Shown piece after piece: positions 1-64,000 of a stretch of 64,000 bases of DNA. The translations under genes were made by a program, and so were the position numbers. The DNA is taken from positions 81,874 through 145,873 of the forward strand of contig NZ_MJAH01000013.1 in the NCBI RefSeq assembly GCF_001746295.1, in the 5' to 3' direction. Source of the DNA: Streptomyces sp. LUP47B. GTDB lineage: Bacteria; Actinomycetota; Actinomycetes; Streptomycetales; Streptomycetaceae. The stretch's first letter is position 1. Each line of letters begins with the position of its first letter. The notes under the pieces are model-generated. The model had not been told where the DNA came from. It saw only the letters and a program-made list of their open reading frames with translations, and did no database searches.

Positions 1-33
1 CCGACCCGCACCCGCACAGCCCGCCGCACGGCA

Positions 34-1059
34 TCACCCCCCGTACAGCTCCCGATAAGCCGGCCACACCCCACCCACCCCCTCCACCGACTCCGCCGCC
101 CGCACCGCCCGCACAATCGCCCGCGTCACCACATCCGCCCCCGCCGCGAGCACGGAGTTGAGCGCGAGCGGATCCCCGGCGTCGAGCGACCGCACCCCCG
201 TGGCCAGAGCGAACACCGTGTCGCCGTCGTGCAGCAGGTGCACCGGCCGCACGGCACGCGCGATGCCGTCGTGCGCGGTCCCGGCCACCTTCTGGGCCTG
301 CGCCTTCGACAGTTCCGCGTCGGTGGCCACCACCGCGAGCGTGGTGTTCAGAGGCGGCGGCGCATTCTTCGCCGCGGTCTCGGCGAGCCGCCGGCGCGCG
401 GCCTCATGCACCCGCTCCTCCGGATACCGCACCCGCCCGTCGAACAACTCCCCATACAGAACCCCCGTCTCCGGATCGGACACCGCCCCCACCGCGTTGG
501 CCACCACCAGCGCCGCCACGGAGATCCCCGAGGGCAGGACGACGCTCGCCGTCCCCACCCCGCCCTTCATCGCCCCGACCGCGGCCCCCGTCCCCGCCCC
601 CACACACCCCTCCGGCACCTGCGCGCCGAAGGCACTCGCCGCGGCGGCCTCGACGGCGGCCCGCCCGGTCGCCGCGTCCGGCCGGGCCCGGAAGTCACCG
701 CCGCGCCCCAGGTCGAAGACACACGCGGCAGGCACGACCGGCACCACATGCGAGGGATCCGGCCCCACCCGCACCCCCCGCCCCTGCTCCTCCAGCCAGG
801 CCATCACCCCGGAGGCCGCGTCGAGCCCGTACGCGCTGCCCCCGGTCAGCACGATCGCCTCGACCTTCTGCACCAGGTTGCGCGGATCGAGCGCGTCGGT
901 CTCCTTGGTGCCGGGGCCTCCACCGCGTACGTCCACCGCGGCGACGGCCCCGCCCTCCGGGGCGAGCACGACGGTGGTGCCGGTGAGCCAACCGTCGCCG
1001 GTGCGCGTCGCGTGCCCCACGCGCACCCCGGCGACATCCGTCAGAGCGTCAACTGTCAT
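34..1059 (-). CDS. P1 family (S58, DmpA/NylC-like) peptidase
   Basis: 341-residue N-terminal-nucleophile amidohydrolase of the DmpA/NylC type, which hydrolyses peptide or amide bonds after autocleavage into two chains. The fold signatures are the N-terminal LTDVAGVRVGHAT, the glycine-rich LTGGSAYGLDAASG at about 72-84, and PPLNTTLAVVATD at about 235-247. The Asn238-Thr239 pair sits where NylC cleaves itself, so Thr239 is the likely nucleophile (inference from the family). ATG at 1059 (MTVDALTDV) was chosen because the in-frame extension upstream is only translated repeat DNA. Substrate is unknown; aminopeptidase or endoamidase are both possible. Confidence 0.85.
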   Translation of the reverse strand: MTVDALTDVAGVRVGHATRTGDGWLTGTTVVLAPEGGAVAAVDVRGGGPGTKETDALDPRNLVQKVEAIVLTGGSAYGLDAASGVMAWLEEQGRGVRVGPDPSHVVPVVPAACVFDLGRGGDFRARPDAATGRAAVEAAAASAFGAQVPEGCVGAGTGAAVGAMKGGVGTASVVLPSGISVAALVVANAVGAVSDPETGVLYGELFDGRVRYPEERVHEAARRRLAETAAKNAPPPLNTTLAVVATDAELSKAQAQKVAGTAHDGIARAVRPVHLLHDGDTVFALATGVRSLDAGDPLALNSVLAAGADVVTRAIVRAVRAAESVEGVGGVWPAYRELYGG

Positions 1060-1069
1060 GGAACCAGTC

Positions 1070-1266
1070 TCGTCCAGCCTTGCCGCACGCCTCGGAACCG
1101 GCGGTCCGAAGACCCCGCGGACCGGTCGGACGAATCTCGTCCAGGCCCGCCGCATCCCTCGGAACCGGCGGTCCCAAGGCCCCGCGGACCGGTCGGACGA
1201 ATCGTCCAGGCCCGCTGCACCTATTGGAACCGGCGGTCCGAAGACCCCGCAGACCAGCCGGACGAG
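1070..1266. repeat. Three tandem ~66-bp imperfect direct repeats
   Basis: Three adjacent units begin with TCGTCCAG at 1070, 1137 and 1202 (periods 67 and 65 bp). Each carries the core GGAACCGGCGGTC near its middle and ends in GGACGA. Units 1 and 3 contain the dyad GGTCCG-N9-CGGACC or a close variant, so each copy could fold into a short hairpin. The array fills the gap between two minus-strand genes and ends one base before the stop codon of the ltrA-like gene. It could act as an attenuator or terminator between them, or be a neutral tandem duplication. Confidence 0.8.
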
Positions 1267-1267
1267 G

Positions 1268-2467
1268 TCACGCCGCCCGAACCGGCTCCCCACGCTCCCG
1301 GGCCGCCATCCGCGCGGTCAACGTCGTCCCGGTCACCACCGCCAGCGTCGCCACGATGCCCGCGACCAGCACCGCCCAGTCGCCCAGGAAGGTGCAGCAG
1401 ATCACCAGCAACGCCGTGACCGGCAGCACCAGTTGCTGCGCGATGCCCGCCTTGAAATACCGCGAGTGCAGGACCCAGACGGTCAGCAGATAGAGGGCGG
1501 TCGGCAGGGTCACCGCGGCCGACGCGGCCAGTGTCGAGGTGTGCGCCTTGCCGACGGCCTGTTCCACGGCCACCTCCAGGCCCGCCCCGATCGCGGCGGC
1601 CGACGCGAACACCAGGTAGTGGCCGTATCCCCACAGGAACGCCTGCTTGTTGGAGCGCAGATGGCCGTGGATGGGCACCACGAAGTAGATCCACCAGGCG
1701 GCGAAGACGATCAGCAGTCCGCCCGCGGCGATCGGCAGCAGCTCGTTCAGCGCGTCGTTCTCGTCGATGCCGGACTTCACGGCGACCGTGGCGGCGGCGA
1801 TCGTCTCGCCGAGCACGATGATCGTGAACAGCCCGTACCGTTCCGCGATGTGGTGTGGATGCCACGACGTCGGATGGTCCCTCTCGGCGAAGGGCGGCAC
1901 ACACATCTCCAGGACCGCCATCACCAGGAAGACCCAGGCCCGTCCGCCCTCGGGCAGCACCAGCAGCCCCAGCCAGCCGACCTGGCACAGCAGCACGCCG
2001 AACACGTACCGCAGGGCCATCGTCCGCTCCGGGCCCTCGCTCGAACGCGCCACCCGCAGCCACTGCGTGATCAGCGCCATCCGCATGATCACATAGCCCG
2101 CCAGCACGGCCAGGAACTCGTGGTCCTCGAACGCCCGGGGCACCCCGGCCGCCAGCACCAGGACACCGGCGATCTGCACCAGGGTCACGACCCGGTAGAG
2201 CACGTCGTCGTTGTCGTACGCCGAGGCGAACCACGTGAAGTTCATCCACGCCCACCAGATGGCGAAGAAGAGCATCGCGTAGTTGAGGATCCCCTCGCCG
2301 GCGTGGCCCTCGGCGATGGCGTGCACGAGGGCCACGCCCGCCTGGGCGATGGCCACGACGAAGCACAGGTCGAAGAAGAGCTCCAGCGGCGAGGCGACCC
2401 TGTGGGCCTCGTCCCGGCCGCGGGCGGTGAGTCTGCGCAGTGGACTGTGTGTCGGACTGGACGTCAT
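1268..2467 (-). CDS. Low temperature requirement protein A (LtrA) family membrane protein
   Basis: 399-residue polytopic membrane protein with about ten hydrophobic segments. It begins with the family motif SPLELFFDLCFVVAIAQAG (about 26-44) and has WWAWMNFTWFASAYDNDD (about 91-108), both typical of LtrA (named from Listeria low-temperature mutants). Biochemical function of the family is not established. It is the only gene in its transcription unit: the neighbour at 2581 is divergent and the peptidase downstream is separated by the tandem repeats. Confidence 0.85.
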   Translation of the reverse strand: MTSSPTHSPLRRLTARGRDEAHRVASPLELFFDLCFVVAIAQAGVALVHAIAEGHAGEGILNYAMLFFAIWWAWMNFTWFASAYDNDDVLYRVVTLVQIAGVLVLAAGVPRAFEDHEFLAVLAGYVIMRMALITQWLRVARSSEGPERTMALRYVFGVLLCQVGWLGLLVLPEGGRAWVFLVMAVLEMCVPPFAERDHPTSWHPHHIAERYGLFTIIVLGETIAAATVAVKSGIDENDALNELLPIAAGGLLIVFAAWWIYFVVPIHGHLRSNKQAFLWGYGHYLVFASAAAIGAGLEVAVEQAVGKAHTSTLAASAAVTLPTALYLLTVWVLHSRYFKAGIAQQLVLPVTALLVICCTFLGDWAVLVAGIVATLAVVTGTTLTARMAARERGEPVRAA

Positions 2468-2580
2468 GGCTCAAGCACAGCAGATGCCGACCGGAAATTC
2501 CCTTGCGCCCCCTCACGAGCTGCCCGGGCGCGGTATCTGCGGCATACGAGCCGTCGGGACCGCTGCCGTACCCTGGACCG

Positions 2581-2757
2581 GTGAGCACCGCCCCCGACCC
2601 CACGCCCTCCGAGCCCAAGGCCGCGCTGGTCTTCGACGATCCGCTGGACCAGCAGTCCCCGGACGACACCGACCGAGGCTGGGGCGACCGGCCGCGCACC
2701 GACAGCGCGGCCGACCTGAAGCGCTTCCTCGACGAGAAGCCGCCCCACCACCTCTGA
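2581..2757 (+). CDS. Small conserved hydrophilic protein (58 aa)
   Basis: Short acidic protein starting at GTG 2581 (VSTAPDPTPSEP), with DDPLDQQSPDDTDRGWGD in the middle and DLKRFLDEKPPHHL at the C-terminus. No signal peptide or membrane segment. Proteins of this type recur as unannotated small ORFs in Streptomyces genomes (recollection, not searched). No function is assigned. Upstream in-frame ATG 2440 lies inside the 5' end of the divergent LtrA gene and is unlikely. Confidence 0.65.
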   Translation: MSTAPDPTPSEPKAALVFDDPLDQQSPDDTDRGWGDRPRTDSAADLKRFLDEKPPHHL

Positions 2758-2779
2758 GCGCGGCGCCCGGCCCGGCTCG

Positions 2780-3247
2780 CTAACGCCCGTCGTGGCCCGA
2801 GCCCCGCTGAGCGACCAGGGCGTCGCGGATCTCCTTGAGGACCTCCAGCTCGGTCACCTCGATGATCTCGTGCGTGCCCTCCTTCGCCTTCCGGCGGGCC
2901 TCCATCCGAGCCAGGTACTTCGACATCGGCAGGACCATCAGGAAGTAGACGACGGCCGCCGTGATGAGGAAGGTGAGCGTCGCGCCGAGGACCGAGCCCC
3001 AGAGGATCCGGACCCCTTCCGCGCTGGCGCCGGTTCCTGTGCACGGGCCCTTGAGGCACGAGCTGTAACCGTCGAGGTTCTTCGTCCCGATCGTCCCCAC
3101 CAGCGGGTTGATGATTCCCTTCACCACCGAGTTGACGATGTTGGTGAAGGCGGCGCCGATGACCACCGCGACAGCCAGATCGACGACGTTCCCGCGCATC
3201 AGAAAGGCCTTGAAGCCCTCCAGGACGCTCGGCTTCTTCTCGCTCAC
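2780..3247 (-). CDS. mscL: Large-conductance mechanosensitive channel MscL
   Basis: 155 residues, typical of actinobacterial MscL. The N-terminal amphipathic helix and TM1 read GFKAFLMRGNVVDLAVAVV (about 11-29), followed by the glycine/valine-rich pore helix and a periplasmic loop containing NLDGYSSCLKG. TM2 is near residues 87-105 and a charged cytoplasmic tail ends the protein. It opens under membrane tension to release solutes on osmotic downshock. The periplasmic loop has two cysteines (CLKGPC), possibly a disulfide. Confidence 0.95.
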   Translation of the reverse strand: MSEKKPSVLEGFKAFLMRGNVVDLAVAVVIGAAFTNIVNSVVKGIINPLVGTIGTKNLDGYSSCLKGPCTGTGASAEGVRILWGSVLGATLTFLITAAVVYFLMVLPMSKYLARMEARRKAKEGTHEIIEVTELEVLKEIRDALVAQRGSGHDGR

Positions 3248-3385
3248 CTAGAGGCCTCTTCTCGCACGCACAGGTTCTGGAACAAACAGCTCCGCAACCT
3301 ACGTCAACGCGAGGTGACCCTGTCCAATTGGGTCGCACGAAAAGGGCCCTTGACCGAAACTCCCGCAACGGACAGGCGGCACGGC

Positions 3386-3922
3386 TCAACACAGCGTCAC
3401 CGCCAGCCGTGCCGTCGCGCTCGCGCCCGCGAGACGTGCCGCCGTCGACCGCGGCACCGAGAGCACGACCAGCGCCCCGCCCTCGGTCACACCGTCCAGC
3501 GGCTCAGGCACCTTCGTCACCCGCGCCCCGCGCGCGACCACCCGGGCATCCCCGCCCAGCGCCGACTCCTCGGCGGCGATGACGTCCACCCGGTCCCCGG
3601 GGCGCAGCAGCCGGACCGTCGCGGCGTCGGCGATCCGCACCGGCGCCGACACCGTCTCCACGGCACGGTGCTCGCGTACCGGTTCGGTCGCCGGATGCCC
3701 CCGCGCCCCGTCGGCGCCCCGCGGGCCCGCCGCCACCAGCGCGGCCGCGGTGACGGCCAGGCCGAGGGCCAGGGCGCGCCCGCGGTGCCGTACGAACCGC
3801 CGTAGCTGCCGGCGCCCGCCGCGCACCCGCACCGGCGCGAAATGCGGGACCTCGCAGGTCGGGGGAGCGTCGGTACCCAGCGGGAGGGGGACGAGGGGAG
3901 AGGGGGACGGAGCGAAGGACAT
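3386..3922 (-). CDS. RcpC/CpaB-like SAF-domain protein
   Basis: 178 residues from ATG 3922; an in-frame start at 3964 is possible. A basic stretch (RGGRRQLRRFVRHRGRA) precedes one hydrophobic anchor (ALALGLAVTAAALVAAG). The exported domain includes SAPVRIADAATVRLLRPGDR and VDVIAAEE, which resembles the SAF/RcpC domain of Flp pilus assembly CpaB proteins. No other tad/flp pilus genes lie nearby, so a pilus role is only a family-level guess. Confidence 0.65.
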   Translation of the reverse strand: MSFAPSPSPLVPLPLGTDAPPTCEVPHFAPVRVRGGRRQLRRFVRHRGRALALGLAVTAAALVAAGPRGADGARGHPATEPVREHRAVETVSAPVRIADAATVRLLRPGDRVDVIAAEESALGGDARVVARGARVTKVPEPLDGVTEGGALVVLSVPRSTAARLAGASATARLAVTLC

Positions 3923-4055
3923 GAGGACCACCACCAGCGACGAGACATCGGCTTGCGATGCCACGATGCGGCTTCGCGCCGGATCCCGCCGAGGCCGGTG
4001 GACTACCCACCGGTTGTGGAAAACTCCCTCACCCGAACGAGAACTTCCGTCGCCG

Positions 4056-4889
4056 TTACGGCAGTTCGAAGCCCGGATTCATCCCGCCCAGCGCGTTCAC
4101 GCACAGGCAGTCCCGCTCCTCGTTCGAAGGCAGCGCCGCCACCGCGTCGAACAGCACGCCCCGCAGCCGGTCCACGTTCGCCGCGAACACCCGCAGCACC
4201 TCGTCGTGCGAGACACCCTCGCCGGTCTCGGCGCCCGCGTCGAGATCGGTGACCAGGGTCAACGACGTGTAGCAGAGCTCCAGTTCACGGGCGAGCGCTG
4301 CCTCGGGGTGGCCGGTCATGCCCACCACCGACCAGCCCTGGGCCTGGTGCCACACCGACTCGGCGCGGGTCGAGAACCGCGGCCCCTCGATCACGACGAG
4401 CGTGCCGCCGTCCACCGCCTCCCAGTCCCGCCCACGGGCGGCCTTCAGCGCGGCCGCCCGCCCGGTAGGGCAGTACGGGTCGGCCAGCGACACGTGCACC
4501 ACGTTCGGCTCACCGCCGCCCGGCAGCGGCAGCCCGTCGAAGTACGTTCCCACCCGGGACTTCGTACGGTCGACCAGCTGGTCCGGCACGAGCAGCGTGC
4601 CCGGGCCGTACTCGGGGCGCAGCCCGCCCACCGCGCACGGACCGAGGACCTGCCGTGCCCCCACCGACCTGAGCGCCCACAGATTGGCCCGGTAGTTGAT
4701 CCGGTGCGGCGGCAGATGGTGACCGCGCCCGTGCCGGGGCAGGAAGGCGACCCGTCGGCCGGCGACCTCGCCGAGGAAGAGGGAGTCACTGGGCGGTCCG
4801 TAGGGGGTCTCCACCTCGACCTCGGTCACGTCCTCGAGGAACGAGTAGAAGCCGGAGCCGCCGATTACGCCGATCTCTGCGTTCGCCAT
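4056..4889 (-). CDS. mtnP: S-methyl-5'-thioadenosine phosphorylase family protein
   Basis: 277-residue purine nucleoside phosphorylase (MTAP/PNP family 2). It phosphorolyses 5'-methylthioadenosine (or the inosine analogue) to the base and 5-methylthioribose-1-phosphate for methionine salvage. Visible signatures are GVIGGSGFYSF at the N-terminus, the phosphate/ribose motif LPRHGRGHHLPPHRINYRAN (about 59-78), GMTGHPEAALAREL and TDLDAG. The start MANAEIG at 4889 fits the family; an in-frame GTG lies just upstream. MTAP versus MTIP specificity cannot be decided by eye. Confidence 0.88.
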   Translation of the reverse strand: MANAEIGVIGGSGFYSFLEDVTEVEVETPYGPPSDSLFLGEVAGRRVAFLPRHGRGHHLPPHRINYRANLWALRSVGARQVLGPCAVGGLRPEYGPGTLLVPDQLVDRTKSRVGTYFDGLPLPGGGEPNVVHVSLADPYCPTGRAAALKAARGRDWEAVDGGTLVVIEGPRFSTRAESVWHQAQGWSVVGMTGHPEAALARELELCYTSLTLVTDLDAGAETGEGVSHDEVLRVFAANVDRLRGVLFDAVAALPSNEERDCLCVNALGGMNPGFELP

Positions 4890-4946
4890 GACCAGCACAG
4901 TATCCGGCCCCGGAAACCCGCGGCGGCCGGGCTCGGGAAACACCGA

Positions 4947-4976
4947 GGACCCCGCCGTCGTACGACGGCGGGGTCC
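4947..4976. terminator. 30-bp perfect palindrome between fmdB-like gene and mtnP
   Basis: Perfect dyad: the left arm GGACCCCGCCGTCGT is followed directly by its complement, with GTAC at the centre. It lies after the minus-strand stop at 4989 and before the mtnP start at 4889, so it probably terminates or attenuates the FmdB transcript. There is no T-run, as is common for Streptomyces terminators. Confidence 0.65.
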
Positions 4977-4988
4977 CGGAAGTGAGAC

Positions 4989-5327
4989 CTACGCGGCGGA
5001 GCTGCTGCTGGACGAGGAGCCCGAGCTCGACGACTTCGAGTCCGAGGAGGACGAGGAAGAAGACGAGGGCGACGAAGACGACTCGGACGACGACGAGGTG
5101 GACGTCGACGGCTTCGAGGACGACGACGCCGGGGAGCTGCTCGACGAGGAGCCGCGGCTGTCGTTGCGGTAGAAACCGGAGCCCTTGAAGACGATGCCGA
5201 CCGCGGAGAACACCTTCTTGAGGCGACCCTGGCAGTTGGGGCACTCGGTCAGAGCGTCGTCGGTGAACTTCTGCACCGCCTCGAGGCCCTCGCCGCACTC
5301 GGTGCACTGGTACTGGTAGGTGGGCAC
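4989..5327 (-). CDS. FmdB family zinc-ribbon protein with serine-rich tail
   Basis: 112 residues from GTG 5327 (VPTYQYQCTECG), preceded by a strong AGGAGG Shine-Dalgarno. Residues 1-50 form the FmdB zinc ribbon: CTECG and CPNCQ supply four metal-binding cysteines. After FKGSGFYRND the remaining 45-50 residues are almost all serine with a few Pro, Lys, Asp and Thr, a low-complexity tail likely to be disordered. FmdB proteins are named from putative regulators linked to formamidase/amidase genes; the true role is unclear. Transcription is probably under HrcA control through the CIRCE element overlapping the leader. Confidence 0.85.
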   Translation of the reverse strand: MPTYQYQCTECGEGLEAVQKFTDDALTECPNCQGRLKKVFSAVGIVFKGSGFYRNDSRGSSSSSSPASSSSKPSTSTSSSSESSSSPSSSSSSSSDSKSSSSGSSSSSSSAA

Positions 5328-5337
5328 TGTCTTCCTC

Positions 5338-5364
5338 CTGGCACTCTCACTCAATGAGTGCTAA
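5338..5364 (-). promoter_or_regulatory. CIRCE element (predicted HrcA operator)
   Basis: On the minus strand the sequence reads TTAGCACTC, nine bases, then GAGTGCCAG. The CIRCE consensus is TTAGCACTC-N9-GAGTGCTAA: the first arm is perfect, the second differs at two terminal positions, and the spacer is exactly nine. The second arm abuts the AGGAGG ribosome site of the FmdB gene, the usual CIRCE location between promoter and start codon. Confidence 0.85.
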
Positions 5365-5394
5365 CGATGGTCCATAGTGACGTATTCCCGGGGA

Positions 5395-6663
5395 TCAGTC
5401 CACTGCCACCGGCACTCGGTGACCGATGCCACGTGCGACGGTCCGGGCGCGGGGCCGCGCCACGAGGTGTGAACGCAGCGCCAGCAGCGTCGCCAGGGCG
5501 AGCAGCGTGCCCCCCATCGGCACCAGGAACCCGGCGCCGCCCCAGAAGCGGTCCTCCAGCTGTCCGGCGATCGTGACGGCGGCCGCCTGGCCGAGTGCCA
5601 CCGCGCCGGTCAGCCAGGTGAAGGCCTCGGTGCGGGCGCCTGCCGGGACCAGGCTCTCGACGAGGGTGTAGCCGGTGATCAGGGCGGGCGCGATGCACAT
5701 GCCGACCAGGAGGCCGAGGCCGGCCAGGACGAGCACCGAGTGCGCGGCCCACAGGCCGGAGGCCGTCAGCGCGAGGGCGCCGTATCCGAGGAGCAGGCGC
5801 CGCTGGGGGGCCACCTTCCAAGCGATGGCGCCGCAGACCAGGCCGGAGAGCATGTTTCCCGCGGCGAAGACGCCGTACAGGACGCCGTTCAGTCCGGGTT
5901 CGCCGATCGACTCGCTGAACGCGGCCAGCGAGACCTGCATGCCGCCGAAGACGGAACCGATGCCGAGGAACGTCACGATCAGGACCCGCACCCCGGGGAT
6001 GCGCAGTGCCGAGGCGTGCTCCACGCGTGCGTGCCCGTCGAGGGCCGTGACCGACGGCTGCGTGCTCTTCTGCGCGGCGAACAGCAGGCCGCCGAGCAGG
6101 GTCAGGGACGCCTCCGTCAGCAGGCCCGCGGCCGGGTGCACGGCGGTGCACAGCGCGGTGGCGAGCAGCGGGCCGAAGACGAAGGTCAGCTCGTCCGTGA
6201 CGGACTCGAAGGCCGCCGCCGTGGTCATCAGGGGCGAGCCCTGCAGCTTCACGCCCCAGCGGGCGCGCACCATGGGCCCGATCTGCGGCACCGAGGCACC
6301 CGTGGGCACGGCCGCCGCGAACAACGCCCACAGGGGCGCGTGCGCGAGGGCGAGGGCCGTCAGGGACAGGCCCGAAAGGGTGTGCACGAGCACGCCGGGG
6401 ATCAGCACGGCGCGCTGACCCCAGCGGTCCGCGAGACGGCCGCTGTAGGGCGCGAACAGTGCCATGGCGACACCGGTGACGGCCGCGACGGCGCCCGCCG
6501 CGCCGTACGAGCCGGTGGTGTGCTGCACGAGCAGCACGAGGGAAAGGGTGAGCATCGCGAACGGCTGGCGCGCCGCGAAGCCGGGGAGCAGGAACGTCCA
6601 GGCGCCGCGGGTACGCAGCAGCTGCCCGTATCCCGGGCGGGAGGAGGTGACCGTGGATGCCAC
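5395..6663 (-). CDS. MFS transporter
   Basis: 422-residue major facilitator with about twelve hydrophobic segments starting at AWTFLLPGFAARQPFAM. The loop signature GRLADRWGQRAVLIPG (about 74-89) matches the conserved G-x-L-a-D-r-x-G-r/q motif between TM2 and TM3. The translation starts at GTG 6663. No substrate can be inferred; neighbours are unrelated. The 200-bp leader contains small hairpins (6698-6713, six-base arms CCCCTT/AAGGGG; 6799-6815, arms CTCTGC/GCAGAG). Confidence 0.85.
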   Translation of the reverse strand: MASTVTSSRPGYGQLLRTRGAWTFLLPGFAARQPFAMLTLSLVLLVQHTTGSYGAAGAVAAVTGVAMALFAPYSGRLADRWGQRAVLIPGVLVHTLSGLSLTALALAHAPLWALFAAAVPTGASVPQIGPMVRARWGVKLQGSPLMTTAAAFESVTDELTFVFGPLLATALCTAVHPAAGLLTEASLTLLGGLLFAAQKSTQPSVTALDGHARVEHASALRIPGVRVLIVTFLGIGSVFGGMQVSLAAFSESIGEPGLNGVLYGVFAAGNMLSGLVCGAIAWKVAPQRRLLLGYGALALTASGLWAAHSVLVLAGLGLLVGMCIAPALITGYTLVESLVPAGARTEAFTWLTGAVALGQAAAVTIAGQLEDRFWGGAGFLVPMGGTLLALATLLALRSHLVARPRARTVARGIGHRVPVAVD

Positions 6664-6867
6664 GGCCCGTGCCTTTCTGCCGCCTGGTAGCGCGGCTCCC
6701 CTTCCAAAAGGGGCGGCGCCGAGAGCTGTCCTCTTGCGCGGACTGCGGTAGATGCCGGACTGCTCAGGGACGTCTCGGCCGCCATACGGTCGCGCCAGCT
6801 CTGCGTCAGGCAGAGTTGGTTCGATCAGGGGTGCGAGCTCATCGTACAGGGGACGCGTAACACGCTC

Positions 6868-8403
6868 TTAACGTGTGCGGTCGGCGCCGTCCGTACCCAG
6901 CCAGTCGGCCAGCTTGCCGCCGTGGCCCACCGCGCGCAGCCGCCGTTCCGCGGCGTCGCGGACCGGGTCGGTGGTGACGACGAGCAGTTCGTCCCCGCGC
7001 CGCAGCACCGTGGTGGGCAGCGGAACGAACGATTTTCCCTCGCGGACGACGAGGGTGACCGCGGCCCCCGGCGGCAGCCGCAGCTCGTTCACCTCGACGC
7101 CGTGCATCCGGGACCCCTCGGGGATCGCGACGGACAGCAGGTGTCCGCGCAGCCGCTCCAGGGGCGCCGACTCGATGCCGAGGTCGGCGGCCTCGGCGTC
7201 CCCGCCCAGACTCAGCTTGCGTGCCAGCCAGGGCAGCGTCGGACCCTGCACGAGGGTGTAGACGACGACCAGGACGAAGACGATGTTGAAGATGCGACGG
7301 CTGCTCTCGACACCGCTCACCATGGGGATCGTCGCCAGGATGATGGGCACGGCGCCGCGCAGTCCGGCCCAGGACATGAGCGTCTGCTCCTGCCAGGGCA
7401 CCCGGAACGGCGTCAGGCACAGCACGACGCTCAGGGGCCGCGCCACCATGGTCAGCACCAGCCCGATGACGAGCCCGGGCAGCACGTCGTCGCCCAGCTC
7501 GTGCGGGGTGACCAGCAGCCCCAGCAGGACGAACATGCCGATCTGGGCGATCCAGCCGAGCCCGTCGGCGAAGCCGCGGGTGGCAGGCCAGTGCGGCAGC
7601 TTGGCGTTGCCCATCGCCATGGCGGCGAGATAGACCGCGAGGAAGCCGCTGCCGTGTGCCAGCGCGCCGGCCGCGTACGCGGTGACGGCGATCGCCATGA
7701 CCGCGATCGGATAGAGGCCGGAGGCGGGCAGGGCGACGTGCCTGAGGCCCCAGGAGCCCAGCCAGCCCACCGCGATGCCGATGGCCGCGCCGATGGCCAG
7801 TTCCAGGGTTATCTCGCCGATCAGCGTGTACCAGTGCTCGACCGGGCCCGCCTGGGAGAAGGCGACCACCAGGATGACCACCGGGGCGTCGTTGAATCCG
7901 GACTCCGCCTCCAGCGTGCCCGTCACGCGCGTGGGGAGCGGGATCTTGCGCAGCACCGAGAAGACCGCCGCCGCGTCCGTCGAGGAGACGACCGCCCCGA
8001 TGATGAGCGCCTGACGCCACTCGAGGTCGATCAGGTAGTGCGCGGCCGTCGCCGTGACCCCGACGCTCACCGCGACCCCGCCCAGCGCCAGCGCGGTGGC
8101 GGCCGGCAGGACCGGCCTGATCTCCTTCCACTTCGTGCCGAGGCCGCCCTCGGCCAGGATCACGACCAGGGCCGCGTACCCGATGACCTGGGTCAGTTCG
8201 GCGTTGTCGAAGTGGATGTCGCCGATGCCGTCCTGGCCCATGGCGATTCCGATCCCCAGGTACACGAGCAGGCTGGGGAGTCCGCTTCGCGAGGAGATCC
8301 GGACCGCTGCCACGGCGACGAGCAGGACGAGCGAGCAGACGAAGAGGAGCTGGTTGAGGTGGTGGACAGTCAGCGGCCGTTCCCTTCCCTGGCTCACCCG
8401 CAT
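6868..8403 (-). CDS. Potassium/proton antiporter, CPA1 (NhaP2-like) with RCK_C domain
   Basis: About 511 residues. Residues 1-400 are a CPA1 exchanger with twelve or more membrane segments and the ion-site motifs STDAAAVFSVLRK and ESGFNDAPVVILV. The last ~100 residues (LSVAIPEGSRMHGVEVNELR onward, then VVREGKSFVPLP and RRGDELLVV) form a TrkA-C/RCK_C regulatory domain. This layout fits NhaP2/CvrA K+(Na+)/H+ antiporters. ATG 8403 or the adjacent GTG 8406 could start it; the conserved region begins at TVHHLNQLLF. Confidence 0.88.
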   Translation of the reverse strand: MRVSQGRERPLTVHHLNQLLFVCSLVLLVAVAAVRISSRSGLPSLLVYLGIGIAMGQDGIGDIHFDNAELTQVIGYAALVVILAEGGLGTKWKEIRPVLPAATALALGGVAVSVGVTATAAHYLIDLEWRQALIIGAVVSSTDAAAVFSVLRKIPLPTRVTGTLEAESGFNDAPVVILVVAFSQAGPVEHWYTLIGEITLELAIGAAIGIAVGWLGSWGLRHVALPASGLYPIAVMAIAVTAYAAGALAHGSGFLAVYLAAMAMGNAKLPHWPATRGFADGLGWIAQIGMFVLLGLLVTPHELGDDVLPGLVIGLVLTMVARPLSVVLCLTPFRVPWQEQTLMSWAGLRGAVPIILATIPMVSGVESSRRIFNIVFVLVVVYTLVQGPTLPWLARKLSLGGDAEAADLGIESAPLERLRGHLLSVAIPEGSRMHGVEVNELRLPPGAAVTLVVREGKSFVPLPTTVLRRGDELLVVTTDPVRDAAERRLRAVGHGGKLADWLGTDGADRTR

Positions 8404-8594
8404 CACGCGCGCGTGAGCTCACGTACATAGGACACGAAGTGGTGGGACTCCGCATCCAAGTACTTCGTTACCTTACCTAACTCTTGACGATTTCTTGACG
8501 CTTCGCGAGGTGAGATCGAACGCTCGTCCGCGCTGATTCCCACTCCGCGTCAAGTCGGCCTGGGCCCTGCGCCTATGGTTGCTCCAGCGCGCAG
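8404..8594. other. Divergent intergenic region, promoter side
   Basis: First part of the ~310-bp gap between the antiporter (minus) and the acylase (plus). Two TTGACG hexamers at 8484-8489 and 8495-8500 resemble -35 boxes facing right, but no convincing -10 follows. On the other strand TTAGGTAAGGTAA reads toward the antiporter. No ORF with coding signs is present. Confidence 0.4.
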
Positions 8595-8658
8595 AGCCTG
8601 CGTCACATCCCCGGCCGGGCGCGCGGCGTCTGGTGCGGCCGGGGATGTGACGCAGGCT
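8595..8658. repeat. Perfect 23-bp inverted repeat in acylase leader
   Basis: Arm 8595-8617 begins AGCCTGCGTCACATCC; arm 8636-8658 is its exact complement, with an 18-base GC-rich loop. The structure lies 55 bp upstream of the acylase start, in a divergent promoter region where no gene ends. It would form a very stable RNA hairpin in either direction. It may be a leader attenuator, an mRNA stabiliser or a repeat element. Confidence 0.9.
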
Positions 8659-8713
8659 CCCCGTCGAAAGCACAGCCCGCCCTGCCGCTCGCGTTAGGAC
8701 AGCAAGGACAGCG

Positions 8714-11530
8714 ATGCCCCCCACCACCACCGCCTCATCGGGTCAGCAGCCCGGCAAGTCCGGCAGGAAGAAGGGGCGCAGAGCCCGTCTGATCGTTCTC
8801 GTCCTCGTCCTGGCCGTCATCGGCGGCGTCGCCTACGGCGGGTACTGGTCGGTGAGCACCGTCCGCGCCTCCTTCCCGCAGACCAAGGGCTCGATCGAGC
8901 TCGAAGGCCTGTCGGGCCCCGTGGACGTCAAGCGCGACGGCTACGGCATCCCGCAGATCTACGCCTCCTCGGACGCGGACCTGTTCATGGCGCAGGGCTA
9001 CGTCCAGGCGCAGGACCGCTTCTACGAGATGGACGTACGCCGGCACATGACCTCCGGGCGCCTGTCGGAGATGTTCGGCAAGGGCCAGGTCGACGACGAC
9101 GAGTTCCTGCGGACGCTGGGCTGGGACCGGGTCGCGAAGAAGGAGTACGACACCAAGCTGTCGGCCGCCACCAAGAAGTACCTCCAGGCCTACGCCAAGG
9201 GAGTCAACGCCTACCTCCAGGGCAAGAGCGGCAAGGACATCTCCCTGGAGTACGCGGCGCTCGGCTTCAGGAACGACTACAAGCCCCAGAAGTGGACCCC
9301 GGTCGACTCGGTCGCGTGGCTGAAGGCCATGGCCTGGGACCTGCGCGGCAACATGCAGGACGAGATAGACCGCGCTCTGATGACGAGCCGCCTCGGCCCG
9401 AAGCAGGTCGCCGACCTGTACCCCGACTACCCGTACAGCCGGAACCAGACGATCGTCCAGGAGGGCCAGTACAACGAGCTGACCCAGACGTTCGAGCAGA
9501 ACGGCAGCACGGAGAACAGCGGAACGACCGGCACCGGAACGTCCACGAGTGGCTCCGGAACGTCCACGAGCGGCACCACGGGCACGTCGGCCTCCACCTC
9601 GTCGTCGACGTCCTCCTCGACCTCCTCGGCGCTCCAGAGTCAGCTCTCGGGCCTCTACAACGTTCTGGACGACGTCCCCACGGCCGTCGGAGTCAACGGC
9701 CAGGGCATCGGCTCCAACTCCTGGGTCGTGGCGGGCTCCCACACCATCACCGGTCAGCCGCTGCTGGCCAACGACCCGCACCTGTCGGCCTCCCTGCCGT
9801 CCGTCTGGTACCAGATGGGCCTGCACTGCCGGACCCTCTCCAGCAAGTGCCAGTACGACGTCGCCGGCTACACCTTCGCGGGCATGCCCGGCGTGGTCAT
9901 CGGCCACAACGCGAAGATCGCCTGGGGCATGACGAACTCCGGCGTCGACGTCACCGACCTCTACCTGGAGAAGCTCTCCGGCGACGGCTACCTCTACGAC
10001 GGCAGGACCAAGCCCTTCACCACGCGCGAGGAGACCATCAAGGTCGCCGGCGGCGAGTCCAAGAAGATCGTCGTCCGTGAGACGAACAACGGCCCCCTGC
10101 TCTCCGACCGCTACGACGAACTCGTGAAGGTCGGCAAGAAGGCCACCGTCGACAACGCGGCCCCCGACCGCGGCGACGGCTACGGCGTCGCCCTGCGCTG
10201 GACCGCGCTCGACCCCGGCACCTCCATGGACGCCGTGTTCGCGATGGACAAGGCGTCGAACTGGAGCGAGTTCCGCGAGGCGGCGGCCCTGTTCGACGTG
10301 CCCTCGCAGAACCTCGTCTACGCCGACTCCGAGAACATCGGCTACACGCTGCCCGGCCGCATCCCGATCCGCGCGAAGGGCGACACCGGCGCGATCCCGG
10401 CCCCTGGCTGGGACCCCAAGTACGCCTGGACCGGCAAGTACATCGAGCAGGACGAGCTGCCCTACGAGTACAACCCGGAGCGCGGCTACATTGTGACCGC
10501 CAACCAGGCCGTGATCGACAAGAGCAAGTACCCCTACACGCTCACCACGGACTGGGGCTACGGCACCCGCAGCCGGCGCATCACGGACCTGATCGAGCAG
10601 AAGATCAAGGGCGGCGGCAAGGTCTCCACCGACGACATGCGCCAGATGCAGCTCGACAACAGCAGCGAGATCGCCAAGCTGCTCGTGCCCAAGCTGCTGA
10701 AGATCGACATCAAGGACAAGGACGTCCGTCAGGCGCAGGAGCTGCTGGAGGGCTGGGACTACACCCAGGACGCCGACTCGGCGGCGGCCGCCTACTTCAA
10801 CGCCGTCTGGCGCAACATCCTCAAGCTCGCCTTCGGCAACAAGCTGCCCAAGGAGCTGCGGGTCAAGGGCCAGTGCCTGTGGGTCGACCCCATCACCACC
10901 ACCGGGCCCGCGGACGAGGCGGACAAGGTCCGCGAGTGCGGTCAGCGGGACGCCGACCAGGCGCAGCCCGACGGCGGCGACCGCTGGTTCGAGGTCGTGC
11001 GCAACCTCATGGACGACGAGAACAGCGACTGGTGGAAGACCCCGAAGGGCGCGGGTGACCGTATCGCGGCCACCAACCGCGACCAGCTGTTCGAGCGCGC
11101 CATGATCGACGCCCGCTGGGAGCTGACCGCCAAGCTCGGCAAGGACATCGACACCTGGAGCTGGGGCCGGCTGCACCGTCTGTTCCTGAAGAACCAGACC
11201 CTCGGCACCGACGGTCCCGACATCGTGAAGTACATGCTCAACCGCGGCCCCTGGAAGCTCAGCGGCGGCGAGGCGACGGTGAACGCGACCGGCTGGAACG
11301 CCGCGGGCGGCTACGGGGTCGTCTGGGTGCCGTCGATGCGCATGGTGGTCAACCTCGGCGACCTCGACAAGTCGAAGTGGATCAACCTCACCGGCGCCTC
11401 CGGGCACGCCTACAGCGCGCACTACACCGACCAGACCGGCAAGTGGGTCAAGGGCGAGCTGCTGGACTGGTCGTTCTCGGACGACGCCGTCGCCAAGAGC
11501 ACCACCGACACACTGGTGCTGAAACCGTGA
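8714..11530 (+). CDS. Penicillin acylase family Ntn hydrolase, membrane-anchored/exported
   Basis: 938 residues. A Lys/Arg-rich start (KSGRKKGRRAR) precedes one hydrophobic anchor (LIVLVLVLAVIGGVAYGGYW, about 26-45). The acylase alpha-chain follows (VKRDGYGIPQIYASSDADL, then MAQGYVQAQDRFYEMD). The autoproteolytic Gly333-Ser334 in GIGSNSWVVAGSHT gives Ser334 as the N-terminal nucleophile of the beta-chain; NDPHL and NNGPLLS are further family motifs. Just before the cleavage site is a ~50-residue Thr/Ser/Gly linker (about 264-312), likely part of the removed spacer peptide. Members hydrolyse penicillins, acyl-homoserine lactones or lipopeptides; substrate here is unknown. Confidence 0.92.
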   Translation: MPPTTTASSGQQPGKSGRKKGRRARLIVLVLVLAVIGGVAYGGYWSVSTVRASFPQTKGSIELEGLSGPVDVKRDGYGIPQIYASSDADLFMAQGYVQAQDRFYEMDVRRHMTSGRLSEMFGKGQVDDDEFLRTLGWDRVAKKEYDTKLSAATKKYLQAYAKGVNAYLQGKSGKDISLEYAALGFRNDYKPQKWTPVDSVAWLKAMAWDLRGNMQDEIDRALMTSRLGPKQVADLYPDYPYSRNQTIVQEGQYNELTQTFEQNGSTENSGTTGTGTSTSGSGTSTSGTTGTSASTSSSTSSSTSSALQSQLSGLYNVLDDVPTAVGVNGQGIGSNSWVVAGSHTITGQPLLANDPHLSASLPSVWYQMGLHCRTLSSKCQYDVAGYTFAGMPGVVIGHNAKIAWGMTNSGVDVTDLYLEKLSGDGYLYDGRTKPFTTREETIKVAGGESKKIVVRETNNGPLLSDRYDELVKVGKKATVDNAAPDRGDGYGVALRWTALDPGTSMDAVFAMDKASNWSEFREAAALFDVPSQNLVYADSENIGYTLPGRIPIRAKGDTGAIPAPGWDPKYAWTGKYIEQDELPYEYNPERGYIVTANQAVIDKSKYPYTLTTDWGYGTRSRRITDLIEQKIKGGGKVSTDDMRQMQLDNSSEIAKLLVPKLLKIDIKDKDVRQAQELLEGWDYTQDADSAAAAYFNAVWRNILKLAFGNKLPKELRVKGQCLWVDPITTTGPADEADKVRECGQRDADQAQPDGGDRWFEVVRNLMDDENSDWWKTPKGAGDRIAATNRDQLFERAMIDARWELTAKLGKDIDTWSWGRLHRLFLKNQTLGTDGPDIVKYMLNRGPWKLSGGEATVNATGWNAAGGYGVVWVPSMRMVVNLGDLDKSKWINLTGASGHAYSAHYTDQTGKWVKGELLDWSFSDDAVAKSTTDTLVLKP

Positions 11531-11550
11531 GCCCGAGGCGGTAGCGCGAA

Positions 11551-11588
11551 GAAGGGGCCCGCCGCACGCGCGTGTGGCGGGCCCCTTC
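11551..11588. terminator. Bidirectional hairpin terminator
   Basis: Seventeen-base arms starting GAAGGGGCCCGCC, with one G-T wobble and loop GCGC, between the convergent acylase (ends 11530) and cyclo-ligase (ends 11621). Confidence 0.85.
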
Positions 11589-11620
11589 GTACGCGAGGAG
11601 GGCGTCACGTCCCCCGACGG

Positions 11621-12253
11621 TTACGCGCCGCTGTGGAAGCGGCGCACACCCGACGGTGTCACCACCGCGTGCACCGGCCGGTCGTGCGCCTCCTCCGGGA
11701 CCTGCGCGACGACCTCGGCGTCGTACAGGAGCACCACCAGCGCCGGTCGCGCGCCCGCGCGCTCCAGGCGCGCGAGCACCCGGTCGTACGACCCCCCGCC
11801 GCGCCCCAGGCGCATCCCGCGCCCGTCCACCGCCAGTCCGGGCAGCAGCACGACGTCGGCGCCGGTCACGGCGTCCGGGCCCAGCCGCTCGCCGGAGGGC
11901 TCGAAGAGGGTCATCTTCCCGCCGTGCTGGACGCGCGCGACAGAGCCCTCGCCGGTGTAGGCGCCCCAGTCGAGATCGTTGTCCGGCAGAAGCGCCGGGA
12001 GCAGAACGCGCACGCCCCGCTCGCGCAGCGCGTCAAGGAGGGGGAGCGTGCCGGGTTCGCTCCCCACCGAGACGTACGCCGCCACCGTGCGCGCACGCGT
12101 CAGTTCGGGCAGCCCGAGGGCCCGGTCGGCCAGCTCGGCGGCCGCTTCTCGCACGTCATCGGCCGTCAACCTGTTCCTCACTGCCAGGTATTCTTGCCGC
12201 AATGTTTGCTTGTCAGACTTGGTGGGACGTCCGATGTGACTCAAGGTCTGCAC
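11621..12253 (-). CDS. 5-formyltetrahydrofolate cyclo-ligase
   Basis: 210 residues from GTG 12253 (a TTG at 12244 is possible). ATP-dependent conversion of 5-formyl-THF to 5,10-methenyl-THF. Family motifs: LRQEYLAVRNRL near the N-terminus, YVSVGSEPGTLPLL, and the substrate/ATP motif LLPGLAVDGRGMRLGRGGG followed by SYDRVL. It is divergent from galU with an ~85-bp gap holding an AT-rich imperfect palindrome. Actinobacteria conserve this gene next to galU (recollection). Confidence 0.9.
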   Translation of the reverse strand: MQTLSHIGRPTKSDKQTLRQEYLAVRNRLTADDVREAAAELADRALGLPELTRARTVAAYVSVGSEPGTLPLLDALRERGVRVLLPALLPDNDLDWGAYTGEGSVARVQHGGKMTLFEPSGERLGPDAVTGADVVLLPGLAVDGRGMRLGRGGGSYDRVLARLERAGARPALVVLLYDAEVVAQVPEEAHDRPVHAVVTPSGVRRFHSGA

Positions 12254-12266
12254 CCGTACCCTTCTA

Positions 12267-12288
12267 ATACGCTCATATAAGAGCTTAT
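12267..12288. promoter_or_regulatory. 22-bp AT-rich imperfect palindrome between 5-FCL and galU
   Basis: ATAC-GCTC-ATATAA-GAGC-TTAT: ATA.GCTC and GAGC.TAT are complementary around a six-base centre. It is the only AT-rich stretch in this divergent gap and is a candidate operator or overlapping promoter. Confidence 0.45.
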
Positions 12289-12337
12289 TAACCGGAGCCA
12301 CAGATTCCAGGCAAAGGCACCGGATAGGGTGGCGAAC

Positions 12338-13240
12338 ATGACTCAGTCGCACCCTCGGATCAGCAAGGCTGTCATTCCGGCAGCAGGGCTCGGCACCCGC
12401 TTCCTGCCGGCAACCAAGGCCACTCCCAAGGAGATGCTGCCGGTGGTCGACAAGCCGGCGATCCAGTACGTGGTCGAGGAGGCCGTCTCGGCGGGCCTCG
12501 ATGACGTCCTCATGATCACGGGACGCAACAAGCGTCCCCTGGAGGACCACTTCGACCGCAACTACGAGCTCGAGTCCGCCCTCCAGAAGAAGGGCGACGC
12601 CAGCCGGCTCGCCAAGGTCCAGGAGTCCAGCGACCTCGCCACCATGCACTACGTGCGCCAGGGCGACCCCCGCGGCCTCGGCCACGCCGTCCTGTGCGCG
12701 GCCCCCCACGTGGGCCACGAGCCCTTCGCCGTCCTCCTCGGCGACGACCTGATCGACGCCCGCGACCCCCTGCTCAAGCGGATGATCGAGGTGCAGGAGC
12801 AGTACGGCGGCAGTGTCATCGCGCTGATGGAGGTCGAGCCCGAGCAGATCCACCTCTACGGCTGTGCCGTCGTCGAGGAGACCGAGGACAGCGACGTCGT
12901 CAGGGTGGGCGGCCTGGTCGAGAAGCCGGAGGCGTCCGACGCCCCGTCGAACTACGCGGTCATCGGCCGCTACGTCCTCGACCCGCACATCTTCGACATA
13001 CTCCGCAAGACCGAGCCGGGCCGGGGCAACGAGATCCAGCTCACCGACGCCCTCCAGCAGCTCGCCCAGGACGAGAAGGTCGGCGGCCCGGTGCACGGCG
13101 TCGTCTTCAAGGGCCGCCGTTATGACACCGGGGACCGCGGCGACTATCTGCGTGCCATTGTCAGACTCGCGTGCGAACGTGAAGACCTGGGCCCGGACTT
13201 CCGGACCTGGCTTCGCAGTTACGTAGCCGAGGAGATGTAG
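12338..13240 (+). CDS. galU: UTP-glucose-1-phosphate uridylyltransferase
   Basis: 300 residues from ATG 12338; a GTG nine bases upstream is in frame. Makes UDP-glucose from glucose-1-phosphate and UTP. The nucleotidyltransferase signature AVIPAAGLGTRFLPATKATP is at the N-terminus, followed by KEMLPVVDKPAIQYVVEEA, with LGHAVLCAAPHVG and FAVLLGDDL further on. First gene of a plus-strand run; the glp start lies four bases after its stop. It supplies UDP-glucose, which the GalT step (60.3 kb) also uses. Confidence 0.95.
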   Translation: MTQSHPRISKAVIPAAGLGTRFLPATKATPKEMLPVVDKPAIQYVVEEAVSAGLDDVLMITGRNKRPLEDHFDRNYELESALQKKGDASRLAKVQESSDLATMHYVRQGDPRGLGHAVLCAAPHVGHEPFAVLLGDDLIDARDPLLKRMIEVQEQYGGSVIALMEVEPEQIHLYGCAVVEETEDSDVVRVGGLVEKPEASDAPSNYAVIGRYVLDPHIFDILRKTEPGRGNEIQLTDALQQLAQDEKVGGPVHGVVFKGRRYDTGDRGDYLRAIVRLACEREDLGPDFRTWLRSYVAEEM

Positions 13241-13244
13241 GCAT

Positions 13245-14567
13245 TTGAGCAGCGCCGCGCCCCGCCCCGCCGACCAGGACCACCTCTGGTCGGTGGACGA
13301 ACACCTGGAGGACATCCTCGCGACCGTGCGCCCCCTCGAGCCCATCGAGCTACAGCTGCTCGACGCCCAGGGCTGCGTCCTGGTCGAGGACGTCACGGTC
13401 CCGGTGTCCCTGCCGCCGTTCGACAACAGCTCCATGGACGGGTACGCGGTGCGGGTCGCGGACGTGGCGGGCGCGAGCGAGGAGTTCCCGGCCGTCCTGG
13501 ACGTCGTCGGGGACGTCGCGGCGGGCGAGGCGGAGCTGCTGCACGTCGGCCCCGGACAGGCCGCCCGCATCATGACCGGGGCCCCGCTGCCGCCCGGCGC
13601 CGAGACCGTCGTCCCCGTCGAGTGGACCGACGGAGGCCTCGGCGAGGGCCCGGTGACCGGGATGCGCGCCCGCAGTCTCGCCCCCGAGGGCGCGGAGGGA
13701 CACGTGCACGTGTACCGGCCCGCCGAGGCACGCGCGCATGTGCGCGCCGAGGGCAGCGACGTCCGGGCGGGCGACCGCGCCCTGGACGCCGGAACCGTCC
13801 TCGGCCCTCCGCAGATCGCCTTGCTCGCGGCGATCGGCCGCGGCACCGTACGCGTACGCCCCCGCCCGCGCGTGGTCGTCATGTCCACCGGCAGCGAACT
13901 CGTCCAGCCCGACGAGAGCCTCGGCACCGGCCAGATCTACGACTCCAACAGCTTCGCCCTGACCGCGGCCGCCCGGGACGCCGGCGCGATCGCCTACCGC
14001 GTGGGCGCCGTCGCCGACGACGCCGAAACTCTGCGCTCCACCATCGAGGACCAGCTCGTCCGCGCCGACCTCGTGGTCACCACGGGCGGCGTGAGCGTCG
14101 GGGCGTACGACGTCGTCAAGGAGGCGCTGTCCTCCGTGGGCGACGAGGACGAGCCGGGCAGCGGCGTCGACTTCCGCAAGCTCGCCATGCAGCCCGGCAA
14201 GCCCCAGGGCTTCGGCACCATCGGCCCCGACCACACCCCGCTGCTGGCCCTGCCGGGCAACCCGGTGTCGTCGTACGTCTCCTTCGAACTGTTCGTCCGG
14301 CCCGCGATCCGCACCCTCATGGGCCTCGACGACGTCCACCGGCCGCGGACCAGGGCGATCCTGACCGCGGACAAGGCGCTGACCTCGCCCAAGGGACGCC
14401 GGCAGTTCCTGCGCGGTGCCTGTGCCGACGGCTCGGTCGCCCCCGTCGGCGGCGCCGGCTCCCATCTGGTGGCCGCCCTCGCGCAGGCCAACGCGCTGAT
14501 CGTCGTACCCGAGGACGTGGAGTCCGTCGAGCCCGGGACCGAGATCGAAGTGGTCCAGCTCGGCTGA
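13245..14567 (+). CDS. glp: MoeA-like molybdotransferase / gephyrin-like division protein Glp
   Basis: 440 residues with a TTG start. Domain order matches MoeA/gephyrin-E: SLPPFDNSSMDGYAVR, IMTGAPLPPGAETVV, the MPT-binding fold STGSEL...GQIYDSNS, VTTGGVSVGAYD, and the substrate loop MQPGKPQGFG with LPGNPVSS. Classical role: molybdate insertion into molybdopterin. This paralogue sits between galU and rimJ-sepX, the arrangement in which the Corynebacterium homologue was named Glp, a gephyrin-like protein that binds FtsZ and the membrane receptor GlpR. moaC and mog lie downstream here, so both roles are plausible. Confidence 0.85.
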   Translation: MSSAAPRPADQDHLWSVDEHLEDILATVRPLEPIELQLLDAQGCVLVEDVTVPVSLPPFDNSSMDGYAVRVADVAGASEEFPAVLDVVGDVAAGEAELLHVGPGQAARIMTGAPLPPGAETVVPVEWTDGGLGEGPVTGMRARSLAPEGAEGHVHVYRPAEARAHVRAEGSDVRAGDRALDAGTVLGPPQIALLAAIGRGTVRVRPRPRVVVMSTGSELVQPDESLGTGQIYDSNSFALTAAARDAGAIAYRVGAVADDAETLRSTIEDQLVRADLVVTTGGVSVGAYDVVKEALSSVGDEDEPGSGVDFRKLAMQPGKPQGFGTIGPDHTPLLALPGNPVSSYVSFELFVRPAIRTLMGLDDVHRPRTRAILTADKALTSPKGRRQFLRGACADGSVAPVGGAGSHLVAALAQANALIVVPEDVESVEPGTEIEVVQLG

Positions 14568-14629
14568 GCACCCCTGGTTGGCGGTACCGTGTCGCGCACA
14601 ACAGGCCGGACCGGGAGCGCCGCACAACC

Positions 14630-15109
14630 ATGAGTACGCAGGACCGACTGACGCACATCGACGAAGCGGGAGCCGCCCGCATGGTCGATGTCTCCGGCAA
14701 GGACGTCACCGCACGCACCGCGCGTGCCAGTGGACGTGTTCTCGTGTCACCCCGAGTGATCGAGCTGCTGCGCGGCGAGGGCGTCCCCAAGGGCGACGCG
14801 CTGGCCACCGCGCGGATCGCGGGCATCATGGGCGCCAAACGCACCCCTGACCTGATCCCGCTGTGCCACCCGTTGTCGGTGTCCGGTGTGAAACTGGACC
14901 TGTCGGTCGCGGACGACGCCGTGGAGATCCTGGCCACCGTGAAGACGACGGACCGCACGGGCGTCGAGATGGAGGCCCTCACCGCGGTCTCCGTCGCCGC
15001 GCTCACCGTGATCGACATGGTCAAGGCGGTAGACAAGGGAGCGGTCATCACGGACGTGCGGGTGGAGGAGAAGACGGGCGGCAAGTCGGGCGACTGGAGC
15101 CGGGCATGA
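14630..15109 (+). CDS. moaC: Cyclic pyranopterin monophosphate synthase MoaC
   Basis: 159 residues. Converts the MoaA product to cyclic pyranopterin monophosphate in molybdenum-cofactor synthesis. Motifs: HIDEAGAARMVDVSGKDVT, the catalytic IPLCHPLSVSGVKLDL and TGVEMEALTAVSVAALTVID, and DKGAVITDVRV near the end. Its stop overlaps the mog start (ATGA, 15106-15109), implying translational coupling. Confidence 0.95.
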   Translation: MSTQDRLTHIDEAGAARMVDVSGKDVTARTARASGRVLVSPRVIELLRGEGVPKGDALATARIAGIMGAKRTPDLIPLCHPLSVSGVKLDLSVADDAVEILATVKTTDRTGVEMEALTAVSVAALTVIDMVKAVDKGAVITDVRVEEKTGGKSGDWSRA

Positions 15110-15612
15110 CGTATCGCGCACTTGTGATCACCGCCTCCAACCGGGCCGCCGCCGGGGTCTACGAGGACAAGGGCGGCCCGCTGATCGCCGACGGCCTCAA
15201 GCGCTTCGGGTTCGCCGTCGACGGTCCGCAGGTCGTCCGCGACGGCGACCCCGTGGAGGCCGCCCTGCGCGCCGGCGTCGAGGCCGGATACGACGTCGTC
15301 GTCACCACCGGCGGCACCGGCATCTCGCCCACCGACCGCACCCCCGAGGCGACCCGCGCGGTGATCGCGTACGAGGTGCCGGGCATCGCGGAGGCCATCC
15401 GGGCGTTCGGACGGGAGAAGGTGCCGACCGCCGCGCTCTCCCGGGGCCTGGCCGGGGTGGCGGGACGCACACTGATCGTCAACCTGCCGGGTTCCAGTGG
15501 CGGGGTGAAGGACGGACTGGCCGTTCTGGAGCCCCTGTTGATACACGCCGTCGACCAGATCCGCGGCGGCGACCACCCGAGACCCGGCCCCGGCAGTGGG
15601 GGTGCGAGCTGA
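15106..15612 (+). CDS. mog: Molybdopterin adenylyltransferase (Mog/MoaB family)
   Basis: 168 residues. Adenylylates molybdopterin before metal insertion. Motifs: YRALVITASNRAAAGVYEDK, VVTTGGTGISPTDRTPEAT (about 65-83) and LIVNLPGSSGGVKDGL. Four-base overlaps join it to moaC upstream and to the inferred rimJ start downstream. Confidence 0.9.
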   Translation: MTYRALVITASNRAAAGVYEDKGGPLIADGLKRFGFAVDGPQVVRDGDPVEAALRAGVEAGYDVVVTTGGTGISPTDRTPEATRAVIAYEVPGIAEAIRAFGREKVPTAALSRGLAGVAGRTLIVNLPGSSGGVKDGLAVLEPLLIHAVDQIRGGDHPRPGPGSGGAS

Positions 15613-16247
15613 ACAGCCCATCCTGGCCCGTCGTACTGGCGGACGGCGACGTCGTCCTGAGGCCGATAAAGATGCGTGACCAGCGGCTCTGGCGTGAGGT
15701 CAACCGGCGCAACCGGGACTGGCTGCGCCCCTGGGAGGCGACCATTCCGCCGCCCACCCCGAGCGGGCCGATCGCGCACCGGCCGACCTACCGTCAGATG
15801 GTCCGCCATCTCAGGTCCGAGGCGAACGCGGGGCGGATGCTGCCGTTCGTCATCGAGTACCGCGGTGAGTTGGTGGGGCAGTTGACGGTCGCCGGAATCA
15901 CCTGGGGCTCGATGTGCTCGGGGCACGTCGGTTACTGGGTGGACCAGTCGGTGGCCGGGCGCGGGGTGATGCCGACCGCTGTGGCGCTTGTCGTGGACCA
16001 CTGTTTCCGCACGGTCGGCCTGCACCGCATCGAGGTCTGCATTCGCCCCGAGAACGGGCCCAGCCGCCGCGTCGTCGAGAAACTCGGATTCCGCGAGGAG
16101 GGGCTGCGACCGCGTTATCTCCACATCGACGGCGCCTGGCGCGACCATCTCGTGTTCGCGCTCACCGCGGAAGAGGTGCCCGACGGTTTGCTCAGACGCT
16201 GGCAGCGGGCACGCTCCAGGAGTACGCCGCACGACAATCCCGCATAG
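15609..16247 (+). CDS. RimJ-like GNAT N-acetyltransferase
   Basis: GNAT of the RimJ/RimL (ribosomal protein N-acetyltransferase) type. The acetyl-CoA region VDQSVAGRGVMPTAVALVVD, the segment RIEVCIRPENGPSRRVVEKL and GFREEG are clear. ATG 15672 (MRDQRLW) would remove the first beta-strand VVLADGDVVLRPIK, which is encoded in frame upstream. The only start that restores it is CTG 15609, overlapping the mog stop as CTGA, giving 212 residues. Neighbouring Glp and SepX suggest a conserved division-linked locus; its target is unknown. Confidence 0.8.
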   Translation: MNSPSWPVVLADGDVVLRPIKMRDQRLWREVNRRNRDWLRPWEATIPPPTPSGPIAHRPTYRQMVRHLRSEANAGRMLPFVIEYRGELVGQLTVAGITWGSMCSGHVGYWVDQSVAGRGVMPTAVALVVDHCFRTVGLHRIEVCIRPENGPSRRVVEKLGFREEGLRPRYLHIDGAWRDHLVFALTAEEVPDGLLRRWQRARSRSTPHDNPA

Positions 16248-16426
16248 CCGGGAAGCCGGGGCTGACGGCTTGACCCGAAAATGGAATAAGTGTTCGAAAA
16301 TGATCGGTGCATGACCGTCTCGAGCCATTGAATTCACGACTGATGCGACCTGCTGATCGGATCGGTCACAAAAAAAGCTAGAAATATCAGCCAGATCGTG
16401 CGACACACCGGCGCAATTGGCAGATG

Positions 16427-16457
16427 GCCTCACGCAAACCCCTCTACCGTGTGAGGC
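16427..16457 (+). promoter_or_regulatory. Small hairpin at sepX start
   Basis: Seven-base inverted repeat GCCTCAC / GTGAGGC with a 17-base loop; the right arm ends at the base before the GTG start at 16458. Folding would occlude translation initiation. The 210-bp gap upstream otherwise shows only an A-rich stretch near 16370. Confidence 0.3.
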
Positions 16458-17762
16458 GTGAGCAGCAGCGGCCTCATCTACGCAGTCATTGTCGGGGCCT
16501 GGGCCGCCTACTTGGTGCCGATGTGGCTCCGTAGGCAGGACGAGCTGAACGAGGCCCGTCCGACGGAACGCTTCAGCACGGCCATCCGGTTGCTGTCCGG
16601 ACGGGCGGGCATGGAGCGTCGGTACGCCAAGGACCTGCGCGCGCGCTCCACCGACGAGGGGGAGCGCGGCGCCGACGAACCGGATGCCGTCACCGAGTCG
16701 GTGGACGTCCGGGCCTTCGCCATGCCTCCGACCCGTCCGCAGGCCCAGGCGACGGTCCAGGCGTCGGCTTCGGAGCGCCGGGAGGCGACGCGCGAGCCCG
16801 CGCGTGAAGCCGGCAGGGAAGCGGGACACGGCGAACCGGCCGGCGCGAAAACGAACGCGCCCGCGCCCGAACGCGGTGGCGCGCCCACGCGCAAGCAGGC
16901 ACCCGCACCCGCCGACTCGGCGCACTCCCAGGCTCAGCCGCACGCCCCCGCAGCCCGGCGCACGGCCGCCGCGGAAGCGGCCGCGGCGCGCGCCCGGCGC
17001 ACGAAGGTACTCGCGCGGCGGCGGCGTACGACCGTGATGCTCTTCATGGCCTTCACGCTCGGCGCGATCGTCGCCGCCGTCGGAGGACTCGCCTTCCTGT
17101 GGGCGCCCGGCGTGCCCGCCGTGATGCTCAGTGCGTACATCGCGCACCTGCGCTCCCAGGAACGCCGCCGCTTCGCCTACCAGATGGACCGGCGCCGGGC
17201 CGAGGCCGCCGCACAGCGACTGCGGGAACGCGCGCGCCAGCCGCGCCGGCGCGCGTCCGTGAGCACCGGCGTGGACGCCGGCGAACCGGAAGAGGGACCG
17301 GGGACGGAGACCGACCCCGGGCTCTCGGCGCTTGCCGCCGACCGGCGCGCCCTCGTCGAGCAGACCGATCACGCCGAGTGGATCGACCAGCAGCGCGAAC
17401 GGCAGCACAGGCCCGGGCACGGGGACAGCTGGGACCCGGTACCGGTGCCGCTGCCGACGTACGTGACCGCGCCGGTCGCTCCGCGGGCCACCTCGGACGT
17501 GGACCTCGGGGCGCCGGACGCGTGGAGTTCGGCGCGCTCCAGCAGTGCCGCCACTCCGGAGCAGCCGGCCCAGGAGGCGACGCCCGCCGCGGAGGACGAG
17601 GAGTCGGAGGAACTGCCCGACGACGCCGAGGACAAGCCGTCGCCGGGCGGACGCAGCGACGCCCGCCGCGCCGCCTCCGCCCGCCGCGCACGCGAGCGTG
17701 GCCGTACGCCACTCTTCGACCAGTACGAGGAAGGCGACCGGCCGCGCGCGGCCAACGAGTGA
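16458..17762 (+). CDS. sepX: SepX/GlpR-family cell-division membrane protein
   Basis: 434 residues from GTG 16458. An N-terminal membrane segment (LIYAVIVGAWAAYLVPMW, about 5-22) is followed by WLRRQDELNEARPTERFSTA, the conserved actinobacterial signature. A long Ala/Glu/Pro-rich disordered stretch follows, then two adjacent hydrophobic segments (about 194-229: TVMLFMAFTLGAIVAAVGG, then FLWAPGVPAVMLSAYIAHL) and a charged C-terminal half. SepX stabilises FtsZ rings and septa in Streptomyces; its corynebacterial homologue GlpR is the receptor of Glp, encoded here 3 kb upstream. Confidence 0.8.
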   Translation: MSSSGLIYAVIVGAWAAYLVPMWLRRQDELNEARPTERFSTAIRLLSGRAGMERRYAKDLRARSTDEGERGADEPDAVTESVDVRAFAMPPTRPQAQATVQASASERREATREPAREAGREAGHGEPAGAKTNAPAPERGGAPTRKQAPAPADSAHSQAQPHAPAARRTAAAEAAAARARRTKVLARRRRTTVMLFMAFTLGAIVAAVGGLAFLWAPGVPAVMLSAYIAHLRSQERRRFAYQMDRRRAEAAAQRLRERARQPRRRASVSTGVDAGEPEEGPGTETDPGLSALAADRRALVEQTDHAEWIDQQRERQHRPGHGDSWDPVPVPLPTYVTAPVAPRATSDVDLGAPDAWSSARSSSAATPEQPAQEATPAAEDEESEELPDDAEDKPSPGGRSDARRAASARRARERGRTPLFDQYEEGDRPRAANE

Positions 17763-17850
17763 CGGACGGGGCGGGATCACCGCGCCCTGACCAGCCGGGA
17801 ACGGATTTCCAGGCACCCGGACCGGGATGCTAGAGTTTCACTCGTTGCAA

Positions 17851-17924
17851 GGGCCTGTGGCGCAGTCCGGTAGCGCACCTCGTTCGCATCGAGGGGGCCA
17901 GGGGTTCGAATCCCCTCAGGTCCA
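17851..17924 (+). tRNA. tRNA-Ala (anticodon CGC)
   Basis: 74-nt cloverleaf. Acceptor GGGCCTG pairs with CAGGTCC (one G-T), anticodon stem CCTCG/CGAGG encloses TTCGCAT, so the anticodon is CGC (17885-17887) reading GCG alanine codons. The T-arm contains GGTTCGAATCC. The 3' CCA is not encoded. Confidence 0.96.
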
Positions 17925-17932
17925 CGCAGCCC

Positions 17933-17966
17933 AAAGCCCCTGCCGGGGACTCCCGGTAGGGGCTTT
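17933..17966 (+). terminator. Terminator after tRNA-Ala
   Basis: Hairpin with arms AAAGCCCCT(G)CCGGG and CCCGG(T)AGGGGCTTT and a short loop, starting nine bases after the tRNA. Confidence 0.85.
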
Positions 17967-17997
17967 GGCATGCCCTACAGCGGCATGATGGCTTCCC

Positions 17998-18414
17998 ATG
18001 AGGACACAGGTGACGTTCGACAGTGCCGACCCGCACGCTCAGGCCGCCTTCTGGGCGCAGGTGGTCGGGTCCGCGGTGGAGGACCACTCGGCGCTGGTTG
18101 ACCAGTTGGTCGCCGACGGTCACATGCCCGCAAACGACAGGATCGTGATCAACGGCCGCTCCGCGTTCCGGGACGTGGCAGCGTGCAGCGACCCGGCAAG
18201 TACCGAGCCCCGCTTCTACTTTCAGCGTGTGCCCGAGGGCAAGACCGCGAAGAACCGGGTGCACCTCGACATCCACGTCGATGCCGACCAGAAGGCAGCC
18301 GAGGTAGCGCGACTGGAAGCGCTCGGCGCGCGACTGATCGAGACGCACAGCGACCGCGGGCCTGTGACGTACGTCATGCGCGACCCGGAAGGCAACGAGT
18401 TCTGCCTGCACTGA
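17998..18414 (+). CDS. VOC-superfamily (glyoxalase-like) protein
   Basis: 138 residues. Begins VTFDSADPHAQAAFWAQVVG and ends VMRDPEGNEFCLH, the standard start and metal-site end of a vicinal-oxygen-chelate domain; NRVHLDIHVDA supplies a central metal-binding His. Actinobacterial proteins of this type are usually of unknown substrate. It stands alone after the tRNA terminator. Confidence 0.85.
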   Translation: MRTQVTFDSADPHAQAAFWAQVVGSAVEDHSALVDQLVADGHMPANDRIVINGRSAFRDVAACSDPASTEPRFYFQRVPEGKTAKNRVHLDIHVDADQKAAEVARLEALGARLIETHSDRGPVTYVMRDPEGNEFCLH

Positions 18415-18537
18415 CGATCCAACCGGCTAACGGGTGATCGCGTGCCCCCTGACATACAGCTCAGCGCCCTGCCTGGCCGCGGAACCGTCGCCAGGGACAG
18501 CCTGCCGGTCCGTCTGGAACGCTCCGGGAGGCTCCCT

Positions 18538-18699
18538 GTGCATACCGCAGTCTTCCTGCTGAGAAGCGTGCTTGGCCTGGGTGGCGGTCTCGTGAGCGCA
18601 TGGGAGCTCAACCGCCAGGCCTCAGGGCACGGTTGGAGGAAGCCCCGAGCCCTCGCAGCGATGGCGGCTTTGCTTCTCGCCGCTCTGCTCGCCACCTAG
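18538..18699 (+). CDS. Putative small membrane protein (53 aa)
   Basis: From GTG 18538, preceded by GGGAGG at good spacing. Two hydrophobic segments (TAVFLLRSVLGLGGGLVSAW and ALAAMAALLLAALLAT) flank a basic loop. An in-frame ATG at 18442 gives 85 residues. Not recognised; could be spurious. Confidence 0.4.
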   Translation: MHTAVFLLRSVLGLGGGLVSAWELNRQASGHGWRKPRALAAMAALLLAALLAT

Positions 18700-18733
18700 G
18701 GATGCCCGGCGGGACCCGCGGGCACCGGCGTTC

Positions 18734-19216
18734 TCACAGCGCCTTGGCGAAGCACCTGCTGTCCTCGTGGAAGCGGTAGTAGCCGAACTTCACGCACGGC
18801 TCGTAACCGCTCGACGTGTACAGGGCGATGGCCTCCGGCTGCTTGGTGCCGGTCTCCAGGACCATGCGGGTGCGGCCGGCCATGCGGGCGTCGTTCTCCA
18901 GGGCGGCGAGGATGCGGCGGGCGAGGCCCCGGCCGCGCGCCACGTCGACGACGTACATGCGCTTGAGCTCGGCGTCGCCGTCCAGGTTGCCCTCGCCGTT
19001 CGCGTCCCGGGCACGCCAGCCGCCCGTGGCCACGGGGGAGCCCAGCTCGTCGTACGCGATGAGGAAGATGCCGGTGGGCGGCTCGAAGTCCTCCGGTGCC
19101 AGGGTCGTGGCGTCGCCGCCGTCGCCGTAACGGACGTGGTACTCCGCCTGTACCTGGTCATTCAACTTCACGGCGTCAGGGTGGTCGAAGGGGACCTGGC
19201 GTATCTGCATGCTCAT
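18734..19216 (-). CDS. GNAT family N-acetyltransferase
   Basis: 160 residues (starts at 19222, 19216 or 19210 all possible). The acetyl-CoA motif VVDVARGRGLARRILAALEN (about 93-112) and the C-terminal EAIALYTSSGYEPCVKFGYY are typical of GNATs. Substrate unknown. It is divergent from the ExoIII gene across only about 60 bp. Confidence 0.85.
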   Translation of the reverse strand: MSMQIRQVPFDHPDAVKLNDQVQAEYHVRYGDGGDATTLAPEDFEPPTGIFLIAYDELGSPVATGGWRARDANGEGNLDGDAELKRMYVVDVARGRGLARRILAALENDARMAGRTRMVLETGTKQPEAIALYTSSGYEPCVKFGYYRFHEDSRCFAKAL

Positions 19217-19278
19217 CACCATAGATTTTGATCAGATCGGCAACAAAGTCCGCTCCAGTGTGCCGGTATCGTGCGCGG

Positions 19279-20082
19279 GTGCTCACTGTGACCTCCGCCA
19301 ACGTGAATGGACTGCGCGCCGCCGCGAAGAAGGGCTTCGTGGAGTGGCTCGCGGACACCTCCGCCGATGTGCTCTGCCTGCAGGAGGTGCGCGCCGAGCC
19401 GCAGCAGCTGCCCGAGGGGGTCCGAGCCCCCGAGGGCTGGCACGTGGTGCACGCGCCCGCCGCCGCCAAGGGGCGCGCCGGTGTCTCCCTCTACACCCGC
19501 CGGGAGCCGGACCGTGTCCGGATCGGCTTCGGGTCGGCCGAGTTCGACACCAGCGGGCGGTACGTCGAAGCCGACCTGCCCGGTGTCACCGTCGCCTCCC
19601 TCTATCTCCCCTCCGGCGAGGTCGGTACCGCGCGGCAGGACGAGAAGGTCCGCTTCATGGACGAGTTCCTCGCGTACCTGAAGAACCTGCGCGAGCGCGC
19701 CGCCGCCGATGGCCGCGAGGTCGTCGTCTGCGGCGACTGGAACATCGCCCACCAGCAGGCCGACCTCAAGAACTGGCGCGCCAACCAGAAGAGCTCCGGG
19801 TTCCTGCCGGAGGAGCGGGCCTGGCTGAGTCAGGTCCTCGACACCACCGACGGGGGGTACGTCGACGTCGTACGGTCGTTGCATCCGGACGTGGTGGGGC
19901 CGTACTCGTGGTGGTCCTACCGGGGGCGGGCGTTCGACAACGATTCAGGATGGCGCATTGACTACCACGTCTCGACGCCCGGCCTTGCGGCCAAGGCGGT
20001 CAAGGGGTTCGTGGAGCGCGCGGCCACACACGATGAGCGCTGGTCGGATCATGCGCCGGTGACCGTGGTCTACGACCTCTAG
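19279..20082 (+). CDS. xth: Exodeoxyribonuclease III
   Basis: 267 residues from GTG 19279 (VLTVTSANVNGLR). EEP-fold AP endonuclease/3'-5' exonuclease for base-excision repair. Motifs: NVNGLRAAAKKGF, CLQEVRAE (metal-binding Glu), VVVCGDWNIAH, DVVRSLHP, and catalytic WSDHAPV at the C-terminus. No Shine-Dalgarno is visible just before the GTG, so the message may be leaderless. Its stop shares the four bases CTAG with the stop of the convergent merR gene. Confidence 0.92.
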   Translation: MLTVTSANVNGLRAAAKKGFVEWLADTSADVLCLQEVRAEPQQLPEGVRAPEGWHVVHAPAAAKGRAGVSLYTRREPDRVRIGFGSAEFDTSGRYVEADLPGVTVASLYLPSGEVGTARQDEKVRFMDEFLAYLKNLRERAAADGREVVVCGDWNIAHQQADLKNWRANQKSSGFLPEERAWLSQVLDTTDGGYVDVVRSLHPDVVGPYSWWSYRGRAFDNDSGWRIDYHVSTPGLAAKAVKGFVERAATHDERWSDHAPVTVVYDL

Positions 20083-20723
20083 GCCGAGGGTTTGCGCAAT
20101 CGCCGGTCCAACGCCAGTGACAGTTCCGCCTCCACCACGCTCCGTGCCAGCGGGCGCAGGCGGTGGAGGTCGTCCTCGTTCGCGTGGCGCAGGACCAGTT
20201 CGGCGAACATCTCGGCCAGGGCGTCGGTGTGTTCGCGGACTCGCTTGCCGGCCGCCAGGACCTCGGCCAGCGGGATGCCCTCGCGGACCAGGGCCGAGGA
20301 GACGTCCAGGAGGCGGCGGCTGATGTGGACGATCTCGTCGCCGTCGGTGCCGAGGTAGCCGAGGTCGAGAGCGGCCGCGAGGTTCTCCGCGGTGACCTCG
20401 CCCTCGAAGCGGGCGGCGAGTTCCTCGGGGGTGAGGCGGACCGGTTCCTCCTCCGTGGGCGCGACGCCCAGCACGTCGGCGACGTCGCGGCCGTGGTCCA
20501 GGGCCTCGGCGAGTTCCGCTATGCCGGTGAGGGTGTGGCCGCGCTCCAGGAGGGCCGCGATCGTGCGCAGTCGGGCCAGGTGGTGGTCGTCGTACCAGGC
20601 GATGCGGCCCTCGCGGCGAGGGGGCGGGATGAGTTTGCGTTCGCGGTAGAAGCGCAGGGTGCGCACTGTGATGCCGGCCAGGCGGGCCAGTTCCTCCATG
20701 CGGTATTCGCGCTTCTCCGTCAC
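20079..20723 (-). CDS. MerR family transcriptional regulator
   Basis: 214 residues. The N-terminal winged helix EELARLAGITVRTLRFYRER and YDDHHLARLRTIAALLERGH is clear. The C-terminal 130 residues are a helical sensor domain without the cysteine signatures of metal-sensing MerRs. It is divergent from the monooxygenase operon, making it the probable regulator of that operon (inference from position). Confidence 0.88.
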   Translation of the reverse strand: MTEKREYRMEELARLAGITVRTLRFYRERKLIPPPRREGRIAWYDDHHLARLRTIAALLERGHTLTGIAELAEALDHGRDVADVLGVAPTEEEPVRLTPEELAARFEGEVTAENLAAALDLGYLGTDGDEIVHISRRLLDVSSALVREGIPLAEVLAAGKRVREHTDALAEMFAELVLRHANEDDLHRLRPLARSVVEAELSLALDRRLRKPSA

Positions 20724-20808
20724 GGCCGCAGCCTATGTCGTACCTCCGGTAACTTCCTCGTCCCCGACCCCTACCCATCAGTACGGAGCTGCTCTACCCT
20801 CCCATTGC

Positions 20809-20824
20809 GCCAGTGTTCACTGGC
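20809..20824. promoter_or_regulatory. Palindromic operator candidate upstream of monooxygenase operon
   Basis: GCCAGTG-TT-CACTGGC, perfect seven-base arms, 26 bp before the monooxygenase ATG in the gap divergent from merR. Candidate binding site of the adjacent MerR protein. Confidence 0.5.
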
Positions 20825-20849
20825 AGAGTCGGGCAGGGAAGGCATCGGC

Positions 20850-22346
20850 ATGGCCGAACACGAGCATGTGCGGGTGGCGGTGGTCGGGTCCGGATTCGGT
20901 GGGCTGGGGGCCGCCGTACGGCTGCGGCGCGAGGGTGTCACCGACTTCGTCGTGCTGGAGCGGGCCGGCAGTGTGGGGGGCACCTGGCGGGACAACAGCT
21001 ATCCGGGGTGTGCCTGCGATGTGCCCTCCCACCTGTACTCCTTCTCCTTCGCGCCCAACCCGGACTGGCCGCGCACCTTCTCCGGGCAGGACCACATCCG
21101 CGCCTATTTGGAGCATGTGACGGACGTCTTCCGGCTCCGCCCGCACATCCGCCTCGACTCCGAGGTGAAGCGGATGACCTGGGACAGCCAGAAGCTGCGG
21201 TGGGACATCGAGACCGCCAGTGGCCATCTCTCGGCCGACTTCGTCGTCTCCGCCACCGGGCCGCTCTCCGATCCCAAGATCCCGGACATTCCCGGTCTGG
21301 ACTCGTTCCCGGGCAAGGTCTTCCACTCCGCCCGCTGGGACCACGACTACGACCTGAGCGGCAAGCGGGTCGCCATGGTGGGGACGGGAGCCTCGGCCAT
21401 CCAGATCGTGCCGGCCGTCCAGCCGCTCGCCCGGCAGGTCACGCTGTTCCAGCGCACCCCGCCCTGGGTGCTGCCCCGCGTGGACCGGGCGATCAGCGGC
21501 GCCGAGCGCCGGCTGCACCGGCAGCTGCCGTTCACCACCCAGGTCCGGCGCGGACTGCAGTGGGGGATCAGGGAGTTGCAGGTCCAGGCATTCACCAAGC
21601 GCCCGGGTGTGCTCGGTGCCGTGGAGCAGTTGGCCAAGCGCAACATGGCCCGTGCCATCAAGGACCCGGCCCTGCGCGCCAAGCTCACCCCCGACTACCG
21701 CATCGGCTGCAAGCGGATCCTGCTGAGCAGCACGTACTACCCGGCGCTCGCCCAGCCCAACGTGGACGTGGTCGCGAGCGGACTCAGCCGGGTGGAGGGG
21801 TCGACGCTCGTCGCCGCCGACGGCACCGAGGCCGAGGTCGACGCGATCGTCTTCGGCACGGGCTTCCACGTCACCGACATGCCGATCGCCGACCGGGTCG
21901 TCGGCGCGGACGGGCGGACGCTCGCCGAGGCGTGGAAGGGCGGGATGGAGGCGCTGCGGGGTGCCTCCGCCGCCGGCTTCCCCAACTGGATGAGCATCAT
22001 CGGGCCCAACACCGGTCTGGGGAACTCCTCGATGATCCTCATGATCGAGTCCCAGCTGAACTACCTGGCCGACTTCGTGCGGCAACTCGACGTCCTCGGC
22101 GGCCGGGTGGCCCTCGACGCCCGGCCCTCCGCCGTGCGGGACTGGAACGACCGGGTGCAGGAGCGCATGGAGCGCACGGTGTGGAACACCGGCGGCTGCA
22201 CCAGCTGGTACCTGGACGCGAACGGCCGCAACAGCACGATCTGGCCCGGTACGACGACCGAGTTCCGGCGGGCGACCCGGCGGGTGGACCTCGCCGAGTA
22301 CGAGGTGCTGCGGGTTCCGGCGCACGCGGAGGTGACCGCCGTATGA
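20850..22346 (+). CDS. Flavin-containing (Baeyer-Villiger type) monooxygenase
   Basis: 498 residues from ATG 20850. FAD-binding GSGFGGLGAAVRLRREG at 13-29, the type I BVMO fingerprint FPGKVFHSARWDHDYD beginning at Phe153, and the NADPH Rossmann motif VGTGASAIQIVP after it. Type I BVMOs insert oxygen next to a carbonyl using NADPH and O2. Its stop overlaps the hydrolase start (ATGA). The fingerprint has Asp instead of Pro after the Trp, as in many actinobacterial homologues, so a ketone or steroid-like substrate is plausible but not shown. Confidence 0.88.
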   Translation: MAEHEHVRVAVVGSGFGGLGAAVRLRREGVTDFVVLERAGSVGGTWRDNSYPGCACDVPSHLYSFSFAPNPDWPRTFSGQDHIRAYLEHVTDVFRLRPHIRLDSEVKRMTWDSQKLRWDIETASGHLSADFVVSATGPLSDPKIPDIPGLDSFPGKVFHSARWDHDYDLSGKRVAMVGTGASAIQIVPAVQPLARQVTLFQRTPPWVLPRVDRAISGAERRLHRQLPFTTQVRRGLQWGIRELQVQAFTKRPGVLGAVEQLAKRNMARAIKDPALRAKLTPDYRIGCKRILLSSTYYPALAQPNVDVVASGLSRVEGSTLVAADGTEAEVDAIVFGTGFHVTDMPIADRVVGADGRTLAEAWKGGMEALRGASAAGFPNWMSIIGPNTGLGNSSMILMIESQLNYLADFVRQLDVLGGRVALDARPSAVRDWNDRVQERMERTVWNTGGCTSWYLDANGRNSTIWPGTTTEFRRATRRVDLAEYEVLRVPAHAEVTAV

Positions 22347-23260
22347 GCCGTCCGACGCACGTCGTGTCCGGGCCGTACGCCCCACCCGTCCCCGTGCACG
22401 AACTCACCGCACTCTCCGCCGACGGCGCGCGTCTGCACGTGGAAGTGCACGGTCCCGACGACGCGCCCCCCGTCGTCCTCGCCCACGGCTGGACCTGTTC
22501 CACCGCGTTCTGGGCCGCCCAGATCCGCGAACTCGCCGTGGACCACCGGGTCATCGCGTACGACCAGCGCGGCCACGGGCGCAGTCCGGCGAGCCCGGCC
22601 TGCAGTGCGGACGGGCTCGCCGACGATCTCGAAGCCGTACTGGAGGCGACCCTCGGGGCGGGGGAGAAGGCGGTGATCGTCGGTCACTCCATGGGCGGGA
22701 TGACGGTGATGGCGGCGGCGGGGCGTCCGGGGTTCCGGGCCCACGCGGCCGCCGTCCTGCTGTGCAGCACCGGTTCGTCGCGGCTGGTCGCCGAGTCGAC
22801 CGTCGTACCGATCCGGGCCGGGCGGCTGCGCACCTGGCTGACCCGGCACGTCCTCGGGGCGCGGGCGCCGCTCGGACCGGTCACGCCGCTCGCCCGGCGG
22901 ATCCTCAAGTACGGGACGATGGGCCCCGGTTCGGCCCCGCACATGGTGGAGGCGTGCGCGCGGATCGTGCACGCGTGCCCGCGCAAGGTGCGCCACGCCT
23001 GGTCGCAGGTCCTCGATCTGCTCGATCTGGACCACGGTGTACGGCAGCTCACCGTGCCGACGGCAGTCGTCGTCGGTACGGCCGACCGGCTCACGCCTCC
23101 CGTGCACGCACACCAGTTGGCCGCAGCGCTGCCCCACTGTCTCGGAGTGACCGAACTGCCCGGCGTCGGCCACATGACGCCCATCGAGGCGCCCGAGCCG
23201 GTCACCGCGCGGATCCGGGAACTCGTCACCACCTACGTCCAGGTCAAGGAGGGCGCATGA
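22343..23260 (+). CDS. Alpha/beta-fold hydrolase
   Basis: 305 residues. Oxyanion strand VVLAHGWTCSTAFW, nucleophile elbow GHSMGG with Ser116, acid region GTADRLTPP and the C-terminal His in PGVGHMTPIEAP. Second gene of the operon, coupled by ATGA overlaps on both sides. It may cleave the ester produced by the monooxygenase (inference). Confidence 0.88.
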   Translation: MSRPTHVVSGPYAPPVPVHELTALSADGARLHVEVHGPDDAPPVVLAHGWTCSTAFWAAQIRELAVDHRVIAYDQRGHGRSPASPACSADGLADDLEAVLEATLGAGEKAVIVGHSMGGMTVMAAAGRPGFRAHAAAVLLCSTGSSRLVAESTVVPIRAGRLRTWLTRHVLGARAPLGPVTPLARRILKYGTMGPGSAPHMVEACARIVHACPRKVRHAWSQVLDLLDLDHGVRQLTVPTAVVVGTADRLTPPVHAHQLAAALPHCLGVTELPGVGHMTPIEAPEPVTARIRELVTTYVQVKEGA

Positions 23261-24141
23261 GCAGGGTCGGACTCGACGGACAGGTCGCGGTCGTCACGGG
23301 GGCCGCGCGGGGTGTGGGCGAGCTGCTCGCCCGCAAGCTGTCGGCGCGCGGGGCGAAGGTCGCGCTGGTCGGCCTGGAGCCGGACGCGCTCAAGCAGCTC
23401 TCGGAGCGGCTGCACGGCGACAGCGACCACTGGTACGCCGACGTCACCGATGACGAGGCGATGGCCCGGGTCGCGCGGGAGGTCAAGGAGCGGTTCGGGA
23501 AGGTCGACATCGTGGTCGCCAACGCCGGGGTCGCCACCGGCGGGCCCTTCGTCGACTCCGATCCGCAGGCGTGGCGGCGGGTGATCGAGGTGAACCTCAT
23601 CGGATCGGCCGTCACCGCACGGGCGTTCCTGCCGGTGCTGATGGAGAGCCGCGGGTATCTGCTGCAGATCGCCTCCCTCGCCGCGATCACCCCGTCGCCG
23701 ATGATGACCGCGTACTGCGCGTCCAAGGCCGGTGTGGAGGCGTTCGCGCACAGTCTGCGGGCCGAGGTCGGTCACAAGGGCGTGCGGGTCGGGGTCGGGT
23801 ATCTGTCGTGGACCGACACCGACATGGTGCGCGGGGCCGACCAGGACGACGTCATGCGGGAGCTCAGGCAGCGGCTGCCGTGGCCGGCGAACAAGACGTA
23901 CCCGCTGGGGCCGGCCGTGGAGCGGATCGTGGCCGGGATCGAGCGGCGGTCGAGTCATGTGTACGGGCAGGGGTGGCTGCGCGGGATGCAGGGCATGCGG
24001 GGGTATCTGCCGGGGCTCATCGGGACGGTCGGGCAGCGGGAGATGCGGCGGTTCGGGGAGCGCCTGGAGGGTATGCGGGTGGGACTCGTCGGTGCAGGTG
24101 GGGCCGCAGATGAAGAGGCTCGCGCTACGCACCGTGACTGA
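23257..24141 (+). CDS. Short-chain dehydrogenase/reductase
   Basis: 294 residues. NAD(P) motif TGAARGVGE (14-22), NAG at 91-93, and catalytic Tyr153/Lys157 in TAYCASKAG; the serine position falls in QIASLAA. A C-terminal extension of ~50 residues (GQGWLRGMQGMRGYLPGLIG) follows the fold. It would supply or remove the ketone in an alcohol-ketone-ester-acid pathway with the two upstream enzymes (inference). Confidence 0.88.
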   Translation: MSRVGLDGQVAVVTGAARGVGELLARKLSARGAKVALVGLEPDALKQLSERLHGDSDHWYADVTDDEAMARVAREVKERFGKVDIVVANAGVATGGPFVDSDPQAWRRVIEVNLIGSAVTARAFLPVLMESRGYLLQIASLAAITPSPMMTAYCASKAGVEAFAHSLRAEVGHKGVRVGVGYLSWTDTDMVRGADQDDVMRELRQRLPWPANKTYPLGPAVERIVAGIERRSSHVYGQGWLRGMQGMRGYLPGLIGTVGQREMRRFGERLEGMRVGLVGAGGAADEEARATHRD

Positions 24142-24180
24142 TCGAAATGCGTTCTTTGTCCGGGCGTGTGAATCTGGTCG

Positions 24181-24202
24181 AGGCCCCGGCCAGGGGCCTT
24201 TC
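24181..24202 (+). terminator. Hairpin after the monooxygenase operon
   Basis: AGGCCCC and GGGGCCT flank a five-base loop, followed by TTTCCCC. It may also lie in the leader of the small gene at 24230. Confidence 0.55.
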
Positions 24203-24229
24203 CCCTCACCCCCACGGGAGTGAACCCAC

Positions 24230-24433
24230 ATGGGTATGAAGGACCAGTTCCAGGAGAAGTCCGAGCAGTGGAAGCAGCAGGCCAAGCAGAAGGCCGAGCA
24301 GGCCAAGGAGCCGGGCCAGCGGGGTCGTCCGGGTCAGGGCCAGGGCCCGGACCGCGACCGCATGCGGGACGAGGAGAGCGAGCGGCTCCAGCGCGAGGAG
24401 CAGGAGCGGCTCGACCCTGACTACGAGATGTAG
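24230..24433 (+). CDS. Small, highly charged hypothetical protein (67 aa)
   Basis: No membrane segment. Sequence is Gln/Glu/Lys/Arg-rich: MKDQFQEKSEQWKQQAKQKA and then RDEESERLQREEQERLDPDY, consistent with one or two long helices around a Gly/Pro/Gln hinge. GGGAGTG precedes the ATG. Followed by a strong terminator, so a monocistronic unit. Function unknown. Confidence 0.7.
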   Translation: MGMKDQFQEKSEQWKQQAKQKAEQAKEPGQRGRPGQGQGPDRDRMRDEESERLQREEQERLDPDYEM

Positions 24434-24447
24434 TCACTGCTTGAAGT

Positions 24448-24489
24448 GCGGGGTGCCCTCTGTTTGTCGGGAGGGCACCCCGCGCTTTT
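24448..24489 (+). terminator. Strong rho-independent terminator
   Basis: Thirteen-base perfect arms (GCGGGGTGCCCTC at 24448 and its complement at 24471) with a 10-base loop, followed by GCTTTTG. Confidence 0.92.
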
Positions 24490-24510
24490 GTGCGCCGAGA
24501 CAGGTTCGTT

Positions 24511-24560
24511 GTCGGCTGTCGGCCGGTGGGGCTTCTCGCGCAGTTCCCCGCGCCCCTAAA
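24511..24560 (+). repeat. Dispersed intergenic repeat, copy A
   Basis: Ends in GCGCAGTTCCCCGCGCCCCT (24538-24557) followed by AAA, preceded by CGGCTG..CGGCCGGTGGGG. The same 20-mer occurs at 57812-57831 and, inverted, at 58093-58112. It lies between the terminator of the small gene and the 3' end of the tricorn gene. Confidence 0.85.
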
Positions 24561-24580
24561 GGCGCTCACTGCGCCCTTTC

Positions 24581-27500
24581 TCAAGACCTCGGCGGAAGCT
24601 TCGGCCTTGATCTGTCCGGTACGTCACGGTAGTTGGGCGGCGTCGCCGGGGGGTTCGTCTGCAGTAGGTCCAGGGCCAGCCGTACCGCGTCGTCCAGTTG
24701 GGCGTGGCGGCCCTCCGCCCAGTCGAGCGGGGTGCGGAGGATCTCCAGGTCCGGGGGTACGCCCTGGTTCTCGATCGACCAGCCGTACTCGTCGAACCAC
24801 GCCGCGTTCATCGGTACGGTGATCACCGTTCCGTCGCCGAGCTGGTGGCGGCCGGTCATGCCGACCACTCCGCCCCATGTGCGCTGGCCCACCACGGGAC
24901 CGAGATTCAACAGCTTGATCGCCGCCGTGATCATGTCGCCGTCGGAGGAGGTCGCCTCGTCGGCCAGGGCGACCACCGGGCCGCGCGGGGCGTTCGAGGC
25001 GTACGACACCGGCTGGGCGTTTCTCGTCAGGTCCCAGCCGAGGATCTTGCGGGTCAGTTTCTCCACGACCAGCTCGCTGATGTGGCCGCCCGCGTTGCCG
25101 CGTACGTCGACGATGAGGGCGGGGCGGGAGACCTCCATCCGCAGGTCCCTGTTGAACTGGGCCCAGCCCGAGCCGCCCATGTCGGGGATGTGCAGATAGC
25201 CGCACCGGCCGCCGCTCAACTCCCGTACGACGACACGCCGTTTGGCCACCCAGTCCTGGTAGCGCAGGGGGCGTTCGTCCAGGAGCGGGACCACCGCCAC
25301 CCGGCGGGCCCCTCCGGCGGGTGGGGCGAACGTCAGCTCCACCGTCGTACCGCCCGCCGCCGCGAGCAGGGGATAGGGGCCCGCGACCGGGTCGACCGCG
25401 CGGCCGTCCACGTGGGTGAGGACCGCGCCCTCGCGGATGCCCGTGCCGGCCAGCGGGGAGCGTGCCTTGGAGTCCGAGGAGTCGCCGGGGAGGATCCGCT
25501 TCACCGTCCAACCACCCTCCCTGAGCACGAGGTTCGCACCCAGCAGGCCCTGGCGGCGCTGGTAGTGCGGTGGGCCCTCGTTGCGGCGGGCGGCGGTGAC
25601 ATAGGCGTGGGAGGTGCCCAGTTCGCCGAGGACCTCGCGCAGGAGGTCGGCGAACTCGTCGGGGGAGGCGACCCGTTCGACCAGCGGGCGGTACTGGTCG
25701 AGCACCGCGTCCCAGTCGATGCCGCACATCCCCGGTTCCCAGAAGTACGACCGGATCAGGCGGCCCGCCTCCTCGTACGACTGGCGCCATTCCGCGGCCG
25801 GGTCGACCTCGTGGAGGATGCGGCGCAGGTCGATCCAGACGGTGGTGTCGCTGTCGCCGGACTCCGTGGCGGGGGCCGCGCGCAGCTCGCCCTCGTCCAC
25901 CACGACCAGCCGGGAGCCGTCGCCGCTGACCGCGAACCAGTCCAGGTGCTCGACCAGTTCGGTCTTCTTCGCCTTGCCGATGGCGAAGTGTTCGAGGGTC
26001 GGGCGCTCGGAGGTGTCGTCCGGGTTCACGAAAGTCTCACCGAGGGCGCCTGAGATCGGCCAGCGCAGCCAGACCAGGCCGCCGCCCGCGACCGGGTACA
26101 GCGCCGAGTACTTCGAGGCGGGGACCGGGAACGGGGTCACCCGGCTCTCCAGCCCTTCGAGTTCGACCGTCACGGCCCCGCCCTCGCCGCTCTCGTCCTC
26201 GACCGGGTCCAGGCCTCCGGCGGCCGGGCGGCCCTCCGGGTTCAGGGCGAAGGGGGAGGGGGTCGCCGAGGACAGCGGGACCAGGTAGGGCCGGCAGCCG
26301 AGCGGGAAGGACAGGTCGCCGGTGTGGACGTCGTACACCGGGTCGAAGCCTCGCCAGGAGAGGAAGGCCAGGTAGCGGCCGTCCCGGGTGAAGACGGGGT
26401 TCTCGTCCTCGAAGCGGCCGTTGGTGACGTCGACGATCAGACGGTCCTTCATGCGGGCCATCTTGATCTGCCGCAGGGTGCGGCCGATCCCCGGGTGCGA
26501 CCACGTCAGCCAGGAGCCGTCCGGCGAGAAGGCGAGGTCCCGCACCGGCCCGTTGACCGAGCGGATGAGTTCGGTGACCTCGCCGTCGGAGTCCTCCGTA
26601 GCGTCGAGAAGGAGCAGGCGTCCGTCGTGCGAGGCGATGGCCAGGCGCTCACCCCGCGGATCCGAGACCAGCTCCAGCACCCGGCCCAGCTCGCCGGACG
26701 CCAACCGTCGCGGCTCGCGGTCACCGGTGGCGCGGGGCAGATACGCGATCTCGACGGCGTCCTCGCCCTCCGCGTCCGTCACGTACGCGACCTGGCCGAC
26801 GGGACCGAGCATCTCCGGTAGCCGTACCCGTACCCCCGGGGTGTCCGTGATCGTGCGGGCCGGGCCGTCCCGGTGGGTCAGCCAGTACAGGCTGCCGCGG
26901 ACGACGACGGCGCTCGCGCGGCCCGTCTCGTCGACCGAGATGCCGTCCACGTGCCGGGCGGCGGGCACCTGGTACGTACGGCGGCCCGCGCGCGGCCCGC
27001 TCAGCCGTACGTCGAGCTTGCGGGCCTCGGACGAGAGGTCGTCGACGATCCACAGGTCGCCCCCGCACTGGTACACCACCCGGGCGCCGTCGCTGGAGGC
27101 GTGGCGGGCGTAGAAGGCGTCGTGATCGGTGTGCCGGCGCAGGTCGGAGCCGTCGTGGGCGCAGGAGTAGAGGTTGCCGACGCCCTCGTGGTCGGAGAGG
27201 AAGGCGATCCGGCCGCCGACGAACATGGGGGAGTGGAGGTGGCCGCCGAGGTCGGGCAGCAGGCGTTCGCCGTGCAGCCAGAGCCGGCCCGTGGCGCCGC
27301 CCCGGTAGCGCTTCCAGGCGGCCGGTTCGTGCGGTGGGGTGCCGGTGAGCAGGAGGGTCTTGCGGTCGGCGACCTGGATGTCGGAGACCGGGCCCCAGGG
27401 GAGCTTGCGGCCCGGGGAACCGTCGGTGGGGACCTTGTACGCCCACGTGAAGTAGGAGAAGGGCTCGCCGTGGGAGGCGACGGCGAGGATGGTGCCCCCT

Positions 27501-27799
27501 GTTTCTCCCTCGACGGGCGTCCACCCGCAGACCTGGGTGTCCGCGCTGCCCCAGTAGGTGAGCCGCCGGGCCGGCCCGCCGTCCACGTCGGCCAGGTGGA
27601 TCTCGGGCACGAGACTGCGCCAGCTCGTGTACGCGATGTGGCGGCCGTCCGGCGAGAAGCGCGGATGGCCGACCTTGGTGCGGTCGACGGTCAGACGCCA
27701 GGCGCGGCCGGGACCGTCGAGAGGAGCCAGCCAGAGATCGTCCTCGGCCACGAAGCACAACAGGTCGCCGCTCAGGTGGGGAAGGCGCAGATAGCTCAC
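24581..27799 (-). CDS. Tricorn protease homologue (S41)
   Basis: 1072 residues from GTG 27799 (VSYLRLPHLSGDLL); the SD-like GGGGAG is unusually close to this GTG. Domain order: N-terminal six- and seven-blade beta-propellers (about 1-650, e.g. VGHPRFSPDGRHIAYTSWRS), a helical core, a PDZ domain (LAGTGIREGAVLTHVDGRAV) and the S41 serine-protease core. Catalytic residues align with archaeal tricorn: His731 in LGTSHAYV, Ser952-Asp953 in SSDGDMI, and Glu1010 in SIENQGV. It degrades peptides released by the proteasome or Clp/Lon. Divergent from the tetR gene. Confidence 0.93.
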   Translation of the reverse strand: MSYLRLPHLSGDLLCFVAEDDLWLAPLDGPGRAWRLTVDRTKVGHPRFSPDGRHIAYTSWRSLVPEIHLADVDGGPARRLTYWGSADTQVCGWTPVEGETGGTILAVASHGEPFSYFTWAYKVPTDGSPGRKLPWGPVSDIQVADRKTLLLTGTPPHEPAAWKRYRGGATGRLWLHGERLLPDLGGHLHSPMFVGGRIAFLSDHEGVGNLYSCAHDGSDLRRHTDHDAFYARHASSDGARVVYQCGGDLWIVDDLSSEARKLDVRLSGPRAGRRTYQVPAARHVDGISVDETGRASAVVVRGSLYWLTHRDGPARTITDTPGVRVRLPEMLGPVGQVAYVTDAEGEDAVEIAYLPRATGDREPRRLASGELGRVLELVSDPRGERLAIASHDGRLLLLDATEDSDGEVTELIRSVNGPVRDLAFSPDGSWLTWSHPGIGRTLRQIKMARMKDRLIVDVTNGRFEDENPVFTRDGRYLAFLSWRGFDPVYDVHTGDLSFPLGCRPYLVPLSSATPSPFALNPEGRPAAGGLDPVEDESGEGGAVTVELEGLESRVTPFPVPASKYSALYPVAGGGLVWLRWPISGALGETFVNPDDTSERPTLEHFAIGKAKKTELVEHLDWFAVSGDGSRLVVVDEGELRAAPATESGDSDTTVWIDLRRILHEVDPAAEWRQSYEEAGRLIRSYFWEPGMCGIDWDAVLDQYRPLVERVASPDEFADLLREVLGELGTSHAYVTAARRNEGPPHYQRRQGLLGANLVLREGGWTVKRILPGDSSDSKARSPLAGTGIREGAVLTHVDGRAVDPVAGPYPLLAAAGGTTVELTFAPPAGGARRVAVVPLLDERPLRYQDWVAKRRVVVRELSGGRCGYLHIPDMGGSGWAQFNRDLRMEVSRPALIVDVRGNAGGHISELVVEKLTRKILGWDLTRNAQPVSYASNAPRGPVVALADEATSSDGDMITAAIKLLNLGPVVGQRTWGGVVGMTGRHQLGDGTVITVPMNAAWFDEYGWSIENQGVPPDLEILRTPLDWAEGRHAQLDDAVRLALDLLQTNPPATPPNYRDVPDRSRPKLPPRS

Positions 27800-27891
27800 C
27801 TCCCCATGCTTTTCCGGGGGATGGACCGGAGCAACTTGTGAAAATTCGGCCGACGGGGACCTGCGGTGACCTGGGGTGATGCACGACACGA

Positions 27892-27906
27892 ACGAAACCG
27901 TTTCGT
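27892..27906. promoter_or_regulatory. TetR operator candidate 1
   Basis: ACGAAAC-C-GTTTCGT, a perfect 15-bp palindrome. It overlaps a possible -35 (27901-27906) that lies 17 bp from TACATT (27924-27929). Confidence 0.7.
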
Positions 27907-27937
27907 TTCGCTGAGGAATGCGCTACATTCGTGTCGT

Positions 27938-27952
27938 ACGAAACAGTGTCGT
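27938..27952. promoter_or_regulatory. TetR operator candidate 2
   Basis: ACGAAAC-A-GTGTCGT, matching operator 1 at 13 of 15 positions and centred 46 bp downstream, between the presumed -10 and the tetR start. Confidence 0.65.
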
Positions 27953-27983
27953 TCGAAGTCCCGGAGCTGAAAGGGTGAGTGAC

Positions 27984-28589
27984 ATGACCGAGGTCTCGAC
28001 CGCGCGTCGCAGCCGCATCACCCCCGAGCGTGAGGCCGAGCTGTACGAGGCCGTGCTCGAACTGCTCCGGGAGGTCGGCTACGACGCCCTCACCATGGAC
28101 GCCGTCGCCGCACGCACCCGTTCCAGCAAGGCCACGCTCTACCGCCAGTGGGGCGGCAAGGCCGAGCTGGTGGCGAAGGCGGTACGGCACAGCAAGCCTG
28201 GCGGTAGGGGTTTCGAAGAGATCGACACCGGGTCCCTCAGGGGCGACCTGCACGCCGTCACCATGCGCTCGGACGACTGCACGATGGAGCAGAACTCCGC
28301 CCTCATGCGGGGTCTGGCCATGGCGATCCACGGCAACCCGGATCTCCTGAAGGCGTTCCGCGAGCACCTCATCGAACCCGAGATGGCGGAGTTCCGCGGA
28401 CTGGTGCAGCGAGCGATCGACCGGGGCGAGGTGCGCCCCGACAACCCGGCGATCGAGTTCATGATCCACATGATGATCGGCGGGTTCGCGGCCCGCACGA
28501 TGATCGACGAGCTGCCGCCGACCCAGGCCTTCCTCCTTTCGTACATCGACGCCGTGGTCCTCCCCGCACTCGGCGTTGCGCACGACTGA
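27984..28589 (+). CDS. TetR family transcriptional regulator
   Basis: 201 residues from ATG 27984; GTG 27975 is possible but leaves too little room for GAAAGGG. HTH: LYEAVLELLREVGYDALTMD then AARTRSSKATLYRQWGGKAE. The C-terminal domain is of the AcrR type. Two matching palindromes in its leader suggest autoregulation and control of the MMPL gene 118 bp downstream, and possibly of the divergent tricorn gene. Confidence 0.9.
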   Translation: MTEVSTARRSRITPEREAELYEAVLELLREVGYDALTMDAVAARTRSSKATLYRQWGGKAELVAKAVRHSKPGGRGFEEIDTGSLRGDLHAVTMRSDDCTMEQNSALMRGLAMAIHGNPDLLKAFREHLIEPEMAEFRGLVQRAIDRGEVRPDNPAIEFMIHMMIGGFAARTMIDELPPTQAFLLSYIDAVVLPALGVAHD

Positions 28590-28707
28590 CCCACAGTCTC
28601 CCCAGCAAGCCCTCCACCTGACGTAACCGCTCACGTCGTCGGGCTGATCATCCCTGCCCTTGGGCCGTGTCGCCCTGGACCCACGACCTGACCGGGAGTA
28701 CGCCTTC

Positions 28708-30915
28708 GTGGCCACTTTCCTGTACAAACTCGGCCGCCTCGCCTTCCGGCGACGGCACTTCGTCGCCCTGATGTGGGTGGCCCTGCTGACCCTCGCGGGC
28801 GTCGGCGCGATCAGTGCGCCCGCCGCCGGAACCACCTCTTTCTCCATCCCGGGCACGGAGGCGCAGAAGGCCTTCGACCTGCTGGAACAGCGTTTCCCCG
28901 GGGCCAGCGCCGACGGCGCGACCGGACGCATGGTCTTCAAGGCGCCCGAGGGCGAGAAGATGACCGACGCCGCCCACAAGGCGACCGTCACGAAGACCGT
29001 CAAGGAACTCGGTGACGGATCCGAGGTCGTCTCCGTCACCGACCCGTTCACGACCAACGCCGTGAGCAAGGACGGCACGGTCGCCTACCTCTCGGTGAAG
29101 TACGACGCTCCCGCCGTCGGACTCAAGGACGCGACCAAGGACGCCCTGGAGACCGCCGGTGACGAGGCCCGGGCCACCGGTCTGACCGTCGACGTAGGAG
29201 GCGACGCGCTCCAGGCCCAGCCCGACGCGGGGGGAGTCGGCGAGGCCATCGGTCTCGCCATCGCCGCGGTCGTCCTGGTCATCACCCTGGGCTCGATGAT
29301 CGCGGCCGGACTGCCGCTGCTGACCGCGATCATCGGCGTCGCGATCGGCGTCTCCACCATCACCGCACTCGCCAAGGCACTCGACCTCGGCACCACCACC
29401 TCCACGCTCGCGGCGATGATCGGCCTCGCGGTCGGCATCGACTACGCGCTGTTCATCGTCTCCCGCTACCGCGCCGAGCTGGCCGAGGGCCGCGACCGCG
29501 AGGAGGCGGTGGGCCGGGCCACCGGCACCGCCGGTTCCGCCGTGGTCTTCGCGGGCCTCACCGTCGTGATCGCGCTCGCCGGACTCGCGGTCGTCAACGT
29601 GCCGATGCTGACCAAGATGGGCCTCGCCGCAGCGGGCACCGTCGTGATCGCCGTCCTCATCGCGCTGACCATGATCCCGGCGCTGCTCGGATACGCGGGC
29701 CGCAAGGTCCGCCCGGCGGGCGAGAAGCGCAAGAAGACCACCGGGACGGCGCCCGCGAAGCCCAACCTGGGCACCCGCTGGGCGAGCTTCGTCATCCGCC
29801 GCCCGGCCGCCGTGCTGCTGCTCGGTGTGGTCGGCCTCGGCACCGTCGCGCTGCCGGTCAGCCAGTTGGAGCTGGGCCTGCCCGACGACGGCTCGCAGCC
29901 GACGTCCACGACCCAGCGCCGCGCCTACGACCTCCTCTCGGAGGGCTTCGGCCCCGGCTTCAACGGCCCCCTGATGATCGTGGTCGACGCGAAGAACAGC
30001 GACGACCCGAAGGCCGCGGCCACCACGGTGACCGACGGCATCAAGGGCCTCAAGGACGTCGTCACGGTCACCCCGGCGACCTTCAACAAGGCCGGCGACA
30101 CCGCGACCATCACGGTCGTCCCCGACTCCAAGCCGTCCTCGACCCGGACCGAGGACCTGGTGCACGCCATCCGTGACCAGGGACCCGACGTCAGGTCCGA
30201 CACCGGCGCGGACGTCCTGGTCACCGGCACGACGGCGATGAACATCGACTTCTCGCAGAAGCTGACCGATGCCCTCATCCCGTACCTGGCCCTGGTCGTG
30301 GGCCTCGCCTTCCTCCTTCTGATCGTGGTCTTCCGTTCGATCCTCGTCCCGCTGAAGGCGGCCCTCGGCTTCCTGCTCTCGGTGCTCGCCGCGCTCGGTG
30401 CCGTCGTCGCGGTCTTCCAGTGGGGCTGGCTCGGCGGTGTGCTCGGCGTCGAGGAGACCGGCCCGATCATGTCGATGATGCCGATCTTCATGGTCGGCGT
30501 GGTCTTCGGGCTCGCGATGGACTACGAGGTGTTCCTCGTGACCCGGATGCGCGAGGCGTACGTCCACGGCGAGTCCCCGAGCCAGGCCATAGTCACCGGC
30601 TTCAAGCACAGCGCCCGGGTCGTGGTCGCCGCCGCGGTCATCATGATGGCCGTCTTCGGAGGCTTCATCAGCTCCGGCGAGTCGATGATCAAGATGATCG
30701 GCTTCGGCCTCGCGATCGCCGTCTTCTTCGACGCGTTCGTGGTCCGCATGGCGATCGTCCCCGCGGTTCTCGCCCTGCTCGGCCGCCGCGCCTGGTGGCT
30801 GCCGAAGTGGCTGGACCGCGCGCTGCCCAACGTCGACGTCGAGGGCGAGGGACTGCGCACCCGGGCGGAGAAGGACACGGATCCGGACGAGGACCGGGAG
30901 TTGGTACGCGTCTGA
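28708..30915 (+). CDS. MMPL family RND transporter
   Basis: 735 residues from GTG 28708 with GGGAG upstream. About twelve membrane segments in two halves, each with a large extracytoplasmic loop. The duplicated MMPL motif occurs as GIDYALFIVSRYR and AMDYEVFLVTRMRE, whose Asp-Tyr pair carries the proton relay. Family members export lipids, polyketides or drugs. Adjacent to and likely repressed by the TetR protein. Confidence 0.92.
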   Translation: MATFLYKLGRLAFRRRHFVALMWVALLTLAGVGAISAPAAGTTSFSIPGTEAQKAFDLLEQRFPGASADGATGRMVFKAPEGEKMTDAAHKATVTKTVKELGDGSEVVSVTDPFTTNAVSKDGTVAYLSVKYDAPAVGLKDATKDALETAGDEARATGLTVDVGGDALQAQPDAGGVGEAIGLAIAAVVLVITLGSMIAAGLPLLTAIIGVAIGVSTITALAKALDLGTTTSTLAAMIGLAVGIDYALFIVSRYRAELAEGRDREEAVGRATGTAGSAVVFAGLTVVIALAGLAVVNVPMLTKMGLAAAGTVVIAVLIALTMIPALLGYAGRKVRPAGEKRKKTTGTAPAKPNLGTRWASFVIRRPAAVLLLGVVGLGTVALPVSQLELGLPDDGSQPTSTTQRRAYDLLSEGFGPGFNGPLMIVVDAKNSDDPKAAATTVTDGIKGLKDVVTVTPATFNKAGDTATITVVPDSKPSSTRTEDLVHAIRDQGPDVRSDTGADVLVTGTTAMNIDFSQKLTDALIPYLALVVGLAFLLLIVVFRSILVPLKAALGFLLSVLAALGAVVAVFQWGWLGGVLGVEETGPIMSMMPIFMVGVVFGLAMDYEVFLVTRMREAYVHGESPSQAIVTGFKHSARVVVAAAVIMMAVFGGFISSGESMIKMIGFGLAIAVFFDAFVVRMAIVPAVLALLGRRAWWLPKWLDRALPNVDVEGEGLRTRAEKDTDPDEDRELVRV

Positions 30916-30931
30916 CGCACGCCGCGTGAGA

Positions 30932-30972
30932 GAGGAAGGCCGGTGAGGGAGGTGCCCTCACCGGCCTTCCTC
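30932..30972. terminator. Bidirectional terminator, 18-bp perfect stem
   Basis: Arm GAGGAAGGCCGGTGAGGG (30932-30949), loop AGGTG, and exact complement (30955-30972). Serves the convergent MMPL and GNAT genes; the right arm contains the last five codons and stop of the GNAT. Confidence 0.92.
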
Positions 30973-31587
30973 TGCCGTGGGCCGGCCGAGATAGGTGACG
31001 GGCCCCGGATCCGGTACCGCGATCTCGTGAAAGCCGAGACGGTCGTAGAAGGCACGCGCGGGCGTGTTGGCGGACACCATCGACAGGTGTACGGCGGCCA
31101 CGCCCCGCTCGTGCAGCGCGCGCAGGAAGCTCTCCATGAGCGCGCGCCCGTATCCGCGCCCCTGCCACCCGGGGAGCAGATCGATGTGCAAGTGGGCGGG
31201 ATAGGCGGCGACTTCGGGCACGAGCATCCGCTCGGGGCGGTGCAGGAGCGCGACGATCTCCTCGTCGGCGGTCTGCGGCTCGTGGCGGGGCTCCGGGTAG
31301 CGGTCGGCCACGAGAGGCAGCCACGTCGTGCGGTAGTCCGCCACGAACCGGGGCGTGTCGGCGGTCCCGACGATGTACCCGACCGCCTGTCCCTCCCCGT
31401 CGTCCAGCACGAAGGCCAGCTCCGGTTCGAGATGGACGTACGGCGCCGCGAAGGCCGCCGGGAAGACGCCGGGGTCCTTGTAGTGCGGGCGGCTGTCCCG
31501 GCCCGCGTGGGCGGTACGGACGCAGATGTCCTCGACGGCGTCGCGGTCCTGGGGGCGGTAGGGGCGTACGGCGGGAGACGGGGTCAT
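30958..31587 (-). CDS. GNAT family N-acetyltransferase
   Basis: 209 residues from ATG 31587 (MTPSPAVRPYRPQDRDAVED). Motif A LHIDLLPGWQGRGYGRALME (about 147-166) and C-terminal NTPARAFYDRLGFHEI are clear; the region EPELAFVLDDGEGQAVGYIVG is motif C/D. Substrate unknown; resembles hypothetical O-GlcNAcase-associated or aminoglycoside-type GNATs only in general fold. Confidence 0.85.
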   Translation of the reverse strand: MTPSPAVRPYRPQDRDAVEDICVRTAHAGRDSRPHYKDPGVFPAAFAAPYVHLEPELAFVLDDGEGQAVGYIVGTADTPRFVADYRTTWLPLVADRYPEPRHEPQTADEEIVALLHRPERMLVPEVAAYPAHLHIDLLPGWQGRGYGRALMESFLRALHERGVAAVHLSMVSANTPARAFYDRLGFHEIAVPDPGPVTYLGRPTAEEGR

Positions 31588-32060
31588 CGCAGCATCCTGC
31601 CGCTTCTGCACGGCAGGACGCCACAACAAGCCCGGTCCCCGCTGTCCGACGGGGAATTCGGTCGTGACCTTTGTATCCGGCAGCTAACCTGCCGGGCATG
31701 ACGCCTTCGGACTCTGGAGCCCACCGTTCCTCTGGACCGAGCAGGAGTAAGTCCGCTCAGCCGCACGCCCCGAACGGTCTTGGGCGCACTGGTCCCCGGC
31801 GTACTCAACCCCGGGGCAGCGACACGCATCCTGTACGTGGTCCGATCCCGGGAGGCCAGCTCCCTGTGCGATCTGGCCGGATGAGCACGGCCAGAGGCGA
31901 CGGGGAGGCCCTGAACCATCACTCCGGTGGAGCAGGGGCCCCGCACGCTGGCACCGCACCAAGCGTCCCAGATCGCAGGATCACCGTAGCCCGAACGGCC
32001 CACGGCGCCGCAAGCCAGGGCGCCGATCATCACACGATCGAGCTAACTCGACCTCGCGCC
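31588..32060. other. Gene-free stretch (~470 bp) ahead of YbaK remnant
   Basis: No ORF here shows Streptomyces-like codon bias or a known motif on either strand. A short hairpin CCGGCAG-CTAAC-CTGCCGG sits at 31677-31695, just before an ATG (31698) that is in frame with the YbaK remnant, as an original gene start might be. The intervening ~360 bp does not encode the missing YbaK domain, so it is probably replaced or decayed DNA. Confidence 0.5.
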
Positions 32061-32195
32061 GATCGTTCGCTGCTCGGACACGAGTTGGTCTGGGCCGCCG
32101 CCGGCAATCCGCACGCCGTGTTCCCGATCGCGCCCAAGGACCTGGTCGCCCGGGCCGGTGCCACTCTCGTGGACGTCCGCGAGCCCACCGCGTGA
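32061..32195 (+). pseudogene. Remnant of a YbaK/EbsC aminoacyl-tRNA deacylase gene (C-terminus only)
   Basis: The last 44 codons read LLGHELVWAAAGNPHAVFPI and continue to TLVDVREPTA, which match the C-terminal strand and helix of YbaK/EbsC (Cys-tRNA(Pro)-deacylase-like) proteins. The ~110 N-terminal residues with the catalytic Lys are absent upstream in every frame. The stop overlaps the GTG start of the EamA gene, suggesting the intact gene was once coupled to it. Confidence 0.6.
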
Positions 32196-33037
32196 CCCCG
32201 CTCGTCACCGCGGCCGTGCTCCTCGCCGCGGTCACGCACGCCAGCTGGAACGCCATCGCGCACCAGATCACCGACAAGCTGGTCGGGTTCACGCTGATCT
32301 CGGGCGGGGGGATGCTCATCGGGCTGGCGATCATCCCGCTCGCGGCGGTCCCGGCGGCGGGCGCGTGGCCGTATCTCCTCGCCTCGTCCTGTATCCACAT
32401 CGCCTACTACGCGCTGCTGATGAAGTCCTTCCGACTCGGGGACTTCGGGCAGGCCTATCCGATCGCGCGCGGCACCGCGCCCCTGGTCGTGACCGTGCTG
32501 GCCGCCCTCTTCGCGCACGAGGTGCCGGACGGGTGGGCCGCCGCCGGAATCGCCCTCTCCTGCGCCGGACTGACCGGCGTCGCGCTGTGGGGGCTGCGCG
32601 GCCGTCGGCCGAACTGGGCGGCGATCGGCGCCGCGTTGGCGACCGGGCTGACCATCGCCGCGTACACCGTCGTCGACGGGCTCGGCGTGCGCGCCTCCGG
32701 TTCCTCGCTCGGGTACATCGCCTGGCTGATGGCGGTGCAGGGGGTCGTGATCCCGGCGTACGCCCTCACGCGGTGGCGTGGCCGATCCGTCGCCGTACTG
32801 CGGCCGTTCGCAGGCGTCGGGCTCGTCGGTGCCGCCCTCTCCGTGGCCGCCTACGGGTTCGTCCTGTGGGCCCAGACCAAGGCCGAACTCGCCCCCGTCG
32901 CCGCTCTGCGCGAATCCTCGATCATCGTCGGCGCGGCCATCGGCGCCGTGTTCTTCAAGGAGCGGTTCGGGGCGCCGAGGATCGTCGCGGCGGGGCTGCT
33001 GGTCGCGGGCATCGGGCTGATGCTGCACGCCGGTTAG
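32192..33037 (+). CDS. EamA/DMT family transporter
   Basis: 281 residues with ten hydrophobic segments in two repeats. Starts at GTG 32192 in a GTGA overlap with the YbaK remnant. The second repeat includes LRESSIIVGAAIGAVFFKER, the conserved EamA signature, and ends VAAGLLVAGIGLMLHAG. A metabolite exporter or permease; substrate not inferable. Confidence 0.88.
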   Translation: MTPLVTAAVLLAAVTHASWNAIAHQITDKLVGFTLISGGGMLIGLAIIPLAAVPAAGAWPYLLASSCIHIAYYALLMKSFRLGDFGQAYPIARGTAPLVVTVLAALFAHEVPDGWAAAGIALSCAGLTGVALWGLRGRRPNWAAIGAALATGLTIAAYTVVDGLGVRASGSSLGYIAWLMAVQGVVIPAYALTRWRGRSVAVLRPFAGVGLVGAALSVAAYGFVLWAQTKAELAPVAALRESSIIVGAAIGAVFFKERFGAPRIVAAGLLVAGIGLMLHAG

Positions 33038-33221
33038 CCGTCCGTCCCGGGGGCTTTGTCCCAAGCGCTGTCCAATTCCGGCCCAACGTCGGCTATTCGT
33101 TTGCCGACTTGCCTATGCCTTGACGGTCCGTTCCCTGTGCGTTCAGGCAGAGGTCCGTGGCTGGGTCGTGTGGCGTCCCTAAGGTCCCAGCGGACCGCGA
33201 AAGAAGGGACGCAAGGGACTC

Positions 33222-34166
33222 ATGGACGCACTCCACGCAGTCCGGGCCCGAGGGGTCACCAAGTGCTTCGGTGACGTCGTGGCGCTCGACGGTGTCGACC
33301 TGGATGTGACGCGGGGACAGATCCACGGTCTGGTCGGGCCGAACGGCGCCGGCAAGACCACCCTGCTCGGGCTCCTGCTGGGCCTCGCCGTCGCCGACGG
33401 CGGGCAACTGGAGATCCTTGGTGTGCCGGTCGGGCGGGCCTTCGCCGCTCCCGACGGAGTCGCCGGATTCGTGGACGGGCCCGGTCTCTACCCCTCGCTC
33501 ACCGCCCGGCAGAACCTCACCGCGCTCGCCGAACTCCGGGGCCGGCAGGCCCGTACGGCAGGCATCGACGACGTGCTCGACCAGGTCGGGCTCACCGATG
33601 TCGCCGACGACAAGGCCCGCGGCTTCTCCCTCGGCATGCGCCAGCGGCTCGGGCTCGCCGCCGCACTGCTGACCCGGCCACGGCTGCTGGTGCTCGACGA
33701 GCCGTCCAACGGCCTGGACCCGGCCGGTAAACGGCATGTGCACGGAGTCCTGAACCGGCTCGCCGCGGACGGCACGAGCGTCGTGCTCTCCAGCCACCGT
33801 ATGGACGACCTGGAGGCCCTGTGCTCCGAGGTCACCATCCTCGCGTCCGGGCGGGTCGTGTTCTCGGGGCCGCTCGGCAAACTGGCCGCCGAGAGCCGTG
33901 AACTCGACTACCGGGTAAGGACGTCCGACCCGGAAGCGGCGCGACGGCTGGCCGACGGCACGGACGGCGTCCGGATCGCCGATGACACCGGACGGCAGAC
34001 GCGGGACGTCGACGTGCTCGTCGTACGCGCGCTGGTGCCCGCTCTCGACGAACTGGTGGCGCGGCTCGTGACGTCGGGCGTCGCGGTGCGCGAACTCGCG
34101 CCCGTCGTCTCGCCCTTGGAGGCCGCGTTCCTGGCCCTGACCGAGGACCAGGAGGCCGGCAGATGA
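33222..34166 (+). CDS. ABC transporter ATP-binding protein
   Basis: 314 residues of the ABC-2 type. Walker A GPNGAGKTT (about 42-50), signature FSLGMRQRLGLA, Walker B LLVLDEPSNGLDP, H-loop SSHRMDDLE. The C-terminal ~95 residues are an accessory domain typical of CcmA/NatA-like ATPases. Its stop overlaps the permease start by four bases (ATGA), so the two are translated together. Confidence 0.92.
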   Translation: MDALHAVRARGVTKCFGDVVALDGVDLDVTRGQIHGLVGPNGAGKTTLLGLLLGLAVADGGQLEILGVPVGRAFAAPDGVAGFVDGPGLYPSLTARQNLTALAELRGRQARTAGIDDVLDQVGLTDVADDKARGFSLGMRQRLGLAAALLTRPRLLVLDEPSNGLDPAGKRHVHGVLNRLAADGTSVVLSSHRMDDLEALCSEVTILASGRVVFSGPLGKLAAESRELDYRVRTSDPEAARRLADGTDGVRIADDTGRQTRDVDVLVVRALVPALDELVARLVTSGVAVRELAPVVSPLEAAFLALTEDQEAGR

Positions 34167-35512
34167 CCACCACCCTCACCGCGTCCCCCACCCCCGTGCG
34201 GCCCGTCTCAGTGCCGCGGAGCTACCGCTTCGAACTCGTCAAGCTCGTCTCGCAGTGGCGGATCCGCCTCCTCGTGCTCGCCTGCTGGATCGCGCCGGGG
34301 CTCTTCGTCGCCGGGGTGAGCGAGCAGAGCACGCTGCCCACCGACACCCTCTTCGGCCGCTGGATGCACGCCACCGGGTGGGCCGGACCGTTGGTGATGC
34401 TCGGATTCGCGGGCACCTGGGCGCTTCCACTGCTGACGTCGGTGGTCGCCGGTGACGTGTTCGCCGCCGAGGACCGGCTCGGCACCTGGCGGCACCTGCT
34501 GGTGGCGGTCCGCTCACCGCGGCGGATCTTCGTGGCGAAAGTGCTGGCCAGTGGCACCGTCATCCTGCTGCTCGTGACCGGGCTGGCCTGCTCCAGCGCC
34601 GTGGGCGGGCTCGCCTCCGTCGGCAACCAGCCGCTCGTCGGCCTCGACGGCCATCTGTTGAGCCCCTCCGATGCCGCCGGCAGGGTCCTGCTCGCCTGGC
34701 TCGCCGCCCTCGCTCCGACCCTGGCACTCGCCGCGATCGGCCTGCTCGGGTCGGTCGCCCTCGGACGGTCCCCTATGGGGCTGCTGCTGCCCCCGCTGGT
34801 CGCGCTCGGCATGCAGGTCGCCCAGATGCTGCCGCTGCCCGTCGCCGTACGCCTGGCCCTGCCCGGCTACGCCTTCCTCTCCTGGAACGGCCTGTTCACC
34901 GCCCCGGCCCAGCTCGCCCCGCTGCTGATCGGCGTCGCCGTCAGCCTGGCGTGGGCCGTGCTCGCGACCGTACTGGCCCATCTGCTGTTCCTCCGGCGGG
35001 ACTTCACCAACCTCGCCTACGACGGTGCCGGGCGCCGGGCGTTCACCGTGGGCGTGCTGCCCCTGGCCGCGCTGACCGCTCTCACCGTCGCGGTGATCGC
35101 CACCGCGACCGACTCCTCGGGCATCACCCAGGCCAAGGTCCAGCGCTCCCTCGCCACGGCCTTCGCCCACCTCTACCGCCTGCAGACCGAACAACTCCAC
35201 CGCCCCGCCGTCACCGAGGCGCAGCTCAAAGCCTCGGCGGCGTGCACCAAGAGCGACGGCCAGGCCGCTCAGCAGGGGGCGGGCAATGACTGGCGGTGTG
35301 TCGTGACCTGGCACCTGCCCGGCGTACCGGTGGCGGGGACGGCTGTCTATCAGCTGGACGTCGGATCGGACGGGCGGTTCGTCGCTGACGGCGACGGACC
35401 GAAGGAAGTGAACGGCTACTTCCTGGTGCGGACCTCCACCGGGGACGCACCGAACCCGTTGTGGCAGTTCGACGGCAACGTCGAGCTGCTGGACACCACC
35501 TCGAAGGGATAG
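34163..35512 (+). CDS. ABC-2 type permease with C-terminal ectodomain
   Basis: 449 residues. Seven or so hydrophobic segments, e.g. IRLLVLACWIAPGLFVAGV, VILLLVTGLACSSAVGGL, LAPLLIGVAVSLAWAVLATV, with the last (GVLPLAALTALTVAVIATAT) near 297-316. After it comes a ~130-residue soluble region containing CTKSDGQAAQQGAGNDWRCV (a probable disulfide pair) and GTAVYQLDVGSDGRFVADGD. That region is predicted to face outside and is unusual for ABC-2 permeases. It precedes the secreted phosphatase by four bases. Confidence 0.85.
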   Translation: MTTTLTASPTPVRPVSVPRSYRFELVKLVSQWRIRLLVLACWIAPGLFVAGVSEQSTLPTDTLFGRWMHATGWAGPLVMLGFAGTWALPLLTSVVAGDVFAAEDRLGTWRHLLVAVRSPRRIFVAKVLASGTVILLLVTGLACSSAVGGLASVGNQPLVGLDGHLLSPSDAAGRVLLAWLAALAPTLALAAIGLLGSVALGRSPMGLLLPPLVALGMQVAQMLPLPVAVRLALPGYAFLSWNGLFTAPAQLAPLLIGVAVSLAWAVLATVLAHLLFLRRDFTNLAYDGAGRRAFTVGVLPLAALTALTVAVIATATDSSGITQAKVQRSLATAFAHLYRLQTEQLHRPAVTEAQLKASAACTKSDGQAAQQGAGNDWRCVVTWHLPGVPVAGTAVYQLDVGSDGRFVADGDGPKEVNGYFLVRTSTGDAPNPLWQFDGNVELLDTTSKG

Positions 35513-35516
35513 TCCC

Positions 35517-38252
35517 ATGCAGGTAACTCGGCAGCGCCGGAGCAGCGAGAAGGTCAGACGTCTCAGCCGTCGGACCACGCTGGTGACGGCCGGTATCGCC
35601 GTCGCCCTCGGTGTCACCGGCACCGCGGTCGCCTCCACCTATCAGTTCGGCACCCAGCAGGTCGCACAGAACACCGCCAAGGGGCAGGTGATCTCCAGCG
35701 ACCAGTACCTCAAGCCGTACGGCAGCCGGACCGTCATCAACGACGGCAAGATCATGTCGTCCACGGTCAGCCCGGACGGCACCCACCTCGCGGCCGCGGT
35801 CGCCGACGGTGACGCGGCACTGGTGATCATGGACCTCGCGACCGGGCAGGTGAAGCAGAAGATCGGCGCCAACGCCGCGGACGACCTGCGCATCAGCAGC
35901 GGCGCGGTCGGCCAGGAGGGCCCCGCCTACTCGCCCGACGGCAAGCAGCTGTGGCTCGGACAGGCGAACGGCTACACGAAGTTCACCGTGAACGCGGACG
36001 GCACCCTCTCCACCCCGACGGCCGTCCCCATCCCGGCCGTCGGCACCCAGCAGGCCCTGGTGGGCGCCGCGGTGTTCTCGGCGGACGGCTCCACCGTGTA
36101 CTCCGCGGTCAACGGCCAGAACCGGGTCGTGGCCCTCGACGCCGCCACCGGGACGATCCAGCAGAGCTGGGCCGTCGGCAACGCCCCGCGCGGCCTCGCC
36201 CTGGTCGGCGGCAAGCTGTACGTCAGCAACGAGGGCGGACGTCCGGCCAGGCCCGGCGAGACCACCATGAACTCCTACGGCACCCAGGTGCCCGCCGACC
36301 CCGACACCGGCGCCGCGACCACCGGCACGGTCAGCGTCATCGACACCGGCGCGGGCAAGGTCGTCCGGACCATCGACGTGGGTCTGCACCCGACCGCCGT
36401 GTACGCGAAGAACGGCACGGTGTTCGTCACCAACACCGCCGACAACAACGTGTCGGTCATCGACACCCGCAAGGACAAGGTCGTCCAGACCATCGCCACC
36501 CAGCCGTGGCCCGAGGCGAAGGTCGGCTACGAGCCCGACGCGGTCACCCTCACCGACGACGGCCACCTGCTGGTGACGCTGGGCCGCGCGAACGCGGTCG
36601 CCGTCTACCGGTACAAGTCCGCGCAGGAGCCCGCCAGTTACGTCGGCATGCTGCCCACCGACTACTTCCCCGCCGAGATCACCACGGTCGGCAAGACGGT
36701 CGTCGTCTCCAACACCCGTGGCATAGACGCCCGCCGCCCCACCACCGCCACCGGCCACGGCACCCACGACACCACGTCCAGCCTCACCCAGTTCACGCTG
36801 CCGAGCGACCTCGTCATCAGGTCCCAGACGGCCAAGGTCTTCCAGCAGAACGGCTGGACGCCCGGCTCGGTCACGACGGCCAAGGGGACGAGCCACGCCA
36901 AGCCGGTCCCGGTCCCGGCACGACTCGGCGACCCCTCGACGATCAAGCACGTCTTCCTGCTCGTCAAGGAGAACCGCACCTACGACCAGGTCTACGGCGA
37001 CCTCCCGCAGGGCGACGGCGACCCGGCGCTCACCACCTTCGGCGCGAACGTGACGCCCAACCAGCACGCGCTGGCCCAGCAGTTCGGCCTCTACGACAAC
37101 TTCTACGACATCGGCACCAACTCCGCCGAGGGCCACAACTGGCTGATGCAGTCGGACAACCCGGAGTACACCGAGTCCTCCGCCGGTGAGTACACGCGCA
37201 GTTACGACACCGAGAACGACGTCCTCGGCCACCAGAAGTCCGGCTTCATCTGGACCGGCGCGCAGGCGGCCGGCAAGTCGGTCAAGGACTTCGGCGAGTT
37301 CCAGTCGACCGAGTCCAAGCCGGCCGGGGCCAACTGGCAGAACCTGTACTGCGACAGCAAGAACATGGCCGCGACCGGGGCGCAGACCCAGTACCCCATC
37401 CAGACCGGCTCGGCGATCCCCTCGCTCAACAAGGTGTCCGTGCAGGGCTTCCCGATGTTCGACCTCGACGTCCCGGACATCTACAAGGAACAGATCTGGC
37501 AGCAGGACTTCGAGAAGAACGGCCCGGCGAACCTGAACATGTTCTGGTTCTCCAACGACCACACCGGAGGGCCGGCGAACGCGTCCGCCGAGGTCGCCGA
37601 CAACGACCTCGCGGTCGGCCGGATGGTCGACAAGATCTCCCACAGCAAGTACTGGAAGGACTCGGCGATCTTCGTCGTCGAGGACGACTCCCAGAACGGC
37701 CTCGACCACGTCGACGGCCACCGCGCCCCCGTCCAGGTCATCAGCCCGTACGCCCAGCACGGCACCGTGGACAGCCGCTACTACACGCAGATCACGATGA
37801 TCCGCACCGTCGAGCAGATCCTCGGGATCCACCCGATGAACCAGAAGGACAGCGCGGCCACACCGATGTACGGGGCCTTCACGGGCAAGCCGGACACCAC
37901 CCCGTTCACGGCGGTCCCCAACCGCACTTCGCTGACCCTCGGAGTGAGCCCCACGCCCTCCTGCGGCGCGGACACCCCGGCCGCCCAGGACGCCGACGCG
38001 GCCCCCGCTCCGACGTCCGCCGCGGTGCCGCAGGCCAAGCAGGAGCTCGCGGCGCAATGGAAGACCTGGGCCTCGCACCAGCGGCTGACCGGCGCGCACG
38101 CCGTGCCGGACTACGCGAACGCCGAGCAGATGAACCGTTACACCTGGTACCAGACGCACGCCTGGACCAAGCCGTACCCGGGCGACAGCAAGGTCTTCGC
38201 GCCGAACGACGTACCCGGCGCCTACCTGCCGTCGGCGGAGTCCGACGGCTGA
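35517..38252 (+). CDS. Secreted YncE-type beta-propeller / phosphoesterase fusion
   Basis: 911 residues. N-terminal basic region and signal anchor (RRTTLVTAGIAVALGVTGTA, about 20-39). Residues ~60-440 are a YncE-like propeller (STVSPDGTHLAAAVADGDAA, TVSVIDTGAGKVVRTIDVG, NVSVIDTRKDKVVQTI). Residues ~470-800 are an alkaline-phosphatase-superfamily phosphoesterase with HVFLLVKENRTYDQVYGDLP, NFYDIGTNSAEGHNWLM and VVEDDSQNGLDHVDGHR. The C-terminus is an Ala/Pro spacer plus helical tail. It probably acts on extracellular phosphoesters. A four-base gap to the permease suggests one transcript. Confidence 0.9.
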   Translation: MQVTRQRRSSEKVRRLSRRTTLVTAGIAVALGVTGTAVASTYQFGTQQVAQNTAKGQVISSDQYLKPYGSRTVINDGKIMSSTVSPDGTHLAAAVADGDAALVIMDLATGQVKQKIGANAADDLRISSGAVGQEGPAYSPDGKQLWLGQANGYTKFTVNADGTLSTPTAVPIPAVGTQQALVGAAVFSADGSTVYSAVNGQNRVVALDAATGTIQQSWAVGNAPRGLALVGGKLYVSNEGGRPARPGETTMNSYGTQVPADPDTGAATTGTVSVIDTGAGKVVRTIDVGLHPTAVYAKNGTVFVTNTADNNVSVIDTRKDKVVQTIATQPWPEAKVGYEPDAVTLTDDGHLLVTLGRANAVAVYRYKSAQEPASYVGMLPTDYFPAEITTVGKTVVVSNTRGIDARRPTTATGHGTHDTTSSLTQFTLPSDLVIRSQTAKVFQQNGWTPGSVTTAKGTSHAKPVPVPARLGDPSTIKHVFLLVKENRTYDQVYGDLPQGDGDPALTTFGANVTPNQHALAQQFGLYDNFYDIGTNSAEGHNWLMQSDNPEYTESSAGEYTRSYDTENDVLGHQKSGFIWTGAQAAGKSVKDFGEFQSTESKPAGANWQNLYCDSKNMAATGAQTQYPIQTGSAIPSLNKVSVQGFPMFDLDVPDIYKEQIWQQDFEKNGPANLNMFWFSNDHTGGPANASAEVADNDLAVGRMVDKISHSKYWKDSAIFVVEDDSQNGLDHVDGHRAPVQVISPYAQHGTVDSRYYTQITMIRTVEQILGIHPMNQKDSAATPMYGAFTGKPDTTPFTAVPNRTSLTLGVSPTPSCGADTPAAQDADAAPAPTSAAVPQAKQELAAQWKTWASHQRLTGAHAVPDYANAEQMNRYTWYQTHAWTKPYPGDSKVFAPNDVPGAYLPSAESDG

Positions 38253-38259
38253 CACCCTC

Positions 38260-38290
38260 TTCCGGCCGGGGCGCACCGCCCCGGCCGGAA
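38260..38290 (+). terminator. Terminator of the ABC/phosphatase operon
   Basis: Fourteen-base perfect arms (TTCCGGCCGGGGCG and complement) with a three-base loop, eight bases after the stop. Confidence 0.9.
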
Positions 38291-38377
38291 GCCGGAACAC
38301 GACCGGGGGACCGGGTCTCGTGCGTCGGGGCCCGGGGAGGAGCACTCTGGAAGCAGAGGTTTTCCGGAGGTGACCCC

Positions 38378-38653
38378 ATGACGCACACCGCAGTCGGATG
38401 GCACGTCGAGCTGGAGTTCCGGGAGGACGAACGGCACACGGAGGCCGCCGCGCTGGTCCGCCTGCCCGACGGGACCGAGATACGGGCGCACGGACACGCC
38501 AGCCGGCACCGCAGCGACTCCAATCAGCCGCGGATCGGCGAGGAGGTCGCGGGGGCGCGGGCGCTGAACGAACTCGCGATGCAGTTGCTGACCAAGGCGC
38601 ACGACGAGATCGACGAGGCGTCCGGCCGGACGTCCCACTCGATCAACGTGTAG
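38378..38653 (+). CDS. DUF1876-type small protein
   Basis: 91 residues, ATG 38378 with CCGGAGGTGA upstream. VGWHVELEFREDERHTEAAA and ADIR-like TEIRAHGHASRHRSDSNQPR, then IGEEVAGARALNELAMQLL match the DUF1876 fold, a dsRBD-like alpha/beta protein common in actinomycetes and of unknown function. Convergent with the serine hydrolase, three bases apart. Confidence 0.8.
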   Translation: MTHTAVGWHVELEFREDERHTEAAALVRLPDGTEIRAHGHASRHRSDSNQPRIGEEVAGARALNELAMQLLTKAHDEIDEASGRTSHSINV

Positions 38654-38656
38654 CCG

Positions 38657-39817
38657 TCACAGGGCCGCCCGCACCGCCCTGACCAGAGCCTGGGCCCGGG
38701 GATCCGCCGTGACCGTCTTGCGGAACCCGTTGGTGACATAGCCGAAGGCGATGCCCGCCTCCGGGTCGGCGAACCCGAGTGAGCCACCGCGGCCGGGGTG
38801 CCCGAAGGAGCCGGCGCCGAGGAACGGCGACGCGCTGCCGTGCAGCATGTAGCCCAGTCCGAAACGGGTGTTCACGACGAGCACCCGGTCCGGACCCGCC
38901 GACTCCTCGGTGCGGGCGAGGTCGACCGTGGCCGGGTCGAGGAGCCGCACCCCGTCGACCTCGCCGATCAGCGCCGCGTAGATCCTCGCCAGCCCGTCGG
39001 CCGTCGCGATCCCGTTGGTCGCGGGCAGGGCGCTCGCCCGGTACTCCGGTGCGTTCTGGTCGGGGAAGGGGGTGATCGCGGCGAAGGCGCGGCGGGTGAG
39101 GGAGCCGGGATCCTCGTAGGCCTCGGTGACGGACCGCTTGGGACGCGCGCGCAGGCCGCCGGTCGGCTCGGGACCTTCGACCCGTCCGACCCGTCCCGTC
39201 CGCCCGGCCGCCTCCTCCTGCTTCGGCAGCCCGAGCCAGAACTCGGCCCCCAGCGGCCCGGCGATCTCCCGCGCGATCCACTCACCGGCCCCGAACCCGG
39301 TCACCCTGCGCACCAGTTCGTCCAGCAGCCAGCCGTACGTCAGCGCGTGATACCCGTGGTCCGTGCCCGGCTCCCAGGCGGGTGCCTGCGCGGCGACCGC
39401 CTCGGGGCCCTTCAGCGGGTCCAGGGCCTCCTCCGGGGTGAGCGGCCGGTCGATCACCGGCAGCCCGGCCCGGTGGTTCAGCACGTGCCGGACCAGCACC
39501 CGCTCCTTGCCGCGCGCCTTGAACCCGGGCCAGTACTCGGCCACCGGCGCGTCCAGGTCCAGCTCCCCGCGCTGGTGCAGCATCAGGGGTACGGCGGCGG
39601 CGACGCCCTTGGTCGCCGAGCGCACGAGCTGCGCGGTGCCGTGCCGCCACGGCTCGGTGCCGTCGATGTCCCTGGTGCCGGCCCACAGGTCGACCACCTT
39701 GCGCCCGTCCCGGTACACGGCGACCGCCGCGCCCCGGTCCCCGAGCGCCTCGAAGTTCCGCGCGAACACATCCCTGACCGGCTCGAAGCCCTCGGCGACT
39801 GTGCCGTTCACGTCCAC
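38657..39817 (-). CDS. Serine hydrolase, beta-lactamase (class C / esterase) family
   Basis: 386 residues from GTG 39817, preceded by AGGGAG. Catalytic tetrad S67-A-T-K70 in LVRSATKGVAAAVPLM; second motif region GYHALTYGWLLDELVRR with a Tyr; third motif HPGRGG near residue 350 replacing KTG, as in EstB-type esterases. No signal peptide, so probably a cytoplasmic esterase rather than a lactamase. Confidence 0.88.
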   Translation of the reverse strand: MDVNGTVAEGFEPVRDVFARNFEALGDRGAAVAVYRDGRKVVDLWAGTRDIDGTEPWRHGTAQLVRSATKGVAAAVPLMLHQRGELDLDAPVAEYWPGFKARGKERVLVRHVLNHRAGLPVIDRPLTPEEALDPLKGPEAVAAQAPAWEPGTDHGYHALTYGWLLDELVRRVTGFGAGEWIAREIAGPLGAEFWLGLPKQEEAAGRTGRVGRVEGPEPTGGLRARPKRSVTEAYEDPGSLTRRAFAAITPFPDQNAPEYRASALPATNGIATADGLARIYAALIGEVDGVRLLDPATVDLARTEESAGPDRVLVVNTRFGLGYMLHGSASPFLGAGSFGHPGRGGSLGFADPEAGIAFGYVTNGFRKTVTADPRAQALVRAVRAAL

Positions 39818-39852
39818 GCCCGTACTCCCTCTACTGCCGCCCGGTGCCTGCC

Positions 39853-40299
39853 TCAGCCAAGCAGAATCGTCACGTCGATGTTCCCGCGGGTCGCGTTCGA
39901 GTACGGGCACACCTCGTGGGCCGCGTCCACCAGCTTCGCCGCGAGACCCGCGTCCAGGATCGGCAACGAGACGCTCAGGGCGACCGCGAGGCCGTAGCCG
40001 CGGTGCTTGTTGGGGCCGATGCCGACCTTCGCGGCGACCGTGGAGCCGGTCAGGTCGTAGCCCTCGCGGTTGCCGACGAGGATCAGCGCGTTGTGGAAGC
40101 AGGCGCTGTACCCGGCGGCGAACAACTGCTCCGGGTTGGTGCCGTTGCCGTCCCCGCCGAGCGCCGGCGGCATCGCCACCTTCAGCTCGATCTGCCCGTC
40201 CTGGCTGGTGACATAGCCGTCCCGGCCGCCGTGTGCCGTGGCCTCGGCGACATACATGATCTTCGTCGGCCGGGTGTCGACGGCGGTTTCCTCAGGCAT
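39853..40299 (-). CDS. ohr: Organic hydroperoxide resistance protein Ohr
   Basis: 148 residues from ATG 40299. OsmC/Ohr fold with both catalytic cysteines: Cys67 in GYSACFHN and Cys131 in HEVCPYSN, plus NPEQLFAAGY. A thiol-dependent peroxidase reducing organic and lipid hydroperoxides. OhrR is encoded immediately upstream on the same strand, 108 bp away. Confidence 0.95.
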   Translation of the reverse strand: MPEETAVDTRPTKIMYVAEATAHGGRDGYVTSQDGQIELKVAMPPALGGDGNGTNPEQLFAAGYSACFHNALILVGNREGYDLTGSTVAAKVGIGPNKHRGYGLAVALSVSLPILDAGLAAKLVDAAHEVCPYSNATRGNIDVTILLG

Positions 40300-40407
40300 G
40301 GCTGGTCTCCCCCCCGGAGAAGTGCGCGCAAGTACATCGTGCACAAGGTACCGGCCGGTAGGTCGGCCCAGGGCTACCAGGGGGTGGCAACCTCGGGTAA
40401 CAGGAGG

Positions 40408-40869
40408 TCAGCGGGGGCGCTCGGTAGCTCCGTGCGCTCTTTCCGCGAGCCCCCACAACTCCTCGCGCAGTCTCGCGGCCCCCGTGGTGTCGAGCCCGGT
40501 CGCGGAGAGGAGGGCGCCGGGGACGGCTGCCGCACGCTCCCTGAGTTCCTCCGCGCGCCCCGTGCACGCCACCAGCACCGAGCGCTCGTCGCTCGCCGCG
40601 CGCTCCCGGCGTACGAACCCCGCGCTCTCCAGCCGCTTGAGCAACGGCGAGACCGTGCCGTAGTCGAGGCGCAACGCGGTCGCCAGCTCCTTCATGCTCG
40701 TCTCCCCGCGCTCCCACAGCACCAGCAGCACGAGGTACTGCGGGTAGGTGAGCCCGAGCTCGTCGAGGAGCGGCCGGTACGCGGCCGTCACCGCGCGCTG
40801 AGCGGCGTACAGCGCGAAGCACAACTGGTCGTCGAGCAGCAGCGATCCGGCGTCCTCTTCGTTCGTCAC
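40408..40869 (-). CDS. ohrR: MarR family regulator, OhrR type
   Basis: 153 residues from GTG 40869. Cys17 in DDQLCFALYAA is the conserved redox cysteine of OhrR. The winged helix follows (YPQYLVLLVLWERGETSMKE, then LDYGTVSPLLKRLESAGFV). Oxidation by organic peroxide releases OhrR from the ohr promoter. The start overlaps the stop of the upstream transporter ATPase gene (GTGA), so it can be translated from the metal-transport transcript. Confidence 0.92.
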   Translation of the reverse strand: MTNEEDAGSLLLDDQLCFALYAAQRAVTAAYRPLLDELGLTYPQYLVLLVLWERGETSMKELATALRLDYGTVSPLLKRLESAGFVRRERAASDERSVLVACTGRAEELRERAAAVPGALLSATGLDTTGAARLREELWGLAERAHGATERPR

Positions 40870-41618
40870 GCGCCCATTGTCACGGACCGCGGATCGAATC
40901 CGAAGGGCAACTCCAGCCGGTGGGCCCGCATCAGCTCGTCGTCGGCGAGGAGTTCGGCCGTCTTCCCGTCCGCGGCGATGGTGCCCTCGCTCAGGATCAG
41001 CGAGCGCGGGCACAGCTCCAGCGCGTACGGCAGGTCGTGCGTCACCATCAGGACCGTCACGTCCAGCGAGCGCAGGATGTCGGCGAGTTCGCGGCGGGAG
41101 GCCGGGTCGAGGTTGGAGGACGGCTCGTCCAGGACGAGGATCTCCGGCTCCATCGCCAGCACGGTGGCCACCGCCACCCGGCGCCGCTGGCCGAAGGAGA
41201 GGTGGTGCGGGGGCCGGTCCTTGAACTCCGCCATGCCGACTTGCGTCAGCGCCCGGTCGACGCGCTCCTCCAGCTCGGGCCCCCTGAGCCCGGCCGCCGC
41301 CGGTCCGAACGCCACGTCCTCGCGCACGGTCGGCATGAAGAGCTGGTCGTCGGGGTCCTGGAAGACGATGCCGACCTTGCGCCGGATCTCGGCCATGTGC
41401 TTCTTGTCCACGGGCAGTCCGGCGACCGTCACCGTGCCCACGCCGCCGCTCAGGATGCCGTTGAGGTGCAGCACCAGCGTCGTCTTGCCGGCGCCGTTCG
41501 GACCGAGCAGCGCGACCCGCTCACCGCGTGCGATCGAGAAGTCCACGCCGAACAGGGCCTGGTGGCCGTCCGGGTAGGCGAAGGCGAGGCCGGAGACCTC
41601 CAGGGAAGCAGTGCTCAC
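40866..41618 (-). CDS. nikO: ECF nickel/cobalt transporter ATP-binding protein (NikO/CbiO)
   Basis: 250 residues from GTG 41618 (ATG 41627 possible). Walker A GPNGAGKTT, Q-loop FQDPDDQLF (the ECF ATPase signature), signature LSFGQRRRVAVA, Walker B ILVLDEPSSNLDP. Powers metal uptake with NikQ and NikMN. GTGA overlaps join it to nikQ and to ohrR. Confidence 0.9.
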   Translation of the reverse strand: MSTASLEVSGLAFAYPDGHQALFGVDFSIARGERVALLGPNGAGKTTLVLHLNGILSGGVGTVTVAGLPVDKKHMAEIRRKVGIVFQDPDDQLFMPTVREDVAFGPAAAGLRGPELEERVDRALTQVGMAEFKDRPPHHLSFGQRRRVAVATVLAMEPEILVLDEPSSNLDPASRRELADILRSLDVTVLMVTHDLPYALELCPRSLILSEGTIAADGKTAELLADDELMRAHRLELPFGFDPRSVTMGA

Positions 41619-42376
41619 AGGGCCCATCCCAACACACAGACGACAAGGGCGGCGACGGGGAGCGCGAGGGCGTACGACCACTGCCCCCGGGACGCGGTCA
41701 CCTCGTCGATGACCGGCATCGAACCGGCGTACCCCCGGCTGACCATGGCCAGGTGCACGCGCTCGCCGCGTTCGTAGGAGCGGATGAACAGCGCGCCGGC
41801 CGACTTCGCGAGGACTCCCCAGTGCTTGACGCCGCTCGCCTCGAACCCCCGCGACTCCCGCGCGATCCGCATCCGCCGCATCTCGTCGGTGATGACGTCG
41901 CCGTAGCGGATCATGAAGGACGCGATCTGGACCAGCAGCGGCGGGAGTCTGAGCCGTTGCAGTCCGAGCAGCACCGAGCGCAGTTCGGTGGTGGACGCGA
42001 GCAGCACCGAGGCGGCGACCCCCAGCGTGCCCTTGGCGAGCACGTTCCAGGCGCCCCACAGGCCGCTCACGCTCAGGGAGACCCCGAGCACCTCGACCCG
42101 CTCGCCCTCCGCGACGAACGGCATCAGCACCGCGAACGCCACGAACGGCACCTCGATCAGCAGCCGCTTCAGCAGGAAGCCGGCCGGCACGCGCGCGGCG
42201 TACGCGACGACACCCAGGAGGACGGCGTACAGGCCGAACGCCCACATCGCCTCGCGCGGGGTCGAGACGACGACCACCACGAAGCCGAAGGCCGCCGCGA
42301 GCTTCGTGTGCGGCGGCAGGGCGTGCACCGGCGAGTGGCCGTGCCGGTAGAGCCGGTGCGCGTGTCCGGCGCCCAT
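41615..42376 (-). CDS. nikQ: ECF transporter transmembrane protein (NikQ/CbiQ)
   Basis: 253 residues, four or five membrane helices. The coupling motif ARESRGFEASGVKHWGVLAK contains the ECF-T A-R-x-x-R/G signature, with a second ERGERVHLAMVSRGYAG later. The His-rich start HAHRLYRHGHSPVHALPPH may bind metal. Confidence 0.9.
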   Translation of the reverse strand: MGAGHAHRLYRHGHSPVHALPPHTKLAAAFGFVVVVVSTPREAMWAFGLYAVLLGVVAYAARVPAGFLLKRLLIEVPFVAFAVLMPFVAEGERVEVLGVSLSVSGLWGAWNVLAKGTLGVAASVLLASTTELRSVLLGLQRLRLPPLLVQIASFMIRYGDVITDEMRRMRIARESRGFEASGVKHWGVLAKSAGALFIRSYERGERVHLAMVSRGYAGSMPVIDEVTASRGQWSYALALPVAALVVCVLGWAL

Positions 42377-42377
42377 C

Positions 42378-43418
42378 TCAGACGCCCGTCCCGACGGGAC
42401 CGGTGTCGGCCGTGCGGCGCCTGCGCACCACCCAGAACACCGTGCTGCCCGCGACGACGGTGACGCCGACGCCGATCACGCCCGCCAGCCCCCCGGACAG
42501 GCGGGCGTCCTCGACGTCCTTCACGCCGTAGTCGGCGAGCGGCGAGTCCGCCGTGGCGTGCTTCTCGGTCCTGGCGTCGATGCCCTTGTCGGCGGCGACC
42601 TTCTCCAGCCCGTCCGGGTCGGCGGACGCGTAGAAGCTGACGAATCCGGCGAGCACCAGGGAGGTGACCAGGCCGGTGATCCACACCTTGCGGTGCGAGC
42701 GGGCGGCGGCCGGGGCGGGCTCGGCGGGCACGTCGACGAGTTGACCGTCCACCCGCAGCTTCAGCTTCTGCCGGAGGCCGCGGGCGCCGTACACCAGGTC
42801 GGGGCGTACGGCGACGACGGCGCCGACCGTCAGCGCGGTGATGGCCGCCTCGCCGATGCCGATGAGGACATGGACGCCGATCATCGCGGTGGCGACCTTG
42901 CCGATGGAGACGTCGGTGGTGCCGCCGACGGCGTAGATCAGGGTGAAGGCGACGGCCGCGGCGGGGACGGAGAGCACGGCGGCCACGAAGGAGGCGGCGG
43001 TGATGGACCCGCGCCGGCGCGGGAGCACCTTCACCAGCCCGCGGAACACGGCGTACGCCACGATCGTCGTGACGACGGCCATGTCGGTGATGTTCACGCC
43101 GAGCGCGGTCAGGCCGCCGTCCGCGAAGAGGATGCCCTGCATCAGCAGGACGACCGAGACGCACAGGACCCCGGTGTACGGGCCGACGAGGATCGCGGCC
43201 AGTGCCCCGCCGAGCAGATGTCCGCTGGTCCCCGCGGCGACGGGGAAGTTCAGCATCTGCACGGCGAAGATGAACGCCGCGACCAGGCCGGCCAGCGGCG
43301 CGGTGCGTTCGTCCAGCTCGCGGCGGGCGCCGCGCAGGCTCACCGCGACGGCGGCCGCGGCGACGACTCCGGTAGCTGCCGAGATGGGGGCGTCTATGAA
43401 TCCGTCAGGCACATGCAC
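42378..43418 (-). CDS. nikM: Fused ECF substrate-binding protein NikMN (CbiM + PDGLE domain)
   Basis: 346 residues from GTG 43418. Mature start MHVPDGFID has His2, which with the free N-terminus chelates the metal in CbiM/NikM. Residues 1-215 are the seven-helix CbiM domain (GHLLGGALAAILVGPYTG). A linker leads to a second module with the PDGLE motif in SADPDGLEKVA and a last TM segment, corresponding to a NikN-like subunit fused in. Nickel is favoured over cobalt because a Nur-box-like site lies upstream and no cobalamin riboswitch does. Confidence 0.9.
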   Translation of the reverse strand: MHVPDGFIDAPISAATGVVAAAAVAVSLRGARRELDERTAPLAGLVAAFIFAVQMLNFPVAAGTSGHLLGGALAAILVGPYTGVLCVSVVLLMQGILFADGGLTALGVNITDMAVVTTIVAYAVFRGLVKVLPRRRGSITAASFVAAVLSVPAAAVAFTLIYAVGGTTDVSIGKVATAMIGVHVLIGIGEAAITALTVGAVVAVRPDLVYGARGLRQKLKLRVDGQLVDVPAEPAPAAARSHRKVWITGLVTSLVLAGFVSFYASADPDGLEKVAADKGIDARTEKHATADSPLADYGVKDVEDARLSGGLAGVIGVGVTVVAGSTVFWVVRRRRTADTGPVGTGV

Positions 43419-43438
43419 CGTTCGATGATAGTGGCTTG

Positions 43439-43455
43439 TTGCGAACTCTTTGCAA
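43439..43455 (-). promoter_or_regulatory. Nur (nickel uptake regulator) box candidate
   Basis: Minus strand TTGCAA-AGAGT-TCGCAA. The Streptomyces Nur consensus is TTGCAA-N5-TTGCAA (from memory), so one base differs. Centre lies 29 bp upstream of the nikMN start. Confidence 0.65.
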
Positions 43456-43586
43456 GAGGGCCTCGCCGCGAACAGCAACTCGCAGGCTTTCGGTCCAGGG
43501 CGCGGAACACGGGAAATGTGCGACGCTGGGAGGAGAGTGGACGCACAGCTTCCGCACAGGTTACGCAGCGTGAGAGGCCCGTCACG

Positions 43587-43934
43587 ATGTCTGTAGTCGA
43601 ACAGTACGCACGAGCCCACATCGTTTCGGACGTGGACATCGCCGAGGACGAGGCGATCCCGGTGGTCCTGCGCTACGACCCGGAGACCGACCCGCGCTCG
43701 GTACGGATCCGCTTGCCGGGCACCCCCGAATGGACCTTCTCGCGGGCGCTGCTGGAACAGGGACTCAGAGCGCCGGTCGGCAGCGGCGACGTGCGGGTGT
43801 GGCCGTGCGGGCGGGTGCAGGCCGTGGTGGAGTTCCACTCCCCGCACGGGGTGTCGGTGGTGCAGTTCGAGCAGAAGGCCCTGCTCAGGTTCCTGCGGCG
43901 AACGTACACGGCCACGGCACCCGTGCGGGGCTGA
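43587..43934 (+). CDS. ssgE: SsgA-like sporulation/cell-division protein (SsgE type)
   Basis: 115 residues. The SALP fold is recognisable from DEAIPVVLRYDPETDPRSVR, WTFSRALLEQGL, GDVRVWPCGRVQAVVEFHSP and FLRRTYTATAPV. SALPs control peptidoglycan maintenance and septum placement and are unique to sporulating actinomycetes. The adjacent PBPs support SsgE (gene order from memory of S. coelicolor). Convergent with the first PBP gene. Confidence 0.85.
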   Translation: MSVVEQYARAHIVSDVDIAEDEAIPVVLRYDPETDPRSVRIRLPGTPEWTFSRALLEQGLRAPVGSGDVRVWPCGRVQAVVEFHSPHGVSVVQFEQKALLRFLRRTYTATAPVRG

Positions 43935-43946
43935 GCGCCATAGGGC

Positions 43947-45620
43947 TCAGCCGCCCATCTTCAGCAGGGTCGCCACGATCGGCCCCGCCGTGTCGCCGCC
44001 GTGGCCGCCCGCCTGGACGACGCCCGCGGCCGCGAGGTCGCCCCGGTACGCGGTGAACCAGCCGTTCGGCTTCTTCTGGCCGTCGACCTCCGCGGAGCCG
44101 GTCTTCGCGCCGACGTTGCCGTAGACCCCGGACATCGCCTCGGCCGCCGTCCCGTAGCCCGCCGTGTACGCCATCAGCTCACGCAGCTGCGACAGCGTGC
44201 CCGAGGACATCGTGCGCGAGGCGGTGGCCAGCGTGCGGTTGTCGACCGAGGGGGAGACCAGGTAGGGCTGCTTGAAGGTGCCCGACTCGACGGTGGCGGA
44301 GACGGACGCCATGTTCAGCGGGTTCATCCGGACGGCGCCCTGGCCGATGAGCGAGGCCGCCTTCTGGGCCGCGCTCTGCACCGGCACCGAGCCGTCGAAG
44401 GACGGGACGCCGATCGCCCAGTTGTCCATGGACAGGCCGAAGACCTGCTGGGCCTGCTTGGTGAGGCTGTCGTTGTCCAGCTTGCCCGCCTGGCTGATGA
44501 AGGCGGTGTTGCAGGAGCGGGCGAAGCTCGCCTTGAAGGTGCCGCCCTTGATCTCGAACTTGTCGTCGTTCTGGAACTTCCAGCCGCCGTACGTGAAGTA
44601 CTTCGGGCAGGGGTGCGCCTTGTCCGCCGACGCGAGGTCCTTGTCGATCAGCAGCGACGAGGTGATGACCTTCATCGTGGAGCCCGGGGCGAGGGAACCC
44701 TGGAAGGCGGTGTTGAAGCCGTGGCTCGCGTTCGCCACCGCGAGGATCTCGCCGGTCGACGGACGGAGTACGACGACGGAGGACCGCGCCTGCTTGGCGA
44801 CCTGCGCCTCGGCCGCCGCCTGGAGCGTCGGGTTCAGGGTCGTCCTCACGGTGCCGGGGGTGCCCTTGCTGAGCTCCACCAGCGTCTTGTCGGAGGACTT
44901 GGAGCCCTTCCCGCGGACCACCCGCAGCTCGATGCCCGCCTTGCCGCCGGCCTTCTTGCCGTACTTCTCGCGCAGGCCGTCCAGCACCGTGCCGAGCGAC
45001 GGGTACTCGGCCTCGGTGATCTCGCCGCCGTTCCGGTCGACCGCCTTGATCGGCGGGGTCCCGGACTCGCCGGTGACCAGGGTGTCGCCGTCCTTCAGAT
45101 CGGGGTGGACGACCGAGGCGGTCCAGCCGACCTGGGGCTTGCCGGTGGCGGTGTCGCGGACAACGGTCAGCGAGCTGCCGTACGTCAGCGGCTTGCTGAT
45201 GCCCTTGTACGTCACCGTGGCCTTCACGGAGAAGGGCACCTTGTCACCGGTGCGGGTGCCCGGGGTGAGGGCGACGCCGGTGAGGTGGGCGTCCTTGGTG
45301 TAGCCGGTGAGGAGGGCGGTGGCGGCCGCGCTGTCGCTCGTCGCGGCGGCGGCCGCGCTCACCCTGCCCTGCTGCCAGGAGGTCAGGAAGGTGGTCGCGG
45401 TGGTGGTCACCTCGGTCGCCGACAGCGGCCCGGTCTTGACCTTCGGCTTGTGGTCCGCGGCGGACACGGACGTGTTCTGCGTCCGGTCGTCGGCCGCGGC
45501 CCCGGCACCGTAGAGCGCGTAGACGCCGAAAGCGGCGCCGCCGACGACCACGGCGATCATCCCGCCGACCACGGCGGGCTTCGTCTTCCGTCGCTCGGCG
45601 ACGCGCCTTCTGCTACCCAC
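43947..45620 (-). CDS. Penicillin-binding transpeptidase with NTF2-like N-terminal domain (PBP-1 of pair)
   Basis: 557 residues. N-terminal membrane anchor (PAVVGGMIAVVVGGAAFGVY, about 15-34), an MecA-type NTF2-like domain (about 65-180), and a transpeptidase domain: S314-T-M-K in APGSTMKVI, SCN in ARSCNTAFIS, and KTG in GAKTGSAEV. No glycosyltransferase domain, so a class B PBP cross-linking peptidoglycan. Paralogue of the next gene. Confidence 0.92.
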   Translation of the reverse strand: MGSRRRVAERRKTKPAVVGGMIAVVVGGAAFGVYALYGAGAAADDRTQNTSVSAADHKPKVKTGPLSATEVTTTATTFLTSWQQGRVSAAAAATSDSAAATALLTGYTKDAHLTGVALTPGTRTGDKVPFSVKATVTYKGISKPLTYGSSLTVVRDTATGKPQVGWTASVVHPDLKDGDTLVTGESGTPPIKAVDRNGGEITEAEYPSLGTVLDGLREKYGKKAGGKAGIELRVVRGKGSKSSDKTLVELSKGTPGTVRTTLNPTLQAAAEAQVAKQARSSVVVLRPSTGEILAVANASHGFNTAFQGSLAPGSTMKVITSSLLIDKDLASADKAHPCPKYFTYGGWKFQNDDKFEIKGGTFKASFARSCNTAFISQAGKLDNDSLTKQAQQVFGLSMDNWAIGVPSFDGSVPVQSAAQKAASLIGQGAVRMNPLNMASVSATVESGTFKQPYLVSPSVDNRTLATASRTMSSGTLSQLRELMAYTAGYGTAAEAMSGVYGNVGAKTGSAEVDGQKKPNGWFTAYRGDLAAAGVVQAGGHGGDTAGPIVATLLKMGG

Positions 45621-45716
45621 GGCTTCCGTTTCCTCCGCCAGTTCCCAGGGTCCCCGTTGCCCTCATCCATCCCAACGACGGCCACAGCCTAGAGTCCCTG
45701 TCCCGCACGGGTGACG

Positions 45717-47339
45717 TCAGCCTGCGGCTCGTAGCACAGCTGCGACAATCGGGCCCGCCGCGTCGCCGCCGTGGCCGCCCTCCTCGGTCATGGCCGCGGC
45801 GGCCATGTCGTTGCGGAAACCGGTGAACCAGCTGTTGGACACCTGCTGCCCGTCGACCTCCGCGGAACCGGTCTTCGCGCCGATGTCACCGCCGAGTCCC
45901 GCCATCGCCTTGGTCGCCGTGCCCTGGGTCGCGGTGAGCCGCATCATCTGCTTGAGCTGGGAGGCGGTGTTGTACGGCAGCCCCTTCGCGGTGGCCAGTT
46001 CGCGGTCGTCGAGCTTCGGCGAGACCAGATAGGGCTGGCGGAAGGCGCCGGTGATCGCGGTGGCCGTCACCGAGGCCATGTTCAGCGGGTTCATCTGGAC
46101 CTGGCCCTGGCCTATCGCGTTCGCCGCGCGGTCGGGACCGCTGACGGCGGGCACCTTCCCGTCGAAGGAGACGACGCCGGTCTTCCAGTCCTCGCCGATC
46201 CCGAACCGGTTCTGGGCCTCCTGCGTCAGCGACTCGTCGGTGAGCGGCTTCTCGTCGATCAGCTTGATGAAGGCGGTGTTGCAGGACCGCATGAAGCTGT
46301 TGGCCAGCGAGGCGCCCTCGTTGGGCTGCATGCCGGTGAGGTTCTTGAAGGTCTGCCCCTGCCACACGGCGTCGGGCGGACAGGGCGCCGGGCCGTTCAT
46401 CGAGGTCACGCCGTTGTCGATGAGCATCGCGGCGGTGATGATCTTCATGGTGGAGCCGGGGGCCTTGGTGCCCTCGAAAGCCGCGTTGAAGGCGTCCGTG
46501 CGGTTGTTGGCCACGGCCAGCACCTCACCGGTGCTGGGTTTCACGGCGACGACCGACGACTGGCCGTACAGCTTCACGGCCTTCTCTGCGGCCGACTGCG
46601 CGCTCGCGCTGATGGTGGTCTCCAGCTTGCCCGCCTTGCCCTCGGCCAGGGTCAGCAGCGAGGTGTCGGGACTCTCGTCCGGGTGCTTGATGACCAGCTC
46701 GATGCCGGGGGTGCCGCCGGCCTCGGTTCCGTACTTCTCGCGCAGGGCGTCCAGGACCGGGCCCAGCGACGGGTACTTCTCCTTGGTCAGCACGCTGCCG
46801 TCACGGGCCACCGCCTCGATGGCCGGGTTCTCGGACTCCCCGGTGACCAGCCGGTCGTCCTTCTGGAGCTTCGGGTACACCACGGAGGGCTGCCAGTCGA
46901 CGAGCGCCCTCCCGGTGGTCACCCCGCGCACGACGGTCAGCTTGCTCTGGTACGCCAGCGGCTTCGACTTCCCGTCGTAGGAGACGGTCGCCTTCACGCT
47001 GTACGGCACGGTGGCGCCGGTCGCCTTGCCGGGGGTGATCCGCACATGACCGATGTGCGCGTCCGCCCCGTAGGCGGTCAGCAGCGCCTCGGCCGCCGTG
47101 TTGTTGTTCGTGAACGCGGACGCGTTCGCCGCGTCGCCCTTCTCCCAGGCGGCGAAGAAGTCCTTCGACGTCTTCGCGATCTCGTCGGCGGTGGGCGGCC
47201 CGCTCCGCTTGGCGTCCCCGACACCGCCGCTCCCGTCGTCGCGCATCGCCGAAACGAAGTTGTACGCCCCGTATCCGGCCCCGCCGACCATCACGGCGAA
47301 CACCGTGCTGACGACAGCGACCTTCACCCCCTTGGCCAT
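45717..47339 (-). CDS. Penicillin-binding transpeptidase with NTF2-like N-terminal domain (PBP-2 of pair)
   Basis: 540 residues with the same architecture as its neighbour: anchor VAVVSTVFAVMVGGAGYGAY, NTF2-like domain with KTSKDFFAAWEKGDAANASA, then S296-T-M-K, SCN in RSCNTAFIKL and KTG in GAKTGSAEVDG. It lies about 100 bp upstream of PBP-1 on the same strand, so a tandem duplication that may be co-transcribed. Not the classical FtsI/PBP2. Confidence 0.92.
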   Translation of the reverse strand: MAKGVKVAVVSTVFAVMVGGAGYGAYNFVSAMRDDGSGGVGDAKRSGPPTADEIAKTSKDFFAAWEKGDAANASAFTNNNTAAEALLTAYGADAHIGHVRITPGKATGATVPYSVKATVSYDGKSKPLAYQSKLTVVRGVTTGRALVDWQPSVVYPKLQKDDRLVTGESENPAIEAVARDGSVLTKEKYPSLGPVLDALREKYGTEAGGTPGIELVIKHPDESPDTSLLTLAEGKAGKLETTISASAQSAAEKAVKLYGQSSVVAVKPSTGEVLAVANNRTDAFNAAFEGTKAPGSTMKIITAAMLIDNGVTSMNGPAPCPPDAVWQGQTFKNLTGMQPNEGASLANSFMRSCNTAFIKLIDEKPLTDESLTQEAQNRFGIGEDWKTGVVSFDGKVPAVSGPDRAANAIGQGQVQMNPLNMASVTATAITGAFRQPYLVSPKLDDRELATAKGLPYNTASQLKQMMRLTATQGTATKAMAGLGGDIGAKTGSAEVDGQQVSNSWFTGFRNDMAAAAMTEEGGHGGDAAGPIVAAVLRAAG

Positions 47340-47462
47340 GGTTGGCCCCCTCCCCGATTCCCCGTTGTTGTGGGAACTCTAAGCGGGAGGTGTGACACGA
47401 GGGGTAAGAGTTTCCCGATTCGTCGAAGCAGGTGCTCAATCACATACGTGAACCCTGGACCT

Positions 47463-49202
47463 CTAGACCCACGTATCCAGCCACATCCGCGACCGCCAGT
47501 CGTCGATCGGGATGCTCGTGCCCGTGTACAGGGGCCAGAAGTAGATGAAGTTCCAGGTGATCAGGAGGACCAGGACTCCGGCCGCCGTGGCGCCCGCGAC
47601 GCGGCGGGAGTCCTTGGAGCCCGGGGGGCCGACGAGGGCGCCGATGAGCATGGCGACGGCCAGACAGAGGAAGGGGAGGAAGACGATCGTGTAGAAGAAG
47701 AAGATCGTGCGTTCCTGGTAGTGGAACCAGGGGAGATAACCGGCCGCGATACCGCAGGCGATGGCGCCGGCGCGCCAGTCGCGGCGGAAGAACCAGCGCC
47801 ACAGGACGTAGAGGATCGCGAAGCAGGCGGCCCACCACAGCAGCGGTGTGCCGATCGCCAGGACCTCGCGGGCGCACTTCTCGCCCGCGTCGGCCGGGCA
47901 GCCGTCGGTGCCGGGCGCGGGGGACTCGTAGAAGTACGAGACCGGGCGGCCGTCGACGATCCAGCTCCACGGGTTGGACATGTACGTGTGCGGCGAGGAC
48001 AGGCCGACGTTGAACTTGTAGACCTCGTGCTCGTAGTGGACCAGGCTGCGCCACCAGTCCGGCAGGAAGGTCCAGCTGCCGCCCTGACCGTCGTTCGCGG
48101 CCCAGTTGCGGTAGTAGCCGCCGGTGCCGTCCGCGGGGGAGAGGATCCAGCCGATCCACGAGGTGAGGTAGGTGACGACCGCGACCGGCGCCATGGCGAA
48201 GAACGCGATGCCGAAGTCGTACTTGAGGACCGCCAGGTAGGGCTGGCGGGCGCCCGCGACCTTGCGCGAGCCGACGTCCCACAGGACCGTCATGATGCCG
48301 AAGGCGACGAGGAAGAACGCGCCGTTCCACTTGGTGCCGATGGCCAGACCGAGGAGCAGGCCCGCCAGCCAGCGGTAGGGGCGCAACCCCAGGAACAGGG
48401 TGTCCGCGATGTGCGCGTCGGGGCGCACGAGGCCGTGGGAGTCGACCGGCAGCGCGGCCGCGAGTTTCTCCCGTGCCCGGTCCCGGTCGATGACCAGGCA
48501 GGCGAACGCGGCCAGCACGAAGAACATCAGCACACCGTCGAGCAGCGCGGTCCGCGCCATCACGAAGGCCAGGCCGTCCACGGTCATCAGCGCGCCCGCC
48601 AGGCAGCCCAGGAACGTGGAGCGGAAGATACGGCGGCCCACCCGGCACACGATCAGCACCGACAGCGTCCCCAGCAGTGCCGTCATGAACCGCCAGCCGA
48701 ACGGGTCGAACCCGAACATCAGCTCGCCGAGTCCGATGACGTACTTGCCGACCGGCGGGTGCACGACATAGGCGGCGCTCGTCGGCAGCGGAACGTTCCC
48801 GTTGGAGTTGAGGATCAGACTGTCGACGTTCTTGTCCCAGCTGAGCTCGAAGCCGCGGTGGACGAGCGCCCACGCGTCCTTGGCGTAGTACGTCTCGTCG
48901 AATATCACCTTCTTCGGGCTGCCCAGGTTCCAGAACCGCATCAGCCCCGCCACCAGCGTCACGAGCAGCGGCCCGAGCCAGCCCGACCAGCGCGCGATCC
49001 GCTCGGCGAGCGTCCGGGGCACGCCCAGGACCTGCCACATCCGCGCACTGGGCTCGACGAAGGGCGGCACCAGGCGCTCGCGCACATCGCTTCTGGCCTC
49101 GGCCGTGTAGCCGAAACGGCGCAGCCTCTGCTGCCACGACGGCCGCCGGTCCTGGGGGGCCTGGTCCTGCCGGGTGTCCGTGGAGGACGCGGTACTGGTC
49201 AC
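47463..49202 (-). CDS. pmt: Dolichyl-phosphate-mannose-protein mannosyltransferase (Pmt)
   Basis: 579 residues, GT39, with about ten membrane helices. The catalytic first loop has the acidic pair in IFDETYYAKDAWALVHRGFE, followed by HPPVGKYVIGLGE. Transfers mannose from polyprenyl-phosphate-mannose to Ser/Thr of exported proteins; in Streptomyces it glycosylates PstS and is the phiC31 receptor determinant (literature, from memory). Start GTG 49202 lacks a clear SD. Divergent from rsmI. Confidence 0.93.
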   Translation of the reverse strand: MTSTASSTDTRQDQAPQDRRPSWQQRLRRFGYTAEARSDVRERLVPPFVEPSARMWQVLGVPRTLAERIARWSGWLGPLLVTLVAGLMRFWNLGSPKKVIFDETYYAKDAWALVHRGFELSWDKNVDSLILNSNGNVPLPTSAAYVVHPPVGKYVIGLGELMFGFDPFGWRFMTALLGTLSVLIVCRVGRRIFRSTFLGCLAGALMTVDGLAFVMARTALLDGVLMFFVLAAFACLVIDRDRAREKLAAALPVDSHGLVRPDAHIADTLFLGLRPYRWLAGLLLGLAIGTKWNGAFFLVAFGIMTVLWDVGSRKVAGARQPYLAVLKYDFGIAFFAMAPVAVVTYLTSWIGWILSPADGTGGYYRNWAANDGQGGSWTFLPDWWRSLVHYEHEVYKFNVGLSSPHTYMSNPWSWIVDGRPVSYFYESPAPGTDGCPADAGEKCAREVLAIGTPLLWWAACFAILYVLWRWFFRRDWRAGAIACGIAAGYLPWFHYQERTIFFFYTIVFLPFLCLAVAMLIGALVGPPGSKDSRRVAGATAAGVLVLLITWNFIYFWPLYTGTSIPIDDWRSRMWLDTWV

Positions 49203-49287
49203 CGCGCCATCGTAAGGAACGGCGCTGTGTGAGTCCCGTGCATGGGTGGATGCGTCCGGTTCGGGGCGCCCCTGGGAGGATGGGGGT

Positions 49288-50136
49288 GTGACTGGAACCC
49301 TTGTCTTGGCGGGCACCCCCATCGGCGACATCGCGGACGCTCCTCCCCGCCTGGCGGCGGAACTGGCCGGGGCCGACGTGGTCGCGGCCGAGGACACCCG
49401 GCGGCTGCGGCGGCTCACCCAGGGTCTTGGCGTGACCCCCAAGGGGCGGATCGTGTCGTACTTCGAGGGCAACGAGGCCGCCCGTACGCCCGAACTCGTC
49501 GACGAACTCCTCGGCGGCGCCCGCGTGTTGCTCGTCACCGACGCCGGGATGCCGTCGGTGTCCGACCCCGGGTACCGGCTGGTCGCCGCGGCGGTCGAGA
49601 AGGATGTCCGGGTCACGGCCGTACCGGGACCGTCCGCCGTCCTGACCGCGCTCGCGCTGTCCGGGCTGCCCGTCGACCGGTTCTGCTTCGAGGGGTTCCT
49701 GCCGCGCAAGGGCGGTGAGCGGCTCGCACGGCTGCGGGAGGTCGCCGACGAGCGGCGCACCCTGGTGTACTTCGAGGCTCCGCATCGGCTCGACGACACC
49801 CTCGCGGCGATGGCCGAGGTATTCGGGGCGGAGCGACGGGCGGCGGTGTGCCGGGAGCTGACGAAGACGTACGAGGAGGTCAAGCGGGGGGCGCTGGGCT
49901 TTCTCGCCGAGTGGGCCGCGGAAGGGGTCCGGGGGGAGATCACCGTCGTGGTCGAGGGGGCGCCCGAGAAGGGGGCCGAGGAGGTCGACGACGCGGAGCT
50001 GGTGCGCAGGGTGCGGGTGCGGGAGGAGGCGGGTGAGCGGCGCAAGGAGGCGATCGCCGCGGTGGCCGTCGAGGCGGGAGTCCCCAAGAGGGTTGTTTTC
50101 GATGCGGTCGTCGCGGCGAAGAACGCCCCTTCCTGA
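49288..50136 (+). CDS. rsmI: 16S rRNA (cytidine-1402-2'-O)-methyltransferase
   Basis: 282 residues from GTG 49288 with GGGAGG upstream. Tetrapyrrole-methylase fold: LVLAGTPIGDIADAPPR, AAEDTRRLRRL, VTDAGMPSVSDPGYRLV, and VTAVPGPSAVLTALALSGLP; C-terminal ERRKEAIAAVAVEAGVPKR. Methylates C1402 in the ribosomal P site using SAM. Confidence 0.94.
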   Translation: MTGTLVLAGTPIGDIADAPPRLAAELAGADVVAAEDTRRLRRLTQGLGVTPKGRIVSYFEGNEAARTPELVDELLGGARVLLVTDAGMPSVSDPGYRLVAAAVEKDVRVTAVPGPSAVLTALALSGLPVDRFCFEGFLPRKGGERLARLREVADERRTLVYFEAPHRLDDTLAAMAEVFGAERRAAVCRELTKTYEEVKRGALGFLAEWAAEGVRGEITVVVEGAPEKGAEEVDDAELVRRVRVREEAGERRKEAIAAVAVEAGVPKRVVFDAVVAAKNAPS

Positions 50137-50291
50137 CGCCCCGCATGAAGTGGGTCACACCCGCTCTGAGCAGGGCGCATGACTTCTGAGCGTGCGCCCC
50201 ATGTGCCGGCAAAGCGGTGTCTCGGAATGCAAAGCTCCGCGCGGTCTGGCGGGGCGGTTTGGCAAGTAACGTCCAAATCGCCTCCAACAGT

Positions 50292-50305
50292 CGACAGGCC
50301 TGTCG
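50292..50305. promoter_or_regulatory. 14-bp perfect palindrome, operator candidate
   Basis: CGACAGGCCTGTCG in the 246-bp gap between rsmI and the zinc-ribbon gene, 78 bp before the latter's ATG. Confidence 0.35.
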
Positions 50306-50382
50306 CGTTCGGGTCCGGGGAGGCGTCCACTGGGGTCAGGGACGTATCCGTCCTACGAACCAGCGGACACACAGGAGCTGGC

Positions 50383-50775
50383 ATGAGCGAGATCGCAGGG
50401 CACCCCGGTGCGACAGCTGTCGTCAACGAGTCCTATTCCTTCGCCTGCATGCGCTGCGGGCACGGGTGGGAGCAGTCGTACGAGATAGAGCACCACATCG
50501 ACGGCGACGGCCGGGAGTTCGTGCAGTACGTGGTGAACGGACAGGTCGTGCCCTCTCCGCTCTCCAGGCCCGCGTGCGCGAACTGCGACCACCACGTCGT
50601 ACGGATCATGCGGCCCGGCCGGGTCGCGTCCGCCCGTGACGCGGCGCACCAGCAGCACCGCACGCCCCCCGCGGGGCCCGTGGAGGCACCGAGGGCCGAG
50701 GGCGAGGCGTCGGGCGAGGAGCACCACTGGCACCTGGCCGATCTGCTGCACGTGTTCCAGCGCAAGGCGAGCTGA
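50383..50775 (+). CDS. Zinc-ribbon-like hypothetical protein (130 aa)
   Basis: From ATG 50383 with AGGAG upstream. FACMRCGHGWEQSYEI and RPACANCDHHVVRIM give a CxxC...CxxC zinc ribbon (about 22-72). A His/Glu/Gln-rich segment follows, and the end HHWHLADLLHVFQRKAS could be an amphipathic helix. Conserved in Streptomyces as far as recalled; role unknown. The tatD gene follows 46 bp later. Confidence 0.75.
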   Translation: MSEIAGHPGATAVVNESYSFACMRCGHGWEQSYEIEHHIDGDGREFVQYVVNGQVVPSPLSRPACANCDHHVVRIMRPGRVASARDAAHQQHRTPPAGPVEAPRAEGEASGEEHHWHLADLLHVFQRKAS

Positions 50776-50821
50776 CCGCTCCGGCATCCGGGTGGGCATG
50801 CCCCTTTCGTAGGATCGGGGC

Positions 50822-51706
50822 ATGCCTTCGAACAGCCCCCGCGAGAAGAACGCGGCGCCGCCGCTCCCGGAGCCCCTCCGGGTGCCGGTCGCCGACTCCC
50901 ACACCCATCTGGACATGCAGGACGGGACCGTGGAGGAAGGGCTCGCGAAAGCCGCGTCGGTCGGGGTGACCACGGTCGTCCAGGTCGGCTGCGACGTACG
51001 GGGCTCCCGCTGGGCGGCCGAGACGGCTGGTCGCTACGACGCCGTCCACGCCACCGTCGCCCTGCACCCCAACGAGGCGCCCCGGATCGTGCACGGCGAC
51101 CCCGACGGATGGTCGCGGCAGGGTGCGCGCCGGCCAGGGGGCGCGTCGGCGCTTGACGAGGCGCTCGCGGAGATCGACCGCCTGGCCGGGCTCCCGCAGG
51201 TCAAGGGCGTCGGTGAGACGGGCCTCGACCACTTCCGCACCGGGCCCGAGGGCAAGGACGCGCAGGAGATGTCCTTCCGCGCCCACATCGAGATGGCCAA
51301 GCGGCACGGCAAGGCGCTCGTCATCCACGACCGCGACGCCCACGCGGACGTCCTGCGCGTGCTGAAGGAGGAGGGCGCCCCCGAGCGCACCGTCTTCCAC
51401 TGCTACTCCGGTGACGCCGAGATGGCGGAGATCTGCGCCGCCGCGGGATACTTCATGTCCTTCGCCGGCAACGTCACCTTCAAGAACGCCCAGAACCTGC
51501 GGGACGCGGTGGCGGTGGCCCCGCTGGAGCTGTTGCTGGTGGAGACCGACGCGCCCTTCCTGACGCCGGTGCCGTACCGCGGACGGCCCAACGTCCCCTA
51601 TCTCATTCCGGTCACGGTGCGCGCCATGGCCGCCGTGCGCGGTATCGACGAGGACGCGTTGGCCACGGCACTCGCCGCCAACACCGCACGCGCCTTCGGG
51701 TACTGA
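50822..51706 (+). CDS. tatD: TatD family metal-dependent hydrolase
   Basis: 294 residues. Metal ligands: ADSHTHLD (HxH), GETGLDHF (Glu), VFHCYSG (His), VETDAPFL (Asp). Homologues are Mg2+-dependent 3'-5' exonucleases. The ~25-residue N-terminal Pro-rich extension before RVPVADSHTH is typical of actinobacteria. Confidence 0.92.
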   Translation: MPSNSPREKNAAPPLPEPLRVPVADSHTHLDMQDGTVEEGLAKAASVGVTTVVQVGCDVRGSRWAAETAGRYDAVHATVALHPNEAPRIVHGDPDGWSRQGARRPGGASALDEALAEIDRLAGLPQVKGVGETGLDHFRTGPEGKDAQEMSFRAHIEMAKRHGKALVIHDRDAHADVLRVLKEEGAPERTVFHCYSGDAEMAEICAAAGYFMSFAGNVTFKNAQNLRDAVAVAPLELLLVETDAPFLTPVPYRGRPNVPYLIPVTVRAMAAVRGIDEDALATALAANTARAFGY

Positions 51707-51741
51707 GCCCATCGAACGTAACTCCGGGTAGTCGTGTCACT

Positions 51742-51770
51742 TTGGAGAGTGACGACCGCTCCGCTAGGTT
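51742..51770 (+). promoter_or_regulatory. Promoter candidate for rpfB
   Basis: TTGGAG (51742-51747), 17 bp, then TAGGTT (51765-51770), 55 bp before the GTG start. A six-base dyad GTCACT/AGTGAC overlaps the -35. Confidence 0.45.
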
Positions 51771-51824
51771 CTGTGGGCCCGATCCGGACCCCGCTGGACC
51801 CCTCGGCCCCTGGAGCGTGTCGGC

Positions 51825-53171
51825 GTGAGCAACTCGCAGTACGAGACGTACGAGACATACGGGCCCTACGAGCCGTACGGCCCGCCCCCCGCCGATCCGC
51901 AGACCGCGGAGACGCTCGCCTACGGGCTGTACGGGGCACCCGACCCGGGCCGGACGCTGGCGTACGAGGACACATACCGGCCCGCGTACGAGGAGTCGAA
52001 CCCGGCGCCCACGCCGTCCCCGCGTGCCGAAACGGGTCGGGCCGCGCACCGGCGCAGGGCCCGGTACACGGAGCGCCCGGACAGCGCGATGCGCCGACTG
52101 CTTCCGCAGGCGCTGGTGGTCGCGTTCCTGGCGGGCGGTACCACGGCGTTCGTCGCCAAGGACAAGGCGATCGAGCTCAGCGTCGACGGCAAGCCGCGGA
52201 CCCTGCACACCTTCTCGGACGACGTGACCGAACTCCTCGCGGAGGAGGGAGTCGCGGTGGGGGCGCACGACGTCGTCGCGCCCGCCCCCGGCGAACAGCT
52301 CGCCAGCGGGGACGAGGTCGCCGTGCGGTACGGGCGTCCCGTGCGGCTCACGCTCGACGGGCACCGGCGTGAGGTGTGGACCACGGCACGCACGGTGGAC
52401 GGGGCACTCGAACAGCTGGGGGTGCGCGCGCAGGGCGCGTATGTGTCCACCTCGCGCTCCCGTCCGATCGGGCGGGAGGGGCTCGCGCTGGACGTGCGGA
52501 CCGAGCGGTCCGTGACGATCATGGCGGACGGCCGGGCGCGCACGATCCGGACCAACGCGGCGACCGTGGGAGAGGCCGTCGAGGCGGCCGGGATCACACT
52601 GAGCGGCATGGACACCACCTCGGTGGCACCCGGGAGTTTCCCGCGCGACGGGCAGACCGTCACGGTGCTGCGGATCACCGGGACGAAGGAAGTGCGCGAG
52701 GAACAGATCCCGTTCCGGGAGGAGCGGAGCGAGGACGACTCCCTCTTCAAGGGCACGGAGGTCGTCGAGCAGGCGGGGGTGCCGGGGGTACGACGGATCA
52801 CGTACTCCCTGCGGACCGTCAACGGGGTCCGGCAGAAGCCGCGGCGGACCAGGGTCGAGTTGGTGCGCGAGCCCCGGACGCAGCGGGTCAGGGTGGGCAC
52901 GAAGCCGATGCCCACGTCCGTGCAGGGAGCGGACCACCTCAACTGGCAGGGGCTCGCGGCGTGCGAGTCCGGGGGGCGGTCGAACGCGGTGGACGCGTCG
53001 GGGACGTACGGAGGGCTGTATCAGTTCGACACGAGGACCTGGCAGGGCCTTGGCGGCTCGGGACGGCCGCAGGACGCGCCCGCGGCCGAACAGACGTTCC
53101 GCGCGAAGAAGCTGTACGTGCGGCGGGGGGCGAGCCCGTGGCCGCACTGCGGGGCTCGTCTGCACGGGTGA
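51825..53171 (+). CDS. rpfB: Resuscitation-promoting factor (RpfB type)
   Basis: 448 residues from GTG 51825. Tyr/Pro/Thr-rich cytoplasmic start, one anchor (LPQALVVAFLAGGTTAFVA, about 90-108), three DUF348 repeats (e.g. VDGKPRTLHTFSDDVTELLA, LDGHRREVWTTARTVDGALE, ADGRARTIRTNAATVGEAVE), a G5 domain (about 285-350), and a C-terminal Rpf domain with catalytic Glu381 in LAACESGGRSN. A muralytic enzyme that promotes spore germination and growth resumption. Confidence 0.93.
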   Translation: MSNSQYETYETYGPYEPYGPPPADPQTAETLAYGLYGAPDPGRTLAYEDTYRPAYEESNPAPTPSPRAETGRAAHRRRARYTERPDSAMRRLLPQALVVAFLAGGTTAFVAKDKAIELSVDGKPRTLHTFSDDVTELLAEEGVAVGAHDVVAPAPGEQLASGDEVAVRYGRPVRLTLDGHRREVWTTARTVDGALEQLGVRAQGAYVSTSRSRPIGREGLALDVRTERSVTIMADGRARTIRTNAATVGEAVEAAGITLSGMDTTSVAPGSFPRDGQTVTVLRITGTKEVREEQIPFREERSEDDSLFKGTEVVEQAGVPGVRRITYSLRTVNGVRQKPRRTRVELVREPRTQRVRVGTKPMPTSVQGADHLNWQGLAACESGGRSNAVDASGTYGGLYQFDTRTWQGLGGSGRPQDAPAAEQTFRAKKLYVRRGASPWPHCGARLHG

Positions 53172-53204
53172 GTGCGGCGCTCACGGCCCCGTACCCTTGG
53201 GGCC

Positions 53205-54080
53205 GTGAGCAGCAGCCCCTCCCCAGACGCCCTCCTCGGCCCCGCCGACATCCGTGAACTCGCGGCCGTCCTTGGAGTCCGCCCCACCAAACAGCGCGGC
53301 CAGAACTTCGTGATCGACGCGAACACGGTCCGCCGTATCGTCAGGACCGCGGGCGTCCGCCCCGACGACGTGGTGGTGGAGGTAGGGCCCGGGCTCGGCT
53401 CGCTCACCCTGGCGCTGCTTGAGGCGGCGGACCGCGTCACCGCCGTGGAGATCGACGAGGTCCTCGCCTCCGCACTGCCCGCGACGATCGCCGCCCGCAT
53501 GCCGGACCGGGCCGACCGCTTCGCCGTCGTGCACTCGGACGCGATGCACATCTCCGGCCTCCCCGGGCCCGCGCCGACGGCACTGGTCGCGAACCTGCCG
53601 TACAACGTCGCCGTACCCGTGCTGCTGCACATGCTCGAGACCTTCCCGAGCATCGAACGCACCCTCGTCATGGTCCAGGCGGAGGTCGCCGACCGGCTCG
53701 CCGCACCGCCCGGTTCGAAGGTGTACGGCGTCCCGTCCGTGAAGGCCAACTGGTACGCCGAGGTCAAGCGGGCCGGGTCGATCGGCCGCACCGTCTTCTG
53801 GCCCGCACCGAACGTGGACAGCGGGCTCGTCGCGCTGACCCGCAGGACCGAACCGATCAAGACCAGCGCGTCGAGGCGCGAGGTGTTCGCGGTCGTCGAC
53901 GCGGCTTTCGCCCAGCGCCGCAAGACGCTGCGGGCCGCGCTCGCCGGGTGGGCGGGTTCGGCCGCGGCCGCCGAGACGGCCCTCGTGGCGGCGGGGGTCT
54001 CGCCCCAGGCCCGCGGCGAGTCGCTCACCGTCGAGGAGTTCGCCCGCATCGCTGAGAACAAGGAGCCCGGTCAGCAGTGA
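53205..54080 (+). CDS. rsmA: 16S rRNA (adenine-1518/1519-N6)-dimethyltransferase
   Basis: 291 residues from GTG 53205. [19 protein letters not shown] motif [17 protein letters not shown], catalytic NLPYNVAVP, and [15 protein letters not shown]. KsgA/RsmA dimethylates helix 45; loss gives kasugamycin resistance. Stop overlaps the ispE start (GTGA). Confidence 0.95.
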
Positions 54081-54970
54081 GCGTCACCGTCCGCGTCCCC
54101 GCCAAGGTCAACGTCCAGCTCGCGGTGGGCGCCGCCCGCCCCGACGGCTTCCACGACCTCGCCAACGTCTTCCTCGCGGTCGGCCTCTACGACGAGGTGA
54201 CCGTGACGCCCGCCGACGAGCTCCGCGTCACGTGCACGGGCCCCGACGCCGCCGAGGTCCCCCTCGACCGTACGAATCTCGCGGCCCGCGCGGCGATCGC
54301 CCTCGCGGAGCGCCGCGGGCTCGATCCGGCCGTGCACCTCCACATCGCCAAGGACATCCCCGTCGCCGGTGGCATGGCGGGCGGCAGCGCGGACGGGGCC
54401 GGTGCGCTGCTGGCCTGCGACGCGCTGTGGGGGACGGGTGCCTCCCGTGCGGAACTGCTCGAGATCTGCGCCGAGTTGGGCAGTGACGTGCCGTTCAGCC
54501 TGGTGGGCGGGGCCGCGCTCGGGACGGGCCGCGGGGAGAAGCTGCGCACCCTCGAGGTCGGCGGCGGCTTCTCGTGGGTGTTCGCGATGGCGGAGCGCGG
54601 GCTGTCGACCCCGGCCGTCTTCCGGGAGTTCGACCGGCTCACCGAGGGCCTCGACGTCCCCGAGCCCGTCGCCTCCGAGGACCTGCTCGACGCGCTGGCC
54701 GGGGGCGATCCGGACGCGCTCGCCGCCGCCGTCTCCAACGACCTCCAGCCCGCCGCCCTCTCGCTCTTCCCGGAGCTCGCCGACACCCTCGCGGCCGGCA
54801 GCGCCGCGGGTGCCCTCGCCGGGCTCGTCTCGGGCTCGGGCCCGACCACGGCGTTCCTCGCCCGCGGCGCCGAGTCGGCGGCGAAGATCGCGGACGCGCT
54901 GCGTGTCTCCGGCACGTGCCGGACGGTGCGGGTCGCGTCGGGGCCGGCGCCGGGTGCGACGGTGCTCTGA
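54077..54970 (+). CDS. ispE: 4-diphosphocytidyl-2-C-methyl-D-erythritol kinase
   Basis: 297 residues from GTG 54077. GHMP kinase: [23 protein letters not shown] loop [17 protein letters not shown], and C-terminal [13 protein letters not shown]. Phosphorylates CDP-methylerythritol in the MEP isoprenoid pathway. The rsmA-ispE pairing is conserved in actinobacteria. Confidence 0.95.
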
Positions 54971-55054
54971 CCCGGCAGGAAAGCCTCGGGGCGAGGGGAT
55001 GTCGCGCGCCGGACTACCCTGGAGGGTCGATCGATCCCCCTGGGCAGGAGAGAA

Positions 55055-56857
<1,803 letters not shown>

Positions 56858-57074
56858 AGGTGCGGCACATCATCCTCGAATGACAGGAAAGCCAGGAATT
56901 AAGCTCTTCCGGGACACTTCTCACCGGTAGGGGAAGCGCAACGTCGAACTAGCGTGTAGCTTCCGGGGGCATGAAGGGCGGGGGTCCTGGGAGAGTGCCT
57001 CTGTCCGTGCGGATCAGTGGGCATCCATAGTGGGGCCTTCACGCGGATCCATGGGGGGACTGGGGGGTTGCTCG

Positions 57075-57761
57075 ATGGGAGTTCGGCTCATGGTGGTCGA
57101 CGACCACCGATTGCTCGCCGAGGCGCTGGCCTCGGCGCTGAAACTGCGCGGGCACCGGGTGCTCGCGGCGGCGGCGCCTGCCGCGGGGGCGGCGGAGCTG
57201 GTGATCAGCCGGGCGCCCGAGGTGTGCCTGCTGGGGACGGCCACGCCGGCCGAGCCGGGGATGTTCGACCCGGTCGTGCGGATCAAGCGGGAGCGGCCGC
57301 AGGTGGCGGTGCTGGTGCTGGGCCCGGTGCCCAGCCCTCGGGGGATCGCGGCCGCCTTCGCCGCGGGGGCCTCCGGTTATGTGCGGCACGACGAGCGCAT
57401 CGAGGGGGTCGAGCGGGCGATCATGAAGGCTCGGGCGGGGGAGGCGGCGGTTGCCCCGCAGTTGCTTCAGGGGGCGTTCAGTGAGCTGCTGAACCCAGCC
57501 GCCCAGCCGGACGACGAGGGGCAGCGGCTGCTGCAGATGCTGACGCCCAGGGAGGTGGAGGTGCTGGTGCGGGTGGCCGACGGCGAGGACACGCGGCTGA
57601 TCGCGGCAGGGATGGGGATAGCGCCGTCCACCGCTCGTACCCATGTGCAGCGGGTGCTGATGAAGCTGGGGGTGGGGTCGCGGCTGGAGGCGGCGGCGTT
57701 GGCGGCTCGGACGGGGTTGCTGGATCGGGCGGGGCCGGTGGGGGGGCCTCCGGCGGTTTGA
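57075..57761 (+). CDS. Atypical response regulator, LuxR/NarL type
   Basis: 228 residues from ATG 57075 (an in-frame ATG at 57030 is possible). Receiver domain retains Asp9-Asp10 (VVDDHRLLAEALASALKLRG), but the phosphoacceptor position reads CLLGTATPAEPG with Gly54, and the conserved Lys region reads GYVRHDE. The LuxR HTH is intact (LTPREVEVLVRVADGED and STARTHVQRVLMKLGV). It is unlikely to be phosphorylated conventionally. No histidine kinase is adjacent. Confidence 0.88.
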   Translation: MGVRLMVVDDHRLLAEALASALKLRGHRVLAAAAPAAGAAELVISRAPEVCLLGTATPAEPGMFDPVVRIKRERPQVAVLVLGPVPSPRGIAAAFAAGASGYVRHDERIEGVERAIMKARAGEAAVAPQLLQGAFSELLNPAAQPDDEGQRLLQMLTPREVEVLVRVADGEDTRLIAAGMGIAPSTARTHVQRVLMKLGVGSRLEAAALAARTGLLDRAGPVGGPPAV

Positions 57762-57767
57762 CGGGTT

Positions 57768-57872
57768 TGCCTGCGGCGGCCCGTTTCGGTTCGGTGGGGG
57801 CGGGCGTTTTTGCGCAGTTCCCCGCGCCCCTGGATGCCTGCGGCGGCCCGTTTCGGCTTCGGTGGGGGCGGG
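57768..57872 (+). repeat. Two direct repeats flanking dispersed 20-mer (copy B)
   Basis: TGCCTGCGGCGGCCCGTTTC starts at 57768 and again at 57835; each ~37-bp unit ends in GGTGGGGGCGGG. Between them (57812-57831) is GCGCAGTTCCCCGCGCCCCT, the dispersed repeat also found at 24538. Confidence 0.88.
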
Positions 57873-57901
57873 TGTAGCGCGTGGGGTTCGGTGGGTGGGT
57901 C

Positions 57902-58009
57902 GGGGCCGGGGTGGGGGGTGTCCGTCCTCGGTCCGGCGGCTCGGTTCCCTGAGTGGTGCTCGGTGACGGACGCCGGACGCTGCGGGCGGACACCCCCCAC
58001 CCCGGCCCC
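57902..58009. repeat. Nested inverted repeat (cruciform-forming)
   Basis: Outer arms of 23 bp (57902-57924, beginning GGGGCCGGGGTGGGG; 57987-58009 exact complement). Inside are dyads TCCGTC/GACGGA and GTCCGGCG (57931-57938)/CGCCGGAC (57971-57978). No coding content seen. Confidence 0.9.
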
Positions 58010-58092
58010 TTCGCGCCGTACGCGGCCAACGGCCCGTCCTGGCGTGCGGTGCGGCCAACGGTCCGTCGTGGCGCGGGTGACTGCAGTTTTTT

Positions 58093-58112
58093 AGGGGCGC
58101 GGGGAACTGCGC
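58093..58112 (-). repeat. Dispersed repeat, copy C (inverted)
   Basis: Exact complement of the 20-mer at 57812-57831, preceded by a TTTTTT run. With 57768-58009 it fills the ~410-bp gene-free gap up to 58170; the flank 58113-58145 resembles the reverse complement of the 57768 repeat. Confidence 0.88.
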
Positions 58113-58170
58113 GACCAGCCCCCACCGGGCCGCAGCCGCCCGACAACCGAACCCGGCACCCCCCTGGGCG

Positions 58171-58473
58171 CTACTCGGTCGGCTCCTCTTCCGGTGTCGC
58201 CTTCGGTACCGGCGGCGGAGTCGGGCGCAGTTTCAGCCAGACCAGGAAGAAGATGCCGAGGAGCAGCATCCCGAGGCCGGTCCAGAGGTTGATGTTGACG
58301 CCCTCCGCCTTGTCGAGGTTGGCGTCGGACGGGTTGATGCCGGCGATCGTGACGATGATGCCGTAGAGGACGAACAGGCCGCCGATGATGCGGCGCAGGT
58401 CGAAGATGCGGGCCGCGGTGGCCGACTTGGACTGGAGTTCGGTGACTTCCCGCTGGACGTCGTGTTCGGACAT
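58171..58473 (-). CDS. Small two-helix membrane protein next to symporter (100 aa)
   Basis: Cytoplasmic N-terminus (EHDVQREVTELQSKSATAAR), TM1 IIGGLFVLYGIIVTIAGI, a loop INPSDANLDKAEGVNINLWT, TM2 GLGMLLLGIFFLVWLKL and a Pro/Glu tail. It follows the SSS symporter by 21 bp on the same strand. The small-subunit/symporter pairing recalls DUF4212-SSS pairs, but the sequence is not that family by eye. Not otherwise recognised. Confidence 0.8.
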   Translation of the reverse strand: MSEHDVQREVTELQSKSATAARIFDLRRIIGGLFVLYGIIVTIAGINPSDANLDKAEGVNINLWTGLGMLLLGIFFLVWLKLRPTPPPVPKATPEEEPTE

Positions 58474-58494
58474 GGTTCCTCAATTCTCCCGCGG

Positions 58495-60183
58495 TCAGAA
58501 CGAGAACGGGATGTAGCAGGCGGCCGCGAGGACGATCGCGCCCCAGCCCAGCAGGGCCGGCCTGCGGTACCAGGCGTCGTCGCCGGCGGCGGGGGGCTCG
58601 GACATGCCGGGCGACGTCGTGCCGTAGACGAGGCCCTGGAGTTCCGCGGCGGGCTTGGGGGCCGTGAAGAGCGACACGAAGACCATGACCACCCCACCGG
58701 CCACGAAGCCCACGATCGCGGAGACGAAGTTGGCGCCCTGGTCGGAGGGGATGTCGATGATGCCCTGCTTGTAGATCCAGAAGTAGTTCACCATCGCCGC
58801 CACCGTGCCGGCGAGCAGGCCCCAGAAGCCCGACTTCACGGACGCGCGCTTCCAGAACATGCCGACGATGAAGACGACGAACATCGGCACGTTGAAGAAG
58901 GAGAACAGCGTCTGGAGGTAGCTCATGATGTTCGAGAACGAGGACGCCAGGAACGCCGTGCCGACCGACGCGCAGACGCCGATCACCGTGATCAGGCGGC
59001 CGAAGCGGACGTAGTACCCGTCCTCCCGGCCCCGCTGCACGTAGCGGCCCCAGATGTCGTTCGTGAACACCGTGTTGAAGGACGAGACGTTCGCCGCCAT
59101 GCCCGCCATGAAGGCGGCCAGGAGACCGGTGACCGCGATGCCCAGGACTCCGTTCGGCAGGAGTTGTTCCATCAGATAGGGGATGGCGTCGTTGTACTGG
59201 TAGCCGGAGTCGGAGGTGCCGAAGCCGGGGATCAGGGCCGCTGCCGTCAGGCCCGGGATCATCACCAGGAACACGATGAAGATCTTCGGGAAGGCCGCGA
59301 TCAGCGGGGTGCGCTGGGCCGCGCTCAGGTTCTTCGCCGACAGTGCTCGCTGGACCTCCGCGAAGTTCGTCGTCCAGTAGCCGAAGGACAGGACGAAGCC
59401 GAGGCCCAGGACGATCGTCAGCCAGTTCGCGCCCAGCGGGTTCGCGCTGCCGATGCCCGTGCCGCCCCATGCCGTCGTGAAGTTCGCCCCGTGCTCCGCC
59501 GTCAGCTTGTCGGTCAGGCCGTCCCAGCCGCCCACCTTCTTCAGGCCCAGCACGGAGAGCGGAATGAGGGCCGCCAGGATCACGAAGAACTGGAGGACCT
59601 CGTTGTAGATCGCGGAGGAGAGGCCGCCGAGGGTGATGTAGGCGAGGACGAAGGCGCCCGCCACCACGATCGCCACCCACTGCGGCCAGCCCAGCAGGGC
59701 CTCGACCACGATCGCCAGGGCGTAGAGGTTCACTCCCGCGATCAGGATGGCCGCGAAGGCGAACAGGGCCGAACTGAGCAGGTGTGCCCACTTGTCGAAG
59801 CGCAGGAGCAGCATCTCGGGGACCGAGCGCACCTTGCTGCCGTAGTAGAAGGGCATCATCACCAGGCCCAGGAAGACCATGGCCGGGATGGCGCCGATCC
59901 AGTACCAGTGGACCGTGTAGGCGCCGTACTGCGCGCTGTTGGCGGCCATTCCGAGGATCTCCGTGGCGGCCAGGTTGGCCGAGATGAAGGCGAGACCCGT
60001 GATCCAGGCCGGCAGTGAGCGACCGGAGAGGAAGAAGTCCAGGCTCGTCTTCACCGATCGCCGGGCCGCGAAACCGATGCCGAGGACGACGACGAAGTAG
60101 ATACCGAGGATCGTGTAGTCGAGCCAGTTGGTGGGGAGCCTGAGCTCGGCTGCCAGGTATGCGCCTTTTGTGGGGGTTTGCAT
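58495..60183 (-). CDS. Sodium:solute symporter (SSS), probable sodium/sugar (galactose-like) cotransporter
   Basis: 562 residues from ATG 60183, about fourteen helices. SGRSLPAWITGLAFISANLA and TEILGMAANSAQYGAYTVHW match vSGLT; FGYWTTNFAEVQRALSAKNL is the SSS signature region. Divergent from galT with a 111-bp shared AT-rich promoter, which suggests uptake of galactose or a related sugar for the gal operon (inference). Confidence 0.9.
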   Translation of the reverse strand: MQTPTKGAYLAAELRLPTNWLDYTILGIYFVVVLGIGFAARRSVKTSLDFFLSGRSLPAWITGLAFISANLAATEILGMAANSAQYGAYTVHWYWIGAIPAMVFLGLVMMPFYYGSKVRSVPEMLLLRFDKWAHLLSSALFAFAAILIAGVNLYALAIVVEALLGWPQWVAIVVAGAFVLAYITLGGLSSAIYNEVLQFFVILAALIPLSVLGLKKVGGWDGLTDKLTAEHGANFTTAWGGTGIGSANPLGANWLTIVLGLGFVLSFGYWTTNFAEVQRALSAKNLSAAQRTPLIAAFPKIFIVFLVMIPGLTAAALIPGFGTSDSGYQYNDAIPYLMEQLLPNGVLGIAVTGLLAAFMAGMAANVSSFNTVFTNDIWGRYVQRGREDGYYVRFGRLITVIGVCASVGTAFLASSFSNIMSYLQTLFSFFNVPMFVVFIVGMFWKRASVKSGFWGLLAGTVAAMVNYFWIYKQGIIDIPSDQGANFVSAIVGFVAGGVVMVFVSLFTAPKPAAELQGLVYGTTSPGMSEPPAAGDDAWYRRPALLGWGAIVLAAACYIPFSF

Positions 60184-60247
60184 AGTCAACAAGTGAACAC
60201 CTCGACTGATGCGCTTTGTTTGATTCTGATGTTGACGTGAGTGGGGG

Positions 60248-60276
60248 GTTATGGTTACTTGTGTTTAGTTATGTTT
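60248..60276 (+). promoter_or_regulatory. Direct-repeat operator candidate in gal promoter
   Basis: GTTATGGTT (60248) and GTTATGTTT (60268), exactly 20 bp apart, in the AT-rich gap between the symporter and galT, ending 18 bp before the galT start and just ahead of the GAAGGAG ribosome site. Confidence 0.5.
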
Positions 60277-60294
60277 GAGTGAAGGAGTCCAGCG

Positions 60295-61356
60295 GTGAAG
60301 AAGACCTCGACCCGGCTGGCCGACGGTCGCGAGCTCATCTACTACGACCTGCGCGACGACACCGTCCGCGACGCCGTGGACCGGCGTCCGCTGGAGCGGA
60401 CTGTCACCACGTCCGAGGTTCGTCGGGATCCGCTGCTCGGCGACTCCGTGGCCATCGCCTCGCATCGGCAGGGGCGCATCTACCACCCGCCCGCGGACCA
60501 GTGCCCGTTGTGTCCCACGCAGGGTGAGCGGCTGAGTGAGATCCCGGACTCGTCGTACGACGTCGTGGTCTTCGAGAACCGTTTCCCCTCGCTGGCAGGC
60601 GACTCGGGGCGCTGTGAGGTCGTCTGCTTCACCTCGGACCACAACGCCTCCTTCGCCGACCTCACGGAGGAGCAGGCGCGGCTCGTCCTGGACGCATGGA
60701 CCGACAGGACGTCGGAGCTGTCGCATCTGCCCTCCGTTGAGCAGGTCTTCTGTTTCGAGAACCGGGGTGCGGAGATCGGTGTGACCCTGGGTCACCCGCA
60801 TGGCCAGATCTACGCCTACCCCTTCACCACGCCGCGCACCGCCCTGATGTTGCGTTCTCTCGCGGCGCACAAGGAGGCGACCGGAGGCGAGAACCTCTTC
60901 GACGCCGTCCTCGAGCGCGAACTCGCCGACGAGCGGGTCGTCCTGGAGGCCGAGCACTGGGTCGCCTTCGTGCCCTACGCGGCGCACTGGCCGTACGAGG
61001 TGCACCTCTACCCGAAGCGCCGGGTTCCGGATCTGCTCGGCCTCGACGAGGACGCGCGCACAGAGTTTCCCCAGGTGTATCTGGAACTCTTGAGGCGCTT
61101 CGACCGGATATTCGGGGAGAGCGAGTCCGCGACGCCGTACATCGCCGCCTGGCATCAGGCGCCGTTCGGGCAGTTGGAGGAGTTCGAGGGCGTCCACCGC
61201 GACGACTTCGCGCTGCACCTCGAGCTTTTCACCATTCGCCGTACGTCCGGCAAGCTGAAGTTCCTCGCGGGTTCCGAGTCGGGCATGGACGTCTTCATCA
61301 ACGACATCCGACCGGAGGCCGCGGCACAGCGACTGCGAGAGGTAGCGAGTTCATGA
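60295..61356 (+). CDS. galT: Galactose-1-phosphate uridylyltransferase
   Basis: 353 residues from GTG 60295 with GAAGGAG upstream. Zinc-site [24 protein letters not shown], and the catalytic [10 protein letters not shown] (His-Pro-His). Leloir pathway: exchanges UDP between glucose and galactose. Stop overlaps galE (ATGA). Confidence 0.95.
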
Positions 61357-62315
61357 AGTACCTGGTGACAGGTGGCGCGGGGTATGTCGGCAGTGTCGTG
61401 GCCCAGCATCTGCTGGAGGCGGGGCACGAGGTCGTCGTCCTCGACAACCTCTCCACCGGCTTCCGTGAGGGCGTCCCGGCCGGAGCCGCCTTCGTCGAGG
61501 GCGACATCCGCGACGCCGCCAAGTGGCTGGACTCCTCCTTCGACGGCGTCCTGCACTTCGCCGCCTTCTCGCAGGTCGGCGAGTCGGTCGTGAAGCCCGA
61601 GAAGTACTGGGAGAACAACGTCGGCGGGACCATGGCGCTGCTCGGCGCCATGCGCGAGGCCGGCGTGCGCCGACTCGTCTTCTCCTCCACGGCCGCCACC
61701 TACGGGGAGCCCGAGGAGGTGCCGATCGTCGAGTCGGCGCCGACCCGGCCCACCAACCCGTACGGCGCCTCCAAGCTCGCCGTCGACTTCATGATCACCA
61801 GCGAGGCGAACGCGCACGGCCTTGGCGCCGTGTCCCTGCGGTACTTCAACGTGGCCGGCGCGTACGGCAAGCAGGGCGAGCGGCACGACCCCGAGTCGCA
61901 CCTCATCCCGCTGGTCCTCCAGGTCGCGCAGGGCAGGCGCGAGGCGATCAGCGTCTTCGGCGACGACTACCCGACCCCGGACGGCACCTGCATCCGCGAC
62001 TACATCCACGTCGCCGACCTGGCCGAGGCCCACCTCCTCGCCATCGAGGCCGCCACCGCGGGCGAGCACCTCATCTGCAACCTCGGCAACGGCGAGGGAT
62101 TCTCCGTCCGCCAGGTCATCGAGACGGTCCGCAAGGTCACCGGCCACCCGATCCCCGACGTCGTGGCCCCGCGCCGGGGCGGCGACCCGGCCACCCTGGT
62201 CGCCTCCGCCGCCACCGCCCGCGAGAAGCTGGGCTGGAACCCGTCCCGCGCGGATCTCGCGGGGATCGTCGCGGACGCGTGGGAGTTCGCTCAGACCATC
62301 GCAGGGGAGCAGTAG
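61353..62315 (+). CDS. galE: UDP-glucose 4-epimerase
   Basis: 320 residues. NAD motif [28 protein letters not shown], catalytic Tyr/Lys in [14 protein letters not shown], and C-terminal [20 protein letters not shown]. Interconverts UDP-glucose and UDP-galactose. Overlaps galT by four bases and shares one base with the galK start (TAGTG). Confidence 0.95.
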
Positions 62316-63469
62316 TGGCGGCACAGCAGGTCCGGGACGGTTTCGTCGAGCTCTACGGAACCGAGCCCGAGGGTGTCTGGTCGGCGCCGGGCCGCGTCAA
62401 CCTCATCGGTGAGCACACCGACTACAACGACGGCTTCGTGATGCCCTTCGCGCTGCCGCACACCGCGGTCGCCGCCGTCTCCCGGCGCACGGACGGCGTT
62501 CTGCGCCTGCACTCCGCGGACGTCGAGGGCGGGGTCGTGGAGCTGCGCCTCGACGACCTCGCGCCGGAGAGCGACAGGAACTGGACCGCCTACCCGGCCG
62601 GAGTCGTCTGGGCGCTGCGCGAGGCCGGACATCCGGTCACCGGCGCGGACGTCCACCTCGCCTCGACGGTCCCGGCGGGCGCGGGCCTGTCCTCCTCGGC
62701 GGCCCTGGAGGTCGTCGTCGCACTCGCCCTGAACGACCTGTACGACCTCGGTCTCCAGCGCTGGCAGCTGGCCCGCCTGTGCCAGCGCGCCGAGAACGTC
62801 TACGTCGGCGCCCCCACCGGGATCATGGACCAGACCGCGTCCGCCTGCTGCGAGGCCGGCCACGCCCTGTTCCTCGACACCCGGGACCTCTCCCAGAAGC
62901 AGATCCCCTTCGACCTCGCCGCCGAGGGCATGGTGCTGCTCGTCGTCGACACCCGCGTCAAGCACTCGCACAGCGAGGGCGAGTACGGCAAGCGCCGCGC
63001 GGGCTGTGAGCGGGGTGCGGCGCTGCTGGGCGTGGACGCGCTGCGGGACATCCCCTACGCCGAGCTCGACGCGGCCCTCGACAGGCTCGGCGACGACGAG
63101 GAAGCCGTACGCCTGGTCCGCCACGTGGTCACCGAGGACGAGCGGGTCGAGAAGACCATCGCCCTGCTGGAGTCGGGCGAGACCCGCGCGATCGGCCCCG
63201 TGCTGGTCGCCGGCCACGCCTCGCTGCGCGACGACTTCCGTATCTCCTGCCCGGAGCTTGACCTGGTCGTCGACACCGCCCTCGCCTCGGGTGCCCTGGG
63301 CGCCCGGATGACCGGCGGCGGCTTCGGCGGCTCGGCGATCGTGCTGGCGGAGGCGGCCGACGTGGAACCCCTCACCAAGGCGGTCCAAGAGGCCTTCGCA
63401 GCAGCGGAGTTCACCGCTCCGCGGGTGTTCGAGGCGGTGCCCTCGGCGGGGGCGCGGCGCCTGGTCTGA
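62315..63469 (+). CDS. galK: Galactokinase
   Basis: 384 residues from GTG 62315. Signature GRVNLIGEHTDYNDGFVMPF, ATP loop VPAGAGLSSSAALEV, catalytic Asp region GAPTGIMDQTASACC, and ARMTGGGFGGSAIVL at the end. Phosphorylates galactose at C1. Last gene of the gal operon. Confidence 0.95.
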   Translation: MAAQQVRDGFVELYGTEPEGVWSAPGRVNLIGEHTDYNDGFVMPFALPHTAVAAVSRRTDGVLRLHSADVEGGVVELRLDDLAPESDRNWTAYPAGVVWALREAGHPVTGADVHLASTVPAGAGLSSSAALEVVVALALNDLYDLGLQRWQLARLCQRAENVYVGAPTGIMDQTASACCEAGHALFLDTRDLSQKQIPFDLAAEGMVLLVVDTRVKHSHSEGEYGKRRAGCERGAALLGVDALRDIPYAELDAALDRLGDDEEAVRLVRHVVTEDERVEKTIALLESGETRAIGPVLVAGHASLRDDFRISCPELDLVVDTALASGALGARMTGGGFGGSAIVLAEAADVEPLTKAVQEAFAAAEFTAPRVFEAVPSAGARRLV

Positions 63470-63489
63470 GACCGGCTGACCGCTGTTTT

Positions 63490-63533
63490 GCCCGGCTTGA
63501 TCCGAACTTGGGGAAAGCCGGGCCTCTCCCTGA
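63490..63533 (+). terminator. Terminator candidate after galK
   Basis: GCCCGGCTT and AAGCCGGGC, nine-base arms with a 26-base loop, 20 bp after the galK stop. Confidence 0.55.
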
Positions 63534-63557
63534 CATACGCCCCAGTAGCGTCGGAGC

Positions 63558-64000
63558 GTGAGTCGAGGGCGCCATCGCATCCTGTCGGCGATCGGCATCG
63601 GCTGCTACGCGCTGGCCGCGATCGTCGGCTTCTTCCTCCTGGCGGGCCACCACGGCTCCGGTCTCCTGGTGCCCCTGTGGATCGCGCACGGTGTGCTCCT
63701 GGCCGTGCTGCTGACGAAGCTCGCCGCGGACGAGACGGGCCTCTCCGCGGCGCTGGTCGTGGTCGGTGCCTCCCTGCTGGCGGTGTACTTCGCCGACCTG
63801 GCCCGTGACGACCTCACCCTGGAAAGGCGGGGCGAGCGGATCACCGCCACCGTCGTACGCGAGTGGCTCGCCCCGAACCAGGGGCGGGAGGTCAACACCT
63901 ACGACTACGCACTCGCGCGCCGCGACGGCACCAGGGTCCGGGGCCCCGCCCTCCAGGCCCCGTCCGGCACCTTCGCCGTCGGCCAGACCATCACGGTGCT
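63558..64000 (+). CDS. Membrane protein, 3' end beyond window
   Basis: Open from GTG 63558 to the window edge (147 codons). Three hydrophobic segments: ILSAIGIGCYALAAIVGFFL, LLVPLWIAHGVLLAVLLTKL and LSAALVVVGASLLAVYFADL; then a soluble region containing ATVVREWLAP, NTYDYALARRDG and PSGTFAVGQTITV, possibly an extracytoplasmic beta-domain. Not recognised. Confidence 0.75.
   Translation, partial: MSRGRHRILSAIGIGCYALAAIVGFFLLAGHHGSGLLVPLWIAHGVLLAVLLTKLAADETGLSAALVVVGASLLAVYFADLARDDLTLERRGERITATVVREWLAPNQGREVNTYDYALARRDGTRVRGPALQAPSGTFAVGQTITV

Follow-up and report, generated by a model that had tools for sequence, protein, structure and literature searches.

The closest described system to the locus analyzed here is ruc (Rv0991c) of Mycobacterium tuberculosis, a gene acted on by HrcA and SigH; SigR is the Streptomyces counterpart of SigH. 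In the available parts of its published description (Becker et al. 2020, PMC7448276), HrcA represses ruc directly and SigH activates it, the HrcA and SigH sites overlap, and a legend places a second start site 19 nt further upstream. The same text describes M. tuberculosis Ruc as heat-induced, zinc-bound, and disordered, and as a chaperone once oxidized, for which the tail is required; the cysteines mutated there are at positions 8, 11, 29, and 32. Ruc is argued in that text to be analogous to Hsp33, being zinc-bound when inactive and active when oxidized, but the two are dissimilar in sequence and anticorrelated in some lineages. Rv0991c is also among the HrcA-controlled genes in the accessible portions of PMC8223512 and PMC8557902. 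For Streptomyces, the corresponding portion of a 2009 study (PMC2687793) lists no HrcA targets other than groES/EL1 and groEL2, and the SigR promoter is given as GGAAT-N18-19-GTT in the part of PMC9205884 that was available.

The original prediction was that an FmdB zinc-ribbon gene in the present DNA would be a new HrcA target. This fails because M. tuberculosis ruc is published as being under HrcA, as the accessible text of PMC7448276, PMC8223512, and PMC8557902 states. The heat-shock role for the FmdB family, which it took as a fresh hint, had been anticipated by the heat induction of M. tuberculosis Ruc (available text of PMC7448276). A literature search returned no paper joining FmdB and HrcA. 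The S. coelicolor orthologue of the gene is, by our guess, SCO3187, which had no occurrence among the papers listed. Judged from titles and the beginnings of abstracts, and subscription papers such as the SigR-regulon reports and the Stewart 2002 array study aside, no paper on HrcA or CIRCE at ruc in Streptomyces was recognized. PMC2687793, on heat shock in S. coelicolor, contains neither FmdB nor SCO318 in its main text, and the main text of PMC2448437 contains none of the terms sought. On the sequence evidence below, the HrcA-ruc pairing in Streptomyces adds a new and well-supported example, from a second genus, to a circuit already known.

The features of the locus lie on the minus strand of the window (the whole 64,000-nt stretch that was analyzed) and are listed in the direction of transcription:

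5374..5402, minus strand: possible housekeeping-type promoter, weak, TGGAC-N18-CACTAT, whose -35 element lies within the end of the preceding coding sequence
5384..5388, minus strand: -35 element GGAAT of a putative SigR-type promoter (match to GGAAT-N18-GTTAG; register fixed in the genus)
5363..5365, minus strand: -10 element GTT of the same putative promoter, overlapping the first two CIRCE bases
5338..5364, minus strand: CIRCE operator (predicted HrcA site), TTAGCACTC-N9-GAGTGCCAG, 16/18 match, conserved in 58/58 genus orthologues
5334..5339, minus strand: ribosome-binding site AGGAGG, read from the sequence
4989..5327, minus strand: ruc-type FmdB zinc-ribbon gene, GTG start (5327), 112 aa, PF09723 and TIGR02605
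4943..4979, minus strand: hairpin downstream of the stop codon, probably a terminator (-35.7 kcal/mol, z -4.22)

Two family models recognize the product: Zn_ribbon_8 (PF09723, E 4.3e-15) and the one for FmdB (TIGR02605, E 1e-20). Its N-terminal zinc ribbon, CxxC-N17-CxxC, places cysteines at C8, C11, C29, and C32, and these were kept in 137 of 138 sampled ruc loci. The low-complexity C-terminal tail is 54 aa long with 40 Ser; across the genus, the median Ruc tail is 52 residues long, and the median Ser content is 59%. The Ser-rich tail of Streptomyces Ruc may be disordered, to judge by its composition. By sequence, the gene at 4989-5327 is the Streptomyces orthologue of ruc (Rv0991c), and through this orthology a redox-chaperone function is probable. 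The M. tuberculosis and Streptomyces proteins have in common the zinc ribbon with cysteines 8, 11, 29, and 32 and a hydrophilic tail, which in Streptomyces may be disordered. Compared with the published M. tuberculosis description, the Streptomyces locus differs in its very Ser-rich tail and in an operator that is fused to the ribosome site. The same-strand neighbors downstream are presumably a methylthioadenosine phosphorylase (4056-4943) and an MscL channel (2780-3247), judged by resemblance. The hairpin at 4943-4979 is probably a terminator that leaves ruc monocistronic, whereas the M. tuberculosis gene belongs to an rv0991c-rv0990c operon in the accessible text of PMC8557902.

The original prediction of a CIRCE at 5338-5364 was confirmed by the sequence and by a pattern scan. 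The minus strand reads TTAGCACTCATTGAGTGAGAGTGCCAG, two 9-bp arms separated by a spacer of exactly 9 bp, and 16 of the 18 arm positions agree with the consensus TTAGCACTC-N9-GAGTGCTAA. This is the sole match in the window at ≤3 mismatches, and no dinucleotide shuffle of the window out of 100 contained one. At the same threshold, the genome (10,998,901 bases) has five CIRCE sites against one for the reversed-pattern control. Two of the remaining four precede groES and two precede groEL2, identities that were assigned by reading the translations. The genome also encodes HrcA (PF01628, E 7.8e-59, G000:C12), and none of the five sites lies on the contig that carries hrcA. CIRCE also adjoins hrcA itself in some other families (G400, G141, G191). 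The groES-groEL1 and groEL2 loci, which the available text of PMC2687793 describes in Streptomyces, thus show the same dyad in the same genome as ruc, presumably read by the same repressor. The claimed overlap of the dyad with the leader of the FmdB gene is also borne out, because AGGAGG (5334-5339) and the right arm share two bases, the first two of the former being the last two of the latter. This fusion is also visible in upstream sequences across the genus.

Searched at the protein level, 58 of 61 genus genomes have ruc; of the three without it, two are 79% and 82% complete and the third (G032) 99%. A scan of Streptomyces FmdB upstream regions for CIRCE, set beforehand as a test, found the operator rather than its absence: a 16/18 site precedes ruc in all 58 orthologues, starting 35-39 nt upstream of the start codon. 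All 18 arm positions are invariant across these loci and the spacer is variable, and a control stretch downstream scored ≤12. Each of the 61 genomes has 2-5 CIRCE sites at ≤2 mismatches, and the reversed-pattern controls gave 0 throughout. Within the spacer (5347-5355), GAGTG is conserved in the genus (L006-L063), each base in 49-56 of 58 loci. It makes an inner overlapping dyad, GCACTC-N3-GAGTG, which the groES and groEL2 sites lack. CIRCE as a general property of all FmdB proteins is unsupported, since it is absent from the two distant FmdB paralogues found in the genus (L064, L065; score 9). With the operator present in 58/58 genus orthologues, HrcA control of this FmdB zinc-ribbon gene, as originally proposed, is very likely.

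A SigR-type promoter, which the original prediction had overlooked, runs into this operator. Its -10 element GTT starts one base ahead of CIRCE and hence overlaps it. GGAAT-N18-GTT occurs in fixed register at 55/58 genus loci, and at 56/58 when N18-19 is allowed; the exceptions to the register are L006 (GTAAT), L010 (upstream region rearranged), and L050 (spacer 19). Shuffled genus upstream regions contained the motif in at most 2/58, a comparison among related sequences that are not independent, and several positions of the 18-bp spacer vary across the genus. The genome has four copies of the longer form GGAAT-N18-GTTAG, against one for the reversed control, and encodes a SigR/SigH-type sigma factor (E 9.0e-108, above the cut-off). 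Motif and spacing are as in the S. coelicolor SigR regulon (available text of PMC9205884). The groES and groEL2 loci differ from ruc, which has one CIRCE plus the SigR-type promoter, in having two CIRCE each and no GGAAY-N18/19-GTT on the coding strand within the 3 kb examined per locus. When named genomes were scanned blind for the combination of SigR motif and CIRCE, at least 118 stretches matched. Among the matches listed, 107/118 lie within 150 nt upstream of a ruc gene, and the genera named for such sites at ruc include Streptomyces, Kitasatospora, Streptacidiphilus, Mangrovactinospora, Amycolatopsis, Mycobacterium, Mycolicibacterium, and Mycolicibacter. The 11 listed matches away from ruc include three that precede an HrcA-like frame (L163, L246, L255) and one that precedes a GroES-like frame (L200), by reading. 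SigR control of this ruc gene is likely.

We are fairly confident of a reading in which 5338-5364 is an HrcA operator and heat (through HrcA) and thiol oxidation (through SigR) converge on the redox chaperone Ruc. In unstressed cells, HrcA bound to CIRCE would cover the -10 and start region and keep transcription off. Heat would inactivate HrcA and derepress ruc alongside groES-groEL1 and groEL2. Under thiol oxidation, the anti-sigma factor would free SigR, allowing transcription from GGAAT-N18-GTT; because the -10 element runs into the operator, SigR polymerase and HrcA would compete for the same DNA. Zinc held by its four cysteines would go with an inactive Ruc, and oxidation of these cysteines would turn it into a holdase that passes clients to DnaK. 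HrcA binding, sigma competition, and redox chaperone activity are carried over to Streptomyces from the M. tuberculosis work, and the exact ruc start sites in Streptomyces are predicted ones. For M. tuberculosis ruc, the accessible text of PMC7448276 reports HrcA and SigH control, heat induction, and a redox chaperone, and the Streptomyces counterparts of these are those that the sequence suggests.

Outside the genus, 58 loci of the class were read from 131 genomes with matches. CIRCE at ≥14/18 precedes ruc in 43/58 of them and in one or more loci of 28/34 families. For other classes, in a non-random sample, the figures are 7/22 loci and 5/17 families. With 15/58 class loci and 15/22 loci of other classes lacking the site, CIRCE at ruc as a universal feature of the phylum is rejected. 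In families other than that of the genus, the distance from the beginning of the dyad to the start codon ranges from 37 to 122 nt. In many families the left arm at the ruc operator has CAGTC in place of CACTC, always the same break in symmetry (L088, L109, L112-L116, L118, L119, L129, L134, L136-L138, L144, L145), and at L124 extra CIRCE-like copies stand in tandem upstream of ruc.

HrcA is present in 146/148 class genomes. Since CIRCE is nonetheless missing at many ruc loci, the link between HrcA and ruc is lost or absent in several families. Among the loci read, CIRCE at ruc is missing in families f8, f68, f84, f88, f89, and f92, and in families f5 and f7 two of three ruc loci each lack it. 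Loss of HrcA can explain the missing sites at most partly, as genomes such as G264, G288, G295, and G391 have full-length HrcA matches and CIRCE elsewhere. By per-genome counts, most genomes without the site at ruc carry CIRCE elsewhere; for two of them, G315 and G347, the number of sites is not above the reversed-pattern control. In the small g193 genomes (family f84) the HrcA match is confined to the C-terminal end of the profile.

These wider comparisons bear on a simpler explanation, that HrcA alone controls ruc from a housekeeping promoter and the SigR-like motif is incidental. Among the 43 class loci with CIRCE, only 11 have GGAAY-N18/19-GTT within 150 nt, and in only six of them does GTT begin 1-3 nt ahead of CIRCE, with one more at 7 nt. 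Elsewhere, the bases just before CIRCE resemble a housekeeping -10 element: in other families the five bases there often look like its start, which the first T of CIRCE completes. At 50 non-genus sites, the first of these positions is C or T in 45, the second A in 36, and the fifth A in 24. The fuller pattern TGGAC-N16-19-[CT]AnnnT occurs at 10/43 class loci with CIRCE (shuffles ≤2), nine of them ending on the first T of CIRCE, and at 0/15 class loci without CIRCE and 0/22 loci of other classes. Within the genus, TGGAC-N18-CACTAT is present at 57/58 loci against ≤3 in shuffles, a comparison from which coding constraint and relatedness were not removed. This pair sits about 10 bases further upstream than that of other families, and coding constraint may explain its conservation. 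Housekeeping control with HrcA alone is nevertheless unlikely, as the SigR motif keeps its register at 55/58 genus loci despite variable spacer positions (shuffles ≤2). Mycobacteria show the same arrangement, with SigH control of ruc published in the accessible text of PMC7448276; in four family-f3 loci of mycobacterial look GTT starts three bases before CIRCE, and in two more f3 loci one base before.

Another alternative is that the dyad acts chiefly at the RNA level, where a leader hairpin next to the ribosome site would govern translation or stability. Its two-base overlap with AGGAGG fits such a role and a 6-bp stem could form. The leader is no more stable than its shuffles (z -0.47), a SigR start would be expected to cut off part of the left arm, and the varying distance of the dyad from the start codon in other families (37 to 122 nt) also argues against it, which leaves this explanation very improbable. 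A chance or relict sequence, to which the two positions off the consensus might point, has practically no probability left: it is excluded because the dyad is conserved in 58/58 orthologues with every arm position invariant while the spacer varies, and 0/100 window shuffles match.

Convergence of HrcA and SigR on Ruc remains the preferred reading for Streptomyces. We consider it about evenly balanced whether the association of HrcA with ruc is ancient in the actinobacterial phylum, with an operator that stays fixed while the sigma factor changes. On that view, a housekeeping-like -10 adjoins CIRCE in many families, a SigR/SigH promoter reaches into CIRCE in relatives of Streptomyces, in Amycolatopsis, and in mycobacteria, and ruc would be the only CIRCE gene of this genome also wired to thiol-oxidative stress. 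If true, the dual wiring of ruc would suit a chaperone that is switched on by oxidation, and the locus may be a natural case of a repressor site retained while sigma factors change. A gene labeled merely as an FmdB zinc ribbon gains, by orthology, a probable function. The HrcA/SigH-Ruc circuit would not be peculiar to mycobacteria, and strong sequence evidence extends it from a pathogen handled under containment to Streptomyces, where testing is easy.
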